From: Anaerolineae bacterium
Lineage (GTDB): Bacteria; Chloroflexota; Anaerolineae; Anaerolineales; Villigracilaceae
Direction of reading: 5' to 3'
Assembly (NCBI GenBank): GCA_022616105.1
Contig: JAKEFL010000036.1
Location: 1 to 36,866, forward strand
DNA length: 36,866 nt
This document shows positions 1 to 36,866 of the stretch, piece by piece. The notes under the pieces are model-generated. The model did no database searches. It was given only the letters and a program-made list of their open reading frames with translations, and had not been told where the DNA came from. A program made the translations under genes and the position numbers. Each line of letters starts with the position of its first letter. The stretch's first letter is position 1.

Positions 1-66
1 CAAACTCATAAACTCGCCAGAGCATTTCAACAAACCTGGCAAATCTGCTTTGCCCGCAATGACGTG

Positions 67-687
67 TCACTTATTTTGGGCAAAATTTAGGTGCCAGGTC
101 TCTAAAGTAATATACTTTCGCCTCGGATTAATTCCCACCACTCCCTCAAAAACTCCTTTGATTGTTTTCATGTCTGCTTCCATATTTTCTGTTGGATAAA
201 ACACCTGTCCAATACGGACTGTCTTGTGCTTGCCATCTACAACTGCCATCACGATGGGAATCCCTGCGCTTTTTGCGATGTGATAAAAACCATGCTTCCA
301 TTCCTGCACGTGATGACGCGTCCCTTCGGGCGCGATGGTTAGGATGAACGTATCCGATTTTTTGCAGGCGTCCACCATTTGTTCCACCAATCCTGTGGAT
401 TTTTTACGGTCTACGGGAACGCCACCGCAATAATAGAAGAACCGGCCCAACGGCGAACGGAATATTTCCGCCTTGCCCATGAAGCGGACATTTGCCCTTA
501 GCGTGAAGATCACGCCGAGGAACAGGAGGAAGTCCCAGTTGGAAGTGTGCGGCGCGCCGATCAAAACAAATTTTGGCAGGTCGGGGAGTTTCCCCTCCAC
601 GCGCCAGCCGACCAGTCGCATAATGAATTTTGCAAGGTGGTGATATATCGTACTGAGAATGGGGGTGTTGAAAATTGTGGTTTTCAT
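67..687 (-). CDS. PlsC-like 1-acylglycerol-phosphate acyltransferase family protein
   Basis: This is a glycerolipid-type acyltransferase that would move an acyl chain onto a lysophospholipid or related acceptor at the inner face of the membrane. The catalytic HxxxxD box is present as HTSNWD (about residues 47-52) and the PEGTR substrate/phosphate motif as APEGTR (about 119-124). The length of about 206 aa is that of the short PlsC members. I use ATG at 687; an upstream in-frame GTG at 699 would overlap a TATAAG -10 hexamer (704 to 699), so the ATG is more likely and the mRNA would have almost no leader. It is divergent from the sulfotransferase starting near 757. The acyl acceptor cannot be read from the sequence. 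Confidence 0.85.
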   Translation of the reverse strand: MKTTIFNTPILSTIYHHLAKFIMRLVGWRVEGKLPDLPKFVLIGAPHTSNWDFLLFLGVIFTLRANVRFMGKAEIFRSPLGRFFYYCGGVPVDRKKSTGLVEQMVDACKKSDTFILTIAPEGTRHHVQEWKHGFYHIAKSAGIPIVMAVVDGKHKTVRIGQVFYPTENMEADMKTIKGVFEGVVGINPRRKYITLETWHLNFAQNK

Positions 688-698
688 GATGTATGCCA

Positions 699-704
699 CT
701 TATA
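699..704 (-). promoter_or_regulatory. -10 hexamer TATAAG, near-leaderless promoter of the acyltransferase
   Basis: TATAAG on the minus strand lies 11 nt before the ATG at 687. No Shine-Dalgarno sequence is visible. This matches the pattern at several other genes in the window. Confidence 0.4.
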
Positions 705-756
705 ACCCTGAAATTTGGTTTCTGTCTCGCAAGCGAATTTGTGGTTAAATACTTTC

Positions 757-1605
757 ATGTCATTGAAGTCATCGATCCGCTCCATTCTATATCAAACCGA
801 AAAAGGGATACAACGGATCCGCTTTGGTTCGCAACCTCAAGACTTGCCCACCCTGCTGGGCATCTCCTTCCCCAAAAGCGGGACGCATCTGCTCGATCAA
901 ATTTTGCTTGGCTTTGCAAATGTCGCGCCGTATGCCAAACGCCTCCATTCCTTTTACGCCGAATACGAAGGCGAAAGCGGAGTTAAGCACGCGCCCGAAC
1001 AAGCTGTTGCCTGGCTCGATTCGCTTCGTGCGCGCGATGTAGCGTCCGCGCATCTCTTTGCCAGACCGGAAACTGTCGCCCGCGTCTGCTCGCCCAAATT
1101 TGTTCCTTATTTCATCTTCCGCGATCCGCGCGATGTGGTCGTCTCGCATGTTTTTTATGTGACGGATATGGAAACGCGCCATGTTCATCACGAATATTAT
1201 CAATCCCTCGCCGATTTCAATGCGCGGCTCAATGTCAGTATTTTGGGCAGACCTGATGCGGGCGTGGAATTCCCAAATATCGCCGAGCGCTTCATTCCAT
1301 ATTTGGGCTGGCTTGATCATCCTGAAGTGTTATCGCTTCATTTTGAGGATTTGATCAACAACCGCGCCGCGACGTTGAACCGCATCATTGACCACTTCCT
1401 CGCCCGCGTTCCGCTTCAGACTCCCCGGAACCCGATTCTTGATTCTTTGGAATCATCCATCAACCCAACTCGTTCCCCCACTTTCCGTTCAGGGAAGACT
1501 GGCGAGTGGAAGAAATATTTCACCGATGATCATAAAAGGACTTTCAAAAATGTGGCGGGAGACTTATTGATACGATTAGGATATGAAAAGAATAATGATT
1601 GGTAG
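757..1605 (+). CDS. PAPS-dependent sulfotransferase (Sulfotransfer_1 type)
   Basis: The enzyme would transfer sulfate from PAPS to a hydroxyl of a small molecule, lipid or glycan. Using the ATG at 757 (282 aa), the 5'-phosphosulfate loop PKSGTHLL is at residues 39-46. The 3'-phosphate motif FRDPRDVVVSH starts near residue 121. The C-terminal GKTGEWKKYF segment matches the cytosolic sulfotransferase RxGxxGDWKxxF motif. An in-frame TTG at 715 would add 14 residues. A TTAAAT box ends 6 nt before the ATG at 757, consistent with a leaderless start. The next gene, a GT39-like transferase, follows within about 7 bp, so the two are probably co-transcribed and sulfation is tied to glycan synthesis. 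The acceptor is unknown. Confidence 0.88.
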   Translation: MSLKSSIRSILYQTEKGIQRIRFGSQPQDLPTLLGISFPKSGTHLLDQILLGFANVAPYAKRLHSFYAEYEGESGVKHAPEQAVAWLDSLRARDVASAHLFARPETVARVCSPKFVPYFIFRDPRDVVVSHVFYVTDMETRHVHHEYYQSLADFNARLNVSILGRPDAGVEFPNIAERFIPYLGWLDHPEVLSLHFEDLINNRAATLNRIIDHFLARVPLQTPRNPILDSLESSINPTRSPTFRSGKTGEWKKYFTDDHKRTFKNVAGDLLIRLGYEKNNDW

Positions 1606-1612
1606 AGTAGTT

Positions 1613-3127
1613 ATGAAGCCATCTAAATCAACTTCATTCTTTACAGATACGAACATATTGCTATTGTTAGGACTGGCTTTATTCCTCCTCCATATGTTCA
1701 CTAATCACCAGTACGGATTCCATCAGGATGAAATGGTTGTACTGGATAACGCAAACAACCTGGATTGGGGCTTCATCGAATATCCACCATTGACTCCATT
1801 CCTTGCGCGCATCGAATTGACACTATTTGGCTTGTCTCTTGTCAGCGCACGGACGTTCGCTGCGCTGGCACAAAGTATTGTAATGGTGCTGACAGGTCTG
1901 ATGGCGCGTGAACTTGGCGGAAAAAGACCAGCACAGATCCTAGCAGCGGTTGCCGCGGCGATTGCACCTATTGCTCTCATTCAAGGATCGTTGATCCAAT
2001 ATGTGACCTTTGATTTTCTGTGGTCGGTGTTGATTGCTTATCTGGTCCTCCGATTGTTGAAATCAGAAGAGCCGCGCTGGTGGCTGGCAATTGGCATGGT
2101 GATCGGCTTGGGGATGATGACCAAGTATACGATGGCGTTTTATGTCGCGGGCCTGGTGGGAGGTGTGCTCTTCACTGGTGCACGTCGCTATTTGCGGAGC
2201 CCATGGCTATGGGCGGGAGTCGCTTTATCGTTATTGATTTTCCTGCCTAATCTCATTTGGCAAATTGAGCATAATTTCATTTCGTTGGAATTCCTTTCAA
2301 GTATCCATGAACGCGATGTTGAGATTGGACGCGCGGATGGATACATCATGGAGCAATTCGTCTTATGCGCCAATCCGTTTATGCTCCCATTATGGGTGGC
2401 TGGGTTGATCTATTATTTCAGGAGCGAGGCTGGAAAACGTTATCGCGTGATCGGCTGGATGTACGTTATTTCATTTTTGATCTATCTATTCACACAGGGT
2501 CGTTCGTATTATCAGGCGCCTGCTTATCCCATGCTAATCGCCGCAGGCGTTATTGCCTGGCAGCGGTGGCTGGAACAAATGACAGCGCAAAAGGCTCGAA
2601 TTGCTTTGGCAGCCACATGGATTTTCATAATTATTGGGGCAGTGGTTGGTGGCGTGCTGTCCCTGCCGGTCGCACCGATCAGCTCCCCGCTTTGGAATAT
2701 CACCAGTGAAGTGCATGACATTTTCACTGAACAAATTGGCTGGCATGAGATGATACAAACCGTCGCAGGCATTTACGCGAATCTACCTGAAGCGGAAAAG
2801 CCACGCGCAGGTATCCTTGCGGGGGAAAACGATGAAGCCGCCGCGCTAAATTTGTTTGGCGAGAATTATGGCTTACCCAAAGCGATTAGCAGCTCGAACA
2901 CATTCTTCCTGCGTGGATATGGTAATCCGCCGCCTGAAACGCTGATAGTTGTTGGCTTTTCGCAGGAAGCAGTCACCTCTCTCTTTGGGCAATGCGATGT
3001 CGCAGCGACGATCACGAATCCGCACGGCGTTGAGAATGATTTGCGAGATCCGCCAAACATATTTGTGTGCAGCAATCCGCGCTTGCCGTGGAATGAGTTG
3101 TGGAATAAATTGAAGCGATATTCATGA
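1613..3127 (+). CDS. GT39/ArnT-like membrane glycosyltransferase
   Basis: A polytopic protein of about 504 aa with roughly 10-12 hydrophobic segments and a soluble C-terminal tail of about 130 residues. The first extracytoplasmic loop carries HQDEM followed by WGFIEYPPLTP. This is the acidic-pair loop and following P-rich stretch typical of the PMT_2/GT39 family, which uses polyprenyl-phosphate sugars outside the membrane. I choose the ATG at 1613; an upstream ATG at 1583 would overlap the preceding sulfotransferase by 23 bp. The gene overlaps the next one by 4 bp (ATGA), so the two are translationally coupled. Donor sugar and acceptor cannot be deduced. Confidence 0.8.
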   Translation: MKPSKSTSFFTDTNILLLLGLALFLLHMFTNHQYGFHQDEMVVLDNANNLDWGFIEYPPLTPFLARIELTLFGLSLVSARTFAALAQSIVMVLTGLMARELGGKRPAQILAAVAAAIAPIALIQGSLIQYVTFDFLWSVLIAYLVLRLLKSEEPRWWLAIGMVIGLGMMTKYTMAFYVAGLVGGVLFTGARRYLRSPWLWAGVALSLLIFLPNLIWQIEHNFISLEFLSSIHERDVEIGRADGYIMEQFVLCANPFMLPLWVAGLIYYFRSEAGKRYRVIGWMYVISFLIYLFTQGRSYYQAPAYPMLIAAGVIAWQRWLEQMTAQKARIALAATWIFIIIGAVVGGVLSLPVAPISSPLWNITSEVHDIFTEQIGWHEMIQTVAGIYANLPEAEKPRAGILAGENDEAAALNLFGENYGLPKAISSSNTFFLRGYGNPPPETLIVVGFSQEAVTSLFGQCDVAATITNPHGVENDLRDPPNIFVCSNPRLPWNELWNKLKRYS

Positions 3128-4083
3128 AATATTCCATTGTCATCCGCGCCTATAACGAAGAAAAACACATCGGGCGTTTACTCGAAGGGATTCGACATCA
3201 AACGCTCAAAGACGCAGAAATTATCTTGGTCGATTCCGGTTCAAGTGATTCAACAATCGCCATTGCAGAATCCTTTGGCGCCCGGATTATAAGAATTCCT
3301 CCAAGCGAATTTACATTCGGGCGTTCACTCAATTTCGGACTTCGATCAGCGACACGTGAATTTGTTGTCATCGCCAGCGCGCATGTATATCCCGTGTACC
3401 CTGATTGGTTGGAGAGCCTCCTTCGCCCGTTTGAAAATGACAACATCGCTTTGACCTACGGTCAACAGCGCGGACCCGAATCCGCAAAATTTTCTGAGCA
3501 GCAAATATTTCATCAATGGTATCCCGATGTCAGCAAGCCAAAACAGGAAACTGCCTTTTGCAATAACGCTAATGCTGCCATTCGAAAAAGTTTATGGGAG
3601 AAGAATCCGTACGACGAAACATTGACCGGACTGGAGGATATAGCCTGGGCGAAATTGGCGAAAGAGCAGGGATATGACATTACGTATGTAGCCGAGGCGG
3701 AGGTTGTGCATGTGCATAACGAGACTCCGCGCGGTGTGTTCGATCGGTATCGCCGCGAAGCGATGGCATTCAAGCGAATTTACCCCGAGTCGCATTTCAA
3801 TATCTATGATTTCGCGCGCCTCACAACAATGAATATTCTGAGCGATTTGTGGCACGCGGCACGTGAACGCGTGTTGTGGAAGAATCTTGCGTCCATACTT
3901 TGGTTCCGTTTCATGCAATTTCATGGGACAAGAATGGGTTATCGCGAAACCAGCCTTATCACTCCCCAACTGCGTGAGACGTTTTATTATGCGAGAGAAA
4001 GAAAGACATTTGCACCTGGCGCAAGTGCAGGTGAGAAAGATGGAAAGAAGAGGGATATGGAACGGATTCGATATAATGAATAA
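3124..4083 (+). CDS. GT2 family glycosyltransferase with a repeat-derived C-terminal tail
   Basis: A GT-A fold glycosyltransferase, probably cytoplasmic or membrane-associated. It opens with SIVIRAYNEEKHIGRLLEGI and the nucleotide-binding DSGSSD motif. There is a CNNANAAIRKSLW substrate-loop segment and an ED pair (GLEDIAWA) that supplies the base, as in rhamnosyltransferase-like GT2 enzymes. It overlaps the upstream GT39 gene by 4 bp. The last 27 or so residues are unusual. Bases 4002-4040 are a 39-bp palindromic repeat that recurs, inverted and with one mismatch, at 14235-14273, so roughly residues 293-306 (core FAPGASAGEK) are encoded by a mobile repeat. Its stop overlaps the next gene's probable start by 8 bp. 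Confidence 0.85.
   Translation: MKYSIVIRAYNEEKHIGRLLEGIRHQTLKDAEIILVDSGSSDSTIAIAESFGARIIRIPPSEFTFGRSLNFGLRSATREFVVIASAHVYPVYPDWLESLLRPFENDNIALTYGQQRGPESAKFSEQQIFHQWYPDVSKPKQETAFCNNANAAIRKSLWEKNPYDETLTGLEDIAWAKLAKEQGYDITYVAEAEVVHVHNETPRGVFDRYRREAMAFKRIYPESHFNIYDFARLTTMNILSDLWHAARERVLWKNLASILWFRFMQFHGTRMGYRETSLITPQLRETFYYARERKTFAPGASAGEKDGKKRDMERIRYNE
4002..4040 (+). repeat. 39-bp palindromic repeat, copy 1, inside a GT2 gene
   Basis: Internal dyads CACCTG/CAGGTG and CACTTG/CAAGTG overlap in this element. The reverse complement at 14235-14273 differs at a single base by my reading. It is translated in frame as the C-terminal tail of the GT2 protein. Confidence 0.85.
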
Positions 4084-4858
4084 GATGAAAGGGAAAATAA
4101 TTGAAACCCTTCAAGAGATTGAAATAAAAGAAGGTGTAATTGCATTCTATGCCTGTGAAAGTGGGAGCCGGGCATGGGGCTTTCCATCAAGGGACAGCGA
4201 CTATGATGTCCGCTTTTTATATTTACACCCTGTGGATTGGTATTTGTCAATTGGCGAGAAACGAGATGTTATTGAATATCCAATTGATAATCAACTTGAC
4301 ATCAATGGCTGGGATTTGAAAAAGGCTCTGAGGTTGTTTCGAAAATCGAATCCACCATTACTTGAATGGCTCAACTCTCCAATCGTATACCAGGAAAAAT
4401 TCACAATTGCCTCGCAATTGCGTGGGCTGGCTAAAACATATTATTCCCCTAATGCCTGTATTCATCATTATTTGCATATGGCACAAGGTAATGTGCGTGA
4501 GTATCTTAAAGGCGAAAGAGTCTGGCTGAAGAAATATTTCTACGTGTTGCGTCCCATCCTTGCCATTAAATGGATTGAACAGGGCTATGGTGTGGCTCCT
4601 ACATCTTTCGGAACGCTTTTGGAGCAGATTGTGCCCGATGGTATATTAAAGGACGAAATTAAGAAATTGATTGAATTGAAAAGCATAGGTGCAGAGTTGG
4701 ATTACGGTGACCGAATATCTGTGATCAGCGACTTTATTGAAAATGAACTTGCACGTTTGGAGGAAGACCAAAAACACTATGAAAATAATCCGGCACCTGT
4801 TGAGGTTCTGGACAGATTGTTTCTACAGGCGCTTGATGAATTATCAAGCGTAAAATAA
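4076..4858 (+). CDS. RlaP/YcgL-like predicted nucleotidyltransferase (COG3541)
   Basis: A DNA polymerase beta-superfamily nucleotidyltransferase of about 260 aa. The motif GSRAWGFPSRDSDYDVRF (about residues 28-45) gives the GS..G..SDxDxR signature with the metal-binding acidic pair. The rest of the protein follows the COG3541 architecture (DxNGWDLKKALRLF, SPNACIHHYLHMA, KKYFYVLRPILAIKWIE). The family has been linked to RNA repair, but the substrate is not established. Start candidates are ATG at 4076 (overlapping the upstream stop) and ATG at 4085; the reading frame is open further upstream only because it runs through the GT2 gene. The 59-aa gene downstream begins 13 bp after the stop behind a good ribosome site. 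Confidence 0.8.
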   Translation: MNKMKGKIIETLQEIEIKEGVIAFYACESGSRAWGFPSRDSDYDVRFLYLHPVDWYLSIGEKRDVIEYPIDNQLDINGWDLKKALRLFRKSNPPLLEWLNSPIVYQEKFTIASQLRGLAKTYYSPNACIHHYLHMAQGNVREYLKGERVWLKKYFYVLRPILAIKWIEQGYGVAPTSFGTLLEQIVPDGILKDEIKKLIELKSIGAELDYGDRISVISDFIENELARLEEDQKHYENNPAPVEVLDRLFLQALDELSSVK

Positions 4859-4871
4859 AGGAGAAACGGAA

Positions 4872-5051
4872 ATGATAGCAGTCAAAAGACTTAAAGAAAT
4901 ACTTCAAGAACTCCCTGAAGATGCCCTGGCATATGCGTATGAAGGAGAAGTTGTTGGCATCATTTTTGTATCTTCCAATCATAAAGAACTAGGGTACATC
5001 CCCACAAAGGAAACAGGCTCCGACGATTTTGAGTTTATAAAAACTGAATAG
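4872..5051 (+). CDS. small conserved-looking protein, 59 aa, function unknown
   Basis: This is a short reading frame that I translated directly: ATG at 4872, stop TAG at 5049-5051. It begins MIAVKRLKEILQELPEDALA and ends in DFEFIKTE. It is preceded by AGGAG at 4858-4862, about 9 nt before the start, which strongly supports translation. The protein is acidic, with an N-terminal amphipathic helix (VKRLKEILQELPEDA) followed by predicted short strands (GEVVGIIFVSS, ELGYIP). The size and shape resemble small antitoxin-like or accessory proteins, but I do not recognise the family. It probably shares an mRNA with the RlaP-like gene just upstream. Confidence 0.7.
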   Translation: MIAVKRLKEILQELPEDALAYAYEGEVVGIIFVSSNHKELGYIPTKETGSDDFEFIKTE

Positions 5052-5134
5052 AAACAGGATTCCCGTAATACTTAATATCTATTGTCTTTCTTCACGAGTA
5101 TATTCACCCTAAATCTCACCCATGGCGCAATCTT

Positions 5135-5167
5135 AGGTGACAGTCATCTTGAAGATGACTGTCACCT
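5135..5167. repeat. perfect palindrome, 16-bp arms around one base
   Basis: The arms AGGTGACAGTCATCTT (5135-5150) and AAGATGACTGTCACCT (5152-5167) are perfect complements. The palindrome is followed by TTTT, so the transcript could fold as a terminator-like hairpin after the small gene. It lies directly upstream of the -10 box at 5187. Confidence 0.9.
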
Positions 5168-5186
5168 TTTAGACAAGCCAATTCGG

Positions 5187-5192
5187 TATAAT
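5187..5192 (+). promoter_or_regulatory. -10 hexamer TATAAT of a leaderless nucleotidyltransferase mRNA
   Basis: A consensus TATAAT ends 6 nt before the ATG at 5199, so transcription would start at or next to the start codon. No Shine-Dalgarno sequence is present. No clear -35 box is visible at 17-nt spacing; that position falls in the palindrome. Confidence 0.55.
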
Positions 5193-5198
5193 AGCGAT

Positions 5199-5561
5199 AT
5201 GGAAAAGATTTCCAAACGAGCGATTTCTTCATTTGCACAAAAAGTCGCCAAACAGTTCAATCCTCACAAGATTATCTTATTTGGCTCATACGCTTACGGT
5301 AAACCAACTGCAGATTCGGATGTGGATATATTGGTAGTCATGCCATTCAAGGGACGTAACCCCAAAAAAGCAACTGAAATTTGGATGGCGACCCAGCCGA
5401 AATTTCCTGTTGATATTATCGTTCGCAAGCCTTCGGAGTTGAAGAAGAGATTGCGACTGGGAGATTTCTTCCTCCGAGAGATAACACAAAAAGGCAAAGT
5501 GTTATATCAAAATACTGATGCTAAGAAGGTCGAGAAAAGAAACTCATTGGGGAAATCGTAA
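5199..5561 (+). CDS. MNT-type minimal nucleotidyltransferase domain protein
   Basis: A 120-aa protein with the minimal nucleotidyltransferase signature GSYAYGKPTADSDVDILVV (from about residue 29): GS, then a DxD pair. The third acidic residue falls in KFPVDIIV. Such proteins often pair with a HEPN partner in MntA/HepT toxin-antitoxin modules, where the nucleotidyltransferase AMPylates the toxin. No HEPN gene is adjacent here, so it may be an orphan or a remnant. The longer reading frame from 5082 would translate through the palindrome at 5135-5167 and is not needed: ATG at 5199 follows a TATAAT box by 6 nt. Confidence 0.8.
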   Translation: MEKISKRAISSFAQKVAKQFNPHKIILFGSYAYGKPTADSDVDILVVMPFKGRNPKKATEIWMATQPKFPVDIIVRKPSELKKRLRLGDFFLREITQKGKVLYQNTDAKKVEKRNSLGKS

Positions 5562-5569
5562 CTTCTTAT

Positions 5570-6151
5570 ATGACTCCTCCTCCTAACTCCATCTACCCCA
5601 AAGCCCGCGCAGAGTGGCGCAAGTGGCTTGAACAGAATCACACGAGCACTGAAGGCGTCTGGTTAATCAGTTATAAAAAGGCCACAGGCAAGCCGCGATT
5701 TGACTATTCCGAAGCCGTGGAAGAAGCTTTGTGTTTCGGTTGGATTGACAGTAAGGGAAACAAAGTCGACTACGAACGGTCCATGCTATGGATCGCGCCG
5801 CGCAAGGCGAAGACAGGCTGGTCAAAACTTAACAAGGAGCGCGTCGAGAGGTTGCTCAAAGAAGGACTCATGACACCTGCTGGGCTTGCCAAGGTGGAAG
5901 CCGCGAAGAAAGACGGATCATGGAATGCACTGGATGCTGTTGCAGCGTTGGAGATCCCGCCTGATCTTGTCAGGGCGTTCTCTAAAAATAAAACTGCAAA
6001 TGAATTCTTTGAATCTTTCCCGCGTTCTGTCAAAGGTGCAATCCTGCAATGGATTCTCAGCGCGAAGAAGCCTGAAACACGCGCGCAGCGAATCGATGAG
6101 ACGGTCACGAAGGCAGAGAAGAATATCCGTGCCAACCAGTGGCGGCAATAG
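5570..6151 (+). CDS. YdeI/OmdA-like protein (bacteriocin-protection family)
   Basis: A 193-aa soluble protein with the family pattern AEWRKWLEQNH, then EGVWLISYKKATGKPRFDYSEAVEEALCFGWID, the basic WIAPRKAKTGWSKLNKERVERL block and a C-terminal AQRIDETVTKAEKNIRA helix. The family (YdeI or OmpD-associated) is known from stress and bacteriocin-resistance contexts, but its biochemical role is not established. It starts 8 bp after the nucleotidyltransferase stop and ends 28 bp before the next membrane protein. It looks like a passenger between two glycan gene blocks. Confidence 0.82.
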   Translation: MTPPPNSIYPKARAEWRKWLEQNHTSTEGVWLISYKKATGKPRFDYSEAVEEALCFGWIDSKGNKVDYERSMLWIAPRKAKTGWSKLNKERVERLLKEGLMTPAGLAKVEAAKKDGSWNALDAVAALEIPPDLVRAFSKNKTANEFFESFPRSVKGAILQWILSAKKPETRAQRIDETVTKAEKNIRANQWRQ

Positions 6152-6179
6152 TGACTGTGCGCCAGCAGCAAATCAACCC

Positions 6180-8042
6180 ATGACCATCACCGCCAAATTG
6201 AAGAAAGTTAGTTTCGGAACAATCATCTCTTTGATCATTCCGTTGCTGTTGTTTTGGATAATTTTGATGTTTAGAATCCCATATTCCGTTACTTTTCATT
6301 TCAGTAATTATTCATTTGGTTTTTTTGTTATTGTCTTTCTAATCTATTACGCATTTCTACACTTGAAAGGTAATCTTGGGTTATTGGCTGCCTTTGGATT
6401 AACGATGGCGCTTTTGGCTTCGGCGCTCTCATATAAATGGACATCTGGCTTTTCGGATAATTTTCTGATTGGCGGTCTATTACCTTATAAAGATGCCAAG
6501 AATTATTATTTGGGGGCTAGTCTTATTCTGCAAGGGCTGCCTATAGAAAAGGCGGTACAGGCAGTTGAAAGGCCCTTGTTCCCGGGCTTCTTGGCATCGA
6601 TACTTATGATAACAAGTCAGAACTTGAAAATTGCAGTGGCGATCATTGTGCAGTTCGTTGGGATTGGGCTTTATTTATCAGCGAGACAGATTCACAATTC
6701 AATGGGTGCATTATCTGCGGGCCTATATAGTACGTTTATGTATTTTTATATACAGCCTTTAATTGGGTATACACTCAGTGAACTGCTGGGCTTTATGCTT
6801 GGCTGTTTTGCTTTTTTGTTGATTTGGCATGTTTCACATGACCTGAAGTGGTTCAATTTCATCCTTGGTTTAATGACTCTGCTGATGGCTGTAAGCGCTC
6901 GAGCGGGTGCTTTTTTTATCTTTCCCATGTTAATGATATGGGCAGGTTGGATCTTTCGGGGAGAAAACCGCTTTTCAATGAAGGCGGCTGCGTTGACTTT
7001 TGTCATCATACTGGTTGGATACTTCTTTATGAATACAATTTATCCTCAATTGCTTGGCATTCCCAGTGGATCTGCCTTTGGAAATTTCTCCTATGCACTT
7101 TATGGTCAGGTCAGGGGTGGGACAGGTTGGCATAGCGCTATAGAAGAATTGGGAACCAGGAATCCAGATTTAGTTTATCGCGCAGCGTTCCAATTTTTCC
7201 TGGAGCACCCAATCAGCCTGCTTATTGGATTTGCAAAGTCTTATCGAGACTTCTTTTTGCCTGGCGGTCCCAGTATTTTTCCTTTTAGATTCCATAGTTG
7301 GCAAGATTGGCCAGGTTTTGTTCTATGGATGGGAGCAATGGTATTGCTTATACGGGGAACAATACAATTGCTCAAAAATATTCGTTCAAATCCCGTATCT
7401 ATGCTGGTCAGTGGATTCATTGGTGTCATTTTATCAATCCCCTTTCTTCCCCCAATTGATGGTGGTTCACGTTTCTATGCCAGCACCATGCCATTCTTTT
7501 TTATCATCCCCGCGGTTGGCTTGAGTCGGCTTGGAAAGGAGAGGCTACAAAATTTCACATCAACGGACGAATTGTTTATATCTCGCCCATTATTCATAAT
7601 CTTGATTACACTAACTCTCATTGTACCGATTGGAATTTACTTTCTTCGTCAAAAGCCCACTTATACTATGCCATCTTGTACAACCGGGCAAACCCCCTTT
7701 GCCCTGGAGATTCAGCAGGGATCTTATATTAATCTTGTTAGGGAGGCGTCTGAATGTGGTTTGGTCCCCGAGGTTTGTTTGAGTGATTTTGAAAAGAACA
7801 ATACTGAGAAAGCAATGGATGATTATTATCAGAAATTGTTATTACTTACAAAAGGCAAGGATACTGATGTTAGAATAATACCCGCTGTTGACCTGATAAA
7901 TCAGGAATTTCATTATTTTTTTATTTCTCATGGAAACATCTCAGACAACCCATTACCTCAATTGGTAACAGGTTGCGCGGTGGAAATTATGACAGAAAAT
8001 CAAAGTATCTATCAGGTAGAATCAATATTCCCAATAAAGTAA
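6180..8042 (+). CDS. polytopic GT-C-like membrane protein, probable glycosyltransferase
   Basis: About 620 aa with roughly 12 hydrophobic segments up to about residue 490 and a soluble C-terminal domain of about 120 residues. After two or three membrane segments there is a loop with YKDAKNYYLGASLILQG and ERPLFPGFLASIL. This resembles the acidic loop and RPPLYP-like motif of GT39/PMT-type enzymes. I assign it as a GT-C member by topology and these motifs; the match is weaker than for the GT39 genes at 1613 and 14214. The frame is open from 5886, but the part before 6180 overlaps the YdeI-like gene in another frame. No ribosome site is evident before the ATG at 6180. The DNA is A+T-richer than its neighbours. 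Confidence 0.65.
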   Translation: MTITAKLKKVSFGTIISLIIPLLLFWIILMFRIPYSVTFHFSNYSFGFFVIVFLIYYAFLHLKGNLGLLAAFGLTMALLASALSYKWTSGFSDNFLIGGLLPYKDAKNYYLGASLILQGLPIEKAVQAVERPLFPGFLASILMITSQNLKIAVAIIVQFVGIGLYLSARQIHNSMGALSAGLYSTFMYFYIQPLIGYTLSELLGFMLGCFAFLLIWHVSHDLKWFNFILGLMTLLMAVSARAGAFFIFPMLMIWAGWIFRGENRFSMKAAALTFVIILVGYFFMNTIYPQLLGIPSGSAFGNFSYALYGQVRGGTGWHSAIEELGTRNPDLVYRAAFQFFLEHPISLLIGFAKSYRDFFLPGGPSIFPFRFHSWQDWPGFVLWMGAMVLLIRGTIQLLKNIRSNPVSMLVSGFIGVILSIPFLPPIDGGSRFYASTMPFFFIIPAVGLSRLGKERLQNFTSTDELFISRPLFIILITLTLIVPIGIYFLRQKPTYTMPSCTTGQTPFALEIQQGSYINLVREASECGLVPEVCLSDFEKNNTEKAMDDYYQKLLLLTKGKDTDVRIIPAVDLINQEFHYFFISHGNISDNPLPQLVTGCAVEIMTENQSIYQVESIFPIK

Positions 8043-8065
8043 GATTATTGCCAGAATCAAACTGA

Positions 8066-8746
8066 ATGAAAAATCTAAGCATTGCCGCCCTCGTCCCAAT
8101 GCGCCATCACTCCCAGCGGGTGTCAGGTAAGAATTATCGTCTATTGGCGGGCAAACCATTGTTCCATCATATAATCGAAACCCTGCTTGCAGTTCCCGAG
8201 ATCAGCGAAATTGCTGTAGATACTGACTCCGAACAAGTGATGGACGGCTTGCGACAGCACTTTCCACAAGTGAAGAACATCAATCGCCCCGAGCATTTAC
8301 GCGCAGATGATGTCCCGATGAATGACATTTTGATCCACGATACGGATCAGGTGCAGGCAGATTTTTATTTGCAAACGCACAGCACGAATCCTTTGCTCAA
8401 GCCTGAAACTGTTTCACGTGCGATCAAATTGCTAATTACCAATTACCCAACGTATGACTCACTCTTTTCCGTTACCCGTTTGCAAACACGTTTATATAAC
8501 CAGCAAGGTCAAGCCATTAATCACAATCCAGGAGAGTTGATCCAGACTCAGGATTTGCCTCCTGTATATGAAGAAAATTCCTGTCTCTACATTTTCAATC
8601 GCGAGAACCTGCTGGCGAAGCGGCATCGCATCAGCGACCACCCATTGATGTTTGAGATCAACGCGGATGAAGCCTGGGATATTGACGAAGAGTTGGATTT
8701 TGAAATTTGTGATTTCCTTTTGAAAAGACAAATAAAGAATGAATAA
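8066..8746 (+). CDS. acylneuraminate-type cytidylyltransferase (NeuA-like)
   Basis: The enzyme would activate a 2-keto sugar acid or similar sugar with CTP to give a CMP-sugar. The N-terminal ALVPMRHHSQRVSGKNYRLL segment matches the family's nucleotide-binding IPARGGSKRIPGKN loop, though the usual glycine-rich part is replaced by RHHSQ. Other conserved parts are PLFHHIIETLL, IAVDTDSE, LQTHSTNPLLK and the C-terminal INADEAWDIDEELDFE with its metal-binding acidic cluster. At 226 aa it is of normal length. It overlaps the next gene by 8 bp. No sugar-acid synthase (NeuB) or epimerase (NeuC) lies in the window, so the sugar it activates cannot be named. Confidence 0.85.
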   Translation: MKNLSIAALVPMRHHSQRVSGKNYRLLAGKPLFHHIIETLLAVPEISEIAVDTDSEQVMDGLRQHFPQVKNINRPEHLRADDVPMNDILIHDTDQVQADFYLQTHSTNPLLKPETVSRAIKLLITNYPTYDSLFSVTRLQTRLYNQQGQAINHNPGELIQTQDLPPVYEENSCLYIFNRENLLAKRHRISDHPLMFEINADEAWDIDEELDFEICDFLLKRQIKNE

Positions 8747-10265
8747 CCTTCAGCGTGTGATAAAAACTTTAGGCACGTGGTTTTCGATTCCCTGGTATCC
8801 TATTGTATTCGGTGCATATCCTGTGCTGGCATTGATCGCTTTTAACGCGGGGCAGGTCAAGGTCGAGGCAAGCTGGCGGGCCCTGCTGATATGTATTGGT
8901 TTTGCGGGGATGCTTTTCTTTTTTTTAAAATTTCTCTTGCGTGATTGGCATCGCGCCGCATTTCTATCTGCGCTATTGATGGTACTCTTCTTTTCATACG
9001 GGCATATCCATATCTTGCTTACAGAAAAATTGGAGGATTTCGACTTCACGCGCTGGTTATTGCTGGCATGGCTCCTGCTTGCAGTAATAGCGGTTGTGTG
9101 GGCGGTCAGAAAAGCTCCCTTGTCAGCTCTGGCATTAAACGTGATCGCGCTTGGGCTGGTGGTCACTTCATTGGTGCAGATCAGTCCAGGTCTCCAGAAA
9201 AGAGGCGTTCATACCCTCGGAGCGAAAAATGCACCAGTTCAGGATTTGTCTCGTCCGCAGAATCCGCCTGATGTGTATTATTTCATCCTCGATTCTTATG
9301 GACGCCAGGATCTGCTAAAGCAAGCCTATGGTTATGACAACAGTGAGTTTATTAACGCCTTGCGCGAGCGCGGATTTTATGTGGCGGAGTGCGGTCAAAG
9401 CAATTACATCCGCACAGAAATTTCAGTCACGTCAACCCTGAATATGTCTTATTTGCAAGGGCTTGATCCTGCTTTTGAGCCGGAAAGTACCCGTAGGCGA
9501 GTCTTATGGGACTCGTTCAAACACAGCGCGGCGCGTTATAACTTTGAGAGCATGGGCTATAAAACAATTGCGTTTGCCACAGGTTTTGCATGGAGCGAAT
9601 TTGATGACTCGGATGTATTCTATACGTCACCTCCGTTTTCAGCTGGGATCACAGAATTTGAAACGCTGTTCATGCAGACGACTCTCGCGCTTCACGCGCA
9701 GGACCTGGGCTGGGTCGATGCAGATGCGATCATGGGTCAGAACTTCCGCGACCGTACTTTGCTTGTGTTCGATAAAATGGACGACATCGCACGTATGCCC
9801 GAGCCGACGTTTGCATACGTTCATTTGATATCGCCGCATCCGCCGTTTGTGTTCGGACCCAATGGCGAGCATACCCACCCGGCGGATTTCTGGAATGAAG
9901 ATCGGAAATACCCCGCGAAACAATATGCGCAGGGTTATGTGAATCAGTTGACGTTCCTGAACAGGAAGGTTCTGGACGCGATGGATACATTGATATCCGT
10001 ATCGGACACACCGCCAATCATTATTTTGCAAGGAGATCACGGTCCCTGGCTTCAGCCGAAGAACAAACGTATGTGGATCTTGAACGCGTATTACCTGCCC
10101 GGCCATTCCAATAAACTCTATCCCACCGTCTCTCCTGTCAATACCTTCCGCCTGATTTTTGATGAATATTTTGGCGGCAACTATGATATGCTCGAAGACG
10201 TAAGTTATTTCTCGCCTGTGCCAAAGTTATACGAGTTTTCCGAAGTGCCGAATAACTGCAAATGA
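8739..10265 (+). CDS. membrane-anchored sulfatase/alkaline-phosphatase-fold protein
   Basis: About 508 aa: five or so membrane segments in the first 160 residues, then an extracytoplasmic catalytic domain. The domain begins PPDVYYFILDSYGRQDLL, with the first metal ligand Asp. A Thr/Ser-rich segment, YIRTEISVTSTLNMSYL, could supply the nucleophile. QGDHGPW at about 431-437 gives the second Asp-His pair. This architecture is that of lipoteichoic acid synthase-like and phosphoethanolamine/phosphoglycerol transferase-like proteins rather than soluble Cys-sulfatases, whose CxPxR motif I do not see. In this locus it may add a phospho-substituent to the glycan, or remove sulfate. It overlaps the upstream gene by 8 bp and the next by 4 bp. 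Confidence 0.75.
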   Translation: MNNLQRVIKTLGTWFSIPWYPIVFGAYPVLALIAFNAGQVKVEASWRALLICIGFAGMLFFFLKFLLRDWHRAAFLSALLMVLFFSYGHIHILLTEKLEDFDFTRWLLLAWLLLAVIAVVWAVRKAPLSALALNVIALGLVVTSLVQISPGLQKRGVHTLGAKNAPVQDLSRPQNPPDVYYFILDSYGRQDLLKQAYGYDNSEFINALRERGFYVAECGQSNYIRTEISVTSTLNMSYLQGLDPAFEPESTRRRVLWDSFKHSAARYNFESMGYKTIAFATGFAWSEFDDSDVFYTSPPFSAGITEFETLFMQTTLALHAQDLGWVDADAIMGQNFRDRTLLVFDKMDDIARMPEPTFAYVHLISPHPPFVFGPNGEHTHPADFWNEDRKYPAKQYAQGYVNQLTFLNRKVLDAMDTLISVSDTPPIIILQGDHGPWLQPKNKRMWILNAYYLPGHSNKLYPTVSPVNTFRLIFDEYFGGNYDMLEDVSYFSPVPKLYEFSEVPNNCK

Positions 10266-11233
10266 AATACACCGTCCTCCTCACGGCACCTTACATGATC
10301 CCATTTGTGGATCGTTTCAAATCTGTGTTTGATCAATATGGGATTGAACTGATTGTTCCTGATGTACATGAACGTATGGAGGAAGAAGATTTACTTAAAT
10401 ATGCGGGACAGTTCGACGGTGCAATTTGTGGGGATGACCGCTATACCAAGCGCGTGATCTCAGCCTGCGCGCCGCGCCTCAAAGTGATCTCCAAATGGGG
10501 GACGGGCATCGATTCAATCGACGCCTCAGCCTGCTCCCGTTATGAGATAAAGATCGGACGCACCCTGAACGCGTTCACCCTTCCCGTTGCAGACACGGTG
10601 CTCGGATACATTCTAGCCTTCGCCCGCCGCCAGCCCTGGATGGACAGCGAGATGAAAAGTGGAAAGTGGGAAAAAATACCTGGCAAAGCATTGAGCGAGT
10701 GTACACTTGGAGTAATCGGCGTGGGCAATATCGGCAAAGCTGTCACACGTCGAGCCAAAGCCTTTGAGATGAAAGTTTTTGGCAATGATATTATCGAAAT
10801 TGATCCTGTCTTTGTTGAAGAGACAGGCATCGAGATGACCGATCTCCAGTCTCTACTCTCTCAAAGCGATTTTGTTTCCATCAACTGTGACCTGAATCGG
10901 ACCAGCCATCACTTAATGAACTCGGATACTTTCGCTTTAATGAAACCGAATGCTGTGTTGATCAACTCAGCCCGTGGACCGATTGTTGATGAGAAAGCAC
11001 TCATCGTTGCCCTGCAAAAGGCTCAAATCGCCGGCGCGGCATTGGATGTGTTCGAACATGAACCGCTTCCGCTCAACAGTCCCTTGCTGAAAATGGATAA
11101 TGTCATGCTCGCTCCGCACAACTCCAACTCCAGCCCCGCCGCGTGGGAAAGAGTCCATTGGAATACGATCAGGAATTTGTTGGATGGGCTGGGGATTCAA
11201 TACTTGTACACGGATTTCACGGAGTATCCATAA
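10262..11233 (+). CDS. D-2-hydroxyacid dehydrogenase (phosphoglycerate dehydrogenase-like)
   Basis: An NAD(P)-dependent oxidoreductase of 323 aa. The nucleotide-binding loop GVIGVGNIGKAV is at about 150-161. The catalytic triad is complete: Arg238 in NSARGP, Glu267 in DVFEHEP and His286 in LAPHNSN. There is no ACT-type regulatory domain, so it is unlikely to be the serine-pathway SerA of full length. The ATG lies inside the 4-bp overlap with the sulfatase-fold gene. Being locked into the cytidylyltransferase operon and followed by an SDR, it probably acts in making an unusual sugar or glycan substituent; the substrate is inference only. Confidence 0.85.
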   Translation: MKYTVLLTAPYMIPFVDRFKSVFDQYGIELIVPDVHERMEEEDLLKYAGQFDGAICGDDRYTKRVISACAPRLKVISKWGTGIDSIDASACSRYEIKIGRTLNAFTLPVADTVLGYILAFARRQPWMDSEMKSGKWEKIPGKALSECTLGVIGVGNIGKAVTRRAKAFEMKVFGNDIIEIDPVFVEETGIEMTDLQSLLSQSDFVSINCDLNRTSHHLMNSDTFALMKPNAVLINSARGPIVDEKALIVALQKAQIAGAALDVFEHEPLPLNSPLLKMDNVMLAPHNSNSSPAAWERVHWNTIRNLLDGLGIQYLYTDFTEYP

Positions 11234-11543
11234 AAAGGTTTTACCCGAAGGATGGAAAATGCGTGAAAACGGCTTTTTAAAGGTTTGAACCACGGCGCCA
11301 CTGAGTCACGGAGTTTTTTATTCGTTTTCTCGGTGTCTCTGTGTCTCAGTGGTTTGCTCTTGATCCTCTACAGAAGACTCAACGAGTTTATTTTCATATC
11401 AGAACACGGAATAAATTCTGTCGTAAAATCTATGATAATCCACGCAAAGGTTCACTCTCTTGGACAAAGATTCCGTAAGAGTTAATTCTATCTCCGTCAA
11501 ATCCGTGCGCGAAGCGTCCGTGTACAAAAAATAAATCAAACTT
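11234..11543. other. 310-bp intergenic region with a hairpin repeat
   Basis: No credible gene here. It contains the imperfect palindrome at 11298-11352. Further downstream is an A/T-rich stretch ending in TAAATC (11532-11537), 6 nt before the SDR start, which may be a leaderless -10 element. The short plus-strand frame 11285-11485 is just the repeat read through. Confidence 0.6.
11298..11352. repeat. CCACTGAG/CTCAGTGG hairpin repeat, copy 1
   Basis: The arm CCACTGAGTCACGGAG (11298-11313) pairs with CTCTGTGTCTCAGTGG (11337-11352) at 14 of 16 positions, with a T-rich loop. A second copy of the same family is at 31620-31685. Confidence 0.85.
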
Positions 11544-12299
11544 ATGACAAATACAATTCTCATCACAGGCGCAGCGGGTGGGATCGGCCGCGCTACAGTA
11601 TCTCTCTTTCACGAAAAAGGTTGGCGGGTGATCGGTGTTGATCGTTCTGATTTCGGTGATAGCTTTCTGCGAGATGGATTGTTCATCAAATCTGATATTT
11701 CGCGTGCAGAAGATATGCAATCGATTTTCGAGAAGACTCACGCTTTTACGGAGAGCCTTGAAGCACTTGTAAACAACGCCGCGTTACAGGTTGCCAAACC
11801 GTTGGTGGAAACAACTGTCGAAGAGTGGGATGCGGTTATGGCATCCAATTTGCGTTCCGTGTTTTTAGGAGTTAAGCTGGCATATCCGCTGCTCAAAGCA
11901 GGCAATGGGAGTGCGGTGGTAAATGTCTCTTCTGTGCATGCGATTCAGACATCTGCAAACATCGCCGCGTATGCCGCATCCAAAGGCGGGTTGCTTGCCT
12001 TGACGCGCGCCATGGCAATTGAATTTGCGCCTGACAACATTCGCGTCAACGCTATCCTTCCAGGTGCTGTAGATACCCCCATGCTCCGCGCGGGACTGGG
12101 CAGAGGGCATGTCGGTCACGGCGATGTGCAGGATCGGCTTGATAATCTTGCGCGCAAAACGGTCAGTGGCAAAGTTGGGAAACCCGAAGAGATCGCTCAT
12201 GCCATTTATTTCCTTGCTGATAACGAACAATCATCGTTTATGACGGGTCAGGCGTTGGTGGTGGATGGCGGCGCGACGGCGAGGTTGAGTACAGAATGA
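11544..12299 (+). CDS. short-chain dehydrogenase/reductase (SDR)
   Basis: A classical SDR of 251 aa. The NAD(P)-binding TGAAGGIG is at 8-15, NNAA at 77-80, Asn102 in ASNLRSVF, the catalytic Ser in NVSSVHA (129-130), and Tyr143/Lys147 in YAASK. The C-terminal VDGG is also present. Asp33 after the second strand (GVDRSD) favours NAD over NADP. It follows the 2-hydroxyacid dehydrogenase by 310 bp and is followed by the DUF115 gene, so a role in making or modifying a sugar nucleotide of the locus is plausible. Substrate unknown. The stop codon lies at the edge of the hairpin repeat 12305-12351. Confidence 0.88.
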   Translation: MTNTILITGAAGGIGRATVSLFHEKGWRVIGVDRSDFGDSFLRDGLFIKSDISRAEDMQSIFEKTHAFTESLEALVNNAALQVAKPLVETTVEEWDAVMASNLRSVFLGVKLAYPLLKAGNGSAVVNVSSVHAIQTSANIAAYAASKGGLLALTRAMAIEFAPDNIRVNAILPGAVDTPMLRAGLGRGHVGHGDVQDRLDNLARKTVSGKVGKPEEIAHAIYFLADNEQSSFMTGQALVVDGGATARLSTE

Positions 12300-12304
12300 G
12301 GAAA

Positions 12305-12351
12305 GAGGAAAGACGAAAGATAAGAAATTCTTTCATCTTTCGTCTTTCCTC
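12305..12351. repeat. 17-bp perfect inverted repeat (A/G-rich hairpin)
   Basis: GAGGAAAGACGAAAGAT (12305-12321) and ATCTTTCGTCTTTCCTC (12335-12351) are perfect complements around a 13-nt loop. It fills the gap between the SDR and the DUF115 gene. The in-frame ATG at 12296 would translate through it, so the start at 12359 is preferred. Confidence 0.9.
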
Positions 12352-12358
12352 ACAAGCC

Positions 12359-13174
12359 ATGAAACAAACACTAAAACGCCTTATCCCATTCCCACTCTGG
12401 AATTTTGCAAGGTATTCCAATGACGCGATTCGCCGTATCCCTGAATTGCCTGCCGCCTATTTCCATCCCTGGCGGCGCGAGAGTATTCGCAGGCTCAAAG
12501 CATTGAAGAATATTCACAAGGGCAAACGTGCCTTTATTATCGGCAATGGGCCCTCTCTCCGCCAAACTGATCTTTCTAAACTTCGTGATGAATTTACTTT
12601 TGGGATGAATCGCATTTACCTGCTATTCCCCGAACTTGGATTTCATACAACATACTTCGTCTCGATCAATGATTTGGTTATTGAGCAATTCAAAGATGAA
12701 ATCCTTAACCAGCCTATACCGAAGTTTTTGGCGTGGCGTTCGCATCGTCACTTCTCACCCCAATTACCATTTACCCAATTACCAACTTTCCTTTACACAT
12801 CTTACACAGGTCCTCGTTTCTCACCCGATGTTCGCGGCCGCGTCTGGGAAGGAGCGACGGTCACCAATGTTGCTTTACAACTAGCATTCTATATGGGATT
12901 CCAACAAATCATCCTTATTGGAGTTGACCATAACTTCGCATCGAAAGGAGATGCGAATAAGACGGTTATCTCGCAGGGTGATGATCCGAATCATTTTGCA
13001 CCCAATTATTTTGGCAAAGGTGCGAAGTGGCAGTTGCCTGACCTGGACACATCCGAGATTGGATACACATTGGCGCGCGAAGCCTATCGCAAAGCAGGAC
13101 GTGAAGTTATTGATGCAACTGTCGGTGGCAAACTCACAATTTTCCCGAAAGTGGAATATGGCTCACTTTTCTGA
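12359..13174 (+). CDS. DUF115/MptE-like protein of a glycan locus
   Basis: A soluble protein of about 271 aa. The central GKRAFIIGNGPSLRQTDLSKL (from about residue 57) and the later EGATVTNVALQLAFYMGFQQIILIGVDHNF are the two hallmark segments of the DUF115 family. That family has a fold related to 6-hydroxymethylpterin pyrophosphokinase and to Maf-type flagellin glycosylation proteins. In surface-polysaccharide clusters such proteins probably act as glycosyl- or sugar-phosphate transferases. The upstream ATG at 12296 lies in a hairpin repeat and would add 21 repeat-encoded residues, so I start at 12359. Bases around 12763-12790 have a repetitive AATTACC/TTTACCC pattern, like the noncoding tract at 36716-36747. 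Confidence 0.75.
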   Translation: MKQTLKRLIPFPLWNFARYSNDAIRRIPELPAAYFHPWRRESIRRLKALKNIHKGKRAFIIGNGPSLRQTDLSKLRDEFTFGMNRIYLLFPELGFHTTYFVSINDLVIEQFKDEILNQPIPKFLAWRSHRHFSPQLPFTQLPTFLYTSYTGPRFSPDVRGRVWEGATVTNVALQLAFYMGFQQIILIGVDHNFASKGDANKTVISQGDDPNHFAPNYFGKGAKWQLPDLDTSEIGYTLAREAYRKAGREVIDATVGGKLTIFPKVEYGSLF

Positions 13175-13177
13175 ATC

Positions 13178-13224
13178 TGGAGTCCGACGGCTGCCGTCGG
13201 CGTGGAGCAAGCTCCACGACTCCA
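13178..13224. repeat. 47-bp three-way-junction palindrome (family TGGAGT...ACTCCA)
   Basis: The outer stem TGGAGT (13178-13183) / ACTCCA (13219-13224) encloses two perfect hairpins. These are CCGACGGC-T-GCCGTCGG (13184-13200) and CGTGGAGC-AA-GCTCCACG (13201-13218). Every base except three loop bases is paired. Related copies occur in genes at 19983-20030 and 26440-26511. Confidence 0.9.
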
Positions 13225-13247
13225 AAATTGATTTGAATATTTATCTC

Positions 13248-14183
13248 TTGAAACTCATTTCCATCATCACCCCATCTTTCAATCAAGCTCGATATTTGGA
13301 AACTACAATCCAATCCGTGCTTTCACAGGATTACCCGCGCATTGAATACATCCTGATCGATGGAGCCTCAACTGATGGTTCCGTTGAGATCATAAAGAAA
13401 TATGAAAACCATTTAGCATACTGGGTTTCTGAAAAGGACGCCGGCCAGGCGGATGCTATCAACAAAGGGCTTGCACGCGCGAAGGGCGAAATTATTGCCT
13501 GGCTGAATTCGGATGATTATTATTTACCGAACACGATTTCCTCCGCAGTGAAAGTCTTTGAAGAAAAACCCGATGTAGTCATGGTCTATGGCGATATACT
13601 GGCTGTGGATGAGCAAGGTAAAACAATCAACGTTTTGAAATATAAGCAACTTTCTTTGGAAGATTTATTGTGCTTTCAGATCATCGGTCAACCTGCTGTG
13701 TTCTTTCGTCGTGAGGTCTACGAGAAAACAGGCAGGCTCGATCCCACGTTCCACTTTCTACTCGATCATCATTTATGGATCCGTATCGCGAAGCAGGGAA
13801 AGATATTGCACATTCCGCAAACCTGGTCCGCGGCGCGGTATCACGCCGAAGCAAAGAATCGCGCTAAAGCCGCAGAGTTCGGACGCGAGGCCTTCCGCAT
13901 TTTGGATTGGGTGAAGAGTCAGCCTAAATTAGCACGGTCAATTTCAGGTGTGGAGAGACGCGCTCGCGCATCCGCTCACCGCGTGGACGCGCGTTATCTG
14001 CTGGATGGAGGACAGTCATTTTCTGCGTTGAAAGCGTGGATGCGCGCACTGCTCATTCATCCCCCAACTGCATTGGCGCGATTGAATATTTTGGTTTCTG
14101 CCTTGTTGAATATGAGTGGGTTAAGCGCGCTGCGTGAGTTCTTTTTACAGCGCCGGAAGCGCGGGTTTTCAGGCGATAAGTAA
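13248..14183 (+). CDS. GT2 family glycosyltransferase
   Basis: A cytoplasmic GT-A glycosyltransferase of about 311 aa. It begins with KLISIITPSFNQARYLETTI, followed by LIDGASTDGS, AKGEIIAWLNSDDYY (the DxD-type SDD metal site) and DHHLWIRIAKQ (catalytic acidic/His region). It is a close paralogue of the GT2 gene at 19802. The start is uncertain. Homology begins at about 13248, where TTG would be the start; TTG at 13233 and ATG at 13158 are in frame, but the latter would translate the three-way-junction repeat and overlap the previous gene. The C-terminus (about 90 residues) is rich in Arg/Ala helices. It ends 30 bp before the GT39 gene. Confidence 0.82.
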   Translation: MKLISIITPSFNQARYLETTIQSVLSQDYPRIEYILIDGASTDGSVEIIKKYENHLAYWVSEKDAGQADAINKGLARAKGEIIAWLNSDDYYLPNTISSAVKVFEEKPDVVMVYGDILAVDEQGKTINVLKYKQLSLEDLLCFQIIGQPAVFFRREVYEKTGRLDPTFHFLLDHHLWIRIAKQGKILHIPQTWSAARYHAEAKNRAKAAEFGREAFRILDWVKSQPKLARSISGVERRARASAHRVDARYLLDGGQSFSALKAWMRALLIHPPTALARLNILVSALLNMSGLSALREFFLQRRKRGFSGDK

Positions 14184-14197
14184 AAATTTGAATCTGA

Positions 14198-14203
14198 TAA
14201 AAT
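14198..14203 (+). promoter_or_regulatory. -10 hexamer TAAAAT, near-leaderless promoter
   Basis: TAAAAT ends 10 nt before the ATG at 14214 and no Shine-Dalgarno sequence is present. It may give the following genes a promoter internal to the locus. Confidence 0.4.
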
Positions 14204-14213
14204 ACACGGGCTC

Positions 14214-15803
14214 ATGTCCCAGAATCATCTTTCCTCTTTCTCACCTGCACTTGCGCCAGGTGCAAGTGTCTTTCCTTCGCGTTTTGCGCGCGTATTTGCC
14301 ATTGCTTTAATATTCACGATGGCATTAGCTGTCCGACTTTACGACCTCACCGACCTCCCGCTTGATTTTCACCCCACCCGTCAATTGCTTTCTGCAATAA
14401 AGGCGCGCGGCTTATACTACGAAACCCAGCCGGATGGCATCCCAACCTGGAAACTGGAGACCGCCATTCGCCAGGCAAAGCTCAAAGCGGATGTGGAGCC
14501 TGTGGTCTTTGAGCGCGTTGTTGCGTTCACTTATCGATTCACAGGGGAACAGTTATGGATCGCGCGCATATACTCTTCATTGTTCTGGCTCATTGGCGGG
14601 ATATTCCTTTTCATGCTCGTGCGCGAGTTGATCTCGTTTGAAGGCGCGATTTTTTCCGCAGTCTATTACTTGTTTTTCCCTTATTCCATCATCGCCAGCA
14701 GAAGTTTTCAACCCGATCCTTTGATGGTGATGCTTGTTCTGGCTTTTTGGTGGATGTTTTCGCGGTGGATAACCCTCACCCCCGGCCCCTCTCCCATCGG
14801 GAGAGGGGTGAAGGCGGCGATCCTCGCGGGACTTTTGGGCGGGCTCGCGATATTCATAAAATTTTCCGCGGCCTTTTTTGTGATCGGTGCTGCGCTTGGT
14901 TTGGGGTTGTCACGTTTTACGCTGCGTGAGTTGTCACGTAATACTCAAGTTTGGCTGATGGCGTTCCTTGGAATCTTGCCTGCCGCCGCGTATCTCGTGT
15001 ATGGAATTTTTATCGGCGGCTATCTCGGCGGGCAGTTCAGCGGACGGTTTATTCCCGCGTTGTTGTTGAGTCCCGTAAATTATTTGCAGTGGGCGACGAA
15101 AGCTGATTTAGCTGCAGGCGGACTTTTCAGTATGCTTGGTTTACTTGGATTGTTTTTGGTAAACAATAAACAACTGCGAAGTTTCATGATTGGTTTATGG
15201 ATCGCATATCTAAGCTATGGACTGTTCTTTAATTATCACGTTGCGACGCATGATTACTATCATTTGCCACTCATCCCGATTGTGGCGTTGTCGTTGAGTC
15301 CGTTTGGGGATTGGTTCTTCGCGCGTTTAACGGAGGCAAGCCCAAGTCCCTGGGTGCGAAGCGCAGTGTACTTCATCCTGCTCTTTGGTTTATTCTCCGT
15401 TTTGTGGAGTGTCCGCAATCAAATGAAGGCTGTGGATTATCGTCCTGAAGCCCTTATGTGGGCTGAGGTTGGTGAACAACTTGCCGATGAACGCGTTGTC
15501 GCGCTAACCCAGGATTATGGCTCAAGGCTTGAATATTGGGGGTTGAAGACTGCTGCCACTTGGCCCTATGTGGGCGACATAAATTATATTGATGCGCGTG
15601 GGGGCAGTTTTTCTTTTGACGAACTGTTCAATGAATATTCTTCAAAAAGAGATTTTTTCCTGATAACCGATTTCGATGAACTTGATCGTCAGTTGGAACT
15701 GAAGAGTAGATTGTTCGCGTCCTATCTCATCCATGCGCAAGGGGATGGTTACATAATTTTTGATCTGCGTAGTCCAATGAGCGGGGGTCATAGTGGATCA
15801 TGA
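14214..15803 (+). CDS. GT39/PMT_2-like membrane glycosyltransferase with two repeat-encoded insertions
   Basis: A 529-aa polytopic protein with about 11 hydrophobic segments. Family marks are AVRLYDLTDLPLDFHPTRQ in the first loop and ASRSFQPDPLMVMLVLAFWW in the middle. It probably transfers a sugar from a polyprenyl-phosphate carrier; such a carrier could be made by the gene that overlaps its end by 4 bp. Two segments look foreign. Residues 8-20 (FSPALAPGASVF region) are encoded by the 39-bp palindrome at 14235-14273. About residues 186-200 (LTPGPSPIGRGVK) are encoded by the hairpin at 14771-14811. The second insertion sits in a loop between membrane helices, where it would be tolerated. Both insertions keep the frame. 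Confidence 0.8.
   Translation: MSQNHLSSFSPALAPGASVFPSRFARVFAIALIFTMALAVRLYDLTDLPLDFHPTRQLLSAIKARGLYYETQPDGIPTWKLETAIRQAKLKADVEPVVFERVVAFTYRFTGEQLWIARIYSSLFWLIGGIFLFMLVRELISFEGAIFSAVYYLFFPYSIIASRSFQPDPLMVMLVLAFWWMFSRWITLTPGPSPIGRGVKAAILAGLLGGLAIFIKFSAAFFVIGAALGLGLSRFTLRELSRNTQVWLMAFLGILPAAAYLVYGIFIGGYLGGQFSGRFIPALLLSPVNYLQWATKADLAAGGLFSMLGLLGLFLVNNKQLRSFMIGLWIAYLSYGLFFNYHVATHDYYHLPLIPIVALSLSPFGDWFFARLTEASPSPWVRSAVYFILLFGLFSVLWSVRNQMKAVDYRPEALMWAEVGEQLADERVVALTQDYGSRLEYWGLKTAATWPYVGDINYIDARGGSFSFDELFNEYSSKRDFFLITDFDELDRQLELKSRLFASYLIHAQGDGYIIFDLRSPMSGGHSGS
14235..14273 (-). repeat. 39-bp palindromic repeat, copy 2, at the 5' end of a GT39 gene
   Basis: Reverse complement of 4002-4040 with one difference (38 of 39). 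It is translated in frame close to the N-terminus of the GT39 protein. Confidence 0.85.
14771..14811. repeat. CCCTCACC...CCCCTCTCCC/GGGAGAGGGG hairpin repeat inside a GT39 gene
   Basis: Perfect 10-bp arms at 14786-14795 and 14799-14808, with a 3-nt loop, follow a CCCTCACC lead-in. A related copy is at 21386-21428. In the protein it reads LTPGPSPIGRG. Confidence 0.85.
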
Positions 15804-16531
15804 CAGTTCTCGATCTTTCCATCATCATACCAGCGTATAATGAAGAAGCCCTGATCGTAAACACTCTGGAGAGTTTGCGATCCTATATGACAGCTCGGCC
15901 TGAACAATATGAGATCATCGTCGTGGACGATGGCAGCCATGATAAAACTGTTCCTTTCATTGAGGAATGGCAGAAAAAAAGTGGCACAGGTTCGCGGCTT
16001 TTGATCAATCAAAAGAATATGGGAAAAGGATTCTCTATTCGACGCGGCGTGATGGAGAGCCGTGGGCAGTATGTGATTTTCATCGATGCTGACCTGCCGT
16101 ATGAGTTATATGCCATTGATGATTTTTTGAAGGCTTTAAAAAATGGCAATGATCTTGCAGTGGGCTCGCGCGTTTTGCCTGGTTCGGAGGTAAAGGGAGT
16201 GCCTGCGTATCGATATGTTGCCGGTCAGATTTTTTCCCTGATGGTGCAGGCAGTTCTTTTTACCGGCCTGCCAGATACTCAATGTGGATTCAAGAGTTTT
16301 AAGTCTGAAGCCGCCAGGGAAATCTTTCGCAGGGTAAGTATCGATGGTTTTGGCTTTGATGTGGAAATGCTTTTCGTGGCGCGCAAATTAAAGTTTGCCA
16401 TTCAGCCTGTTGCTGTGCATATGATCGAACACCGTCAACGCAGCCGCGTCCGCCTGGTGAATGACTCACTCAAGATGTTTCTAAACCTGTTTATGGTCCG
16501 TTGGATGGATTGGCAGGGCAAATATGACTGA
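15800..16531 (+). CDS. polyprenyl-phosphate sugar synthase-like GT2 (dolichyl-P-glucose/mannose synthase type)
   Basis: A 243-aa GT2 enzyme expected to transfer a sugar from a nucleotide donor to a polyprenyl phosphate at the cytoplasmic face. Motifs are LSIIIPAYNEEALI, IIVVDDGSHDKT, KNMGKGFSIRRGVMESRG, IDADLPYE (DAD metal site) and DTQCGFKSFKSEAA, the dolichyl-P-sugar synthase signature DxQCGFK. The end (RRVSIDGFGFDVEMLFVARKL) also fits this subfamily. It starts in a 4-bp overlap with the GT39 gene, so the donor maker and the user are translationally coupled, which is good contextual support. The sugar is not deducible. Confidence 0.88.
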   Translation: MTVLDLSIIIPAYNEEALIVNTLESLRSYMTARPEQYEIIVVDDGSHDKTVPFIEEWQKKSGTGSRLLINQKNMGKGFSIRRGVMESRGQYVIFIDADLPYELYAIDDFLKALKNGNDLAVGSRVLPGSEVKGVPAYRYVAGQIFSLMVQAVLFTGLPDTQCGFKSFKSEAAREIFRRVSIDGFGFDVEMLFVARKLKFAIQPVAVHMIEHRQRSRVRLVNDSLKMFLNLFMVRWMDWQGKYD

Positions 16532-16552
16532 ATATGCTGCAAAAGTTTTTTC

Positions 16553-16620
16553 ACCGCGAAGGCGCGAAGAGCGCCAAGATTTTTTAAGTGTTTTCTTCGT
16601 GTCTTTCTTTTCTTCGCGGT
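16553..16620. repeat. ACCGCGAAG/CTTCGCGGT hairpin repeat
   Basis: Outer 9-bp arms at 16553-16561 and 16612-16620; an inner hairpin GGCGC/GCGCC at 16561-16575. It occupies the gap between the polyprenyl-phosphate sugar synthase and the methyltransferase. Confidence 0.85.
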
Positions 16621-16657
16621 AAGGATTTGTACAGTAAATCTATTAGGAGATCATAGT

Positions 16658-17401
16658 TTGTCTTTCGATTACGACTCTGTCGCGGGTGATTATCAATATC
16701 GCGCTTTACATTCGGGGCATCCGATGCAGCGCTTTTGGCATGGTGGCAAACTGACCATGATCAATCAACTGATCCGTCCGCATTTAAAAGCGGACTCGCG
16801 CCTGCTTGAAATTGGTTGTGGAGCAGGCAACTTGCTTTTACAGTCTACAGTACGCGGTAGTTATCCGGTCGCGCTTGACCTGGCGATGCAGGCATTGACC
16901 TTCGTCCGTTCGCGTTTGCGGGAAGCGCAATCAGGTTCAGAAGCGCCGCGCGATTTTATGTGCCTCCAATCTGTTGGTGAATTATTGCCAATGGCCAGTG
17001 GCAGTTTTGATTGTGTTTTGCTTTCCGAAGTGATAGAACATCTTGAAGCGCCGCAAATTTCCATTAAGGAGGCAGCGCGTGTGCTTCGTCCGGGCGGGCG
17101 GCTTTTAGTGACCACGCCCAATTATCGCAGTCTATGGCCCCTCATGGAACGCGTGGTGGATATGTTGAACATGGCTCCAAAAATGGCTGGTGAACAACAC
17201 ATCAGTCGCTTTTATCCTGCTTCTCTGAAACGTTTGCTGATTGAAGCTGGCCTGAGCATTGAGTACTTTGGTACGATCTATAACCTAAGTCCGTTCCTGG
17301 CTTTGTTTTCCCCAAAATGGGCTGGCCGTCAGTTGGATCGTGAACTTGATGGCCGCGCTTCGCTGGGTATGATCCTGGTGGCGGTGGCAGTCAAACCTTG
17401 A
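16658..17401 (+). CDS. class I SAM-dependent methyltransferase
   Basis: A 247-aa Methyltransf_11-type enzyme. Motif I is LLEIGCGAGNLL (about 49-60), the acidic end of strand 2 is ALDLAMQAL, motif II/III is FDCVLLSEVIEHLEAP, and VLRPGGRLLVTTPNY follows. The start codon is TTG; AGGAGA at 16644-16649, about 8 nt upstream, fixes it. It lies between glycan genes and most probably methylates a sugar or a polyprenyl-linked intermediate. The gene is 126 bp downstream of the previous one, with a hairpin repeat in the gap, so it may have its own promoter or be separated by attenuation. Confidence 0.85.
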   Translation: MSFDYDSVAGDYQYRALHSGHPMQRFWHGGKLTMINQLIRPHLKADSRLLEIGCGAGNLLLQSTVRGSYPVALDLAMQALTFVRSRLREAQSGSEAPRDFMCLQSVGELLPMASGSFDCVLLSEVIEHLEAPQISIKEAARVLRPGGRLLVTTPNYRSLWPLMERVVDMLNMAPKMAGEQHISRFYPASLKRLLIEAGLSIEYFGTIYNLSPFLALFSPKWAGRQLDRELDGRASLGMILVAVAVKP

Positions 17402-17420
17402 ATCTTCGGACCGAATAAAC

Positions 17421-18875
17421 ATGAAACAAAAATTTTCTGAAGAGCAATGGTTATGGCTGGCTCTTTTTCTTGGTGTGCTCACTACATCCATTGGGCTGGC
17501 GTTATTTGCCTATCTCGGAACCTTTTCACGCTATACGAGCGATGATTACTGCCTCTCCGCCTTTTTTCTAACCGATGATCTTGTAGACCAAATGACGCGC
17601 CGATATTATGTATCTTCAAACCGGTATACGAATATTCTCTTTATTGGTCTTGTTGATAAAATCTTTGGCTGGTATAACGTGGCGATCCTGCCAGCGTTAA
17701 TGTTGATCCTGTTTGTGCTGGGACTATATCTCTTGTTGAAAGAGATGGAACGCATCCTTGTCCTGGGGTGGAACAGTTGGATGATTTTATTCCTGGCTTC
17801 TTTAGTTGCCCTTTTTTCTGTCTTGCAGGCTCCTGCCTTGTATGAAACTCTCTATTGGCGCGCGGGTATGACATCTCATTTCGCGCCACTGGTATTTATT
17901 CCTTTTTTCGGCGCGTTTTTATTGAGACAGATCAGGCTCACAGATGAAAGTATTCCTTCCATTTGGATTCAAATGGTATGTTTGATCGGTCCTCTGGTTA
18001 TAGGAGGTCTTTCCGAACCTCCGACCACTGTCATGATTACAATCTTAATTCTTGGGATCTTTGCAACATGGATTTGGGGAAAGGGAGGATTTCGTAGATC
18101 GACACTGATCCTTTTACTATGGTCTTTAGCTGGCGCGTTCCTGGCATTGGCGGCATTAGCATTGGCTCCTGCCAATTCACTACGACTGGGTAATCCTCCT
18201 CCTGGTTTATTTGAACTTGCTTCCAGAATTCTGGTCTTTCCGTTTGAATTTATCCTGGACACTTTGCGAACACGCCCTACGCCTACACTCGTTTCTGTTA
18301 TGATGCCGGCGGTCCTTTTTTATGTGCATTATTCTCATTCCTCCCGAAATATTTCCAACGAAGCGCGCAACCGGCTTGGAATTCTCATGATTGCCATGGT
18401 TCTGATTGCATATCTGCTTATCGCTGCCAGTTTCGCGCCGAGTGCCTATGGACAGTCCTACCCGATTGGGCGCGCGCGTTTTACTGGCAGGCTGCTGATG
18501 ACAAGTGCGTTGATAGCGGATGGCGCATTGCTGGGTATACTACTATCAAACGTAAGAGTGAAATTTTTTCAATCCATTTACGTTCGCCGTTTTGCGATCC
18601 TTGTGTTGATGATCCTTGCGCTCTACCCTATACGGACAGCCTGGCAGACCTCCATGGAGATTCCCGCTTATCAACAGCGCGCCGCCGCCTGGGATGAACG
18701 TGATTCCGAAATCCGCGCGTTGAAGGCCCAGGGCGTTCGCGATCTGATCGTGCCATTTCTTCCAGATGACCAGATCCAGGATTTAGGTGATCGTACCGGA
18801 TTCAGACTCAACCGTTGTGCTGCGGCACTATATGGAGTAGATTCGATCCTGGCTGTTCCCATGGGAGAGGAATAA
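17421..18875 (+). CDS. polytopic membrane protein, DUF6056-like, possible GT-C glycosyltransferase
   Basis: A 484-aa protein with about 11 hydrophobic segments. The first loop has TFSRYTSDDYCLSAFF, followed by RRYYVSSNRYTNILFIGLVD. This Ser-Asp-Asp-Tyr loop and NRY segment resemble uncharacterised membrane proteins of polysaccharide loci (DUF6056 type, from memory). The short C-terminal soluble tail carries DLIVPFLPDDQIQDLGDR. The acidic pair in the first loop is where GT-C enzymes keep their catalytic residue, so a transferase role is plausible but not shown. It is 19 bp from the methyltransferase and 6 bp from the sulfotransferase, so clearly operonic. Confidence 0.65.
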   Translation: MKQKFSEEQWLWLALFLGVLTTSIGLALFAYLGTFSRYTSDDYCLSAFFLTDDLVDQMTRRYYVSSNRYTNILFIGLVDKIFGWYNVAILPALMLILFVLGLYLLLKEMERILVLGWNSWMILFLASLVALFSVLQAPALYETLYWRAGMTSHFAPLVFIPFFGAFLLRQIRLTDESIPSIWIQMVCLIGPLVIGGLSEPPTTVMITILILGIFATWIWGKGGFRRSTLILLLWSLAGAFLALAALALAPANSLRLGNPPPGLFELASRILVFPFEFILDTLRTRPTPTLVSVMMPAVLFYVHYSHSSRNISNEARNRLGILMIAMVLIAYLLIAASFAPSAYGQSYPIGRARFTGRLLMTSALIADGALLGILLSNVRVKFFQSIYVRRFAILVLMILALYPIRTAWQTSMEIPAYQQRAAAWDERDSEIRALKAQGVRDLIVPFLPDDQIQDLGDRTGFRLNRCAAALYGVDSILAVPMGEE

Positions 18876-18881
18876 AGTAAG

Positions 18882-19811
18882 ATGGAAGACCTCGAACTTA
18901 GTCCCATCCTTGTCACAGGCGCGCATCGCAGCGGGACCACATGGATCGGCAAGATGCTTGCTCTGGATCCGTCCACTGCATATATCAGCGAGCCGCTAAA
19001 CGTCTGGCATCGCCCCGGCGTTTTTCGCGCGCCGGTAAAACATTGGTATCAATATATTAGTGATGAAAATGAGAGTGAATTTCTCCCGGCATTTAATGAA
19101 TTGCTCGAATTTGAATATCATCTTTGGAAAGAGATTCGTTCCATCCGTTCGCTTAAGGATTTCCTGCGAATGGGGCGGGACTTCAGGATTTTCTATTATG
19201 GCTTGGAGGAAGGACGGCGCGCGCTTCTCAAGGATCCGTTCGCGGTCTTTTCTGCGGCGTGGTTTGCACGGAAGTTGAATTTCAAAGTGGTGATCTCAGT
19301 GCGGCATCCTTTGGGATTTGCCAGCAGCCTTAAACGCCTCAATTGGTCTTTTGATTTTCAGGATCTGTTGGATCAGCCTCTGCTAATGCGCGATCATCTC
19401 GAAGCTTATCGATCACAAATGGGCTCTGTCAAATCGGACAATGTCATTGGACAAGCAGCATTGTTATGGAAGCTGATCTACAACACGGTTCATTCCAGCC
19501 TCAGCCTGAATCCCGATTTCATCATCGTTCGCCACGAAGACTTTTCGCGCGACCCTGTAAATGGATTCCGTAATCTGTATGCGTCTCTTGGTCTTGACTA
19601 TACCCATCATGTCGAGAAAATCATTCTGGATTCCAGCAGTTCTGAAAACCCAATGGAACCATCTCGTAAAAAAGTTCATGATATTAGGCTTGATAGCCGC
19701 GCCAGCATGGACAACTGGAAGAAGCGCCTGACCGAAGATGAGATCAAACGAGTCCGCGAGATGACCTGGGAAACCTCACAATTGTTTTATACCGAGGCAG
19801 AGTGGGCATGA
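18882..19811 (+). CDS. sulfotransferase family protein (second in locus)
   Basis: A 309-aa protein with the PAPS 5'-phosphosulfate loop GAHRSGTTWIGKML at about 13-26. The putative 3'-phosphate motif VVISVRHPLGFASSLKRL lies near residue 140, where RHP replaces the usual RDP, as in the Sulfotransfer_3 branch. Later FIIVRHEDFSRDP and FRNLYASLGLDY match the family's PLYEDL-type region. It is distant from the sulfotransferase at 757, whose motifs differ, so this is not a recent duplication. It overlaps the downstream GT2 gene by 10 bp, which ties sulfation to chain synthesis. The acceptor is unknown. Confidence 0.85.
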   Translation: MEDLELSPILVTGAHRSGTTWIGKMLALDPSTAYISEPLNVWHRPGVFRAPVKHWYQYISDENESEFLPAFNELLEFEYHLWKEIRSIRSLKDFLRMGRDFRIFYYGLEEGRRALLKDPFAVFSAAWFARKLNFKVVISVRHPLGFASSLKRLNWSFDFQDLLDQPLLMRDHLEAYRSQMGSVKSDNVIGQAALLWKLIYNTVHSSLSLNPDFIIVRHEDFSRDPVNGFRNLYASLGLDYTHHVEKIILDSSSSENPMEPSRKKVHDIRLDSRASMDNWKKRLTEDEIKRVREMTWETSQLFYTEAEWA

Positions 19812-20644
19812 CAGATCAACCGCTTGTCACCATTATCACACCCTCATTCAATCAGGCGCGTTATCTCGAAGCGACGATCCAATCTGTGATTTTGCAGGAT
19901 TATCCGCGTATTGAATACACGATCGTAGATGGCGGCTCGAATGACGGGAGTGTTGACATCATCAAGAAATATGAAATGCCTCTGGAGTCCGACAGCTCAT
20001 CGTACTCGCAGGGTATGCTGTCGGAGAACCAGAAACACGCAGTGAATTGGTGGGTAAGTGAAAAAGATAAAGGTCAGACGGATGCTATCAACAAGGGATT
20101 TGCGCGTGCGAAGGGTGAAATCCTCGCGTGGATCAACTCCGACGATACCTATGAACCTGGCGCCGTCAGCGCGGCTGTTAAGTATTTGCAGGGACATCCT
20201 GAAGTGGGCATGGTATATGGTGACTGCAACTTTATCAATGAAGATGGACGCGTGATCGGCAAGTTCGGTTCGGCTCAGACAAATTATCGTTTGCTCCGTC
20301 AGGGGTATGCTCATATCCCGCAACAGACCATGTTCTTCCGCGCCGATTTGTGGAAGCAGGTCGGTCCGCTGGATCCATCATTTTATTTTGCAATGGATTA
20401 TGATTTGTGGACTCGCATCGCAGCGCGCGCAGAGATCAAATATGTGCCGCAGACCTGGGCAAACTTCCGCTTGCATACTTCCGGTAAGACGATAGCGGCT
20501 GACGACCGTTGCTGGCCTGAGATGATCCGTGTCCATTATCGTGACGGTGGCAGTTTTTTTTCGATCATCGTTGCAAAGTATTACATCCGCAAATTGATCG
20601 CACCTTTGTGGAATTGGCGGCGACGTAGAATGTTGAAAATGTGA
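19802..20644 (+). CDS. GT2 family glycosyltransferase with in-frame palindrome insertion
   Basis: A 280-aa GT-A glycosyltransferase, paralogous to the gene at 13248. Shared parts are VTIITPSFNQARYLEATIQS, VDGGSNDGS, then WWVSEKDKGQTDAINKGFARA and KGEILAWINSDDTYEPG. The paralogue passes directly from IIKKYENHLA to YWVSEKD. Here about 22 residues (59-80, MPLESDSSSYSQGML...) are inserted, and the DNA under them (19983-20030) is a hairpin of the TGGAGT family. The insertion lies on a surface loop between the second strand/helix and the WVSEKD segment, so activity could survive. It overlaps the sulfotransferase by 10 bp and is the last gene before the repeat cluster at 20651. Confidence 0.87.
   Translation: MGMTDQPLVTIITPSFNQARYLEATIQSVILQDYPRIEYTIVDGGSNDGSVDIIKKYEMPLESDSSSYSQGMLSENQKHAVNWWVSEKDKGQTDAINKGFARAKGEILAWINSDDTYEPGAVSAAVKYLQGHPEVGMVYGDCNFINEDGRVIGKFGSAQTNYRLLRQGYAHIPQQTMFFRADLWKQVGPLDPSFYFAMDYDLWTRIAARAEIKYVPQTWANFRLHTSGKTIAADDRCWPEMIRVHYRDGGSFFSIIVAKYYIRKLIAPLWNWRRRRMLKM
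19983..20030. repeat. TGGAGT-family palindrome inside a GT2 gene
   Basis: TGGAGT then CCGACAGC (19989-19996) pairs with GCTGTCGG (20017-20024) and an imperfect outer arm AGAACCA. The left part TGGAGTCCGAC is identical to that of the copy at 13178. It encodes the extra segment absent from the paralogue. Confidence 0.85.
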
Positions 20645-20650
20645 TGATTC

Positions 20651-20765
20651 GTTGGTCGAGTAGGCGGTGCTTGTCGCCATATCGAGACCAACAGGTAACA
20701 GAAATACTTTTTGTAACAGGTGGTCTCGATACAACCCTCGAAAAGCGCTCGGGTCTACTCGACCA
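20651..20765. repeat. paired hairpins (GTTGGTCGAGTAG family) forming one large inverted repeat
   Basis: The first hairpin has arms GTTGGTC (20651-20657) and GACCAAC (20686-20692). The second runs from TGGTC at 20721 to GACCA at 20765. The two units are also inverted relative to each other: GGTCGAGTAG (20654-20663) is complementary to CTACTCGACC (20755-20764). Confidence 0.85.
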
Positions 20766-20782
20766 TCCTTATCAAGGAATTT

Positions 20783-21430
20783 ATGAATTGGCTGTTTTCT
20801 CCTCCATCCATTGATGATCTTACTCGTTTGCTAAAAGCGTGGCGGTTCTGGTCTTTGGGCGCGGTGATCGGCGCGGTGATCGGCGCGGCAGTTTTTTATG
20901 TTGCTCCACCGCCGTATCGTGCACAAGCCACAGTCCTTGTGGATTTCAATCTCGAACAAGCCTGGCCCCAGGAAACGGATCGCCAGCAATTCTTTTATCT
21001 CGAACGGGAGACGCGTAAGTTGGAGGAGATTGCATGGTCTGATAATGTGATGCGGGCGGTGGCTGACAGCGCTGGGTCGATAACCGTTAATGAATTGCGC
21101 GATAAAAAGTTAGAACTCAGCCAGCCTGCAGAGGGCGGATGGCACTTTTACGCAACTGATCATGATCCTCAAAGCGCAGAACAACTGGCATCTGTATGGG
21201 CGCAGGCTTTCGCTGAGCAGGCGAGTGAAAATATCAAAAATTCTGCGGGATTGAATTCACTTATTCAGATCGAAGTGACACAAGATGAGAACCTGCCTGT
21301 TGAAAGAAGTGTTTCTCTGAGCGAATATTTACTGGCTGGCTCGATTGGATTTCTCCTTTTGAGTTCCTTCTTCATTTTGTTTTTTCCCTCACCCCAACCC
21401 TCTCCCACGCTTCGCGGGGAGAGGGAGTAA
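20783..21430 (+). CDS. short Wzz-like chain-length/tyrosine-kinase-modulator protein
   Basis: A 215-aa protein with two membrane helices: one near residues 22-45 (FWSLGAVIGAVIGAAVFYVAP) and one near 186-205 (YLLAGSIGFLLLSSFFIL). Between them is an extracytoplasmic region that opens with YRAQATVLVDFN. This is the Wzz/PCP organisation in a short form without the long coiled coil or a kinase domain. ATG at 20783 is preceded by AAGGAA; the frame is open from 20720 only through a repeat. The C-terminal 14 residues (SPQPSPTLRGERE) and the stop codon come from the hairpin repeat at 21386-21428, so the natural C-terminus was replaced. It is followed after 7 bp by the ligase-like gene, as expected for a chain-assembly pair. 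Confidence 0.75.
   Translation: MNWLFSPPSIDDLTRLLKAWRFWSLGAVIGAVIGAAVFYVAPPPYRAQATVLVDFNLEQAWPQETDRQQFFYLERETRKLEEIAWSDNVMRAVADSAGSITVNELRDKKLELSQPAEGGWHFYATDHDPQSAEQLASVWAQAFAEQASENIKNSAGLNSLIQIEVTQDENLPVERSVSLSEYLLAGSIGFLLLSSFFILFFPSPQPSPTLRGERE
21386..21428. repeat. CCCTCACC...CCCTCTCCC/GGGAGAGGG hairpin at the 3' end of the Wzz-like gene
   Basis: Nine-bp arms at 21398-21406 and 21417-21425. It has the same CCCTCACCCC lead-in as the element at 14771. It supplies the last codons of the Wzz-like gene. Confidence 0.85.
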
Positions 21431-21437
21431 AGCACAT

Positions 21438-22904
21438 ATGAAAAACTCAATGCTCTCTGTGGCGAAGATCACGCGCTTTCTATGGGGCGCGGCGTTGTTC
21501 ACTTTGCCTGTTACAAGTTTTCGTTACTTTCCATTTCTTGGCGAAACTACTTATGTTCGCCCTCTTTCTTTTTATCCTATCGCGTTTCTCCTTCCACTTT
21601 TGCTCATCCAATTCTGGCGTGGAAAATTATCGCTTCTACGCGCGGGCGCGGTGACTCCGCTTACAGTGTTTGTGTTGTTCGTTTTAGCGGCGACCAGCCT
21701 GGGGGCGCTGCTTGATCCGCTCCCATTGCGCGGACAGGAGTACACGGGCCGCGCGATCCGTGCATGGGCAACGCTAATCATCGGCTTATACTTTTTTGTT
21801 TCGGCAGTGTGGATGAACCGCAGCGAAGATGATTTGCGCTTCACAGTTACATGGCTGATGGCTGGCTTCGTGATGGATGTGTCGTGGAGCGGTGTTCAGT
21901 CGCTTGCGTTCTACACACCGCTTCTTGAAAAAGTGACAGTAACGCACTGGCAGCGCGCCTTCTCGATGCGTGAATTGGTGCGGACCAATCGTGTTTCAGG
22001 CATGGCTTATGAACCTGCCTGGCTCGCGGGTCAAATCGTCACTGTTTATCTGCCTTTTCTATTCGCAGCGCTTCTGACCCGCGTACGAGTGACGCGGTTC
22101 AAATGGCTGGAGATTCTCTTGCTGGGTTTTGGAACATTATTGCTGCTCGCGACTTTCTCACGCGGAGGATTGCTAATCGCAATTGTTGCTTCCGTCCTGA
22201 CATTTCTTTTTGCGGGTCGCGCAGAATTACGCGCGGTGTGGAACTGGTTTATCTCAGGCTTTCAAAGTGGAGGGAAATGGCTTTTGCGCGTTGGAGCTTT
22301 GGTTCTAATATTTGGCGCGCTTACAGGTGCAGGATTCTTTTTGAGCCAAAAGGGATACATTACACGTCTTTTCAATACACAGGCTGAGAGTGTTGAAGAA
22401 TTCATCATCAAGAATTCTGCTGGCGCGCGTGCTGCGTATACTTTTAGTGCGCTGGGTGCTTATAACGAGAGTCCATTAACAGGTGTGGGACTCGGCGCAA
22501 GCGGTCTTTATATTTATGACAACCTGCCGGATTGGGCGATGACCACCGTACCGGAGATCGCGCGTCAACTCAGCCCCGAAAATCGTTTGTATCCGACTCC
22601 TAAAAACATGTATGCGCGTTTGCTTGCAGAGACAGGTCTGTTCGGGTTCATCCTTTATTTTTCGTTTTTGTTCTCTGTGCTTGGTGACTCGCTGGTAGGA
22701 TTACAGGATAATAAACTATTTATGCATTACCTCGGCATTGCCGGTCTGTTCTCGTTGATTGCAATTGCCCTGTATAATAATACACAAGATTCGTTTGCCA
22801 CACCCAATATCTGGTTGATCCCCGGGGTTGTGACTGGAATCATATCCCACACAAACTTTACTGCTCAAACTGCCATCAGCGGTGCCGAGGGCGGGCAGCA
22901 ATGA
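21438..22904 (+). CDS. O-antigen ligase/polymerase-like membrane protein (Wzy_C type)
   Basis: A 488-aa protein with about 11-12 hydrophobic segments. The segment LLLATFSRGGLLIAIVASVL (about residues 232-251) is the FSRG motif of the WaaL/Wzy family. A large extracytoplasmic loop before the last helices holds NSAGARAAYTFSALGAYNESPLTGVGLGASG, where the P-L-x-G-x-G pattern and nearby Arg residues are characteristic. It would polymerise or ligate lipid-linked glycan at the outer face of the membrane. It starts 7 bp after the Wzz-like gene. Its stop TGA overlaps the GAGGAG ribosome site of the next sulfotransferase, so the last sulfotransferase is translationally linked to it. Confidence 0.8.
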   Translation: MKNSMLSVAKITRFLWGAALFTLPVTSFRYFPFLGETTYVRPLSFYPIAFLLPLLLIQFWRGKLSLLRAGAVTPLTVFVLFVLAATSLGALLDPLPLRGQEYTGRAIRAWATLIIGLYFFVSAVWMNRSEDDLRFTVTWLMAGFVMDVSWSGVQSLAFYTPLLEKVTVTHWQRAFSMRELVRTNRVSGMAYEPAWLAGQIVTVYLPFLFAALLTRVRVTRFKWLEILLLGFGTLLLLATFSRGGLLIAIVASVLTFLFAGRAELRAVWNWFISGFQSGGKWLLRVGALVLIFGALTGAGFFLSQKGYITRLFNTQAESVEEFIIKNSAGARAAYTFSALGAYNESPLTGVGLGASGLYIYDNLPDWAMTTVPEIARQLSPENRLYPTPKNMYARLLAETGLFGFILYFSFLFSVLGDSLVGLQDNKLFMHYLGIAGLFSLIAIALYNNTQDSFATPNIWLIPGVVTGIISHTNFTAQTAISGAEGGQQ

Positions 22905-22913
22905 GGAGAATAG

Positions 22914-23642
22914 ATGATCATACTTTCGGTCGGAATGCCGCGCGCAGGTTCAGGCTGGCACTACAATCTCGTCCACGATCTCATAAAGACCGCAGGTGCT
23001 GCCAATGCGAGTGATATTCGCGAGAAGTATCGATTGCAAGGCATTCTGACAGAAGTCAATAATAACATTGGCGTGCTCTCTGCCCGCAGGCTGGGGATGG
23101 TCACCCTGCCAGCGTTAATGGGGAACACGTTTGTGATCAAGGCACATGCGGGTCCTACTTCGACGTCCCGCTTCCTGCAAAGCCTGGGCCTGCTCCGCAT
23201 CACATACATTTATCGCGACCCGCGCGATGCCATGCTCTCTGCTTTCGAGTATGGCCAGCGCGGACTGCAAAAAGGACGCCCCAATGCCTTTTCGCATCTG
23301 ACAGATTTCCAGAAGAGTCTCGATTTCATTATGGATTATGTACATATCTGGGATCGGTGGACCAGGGAGAGGAATATATTTATTACCCGCTATGAAGACT
23401 TGCAGACAGATTACCATAAAGAAGTCGCGCGCCTGGTGAAGTTCCTCAAATTAAACGGGGACAAGCCGGAAGTTCGAAAAGTGATCGAGGATTATCATCA
23501 GCCAGTAGTGGAGGGGCAAAAGGGTCTGCATTTCAATAAGGGCAAGATCGGTCGTTTCCGTGAGTTTTATCGCGCAGAGGAACAGGAGATCCTGAAAGAA
23601 AAAATGGGCACGTATTTGCCGCGCATGGGGTATGAGATTTAG
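22914..23642 (+). CDS. sulfotransferase domain protein (third in locus)
   Basis: A 242-aa protein. The P-loop region is GMPRAGSGWHYNLVHDLI (about 7-24), a variant of PKSGT with R-A-G-S-G. The 3'-phosphate motif IYRDPRDAMLSAFEYG lies near residue 101. FITRYEDLQTD is next, and the C-terminal KGKIGRFREFYRAEEQEILKEKMG parallels the RxGxxGDW region. It belongs to the same broad branch as the sulfotransferase at 757 but differs in the P-loop. GAGGAG at 22903-22908 fixes the ATG. As the last gene of the plus-strand glycan block, directly behind the ligase-like gene, it probably sulfates the assembled or nascent glycan. Confidence 0.85.
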   Translation: MIILSVGMPRAGSGWHYNLVHDLIKTAGAANASDIREKYRLQGILTEVNNNIGVLSARRLGMVTLPALMGNTFVIKAHAGPTSTSRFLQSLGLLRITYIYRDPRDAMLSAFEYGQRGLQKGRPNAFSHLTDFQKSLDFIMDYVHIWDRWTRERNIFITRYEDLQTDYHKEVARLVKFLKLNGDKPEVRKVIEDYHQPVVEGQKGLHFNKGKIGRFREFYRAEEQEILKEKMGTYLPRMGYEI

Positions 23643-23653
23643 TTTACTTATGC

Positions 23654-23708
23654 TCTCGGCGGCGAGGACGCCGCCGCCTTGAAAAGCCGAAGGTGGACGG
23701 CGGCTTGA
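23654..23708. repeat. GC-rich hairpin repeat
   Basis: CGGCGGCG (23657-23664) pairs with CGCCGCCG (23669-23676). A further GCCGAAGG...CGGCGGC segment can pair with the left arm. It lies between the last sulfotransferase and the sensor kinase. Confidence 0.75.
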
Positions 23709-23737
23709 GCAATTTATTTGCGTAAATTATTTTCGAG

Positions 23738-23743
23738 TATCAT
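23738..23743 (+). promoter_or_regulatory. -10 hexamer TATCAT, leaderless promoter of the sensor kinase
   Basis: TATCAT ends 7 nt before the ATG at 23751, with no Shine-Dalgarno sequence. This favours the ATG over the in-frame TTG at 23718. Confidence 0.45.
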
Positions 23744-23750
23744 TGCAATT

Positions 23751-25508
23751 ATGCGCAGGTTTGAAACTCCTTATATTGCCGACTGGTTTGCCACTTCTTT
23801 GCGCTGGGTGGTGCTGGTTGGTTTGATCATATCTCTATCTTTACGCGGGGAGTCAATTACTGATCACATTTGGTCTTTTGGTCTCTTGTTTGTCTGGAAT
23901 GTTATTATGAGCCTGTTGGCAGGCCTGAGCGTGCGTATCAGCAGTTATCATCGTCAGATTGTGCTGAGTGTGGACTTCCTGCTGGCGGCAATATTCTTCT
24001 GGTTGCAGGGCGGCTTGGATGGCTCATCAGTCTGGGTTGGGCTTTTCCCCATTCTGACAAGCGCTGTATATTTTGAAATGTGGGGGGCATTCATCACTGC
24101 CGTACTGTTTACACTATTGCAATATGTTGTCTCCTTCGATTCGTTTTCAAACGGCATTCCTTTAATGGCATTTAGCGGTCTTGTAATGACCTTGCTGATC
24201 GGTCTTGCAAGCGGACTTAGCGGGCGCTTTTTAATGAGACGTTTGCGTACCGAGCGCCACCACCGTTTGGATGAAGAGGAACGCCGCCGCCACATGGAAA
24301 GTGAACGCCTGCGCGCCATTTACGAACTCACCTCTACACTGACAGCGACTCTCAATTACAAACGCGTTCTCGACTCAGCGCTTGATCTTGCATATACAGC
24401 TCTGGACCCGAACCCCGACCCTGAGGAGCAGAACCAAGACGAACGACTGGTAAGTGCAGTGTTTTTGTTCAAAGGCAATGAGTTACAAGTTGGTTCGGCG
24501 CGGCGATTCACCAATTCAGACCTGCGCGCGACTTTACATGGAAACGAAGGGATTCTCAAAAAAATATTTGATGAGGGAGAAGCGGTTCTCACGCATGACA
24601 TAGGCTATGACCCGGAACTTGGGCGCATTATTGCATTGCGCGCCTGTACATCTGCTTATTGTTTTCCTTTAAGAAGCGGATTCAACATCTATGGCGCGAT
24701 GTTATTTGCCCATCCCGACCCAAGTTATTTCACACGGGAACGCTGTGGCTTACTGGATATTATTGGCAGGCAGGCAGTGATTGCCGTTCAGAACGCAAGT
24801 CTTTATCAAAATCTTGTTGAAGAGAAGGAACGCATGGTTGAAGTGCAGGAGGAAGCGCGCAAGAAACTGGCGCGTGACCTGCACGATGGCCCCACACAAT
24901 CGGTCGCAGCGATGGCGATGCGTATCAACCTTGCGAGGCGGATGATCGCAAAAGACGCAAAGGCAGGGGTGGATGAACTTTTCAAGATTGAGGAACTTGC
25001 TCACCGCACTACGAAAGAGATCCGCCACATGCTGTTTACGCTGCGTCCGCTCATTCTTGAGTCGCAGGGGTTGACCGCCGCTCTGGAAGCAATGGCTGAG
25101 AAGATGCGTGAAACCTTTGCCCAGAATGTGATCATCAATGTGGATGAAAGCGTCCTGGACAATCTTGAAATGGGCAAGCAGGGTGTGGTCTTCTATATCA
25201 TTGAAGAAGCCGCGAATAACGCGCGCAAACACGCCAATGCCCTGCATATCTGGGTGCGGCTGAGGTCATTTGAATCAGGCATTGCATTATTGGAGATCGA
25301 GGATGACGGGCTGGGATTCGATGTGGAAGCAGTGAATAAATCCTACGATAAGCGCGGGAGTTTGGGGATGATCAACCTGCGCGAGCGCGCCGAGCTGGTC
25401 CACGGTTTGCTTCATATTGATTCTGCACCAGGGAAGGGGACGCGTGTACAAGTCTATATCCCGCTCACTGAAGAAGCCGCAGATCGCCTGCATCACGCGA
25501 AGATGTAG
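23751..25508 (+). CDS. sensor histidine kinase, NarL/DegS type (TM - GAF - HisKA_3 - HATPase)
   Basis: About 585 aa. The N-terminal 150 or so residues hold about five membrane helices, followed by a charged coiled-coil linker (RLRTERHHRLDEEERRRHMESERL). A GAF-like domain follows (about 190-355). The HisKA_3 dimerisation box is EEARKKLARDLHDGPTQSVAA with the phospho-acceptor His at about 378. The C-terminal ATPase has EEAANNARKHA (N box, about 480) and DDGLGFD. No response regulator is adjacent, so the partner is encoded elsewhere. The in-frame TTG at 23718 would overlap a -10-like TATCAT, so I start at 23751. Being next to the glycan locus may be chance. Confidence 0.9.
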   Translation: MRRFETPYIADWFATSLRWVVLVGLIISLSLRGESITDHIWSFGLLFVWNVIMSLLAGLSVRISSYHRQIVLSVDFLLAAIFFWLQGGLDGSSVWVGLFPILTSAVYFEMWGAFITAVLFTLLQYVVSFDSFSNGIPLMAFSGLVMTLLIGLASGLSGRFLMRRLRTERHHRLDEEERRRHMESERLRAIYELTSTLTATLNYKRVLDSALDLAYTALDPNPDPEEQNQDERLVSAVFLFKGNELQVGSARRFTNSDLRATLHGNEGILKKIFDEGEAVLTHDIGYDPELGRIIALRACTSAYCFPLRSGFNIYGAMLFAHPDPSYFTRERCGLLDIIGRQAVIAVQNASLYQNLVEEKERMVEVQEEARKKLARDLHDGPTQSVAAMAMRINLARRMIAKDAKAGVDELFKIEELAHRTTKEIRHMLFTLRPLILESQGLTAALEAMAEKMRETFAQNVIINVDESVLDNLEMGKQGVVFYIIEEAANNARKHANALHIWVRLRSFESGIALLEIEDDGLGFDVEAVNKSYDKRGSLGMINLRERAELVHGLLHIDSAPGKGTRVQVYIPLTEEAADRLHHAKM

Positions 25509-25518
25509 TCTTTCAGCT

Positions 25519-25593
25519 TCATTTGAATATCTTTCCTAAAATTGGTTTTGCATTTATCACCACCCTTGCCCGATGGCTAAGGCGGTTTTGTAC
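25519..25593 (-). pseudogene. C-terminal fragment of a second rdgB copy
   Basis: Read on the minus strand, these bases give NRLSHRARVVINAKPI, a few more codons and a TGA stop at 25521-25519. The intact rdgB at 26241 ends NRLSHRARAVMKAKPI plus RELTE. Most base differences between the two are at third codon positions (CTC/CTT, GCG/GCA, CCT/CCA, ATA/ATT), so this is a truly homologous coding end, about 80 percent identical over 56 bp, and not a chance match. The rest of the gene is missing to the right, where vapBC begins. Confidence 0.8.
25568..25589 (+). repeat. left direct repeat flanking vapBC (att-like core)
   Basis: Identical at 21 of 22 positions to 26290-26311, in the same orientation and 722 bp apart. 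Both lie in rdgB C-terminal coding sequence. vapBC lies wholly between them. Confidence 0.75.
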
Positions 25594-25603
25594 CCGATTA
25601 ATG

Positions 25604-25609
25604 TATAAT
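25604..25609 (+). promoter_or_regulatory. -10 hexamer TATAAT of vapBC
   Basis: A consensus TATAAT lies between the rdgB fragment and the vapB start at 25632. AAGG at 25621-25624 could serve as a weak ribosome site. Confidence 0.5.
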
Positions 25610-25631
25610 GAACATCAGAAAAGGCTTAAAG

Positions 25632-25862
25632 ATGGAACAAATAACTATTCGAGTCAAAGATAGGAAAAAGGCACAAACGCTTTTAGATTTTCTCAAGTCA
25701 TTGGATTTTGTTGAAAGCGTAACTGAGAAAGAACTGTCAGATACGGACGAATCACAAGTGGACAAAGGGGAAAAAGAGTTCTTCGCCTTGGCAGGTTTGT
25801 GGGAGGGACGCGATATTTCACTGAAAACCATTCGTGAGCAAGCCTGGCCGTATCGCGCATGA
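25632..25862 (+). CDS. VapB-like antitoxin
   Basis: A 76-aa acidic protein that begins MEQITIRVKDRKKAQTLLDF and ends with EKEFFALAGLWEGRDISLKT plus a short tail. The C-terminal FFALAGLWEGRDIS segment is typical of antitoxins that wrap a PIN-domain partner. The N-terminal half is a strand-helix that may bind DNA or dimerise. I start at 25632 behind AAGG rather than at an ATG at 25608 that lies within the TATAAT box. It overlaps the PIN toxin gene by 4 bp (ATGA), the usual order and coupling for vapBC, and is expected to repress its own promoter. Confidence 0.8.
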   Translation: MEQITIRVKDRKKAQTLLDFLKSLDFVESVTEKELSDTDESQVDKGEKEFFALAGLWEGRDISLKTIREQAWPYRA

Positions 25863-26233
25863 TCCTTTGTGATACAAATATCTTGATTGAGTTCTATAAG
25901 GGCAATTTGCCTGTCATCGACGAATTGCATGAAATCGGAGTGCGTGATCTTGTTGTTTCAGTTGTCTCTATCGGTGAGTTATATTATGGAGCAAGGGATA
26001 AATCTGAACTGACGAAAATGCGGAAGCATTTATCTTTGATGAAACAAATTCCTCTGGATCCTGATATTTCTAATCACTTCCTTGCTTTGTTGGAAGAATA
26101 TGCTTTGAGTCACAGGTTGAGTGTGCCCGATGCATTAATTGCTGCGACTGCACTTTCGCAGAATTACTTGCTATACACATTGAATGTGAAAGACTTTCGT
26201 TTTATAACAGATTTAAAACTTTATAAAGCATAA
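25859..26233 (+). CDS. vapC: VapC-type PIN-domain ribonuclease toxin
   Basis: A 124-aa PIN-domain protein with the acidic metal site intact: Asp5 in LCDTNILIE, Glu40 in SIGELYYGA, Asp91 in VPDALIAATAL and Asp112 in NVKDFRFI. It would cleave specific RNAs when freed from its antitoxin. All catalytic residues and the normal length are present, so the module looks functional. The gene is flanked by two copies of the rdgB 3' end, the intact gene beginning 8 bp beyond its stop on the opposite strand. Confidence 0.92.
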   Translation: MILCDTNILIEFYKGNLPVIDELHEIGVRDLVVSVVSIGELYYGARDKSELTKMRKHLSLMKQIPLDPDISNHFLALLEEYALSHRLSVPDALIAATALSQNYLLYTLNVKDFRFITDLKLYKA

Positions 26234-26240
26234 TATAGAA

Positions 26241-26885
26241 TTATTCCGTTAATTCCCTCAATATAGGTTTCGCCTTCATCACCGCCCGCGCCCGATGGCT
26301 GAGGCGGTTTTTTTCTTCCATGGATAGTTCTGCCATTGTTTTCCCCAATTCAGATAAAAGAAATATGGGATCATAACCAAACCCGCCTGTGCCGCGTTCT
26401 TCGGGGATGATCTCTCCTTCGCAGATGCCTTCAAATATCTGGAGTGCGGAAGCAAGCTCCTGCAATTCCAAGCGGCGGGCCGATTGACTCCAGAGGGAGT
26501 CTGGAATTGCAATCGCAATCGTGGCATGGAATCGCGCAGTCCATGGGCGAAATTTATCTTGCAGGTTTTGCAAAAGATATAAACGACGATCTTTATCAGT
26601 TGCATTTGGTTTGGGAGAGTATCTTGCGGAATATAAACCAGGCGCGCCATCCAACGCATCCACTTCCAAGCCTGAATCATCGGCAAGCGAGATCATTCCA
26701 CTGGAATTCGCGAACGTGAGTGCTTTTTTCGTCGCGTTCTCTGCATAGGTCTTGCCATCTTCGATGACATCGAGTTCGAGATTGATCTGGGATGGCGTAA
26801 CAAGTTCAATACCTGTATCTCTCAGCAGGTATTGCAATTCTTTTACTTTGCCTTTGTTATTGGTTGCGATGAGGAGTTTGTTCAT
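26241..26885 (-). CDS. rdgB: RdgB/HAM1 non-canonical purine NTP pyrophosphatase with a palindrome insertion
   Basis: The enzyme hydrolyses ITP, dITP and XTP to keep them out of nucleic acids. Family marks are IATNNKGKVKEL at the N-terminus, SLADDSGLEVDALDGAPGLYSARY, then FEGICEGEI, RGTGGFGYDPIF and the C-terminal EEKNRLSHRARA. At 214 aa it is about 15-20 residues longer than usual. The excess is residues about 126-149 (DSLWSQSARRLELQELAS), between RFHATIAIA and LQIFEGI, where relatives have a short turn. That segment is encoded by the palindromic element 26440-26511. The downstream end is duplicated across vapBC. Confidence 0.92.
   Translation of the reverse strand: MNKLLIATNNKGKVKELQYLLRDTGIELVTPSQINLELDVIEDGKTYAENATKKALTFANSSGMISLADDSGLEVDALDGAPGLYSARYSPKPNATDKDRRLYLLQNLQDKFRPWTARFHATIAIAIPDSLWSQSARRLELQELASALQIFEGICEGEIIPEERGTGGFGYDPIFLLSELGKTMAELSMEEKNRLSHRARAVMKAKPILRELTE
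26290..26311 (+). repeat. right direct repeat flanking vapBC (att-like core)
   Basis: Located in the C-terminal codons of intact rdgB; 21 of 22 identical to 25568-25589. Confidence 0.75.
26440..26511. repeat. TGGAGT-family palindrome inside rdgB
   Basis: TGGAGTGCGGAAGC-AA-GCTCCTGCAATTCCA forms an imperfect hairpin at 26440-26470. TGCAATTCCA (26461-26470) also pairs perfectly with TGGAATTGCA (26502-26511), and GACTCC/GGAGTC forms an inner hairpin at 26486-26501. The shared AGCAAGCTCC core links it to the copy at 13178. Confidence 0.85.
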
Positions 26886-26926
26886 TTAATTTCTATTGTT
26901 TTTAACGGGAAAGCCCAAAGCCTCAG

Positions 26927-26982
26927 CCACGGATTTCACGAATTCACACGGAATTTAAAAACAAATTCGTGAAAATCCGTGG
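26927..26982. repeat. CCACGGATTTCACG hairpin repeat
   Basis: The left arm CCACGGATTTCACGAATT (26927-26944) pairs with 26964-26982 with one bulged base. It fills the 166-bp gap between rdgB and the first CAP lipoprotein gene, together with unremarkable A/T-rich DNA. Confidence 0.85.
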
Positions 26983-27051
26983 AATTCGTGGCAAAGAATT
27001 TGCTTTGCGTGATGCAAGCCCACGTAGTAAAGGAGAGCCTTCATTTGCAAA

Positions 27052-28101
27052 TTACGGACGCCCAAAATCTACTGTGTAATAACCACCATAGGCAGTGTCT
27101 GCAACGTAGGCGTATCCCACACCCATCTCCACGGCATTTGGGTTCAGAATGGCATCGCGGTGGATTTGATCATTCATCCACCAGTCAAATGCAGTCTGTG
27201 GATAGCCGCTGCCATAAATGATTTCTTCCGAATACGAGGCGCTGTATCCTGCCGCCGCGATCCGTTCATGGACAGATGAACCATCCGAGCCTGTGTGGCT
27301 GAGCAAACCGTGACAAGCCATATCCATGCTGTGGTTCTGCGCGGCTAGAGCGAGCTGTGGATTGACTGCCAGTGCGGGGAGTCCGTTTTGGGCACGGGCG
27401 TTGTTGATCAGGGACGCGATCTCATTGAGATACGATGAACTGCTGGTGTAGTTGCAGCTTGCAGGTCCGCTTGGCTGAGATATGGGTGTGCCGCCTGATG
27501 TCGTTGGAACGGGTCCGCTAGTCGACGCGGTGGCATTGCCGATCAGTATCTTGACCCAAAATGAACTTTCCGTTCCAATCGAGAGCGTTTCACCGTTCGC
27601 ATTCTTCAACTCATAAAAGCCAGTATATGCTCCGTCAATGGATGGTGCAGTGAGTTCAACAGAAACATCCACAGTCTTGCCTGCCTCCGTTTGCGGGACT
27701 GGCGAGGAGTCAGGAGTTTCCATTCGGTCGCCTGCCACAAAAGCGATGGTATATCCGCTCCAATTACATTTGCCTGTGTTCATGAATCGCCAGGTCTTGG
27801 TAAATTTTTCTCCGCGCGTCATGAGCGCGTTGTCTGGAACAGTTACATCTTCGAGAAGGACAGCACTGTCTTTACATGAGGTTTGGGCTGTGGATGCCGT
27901 GCCACCAGGAGTGGTGGTGGTTGATGGATCGGAGGTGGAAGTTGGCGGGATATCTGTCGGCAGGGATAAGCCTGGTCTTGTCGGTGGCAGGGTAGAGGTC
28001 ACGAAAAGAGGCGCCGTAGGGGCGGGAGTCTCTTCCGAAACTTTGATACACGAGCCAAGGCTTAGACTCGTGATCAGGAGGAATATCCAAATCTTATTCA
28101 T
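27052..28101 (-). CDS. lipoprotein with NBR1-type Ig domain and CAP/SCP domain (copy A)
   Basis: About 349 aa, exported. A type II signal peptide ends in the lipobox LSLGSC (Cys about 18), followed by a Thr/Pro-rich linker. An Ig-like NBR1 FW-type domain follows (DVTVPDNALMTRGEKFTKTW, then NTGKCNWSGYTIAF and SSFWVKILI), and a C-terminal CAP domain. CAP marks are SLINNARAQNGLPALAVNPQL, AAQNHSMDMACHGLLSHTGSDGSSVHERI and ENI-like SEEIIYGSGYP with NDQIHRDAILNPNAVEMGVGYA. The CAP His/Glu site is retained. ATG at 28101 is preceded by TACAAT at 6 nt; the upstream in-frame ATG at 28116 overlaps that box. It is a paralogue of the next gene upstream, 42 bp away. Its role at the cell surface is unknown. 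Confidence 0.85.
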   Translation of the reverse strand: MNKIWIFLLITSLSLGSCIKVSEETPAPTAPLFVTSTLPPTRPGLSLPTDIPPTSTSDPSTTTTPGGTASTAQTSCKDSAVLLEDVTVPDNALMTRGEKFTKTWRFMNTGKCNWSGYTIAFVAGDRMETPDSSPVPQTEAGKTVDVSVELTAPSIDGAYTGFYELKNANGETLSIGTESSFWVKILIGNATASTSGPVPTTSGGTPISQPSGPASCNYTSSSSYLNEIASLINNARAQNGLPALAVNPQLALAAQNHSMDMACHGLLSHTGSDGSSVHERIAAAGYSASYSEEIIYGSGYPQTAFDWWMNDQIHRDAILNPNAVEMGVGYAYVADTAYGGYYTVDFGRP

Positions 28102-28107
28102 TTGGGG

Positions 28108-28113
28108 ATTGTA
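28108..28113 (-). promoter_or_regulatory. -10 hexamer TACAAT, leaderless promoter of CAP lipoprotein A
   Basis: TACAAT on the minus strand ends 6 nt before the ATG at 28101. It lies in the 42-bp gap between the two CAP genes, so copy A may be transcribed separately from copy B. Confidence 0.45.
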
Positions 28114-28143
28114 CATTGAAATATTAAGACTGGCATCCGCATC

Positions 28144-29259
28144 CTAACGGACGGATGGTGCCGCAAACACGACCACATAGAAGCCGAAATTATCGTAGAA
28201 GGAATATCCCACACCAATTTCAACATAGACGTTACTCAACAAATTCTGGTTGTGACGTAAATCGGTTTTGTCGTTGATCCACCACGTGACGGCGCCCTGC
28301 CCACTTAATGGCGGATAACTGCCATAAACATTTTCTGTCACAGATGAGGCTTCATAGCCGCTGGTCTTTACCCGTGTCTGCGGGGTGGAATTGTCAGAGC
28401 CGGTGTGAACAAAGAGTTTATTGCAAGCCATATCATTGGCATGTGCTTGCGCGGCGCGTGCCAGTCGTATGTTCAGTGTGTAATCAGGCAGACCGTTTTG
28501 TGCACGATATGCATTGATGGCATTGATCGTTTCAGTCAATTTGGCTGAGTCAGTGGAGGAGGAACAGGTCGCATTTGCAAAACCAGAATCGCTGCCACCA
28601 GTAGTAGAGCTGGTACTTGTGCCAGTCAATGAACCGCTTGCTGTAGCAGCGGTCGCGGTGACAACATTCGTCACATTAATGATCACCCACAGGCGGGAAT
28701 CGTTATCGATCTGCATGATCAAGCCGGCAGGATTTTTAATCACAAAGTTGCCTCTGTGAGTGCCAGCACTATTCGATGCCCTCAAATCTACTGAAATATC
28801 CAGGTCCTGACCGGGCTGCGTGACATTCAACGGCACAGACGCTGGCGCGCTCATTTGCTCATCTGAGTAGTGAGTCAATGTATAACCTGATCCCCAGGCG
28901 CACGTACCCGTATTACGAACACGCCAGGTCTTGGTAAAGATCGTGCCTCCAGTTACGTTACTATTATCAGGAATAGTCACATCTGTGACAAAAGACGCGT
29001 TGTTTATGCAATCAGGCGGATTGGTTGGCTGCGGTGTAATAGGAATGGAAGTGTCAATGGGCAACGTCCCGGATGCCTCTATAACAATCGTATCCGTAGG
29101 TAATATGGCTGATGTTTCTGTGGCAGCAGGCGCTTCAGTTGTAACTGCGAGCGGGGTTTCACTCGATGTTGGCGCAGTTGTCTGTGTCGGGGACTGTCCG
29201 GTGCAAGCAGAAAGCATCGTTGCGGTGAGAGAAACCATAATAAACAGTTTCTTGATCAT
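28144..29259 (-). CDS. lipoprotein with NBR1-type Ig domain and CAP/SCP domain (copy B)
   Basis: About 371 aa with the same order of parts as copy A. The lipobox is LSAC, then a long Thr/Ser/Pro-rich linker, an NBR1-type Ig domain (DVTIPDNSNVTGGTIFTKTW, NTGTCAWGSGYTL, DNDSRLWVIINV) and a CAP domain (AINAYRAQNGLPDYTLNIRL, AQAHANDMACNKLFVHTGSD, ENVYGSYPPLSG, DLRHNQNLLSNVYVEIGVGY). The domains are clearly homologous but diverged from copy A, so the duplication is old. GGAG upstream is 8 nt from the ATG at 29259 and only about 3 nt from the ATG at 29265, hence this start. It follows the 752-aa gene by 15 bp, suggesting one operon. Confidence 0.85.
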   Translation of the reverse strand: MIKKLFIMVSLTATMLSACTGQSPTQTTAPTSSETPLAVTTEAPAATETSAILPTDTIVIEASGTLPIDTSIPITPQPTNPPDCINNASFVTDVTIPDNSNVTGGTIFTKTWRVRNTGTCAWGSGYTLTHYSDEQMSAPASVPLNVTQPGQDLDISVDLRASNSAGTHRGNFVIKNPAGLIMQIDNDSRLWVIINVTNVVTATAATASGSLTGTSTSSTTGGSDSGFANATCSSSTDSAKLTETINAINAYRAQNGLPDYTLNIRLARAAQAHANDMACNKLFVHTGSDNSTPQTRVKTSGYEASSVTENVYGSYPPLSGQGAVTWWINDKTDLRHNQNLLSNVYVEIGVGYSFYDNFGFYVVVFAAPSVR

Positions 29260-29274
29260 TCTCATATCTCCATT

Positions 29275-31533
29275 TCAAAACATCATCATTTGGGATTTGG
29301 ATTTTTCAAGCGGGTCGCTGGTGATCTGCTCTTCGAACGTGTCACGCGTCAGCACCGGGACTTCGACCAGTGTGCGCAATAAACGATATTTTACAAGCTG
29401 ATAGTTTTTCATGCGCGCCGCGAGTGCCGGGTCACGTTGCTTTTTGTACTCAGCCAGTGCAGCGCGCCCGCCTGGGATGACAATTACCGTTTGCTCAGGC
29501 GGATATGGCGTCTCAGAAATTGCGCGCCCAACCAGCGCGGAAGCAAGAACATAAAACGCGTAATGTATGGATGAGGTCACCCCGCCCTGACTATTTTCCT
29601 CCCACAAGTAATTCTTATCCTGCTTGCGCGTGGAATAACCCAATCGCTTGCCAACCGCTTCGATCATGGCTGTGATGGTGATAAGCTCATTGCGCCGCGC
29701 AGAAGCAACATCTTCGCCGCGCAGTTTCCACGCAGCACCATGCTTTTCAGCATAGGAATCTAATACGGCATAGATCATTGCCATGGATGGCGTGAGCAAA
29801 CCGGGGAAGCGCGGGTAGAGATCTCCTTCAATCTCGAGATAGATACTATTTGGATTTTTTTGCAGGAAAGTGACAATAGCAACTTCCACGCGATCAGATA
29901 AAGATTCGTAGTAACGACTTACCCCAGAGGGGTGCTCCGCAAAGTCGTTACTACCCCACAAACCAGTATCCACACTTTCGCCTGTTGAATAGTGCACAAA
30001 ACGTTCGTCTTCTGATAATACGGTTTGAATCAGAGAATGTGTTGAACGCAACGCGTCATCGAATTCCTGATCTTTTTGTTTGAGCATATGAGACTCTGTA
30101 AGTGCAACCATCCCCGCTGCGTGCACATGGAAGTAACTGGCAGGCTCGCCGCGTTCCATCAGATGTGAATGAATAGACTCTCTTACATCTTCAATGCTCG
30201 CCTCGTTTGCCTCGCGCCTCAAGTGCTCGCCGCGTCTCCACAAAAGTTGTATCGGGTCATGTTCGGTCCGCAATGCAAGGCTTTGCAGGTCAAAGCCGGC
30301 CGCGCTTGCAGCTGTGAGCGCAGATGTTAGAAAAGGTGGTTCGGGTTCGGAGAGCAGCCCAAAGAACTGGGTGCCAAGCGGTAACAACTCAAACAAATGT
30401 GTGAACGCGGCGTTCAACGCGGTTGCGTTCCATGCCCAGTCATAGCGCCGCCTCCGCAACGCGAGTTTGTATGGTTCCACGGCTTCGCGCCCCCATAACC
30501 AACCTGCCCACAATGCAGATAATGTCCAGAATGCCTGATTCGGACGCGGCAACGAACCAATGACTGCTGCAATTGGAATCTCCTTTTTGACTTCATGCGC
30601 GAGATCTCTGAGACGACCTTCATAGATGCAGATGCCGCCGCTCTCCGGGAGTTTATCGGGCCACGTTTCGCAGACTACGATTGAGGCTGTTTCTGTCCAT
30701 AAGCTTAATCCACGCTCAAGCTGCATCCACAGGTTGTGCTCTCGGAATTGATTCGGGATATTAAGTTGTTTGGGCCGGCGTCTTTCAGCAGGATGACTCC
30801 ATAACGTGTTGCCCGCGTCACATGCCACGAGGATGAGCGCATTCAATGCACGACGGCGCTCTGGCGTGAGATTTAGACTATCGAGACGATTGATGATGGT
30901 TGTTAACGCATATAATGGGCGCGGCAGATAATATTCTATGGCTTCTTCTGCGAAGACGCGATCTCCATCATCCAACTTAACGACGCGTTCAAACGCACGC
31001 GAACGATGCAAGTTGTCAGTGGATGCGATCTTTTTCGCGCGCTCGATATCACTGTGTATTGCAGCATGTTCACCCGAATCTTCACAATGAGGGCAGGTGT
31101 AAATACGAGCGTAGGGTGCATCTTCGCCTTTGCGCCAGAGGAATGATTCGGCTTGGATCTCCCGTCCACACTTTTCACAGGTTGTCAGATACAACGATTG
31201 AAGATGTACGCCGAGTCTATCCTCTCCTTTTTTTACAGCCGATAGATCAGCCATTGCAGCTTTGAAATCTGATTCTGGCGATGGGTTGGCAGCCATTTCA
31301 AGGAGAAAACGTGTGATGGGGTTGTTTACTGTTACCAGCACACGGTATCCCGCCCGCGCGGCTTCGAGCACAAGCCGCGGGGAGAATCCGAACGGGTCCA
31401 GTAACCAGGCTGAGGCGGGAATATGAAGCGAAAGCCAGGAAGAAATCACGCCCTCTTCAAGTGGAGGCAGGAATCGGGAAAGCGGACCCGGCTCCGCGCG
31501 TCCTAACCCTGGAATGTATGGCTGAAGATCCAT
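29275..31533 (-). CDS. degenerate DNA-methylase-like protein (COG1743/DUF1156-type fold), 752 aa
   Basis: I do not recognise a named family. The N-terminus has LLDPFGFSPRLVLEAARAGY followed by VTVNNPITRFLLEMAANP (residues 44-84). This mirrors the DPFAGGGS..EA...G....DLNP SAM-binding region of DUF1156-type adenine methylases, with the glycines lost. A CxxC...CxxC zinc ribbon follows at Cys119/122 and Cys147/150, as in those enzymes. Where the methylases carry DPPY, this protein has IGSLPRPNQAFWTLSALWAGW (about 326-345), so the catalytic Asp-Pro-Pro-Tyr is missing. LLPLGTQFFGLLSEPEPP matches the late core strand region. It is probably a non-catalytic relative. A hairpin repeat (29908-29954) encodes about residues 527-542. 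The ATG follows TATACT by 9 nt. Confidence 0.6.
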   Translation of the reverse strand: MDLQPYIPGLGRAEPGPLSRFLPPLEEGVISSWLSLHIPASAWLLDPFGFSPRLVLEAARAGYRVLVTVNNPITRFLLEMAANPSPESDFKAAMADLSAVKKGEDRLGVHLQSLYLTTCEKCGREIQAESFLWRKGEDAPYARIYTCPHCEDSGEHAAIHSDIERAKKIASTDNLHRSRAFERVVKLDDGDRVFAEEAIEYYLPRPLYALTTIINRLDSLNLTPERRRALNALILVACDAGNTLWSHPAERRRPKQLNIPNQFREHNLWMQLERGLSLWTETASIVVCETWPDKLPESGGICIYEGRLRDLAHEVKKEIPIAAVIGSLPRPNQAFWTLSALWAGWLWGREAVEPYKLALRRRRYDWAWNATALNAAFTHLFELLPLGTQFFGLLSEPEPPFLTSALTAASAAGFDLQSLALRTEHDPIQLLWRRGEHLRREANEASIEDVRESIHSHLMERGEPASYFHVHAAGMVALTESHMLKQKDQEFDDALRSTHSLIQTVLSEDERFVHYSTGESVDTGLWGSNDFAEHPSGVSRYYESLSDRVEVAIVTFLQKNPNSIYLEIEGDLYPRFPGLLTPSMAMIYAVLDSYAEKHGAAWKLRGEDVASARRNELITITAMIEAVGKRLGYSTRKQDKNYLWEENSQGGVTSSIHYAFYVLASALVGRAISETPYPPEQTVIVIPGGRAALAEYKKQRDPALAARMKNYQLVKYRLLRTLVEVPVLTRDTFEEQITSDPLEKSKSQMMMF
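29908..29954. repeat. GTAGTAACGACTT palindrome inside the methylase-like gene
   Basis: GTAGTAACGACTT (29908-29920) and AAGTCGTTACTAC (29942-29954) are perfect 13-bp complements, with an inner CCCC-AGA-GGGG hairpin at 29922-29932. It is read in frame as FAEHPSGVSRYYE. Confidence 0.9.
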
Positions 31534-31542
31534 GGTTCGTTA

Positions 31543-31548
31543 AGTATA
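31543..31548 (-). promoter_or_regulatory. -10 hexamer TATACT, leaderless promoter of the methylase-like gene
   Basis: TATACT ends 9 nt before the ATG at 31533 on the minus strand, with no Shine-Dalgarno sequence. It would drive the 752-aa gene and CAP gene B. Confidence 0.45.
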
Positions 31549-31619
31549 CATCGCCTTGAGTTTGTCTGTTGATTGCGTAATCCATGGGAGTGGCTATTAC
31601 GATGAGGTAAGATGTCTAA

Positions 31620-31685
31620 CCACTGAGACACGGAGTCACGGAGTTTTTTATTTTGATTTCTCTCTGTGTCTCCGTGTCTCAGTGG
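31620..31685. repeat. CCACTGAG/CTCAGTGG hairpin repeat, copy 2
   Basis: CCACTGAGACACGGAG (31620-31635) pairs perfectly with CTCCGTGTCTCAGTGG (31670-31685). The pairing extends inward with few mismatches around a T-rich loop. It belongs to the family at 11298. Confidence 0.9.
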
Positions 31686-31775
31686 TGAAAACTTTTGGCA
31701 GCCCACAAAATTATCCATCCCCTAATGCGCTTCGATGCATGGCGCCAAGTCGCCACGCCACTCAGCGCGAATAAT

Positions 31776-32927
31776 TTATGGGATTTGCCCCAGCGTTGAT
31801 GCGCACATAATATCGTAGTATTCGAGTTCGGTGGCTTTATTTTGCTCGGCATACGCCGCGGCATCGCTGCCAATGTTGCGAACGGCATCGAGATTTTGCT
31901 GTACGTCATAGGGCCAGTAACGTGGCAATACCATGCGCGGATCGTTGATGTGGCCTTCGGGCAGGAAAGCAGGCCGCGCCGGGTCAGGCTGGTCTGCAAG
32001 AGGAATCCAGTTGTACATAATGGGACCACGCGGGTTGATCGTGAAGCCGAGACGATAGCCGTATTCCCGTGCAAATTGTATGGGGCGGGTTCCGAAGTTA
32101 CCGCCTGGCCAGATGATGGCGATGGGAGTTTTCTTGAAGTTTGTTTGAAGATCGGCGATGGATTTTTCAAACTCGGTTTTGATGAACTCGTCAGTGGATG
32201 AGTTGCTCATGTTGATATTGTGGATATAGCCATGGGACTGATGATCCACCCAGCCTTCGGCTTCGAGGGCAATGTTATCTTCCAGGCTTAGGGCGCGCGG
32301 TCCATCTTCGAAGCTGATCCAGCCATTGACGACGTGCCAGCCCCATTGATCGCGATAGGGGCGGAAGTGATCGTTGAAGTACGCGCCTTGATGGCGGTCA
32401 TCAGATATAAGCAGGACAGAGCGTGCAGGGATCTTCGAGTTGTGGTCTACGAAGTCTGCCATTTGTTTCATGTTGATGGCTTCAAAGCCCTGTTCTTTCA
32501 AATCATCCATGAGTTTTCTAAAGTCCTGGGCGGTGATGTCCTCTGGATCTTGCGCCACGGGATCTTTGACGATTCCGTGGAACATGACCACCATGACCAC
32601 TGTCCCAGGCGCGGCGTTATTGGAATTCCATTTATCGTAAAGATATTGACAAGTGTCCTGAATATATGTGTGCGGAATATCAAGTGGATTGAGCTGGCTG
32701 ACAACAAAGGTTGATGGAAGCGCGGGCGGTATGCGGATTGCGGTCGGCGGTGGAATCGGTGTTTCGCTTGGAGGCGGAGTTGTACTAGGTTGTAATTGTG
32801 CTAACGCAGTCTCAACCGCCCGCGTGAGCGCAGCGCTCATATCAGGGGTGGGAGGAGAGGCTTGTGGCGTGCACGCGGTCAAGATAACGGCGAGTAAGCC
32901 AAGGCTTAGAAGGAAGCGTAATGTCAT
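31776..32927 (-). CDS. NodB-type polysaccharide deacetylase-like lipoprotein
   Basis: A 383-aa exported protein. The lipobox is LTAC (Cys about 19), followed by a Pro/Thr linker (about 45-75) and a deacetylase domain. The NodB motif 1 is LLISDDRHQG (second Asp as metal ligand). Motif 2 is DHQSHGYIHN, with His-x3-His. Later IIWPGGNFGTRPIQFAREYGYRLGFTI gives the WPGG region and substrate groove strand. The metal triad is complete, so it may be active on an N-acetylated glycan at the cell surface. Function on the locally made glycan is a guess. No Shine-Dalgarno sequence is visible. It lies 66 bp downstream of the inositol-phosphate synthase gene with a palindrome between them. Confidence 0.8.
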   Translation of the reverse strand: MTLRFLLSLGLLAVILTACTPQASPPTPDMSAALTRAVETALAQLQPSTTPPPSETPIPPPTAIRIPPALPSTFVVSQLNPLDIPHTYIQDTCQYLYDKWNSNNAAPGTVVMVVMFHGIVKDPVAQDPEDITAQDFRKLMDDLKEQGFEAINMKQMADFVDHNSKIPARSVLLISDDRHQGAYFNDHFRPYRDQWGWHVVNGWISFEDGPRALSLEDNIALEAEGWVDHQSHGYIHNINMSNSSTDEFIKTEFEKSIADLQTNFKKTPIAIIWPGGNFGTRPIQFAREYGYRLGFTINPRGPIMYNWIPLADQPDPARPAFLPEGHINDPRMVLPRYWPYDVQQNLDAVRNIGSDAAAYAEQNKATELEYYDIMCASTLGQIP

Positions 32928-32947
32928 GTTGGTGGAGGGAAATGTTG

Positions 32948-32984
32948 CGTAATCCGTATTGCGTATTACGTAATACGGATTACG
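32948..32984. repeat. 13-bp inverted repeat CGTAATCCGTATT
   Basis: CGTAATCCGTATT (32948-32960) and AATACGGATTACG (32972-32984) are perfect complements; the 11-nt loop is itself partly palindromic (GCGTATTACGT). It separates the synthase and deacetylase genes and might attenuate read-through. Confidence 0.9.
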
Positions 32985-32993
32985 TAGTACAGT

Positions 32994-34079
32994 TTATTCG
33001 TTCGAATCACCCTTGATAAACGCTTCCACTTTTTCGCGGCATATATCATCACGGAATTGTTTGGGCGGAGTCTTGAAGAAATAAGATGACGGCCCGATGA
33101 TAGGCCCGCTGAGTTTGCGATCAAGCGCAATCTTGGCAGCGCGGATGGCATCGATCATGACACCTGCGGAATTCGGGCTATCCCACACTTCCAGTTTGAC
33201 TTCAACATTAAGAGGCACATTGCCAAAGGTCGTGCCTTCCATACGAATGTACGCCCACTTGCGATCCGTGAGCCAGGGTACGTAATCGCTGGGACCCACA
33301 TGAACATTATTATGGCCGAGTTCATATGGGATCATACTGGTGACCGCATTGGTCTTGGATATCTTCTTGCTCTCAAGGCGTTCGCGTTCGAGCATGTTCA
33401 GAAAATCGGTATTGCCGCCGAAGTTGAGTTGATAAGTGCGGTCGATCTGCACGCCGCGGTCCACAAACAAGGTGGCAATCGCACGGTGTAGTATCGTCGC
33501 GCCGACCTGGCTTTTAACATCATCACCGAGGATGGGCAGTTTTGCATCACGGAAGCGTTTTGCCCAGTAATCAGAAGAAGCGATGAAAACGGGAATGCCA
33601 TTCACAAAAGCGCAACCTGCCTCAAGGCATTGTTCCACATACCATTTGGTTGCCATTTCGGAGCCGACGGGGAGGAAGTTCACCACCACATCAGTCTTCG
33701 TGTCTTTGAGCAGTTTGACAATATCTGCTGTTGACCCCGGCGCTTTTTTGACCATGCCTGAAATATACTTTCCCAGTCCGTCATGTGTCATGCCGCGCAC
33801 GACGGGAACGTTGAGACGCGGAACGTCTGCGAATTTATAGGTGTTGTTTGGGGCGGCGAAAATGGCTTCGGATAGATCCTTGCCAGCCTTGGCTACGTTT
33901 ACGTCAATACCGAGCGTGAATTCAATGTCACGGATGTGATACCCACCCAGGCGTGTGTGCATGATACCTGGAACCTTCGCGTCATCCGCAGTGTCTTTGT
34001 AGAACTGGACTCCCTGCACAAGTGAGGATGCGCAATTGCCTATGCCGATGATGGCGACGCGTACTTTTTTAAGTGCCAT
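32994..34079 (-). CDS. ino1: myo-inositol-1-phosphate synthase
   Basis: The enzyme converts glucose 6-phosphate to inositol 1-phosphate using bound NAD. The 361-aa length is that of the short archaeal/actinobacterial type. The NAD loop is [15 protein letters not shown] at the N-terminus; [16 protein letters not shown] carries the catalytic lysine region; and [28 protein letters not shown] is the core dimer/active-site stretch. The longer frame from 34202 overlaps the divergent kinase. GGAG about 9 nt upstream fixes ATG at 34079. Inositol phosphate could feed phosphatidylinositol-type lipids or compatible solutes. It is divergent from the sensor kinase at 34176, with a shared 96-bp promoter region. 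Confidence 0.93.
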
Positions 34080-34162
34080 GTAATAAGTCTCCTTGTAGTG
34101 TGGCTTTGAAAATCTGTTAGGAATTACAACGAATTGCTTATTCTTTTGTTTGGTCAGTGTTG

Positions 34163-34168
34163 TATAAT
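34163..34168 (+). promoter_or_regulatory. -10 hexamer TATAAT, leaderless promoter of the GAF sensor kinase
   Basis: TATAAT ends 7 nt before the ATG at 34176, with no Shine-Dalgarno sequence. The in-frame start at 34134 lies upstream of this box and is rejected. No consensus -35 is seen at 16-18 nt. Confidence 0.55.
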
Positions 34169-34175
34169 TTATGCG

Positions 34176-35441
34176 ATGGCAACTAACGAGCGGATCGATC
34201 ACCTGGAACGATTATTGGAAGTTGTGCGGGGACTCACCACAGCGCCCGACCTTGAAGCCTTTTTACAGTCTATTATCAATGAGGCAGCCGAGTTAACCAA
34301 CAGCGAACTCGCCTCCATCCTTGAATATGACGAAACTGCAGAGGAATTACGTTTCCTCGCCATGCAGTGGTTTCAGCGCGATGTACTTCGCCCATTGGGT
34401 GTTCCGCTTGAAGACAGCGCCGCAGGCTGGGTCTATCGCAAGGGTCAGCCATTGATCATTCAGGATGTGAAAGTTGATAAACGTCACTTCAAAGTGATCG
34501 ACCGCGTCACAAACCATGTGACACATTCTCTGGCGGCAGTGCCGCTCATGGTGCGCGGCGAAGTGGTCGGAGTACTGGAAGCCCTCAATAAAAAGGACGA
34601 TGCACATTATACCGAAGAAGACCTCACTATTCTAGCGACGCTCGGCGCGCTGGCAGCTCAGGCAATGAAGAATGCGACTCTGCAGCGAAAGGTCAAAGCC
34701 GCGGGCATTGAACTTGCGGAACTGGAACGCCTCAAAACGGACTTCATCGCGATCACCTCACACGAGCTGCGGACTCCCCTCGGCTTGATTCTCGGTCATG
34801 CTACATTCCTGCGTGAACTGGCTGGCGCAGAATATGGCGAACAATTGGATACCATTATCCGCAATGCCTCCAAGCTCAAGGATATCGTTGAGAATCTTTC
34901 AGATGTTGATAACATCCAGAATGGTGCGGCACGCGTTCGCAGTCATAAAGTCTCGCTTGCAAAACTCGCAGAGGATGTGATCCTAACATTTCAGGACGAG
35001 GCGAATTCGAGGAACATTACTCTAAAATTGGAACGAGGTGAATCTCCGTATGAGATCGAAGCAGATGGAGTCAAGCTTAGCATTGCTTTAAGCAACCTGG
35101 TAAAGAACGCGATCCAATATACAGATTCAGGCAGCAGGGTCCTCATTAAGTTGGAAGAAGATTCTGGTTATTTCAAAGTGACAGTTATGGATAATGGAAT
35201 CGGGATTCCTGCCAAAGACCTGCCGCGTGTGTTTGAAAGATTCTTCCAGGTGGAGACGCATCTCACGCGCCGTTATGGTGGAATGGGTCTGGGGCTTGCA
35301 GTTGCAAAAGCAATGATCGAACTACATGGCGGGCGCATCTGGGTGGAAAGCGAAGTGGGAAAGGGAAGTACATTCACTTTTCTCCTGCCCATGAATCAGA
35401 CACAAGAGCAGGCATCTTCCTCAAATCCCTTTATTGAGTAA
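34176..35441 (+). CDS. soluble sensor histidine kinase (GAF - HisKA - HATPase_c)
   Basis: A 421-aa cytoplasmic kinase without membrane segments. A GAF domain occupies about residues 20-170 ([56 protein letters not shown]). A coiled linker leads to the HisKA box [19 protein letters not shown] with His196. The ATPase domain has [10 protein letters not shown] (N box), VMDNGIGIP (G1), ERFF and [18 protein letters not shown] (G2). All catalytic boxes are intact. There is no adjacent response regulator. It is transcribed divergently from inositol-1-phosphate synthase, but there is no evidence that it regulates that gene. Confidence 0.93.
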
Positions 35442-35473
35442 CTCAACTTATACAAACAGGTGCGTTCCAAGCA

Positions 35474-35543
35474 TGTCACCCTGAGCGATAGCGAAGGGTC
35501 TCTAAGACAATCGTAGAGATTCTTCGCTCCGCTCAGAATGACA
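35474..35543. repeat. TGTCACCCTGAGCG...CGCTCAGAATGACA hairpin repeat
   Basis: The outer arms pair at 35474-35486 and 35530-35543. Inside, CTCTA pairs with TAGAG and GAAG with CTTC, giving a long imperfect hairpin. It lies in the 217-bp gap between the sensor kinase and the PfkB gene. Confidence 0.9.
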
Positions 35544-35606
35544 TTGTGTAAGGTGAGTGAGTAATCATCGTCTCAAACTGCCGAGAGATAATAGTTATCG
35601 AGAATG

Positions 35607-35631
35607 ATCCGCCTGCAAGGCGGATTTCTTT
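35607..35631 (+). terminator. probable Rho-independent terminator
   Basis: The hairpin ATCCGCCT-GCA-AGGCGGAT (35607-35625) is followed by TTTCTTT. It is well placed to end the sensor-kinase transcript before the pfkB-family promoter. Confidence 0.6.
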
Positions 35632-35642
35632 ATTATCTATTT

Positions 35643-35648
35643 TATAAT
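35643..35648 (+). promoter_or_regulatory. -10 hexamer TATAAT of the PfkB-family gene
   Basis: TATAAT ends 10 nt before the ATG at 35659; no Shine-Dalgarno sequence is present, so the leader would be only a few bases. Confidence 0.5.
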
Positions 35649-35658
35649 TGCGTCAACC

Positions 35659-36651
35659 ATGCCCCCCAATTTTTTGGTCTTCGGTCAATTGACGCGTGAA
35701 TATCTTTTGCCCCCGGTAGGTCCGCCGCGGCTGGATGCAATGGGTGGCAGCCTGCTTTATGGGGCAGCGGGGCTTGGGGTATGGGAATCGAGCATCGGTC
35801 TGGTGGGACGCGTGGGGAATGATTATCCGAGGCAGTGGCTCAATGAGTGCAAATCGCGCGGGTTGAATACGCGCGGCATCCGTATCCTCCAGAAAGATTT
35901 GGATGTGCGTGAGTTCCTCTCGTACAACGAATCTTTTGAAGTGAGCCGTATTAATCCTGTTACGCATTTTGCACGCCGCGAAATGACATTTCCCAAATCA
36001 CTGCTTGGGTATCAGCCGTTCGATGAAAAGAAGTTCGATGAGGACCGCGCGCTGATCGTGACGGACATCCCCGATGAATATCTGACTGCCCGTGCCGCGT
36101 TGATCTGCTCCATGGGCCTGATCACGCAGACACAGTTGATCGCCGGACTCAAACGCGGGTCGGTGCATACATTTATCCTCGACCCTTCGCCTGCCACCAT
36201 GACGCCGACTGCGCGGCGTGCACTGCCTGCCCTGCTTAATGATGTAACGGCCTTCCTGCCCTCACAAGAGGAGTTAAAGAATCTGTTTTGGGGCGAGACA
36301 CATGACCTTTGGAAAATGGCTGAAGCTGTGTCGATGTATGGCTGTGAGTATGTAGTGATTAAATGCGGCTCGCGCGGTCAGTTGCTTTATGATGTAGATA
36401 CCAAACGTAAATGGGAGATTCCTGCATATCCGGCGCGTGCTGCTGACCCGACCGGTGCAGGTGATGCTTTCTGTGGAGGCTTTATGGCTGGTTATTGCAG
36501 GAATTATGATCCGGTTGAAGGTGTGCTGTATGGGAACATCTCTGCTTCGTTGAAGCTGGAAGGCAGTGGGCCCTTTTATCCAATGGATGTTATGCCTGGA
36601 CTGGCAGAGGCGCGGCTGCATGTGCTAAAAGATATGGTGAGAGAGATGTAA
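35659..36651 (+). CDS. PfkB-family carbohydrate kinase
   Basis: A 330-aa ribokinase-fold kinase. The N-terminal GGSLLYGAAGLGVWESSIGLVGRVGNDYP matches the PfkB motif 1 region. The C-terminal DPTGAGDAFCGGFMAGY (from Asp263) is motif 2, with the anion-hole GAGD and catalytic Asp269. The middle part (HFARREMTFPKSLLGYQP, DIPDEYLTARAALIC) is not typical of ribokinase or fructokinase, so the sugar cannot be named. Inositol or a nucleoside are possible, since a PfkB-family inositol kinase is known in archaea and an inositol-phosphate synthase lies 1.6 kb away; this is only suggestive. It has its own promoter and terminator upstream. Confidence 0.87.
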   Translation: MPPNFLVFGQLTREYLLPPVGPPRLDAMGGSLLYGAAGLGVWESSIGLVGRVGNDYPRQWLNECKSRGLNTRGIRILQKDLDVREFLSYNESFEVSRINPVTHFARREMTFPKSLLGYQPFDEKKFDEDRALIVTDIPDEYLTARAALICSMGLITQTQLIAGLKRGSVHTFILDPSPATMTPTARRALPALLNDVTAFLPSQEELKNLFWGETHDLWKMAEAVSMYGCEYVVIKCGSRGQLLYDVDTKRKWEIPAYPARAADPTGAGDAFCGGFMAGYCRNYDPVEGVLYGNISASLKLEGSGPFYPMDVMPGLAEARLHVLKDMVREM

Positions 36652-36866
36652 TCGCGCAGAGCGGAGTGAGGACAGATTTAACGTCCGAACGCAGACGAAG
36701 CGCAGTGTATGATAGGTAATTAGTAATGGGTAATTCGTAATTGGAGACTAGAGATTAGAGATTGGCTAGTATTACAGCGCAAAGTAGGTATTTTCACGAA
36801 GGTAAATCAGACCTCGTTAGCGGCTTTTTACTCGCAACCTTGCGCTGTAATACTAGTCACCTGACA
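36652..36866. other. non-coding right edge with low-complexity tract
   Basis: No gene is seen. Bases 36716-36747 are a tract of TAATTAG/TAATGGG/TAATTCG-like units. Bases 36745-36764 repeat GAGACTAGAGATTAGAGATTGG-like short units. Beyond lies the terminal-inverted-repeat element at 36766-36856. Confidence 0.5.
36766..36856. mobile_element. possible 91-bp MITE-like element with 17-bp terminal inverted repeats
   Basis: CTAGTATTACAGCGCAA (36766-36782) and TTGCGCTGTAATACTAG (36840-36856) are perfect complements around 57 bp with no coding capacity. The ends read CTAG, which could hide a palindromic target duplication. It could also be one end-to-end remnant of a larger insertion sequence. Confidence 0.45.

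Follow-up and report, generated by a model that had tools for sequence, protein, structure and literature searches.

How a chromosomal toxin-antitoxin module moves without an attached mobile element is, in our judgement, an open question, and it is raised in compact form by a locus of an Anaerolineae bacterium in which a vapBC pair lies between intact rdgB and a second copy of the rdgB 3′ end. The whole stretch of DNA that was analysed, called the window below, is 36,866 nt long. Reading along the plus strand, a histidine kinase gene (23718–25508, plus strand; HisKA_3 and HATPase_c domains), which is convergent with rdgB and serves here as the syntenic anchor, is followed after 10 bp by a fragment of 71 bases (25519–25589) whose minus-strand reading gives the last 22–23 codons of rdgB with their own stop codon, TGA, and no start. 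The left edge of the module (25590–25631) holds the vapBC promoter and the stretch up to vapB, with a perfect −10 box, TATAAT (25604–25609), that begins 14 bp from the left copy of the repeat. vapB (25632–25862, plus strand, 76 aa) and vapC (25859–26233, plus strand, 124 aa) together span 25632–26233, and the right edge (26234–26252), from the vapC stop to the right repeat copy, includes the rdgB stop codon (26241–26243), only 7 bp beyond that of vapC. Intact rdgB (26241–26885, minus strand) encodes an XTP/dITP diphosphatase of 214 aa (PF01725, E=7.4e-57; TIGR00042 above its cut-off). The interval between the repeats is filled by vapBC and its promoter, and the list of open reading frames (ORFs) contains no integrase there.

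The cargo is a predicted VapBC type II toxin-antitoxin module. VapC matches the PIN-domain family PF01850 (E=5.8e-12; 46.7 bits against a cut-off of 23.6) and the VapC structure 7by2 in the PDB (E=9e-9), and NCBIfam VapC models match it below their cut-offs. The putative antitoxin gene lies upstream of the toxin gene and overlaps it by 4 bp. No Pfam family matched VapB at E 0.001; its relatives adjoin VapC in other genomes, and a VapB match is present in 86 of the 96 vapBC stretches examined, window included. An alternative in-frame start for vapB (ATG at 25608) would give a protein of 84 aa. The −10 box and the ATGGAACA start are common to vapBC relatives, and the flanks further upstream differ.

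The two rdgB ends form a single 52-nt repeat family in an ungapped repeat search (25538–25589 and 26260–26311; 83% identical, 722 bp apart). Local alignment extends the left copy to 58 nt (25532–25589; 81%) and places the right copy at 26253–26311, within the 3′ coding end of intact rdgB. At 52 nt they are the longest direct repeat of 24900–27100, the next longest being 16 nt. On the minus strand the fragment reads QNRLSHRARVVINAKPILGKIFK before its stop, where the intact end reads KNRLSHRARAVMKAKPILRELTE; over the final 60 nt of rdgB, gene and fragment agree at 41 positions, and a tblastn search with the rdgB end recovers it (E=4.6e-6). An earlier note on this DNA had placed vapBC between two rdgB ends that differ mostly at third codon positions, and both points hold and its coordinates are right: third positions account for eight of the 11 differences in the first 18 codons. 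The similarity of fragment and gene is far beyond chance. With 367 contigs and a completeness of 88%, the genome might be suspected of an assembly artefact here, or else the similarity put down to chance; against this, the similarity is far above chance, two copies at 81–83% identity offer an assembler little basis for a join, and the pattern is found in other assemblies, including G011 and G025, one contig each. We consider this the least probable of all the explanations weighed here.

To establish the ancestral state of the junction, 29 rdgB loci of relatives were compared, a second rdgB end being sought within 1,500 nt downstream of rdgB. All 29 carry a single end, the best second match reaching at most 31 of 60 positions as against 41 of 60 in the window. 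At nine loci this single rdgB end and the kinase end overlap or are no more than 100 bp apart, and G006 is a further case of an rdgB end at the kinase end. Ten loci from other genera have a gap of about 800–1,070 bp between kinase and rdgB with a hydrolase-like gene, so named from its sequence, inside it; at G014 the gap is 524 bp and holds extra gene(s). The kinase gene was not seen within the compared stretch at eight of the 29 loci (for G016 it is 1.8 kb away) and has the other orientation at one. The kinase gene fixes the ancestral position of the rdgB end, and the spacing between fragment and kinase resembles, by eye, that of G008. Because the fragment sits at the kinase stop as in relatives, it is most simply the native rdgB end in its native place, with vapBC and a complete end added beside it. 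Relatives that lack the insertion had been expected to carry one rdgB end, and they do at all 29 loci, at nine of which the end directly adjoins the same kinase gene; none of the 29 loci carries the fragment without vapBC. The further expectation that other genomes would hold different cargo between rdgB-end repeats was disappointed, G014 and G016 having extra genes between kinase and rdgB with no detectable second rdgB end.

Across rdgB from the module, at least 15 of the 20 stretches compared from relatives have, next to rdgB, a gene read as queG from its sequence, which is absent beside rdgB of the window; a single search of the 88%-complete genome, made without a positive control, did not find it. 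The absence of this gene beside rdgB indicates that the far side of rdgB has also been rearranged. Such a rearranged flank is what might be left by a larger island that entered rdgB and later shrank to vapBC, as the earlier note had allowed. However, nothing like a decayed mobile gene is visible in the interval, which consists of the module and its promoter, and inserts just as small are found at other loci, so that a residue of this kind seems highly improbable.

We therefore turn to whether the window is a single curiosity or one case of many. Loci were drawn from the best 80 of 158 vapC relatives in a genome collection, together with a set of family loci; six records (L079, L081, L082, L083, L085 and L087) had been excluded in advance because they duplicate L121–L200 records, and removal of five loci with short flanks (L080, L090, L092, L195 and L196) reduced 89 starting loci to 84. 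The 350 bp before each module were compared with the 350 bp after it by local alignment score, and 377 other ORFs of the same stretches served as controls. With thresholds picked after the scores were known, seven having been computed, and with some dependence among the loci (the genes hit at L136 and L158 are related), a score of at least 25 was reached at 14 of 84 vapBC loci, window included, versus 5 of 377 control ORFs (p=9.1e-8), and a score of at least 36 at 11 versus 3 (p=9.4e-7). The window itself scores 30, a value reached by four of the 377 controls. No such repeat was found at 70 of the 84 vapBC loci, and control ORFs score up to 101; bracketing repeats are not exclusive to vapBC, and other genes can be bracketed too. 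The repeat is present in only two copies in its stretch at nine of 84 loci, again including the window (p=1.4e-4), and in more than two at L158, L122, L187 and L127 (copies counted per stretch, L084 left out). Set against all five control matches, the six cases in which a gene end is repeated (window, L152, L170, L162, L136 and L158) give p=0.0066. Among distant VapC loci of the window's relatives, 4 of 26 reach a score of 25 (p=0.0014 against the same 377 controls). At RelE/ParE loci, 4 of 30 reach 36, which is not significant against 47 ORFs of the same short loci (p=0.07) and gives p=7e-4 against the 377 controls from vapBC stretches. Viral contigs with VapC yielded 25 pattern matches, none confirmed as a relative. 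The observation at rdgB is real and is part of a recurrent pattern.

The genes whose ends are repeated are diverse. The duplicated sequence is the 3′ end of a gene for an Eco57I-type methylase at L152 (where the ORF runs off the stretch), a TPS-domain protein at L170, a SPOR protein at L162, two NACHT proteins at L136 and L158, an ABC transporter at L201, methylmalonyl-CoA mutase at L202, trimethylamine methyltransferase (MttB) at L204 and a UvrD-like helicase at L231 (the ORF again running off the stretch). The last of these names comes from sequence reading only, as does that of an ORF resembling an IS3-type transposase about 500 bp from the orphan end at L202. In the 3′-end cases the 3′ end of the gene faces the module, one copy continuing into the long ORF and the orphan lying across the module. 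Elsewhere the start of an 84-aa ORF is duplicated (L203), the repeat resembles a gene start (L241), looks non-coding (L159, L178 and L250) or has the look of a gene end whose changes are mostly synonymous (L254); the remaining bracketed loci have short repeats with more copies, and L084 and L089 stand outside this classification. NACHT and methyltransferase genes are the only targets seen twice. For MttB, 14 of 21 loci were examined: G011 and G017, which have a VapC module behind the gene, carry extra copies of 26 nt of the gene end, and all 12 loci without a VapC module have one gene end. At G017 the copy before the module is also an orphan, 203 nt past the MttB stop. At the bracketed loci, variable direct repeats of target DNA lie on both sides of the inserts, and a single copy is found in genomes without the insert (29 of 29 loci for rdgB, 12 of 12 for MttB).

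These comparisons bear on whether rdgB acts as the attachment gene of a site-specific cassette that carries a replacement 3′ end and is moved by a recombinase supplied in trans. Integrative elements commonly enter the 3′ end of a conserved gene in such a way that the gene keeps a complete end and the displaced end lies on the far side; replacement and displaced ends are the usual products of such integration, and the window has this very structure, with a complete end on the gene and a displaced one across the module. Unlike such elements, it combines a two-gene cargo with no constant target gene and no integrase found: none, and no transposase, occurs among the 24 window proteins scanned (several ORFs at 8–18.9 kb lay outside the scan), in agreement with the earlier note, and the window has no tRNA. 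Bracketed relatives use unrelated genes, with no common junction sequence by eye and neither a constant attachment gene nor a constant core, and the rdgB 3′ end was seen in none of the other 95 vapBC stretches. The 22-bp stretch that had been put forward as an attachment core, identical at 21 positions, covers codons for KNRLSHR. Codons 191–197 (EKNRLSH) are the most codon-conserved run of rdgB among 14 genus members, window included (0.96 versus a mean of 0.69 for conserved residues), so that conservation of rdgB accounts for the identity of the core, which need not be a site of recombination. Given the absence of an integrase from the ORFs scanned and the differing targets, a site-specific cassette is improbable. 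Of the insertion as originally read, what stands is the event beside rdgB, in which the resident end was displaced while the gene has a complete one; what finds no support is rdgB as a dedicated attachment gene, since G014 and G016 have no detectable second end, related vapBC pairs occur at other loci and other genes are bracketed.

A hairpin with a T run coincides with the core on the plus strand (26281–26315; −15.8 kcal/mol, z −2.1 by fold computation), the same fold in the fragment's version giving −9.8 kcal/mol and z −0.9. It is absent from the results of a consensus terminator scan. It is a candidate terminator for vapBC and, formerly, for the kinase gene, and may terminate transcripts of that convergent gene.

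The divergence between copies offers a means of asking whether the second end was copied from the first or brought in from elsewhere. Duplication of resident DNA on insertion would have released one of the copies to decay, so that many replacement changes would be expected. Gene end and fragment were compared in nine coding cases with 241 codons (L254 left out), in which 26, 9 and 59 differences fall at codon positions 1, 2 and 3; pooled pN is 0.062, pS 0.37 and dN/dS 0.13. L158 contributes only 10 codons to this count, and the window's own share of 16 usable codons is too small to decide alone; L231, with pN 0.14 and pS 0.25, looks more like decay. Duplication followed by evolution of the gene copy at omega 0.05 and neutral decay of the fragment was simulated under three mutation models with 200 runs each, giving mean dN/dS values of 0.33, 0.25 and 0.23; values as low as the observed 0.13 arose in 0, 0 and 1 of 200 runs. 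Most of the divergence therefore probably arose while both copies were functional alleles, before they met, and the mainly synonymous differences suggest that a foreign allele of the gene end arrived in linkage with the module.

The alternative is that vapBC inserted at random and that repair copied about 50–150 bp of the target, giving two copies identical at first, of which the orphan then decayed. Insertion of this kind was reportedly described for restriction-modification systems by Nobusato in 2000 and Furuta in 2010, and it would produce the same anatomy and repeat length at targets that are not sequence-specific, whether gene ends or non-coding DNA. Further points in its favour are the direction of change, eight of the 11 differences in the first 18 codons of the window having GC in the gene where the fragment has AT (46 of 94 pooled), as expected of decay, and the identical short pairs at two distant VapC loci (26 nt at L056, 21 nt at L039). 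It is opposed by the pooled dN/dS of 0.13, against neutral-decay means of 0.23–0.33, and by the absence of an identical copy pair among the 14 scored vapBC loci (81–95%). Yet as a test of a single origin for the copies, the observed dN/dS ceases to be unusual once the fragment is given omega 0.5 in the simulation, being matched in 25% of runs. Long target duplication remains a live rival, although we think it unlikely.

Import of a foreign end, to which the synonymous pattern points, also finds some agreement in the nearest neighbours of the two rdgB ends. Over 45 nt the fragment is nearest to G008 (39 of 45) and the intact end to G004 (39 of 45), while the two match each other at 36 of 45; this nearest-neighbour pattern over 45 bases, from which an invalid value for G013 (a false second match) is set aside, fits import. 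A donor in which rdgB is followed by vapBC with no fragment was not found among the 95 vapBC stretches besides the window, which represent 88 distinct places. The only detectable rdgB among them, in an Anabaena record (L173), lies beside vapBC on its 5′ side, and related vapBC pairs sit at other loci. A foreign origin does not emerge clearly from the RdgB trees, in which monophyly of the genus is not rejected (AU p=0.218). Pairing of the window with G008 is weakly rejected for RdgB (p=0.021) and not rejected for kinase and sulfotransferase (p=0.151), and the grouping of the window with G008 and G016 is likewise weakly rejected for RdgB (p=0.046), while kinase and sulfotransferase leave it standing. 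No clear breakpoint is seen in RdgB, along which identity switches between neighbours; over the final third the protein resembles the genus.

Taken as a whole, we give slightly better than an even chance to the proposal that vapBC arrived, by homologous recombination within rdgB, in linkage with an rdgB 3′ end that had diverged yet was functional. A minimal vapBC module of about 660 bp, comprising its own promoter, vapB and vapC, would have entered the kinase–rdgB junction on a piece of DNA from a related genome in which vapBC lay behind rdgB. This piece would have paired and recombined with resident rdgB, and a crossover within the gene would have left rdgB with a complete 3′ end, so that the end borne by the gene, rather than the fragment, would be the one that came with the module. 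The other end of the incoming DNA may have joined inside the resident 3′ end through short homology or end joining, so that the resident end was stranded as a fragment between the kinase gene and vapBC, and similar events could have put other VapBC and RelBE modules at other genes. Among the routes named in the earlier note, homologous replacement is the one best supported. In homology-facilitated illegitimate recombination, one end of a DNA molecule is anchored by homology and the other joins with short or no homology; it would yield the product seen in the window and is a candidate route here. Among the top-ranked matches of a literature search that left most subscription journals outside, we found no paper joining this process with toxin-antitoxin systems, nor one that reports vapBC between copies of a gene end or applies codon tests to copies of that kind.

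The nearest known kind is the insertion of restriction-modification systems with long target duplication. Passages of PMC3874152 describe some of these systems as inserting with long, variable target duplications of the order of 100 bp, a size that also favours such duplication at rdgB, and PMC3031569, in the part consulted, likewise mentions long target duplications, with no length given there. A passage of PMC2654758, citing Nobusato, states that restriction-modification shares addiction and apparent mobility with toxin-antitoxin systems. As these sources portray it, the likeness lies in an addiction-type unit with long variable duplications and no known mobile element; the unit here, in contrast, is a vapBC or relBE pair, and the differences between its copies are like those between functional alleles, an argument against most of them having been copied from a single sequence. 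A ParDE-like module beside MaOC1 in Microcystis aeruginosa PCC 7806 is reported in PMC7935541, in whose main text the words 'mobile' and 'transpos-' are absent. It too appears there as a chromosomal toxin-antitoxin pair between two direct repeats, but those repeats, each with an inverted repeat inside, are identical, are 152 bp long and begin 14 bp past the stop codon of MaOC1.

The pattern described here hints that such modules spread by recombination into a neighbouring gene, with no integrase of their own. A broader proposal, which we put forward tentatively and rate a little below an even chance, is that small toxin-antitoxin modules lacking a recombinase would spread by hitching to whichever gene precedes them: the diverged functional end would provide homology for entry and keep the gene intact, the resident end would remain as a scar, and scars would in turn supply homology for exchange, loss and the stepwise build-up of arrays. 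This may offer a reason for insertions at gene ends where no site-specific enzyme acts, as only there would recombination leave the gene whole. Where such a scar at a gene end bears a signature of mainly synonymous change, these events would also become a countable trait, from which an insertion, its target gene and an imported as opposed to a duplicated end could be read.

In at least 15 of the 20 stretches from relatives, the far side of rdgB adjoins a gene interpreted as queG from its sequence. This queG-like gene is missing beside rdgB in the window (26886-27051), where two CAP-domain genes follow rdgB in its place, and a search of the window's genome, which is 88% complete, did not find it. 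The gap between the kinase gene and rdgB holds other genes in two relatives (G014 and G016), without a visible scar of the rdgB end. A vapBC relative also adjoins rdgB in an Anabaena record (L173, 5061-5630), at the 5' side of the gene, and this proximity is probably a coincidence.

Within rdgB itself, a hairpin followed by a T run lies at 26281-26315 on the plus strand, opposite to the strand of the rdgB coding end, and falls in codon-conserved sequence. It was absent from the output of a consensus terminator scan. The hairpin is a possible terminator of the convergent kinase gene, embedded in the coding end of rdgB.

Damage to the toxin gene was seen in five vapC relatives of the family (L065, L066, L069, L071 and L076/L099): four contain an in-frame stop codon, and one, in genome G001, is cut short. 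A full-length VapB match is still present in four of these five damaged relatives.

Gene ends other than that of rdgB are also found in copies around such modules. A VapC-like module lies 3' of a trimethylamine methyltransferase gene in genomes G017 and G011 (loci L201 and L204), and is surrounded in both by 26-nt copies of the end of that gene. Near the orphan end of a methylmalonyl-CoA mutase gene (L202), an ORF at 2447-3307 resembles an IS3-type transposase, as judged by sequence only. The NACHT gene of L158 (5670-8540) is followed, past its own end, by four more partial copies of that end; vapBC is found between the first two copies of this end and other ORFs between the later ones. Successive, different toxin–antitoxin-like pairs, named from their sequences only, occur in three further loci (L127, 600-4500; L187; and L122, 5700-9000). 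The units of these runs are separated by copies of one short direct repeat, an arrangement that recalls a cassette array.
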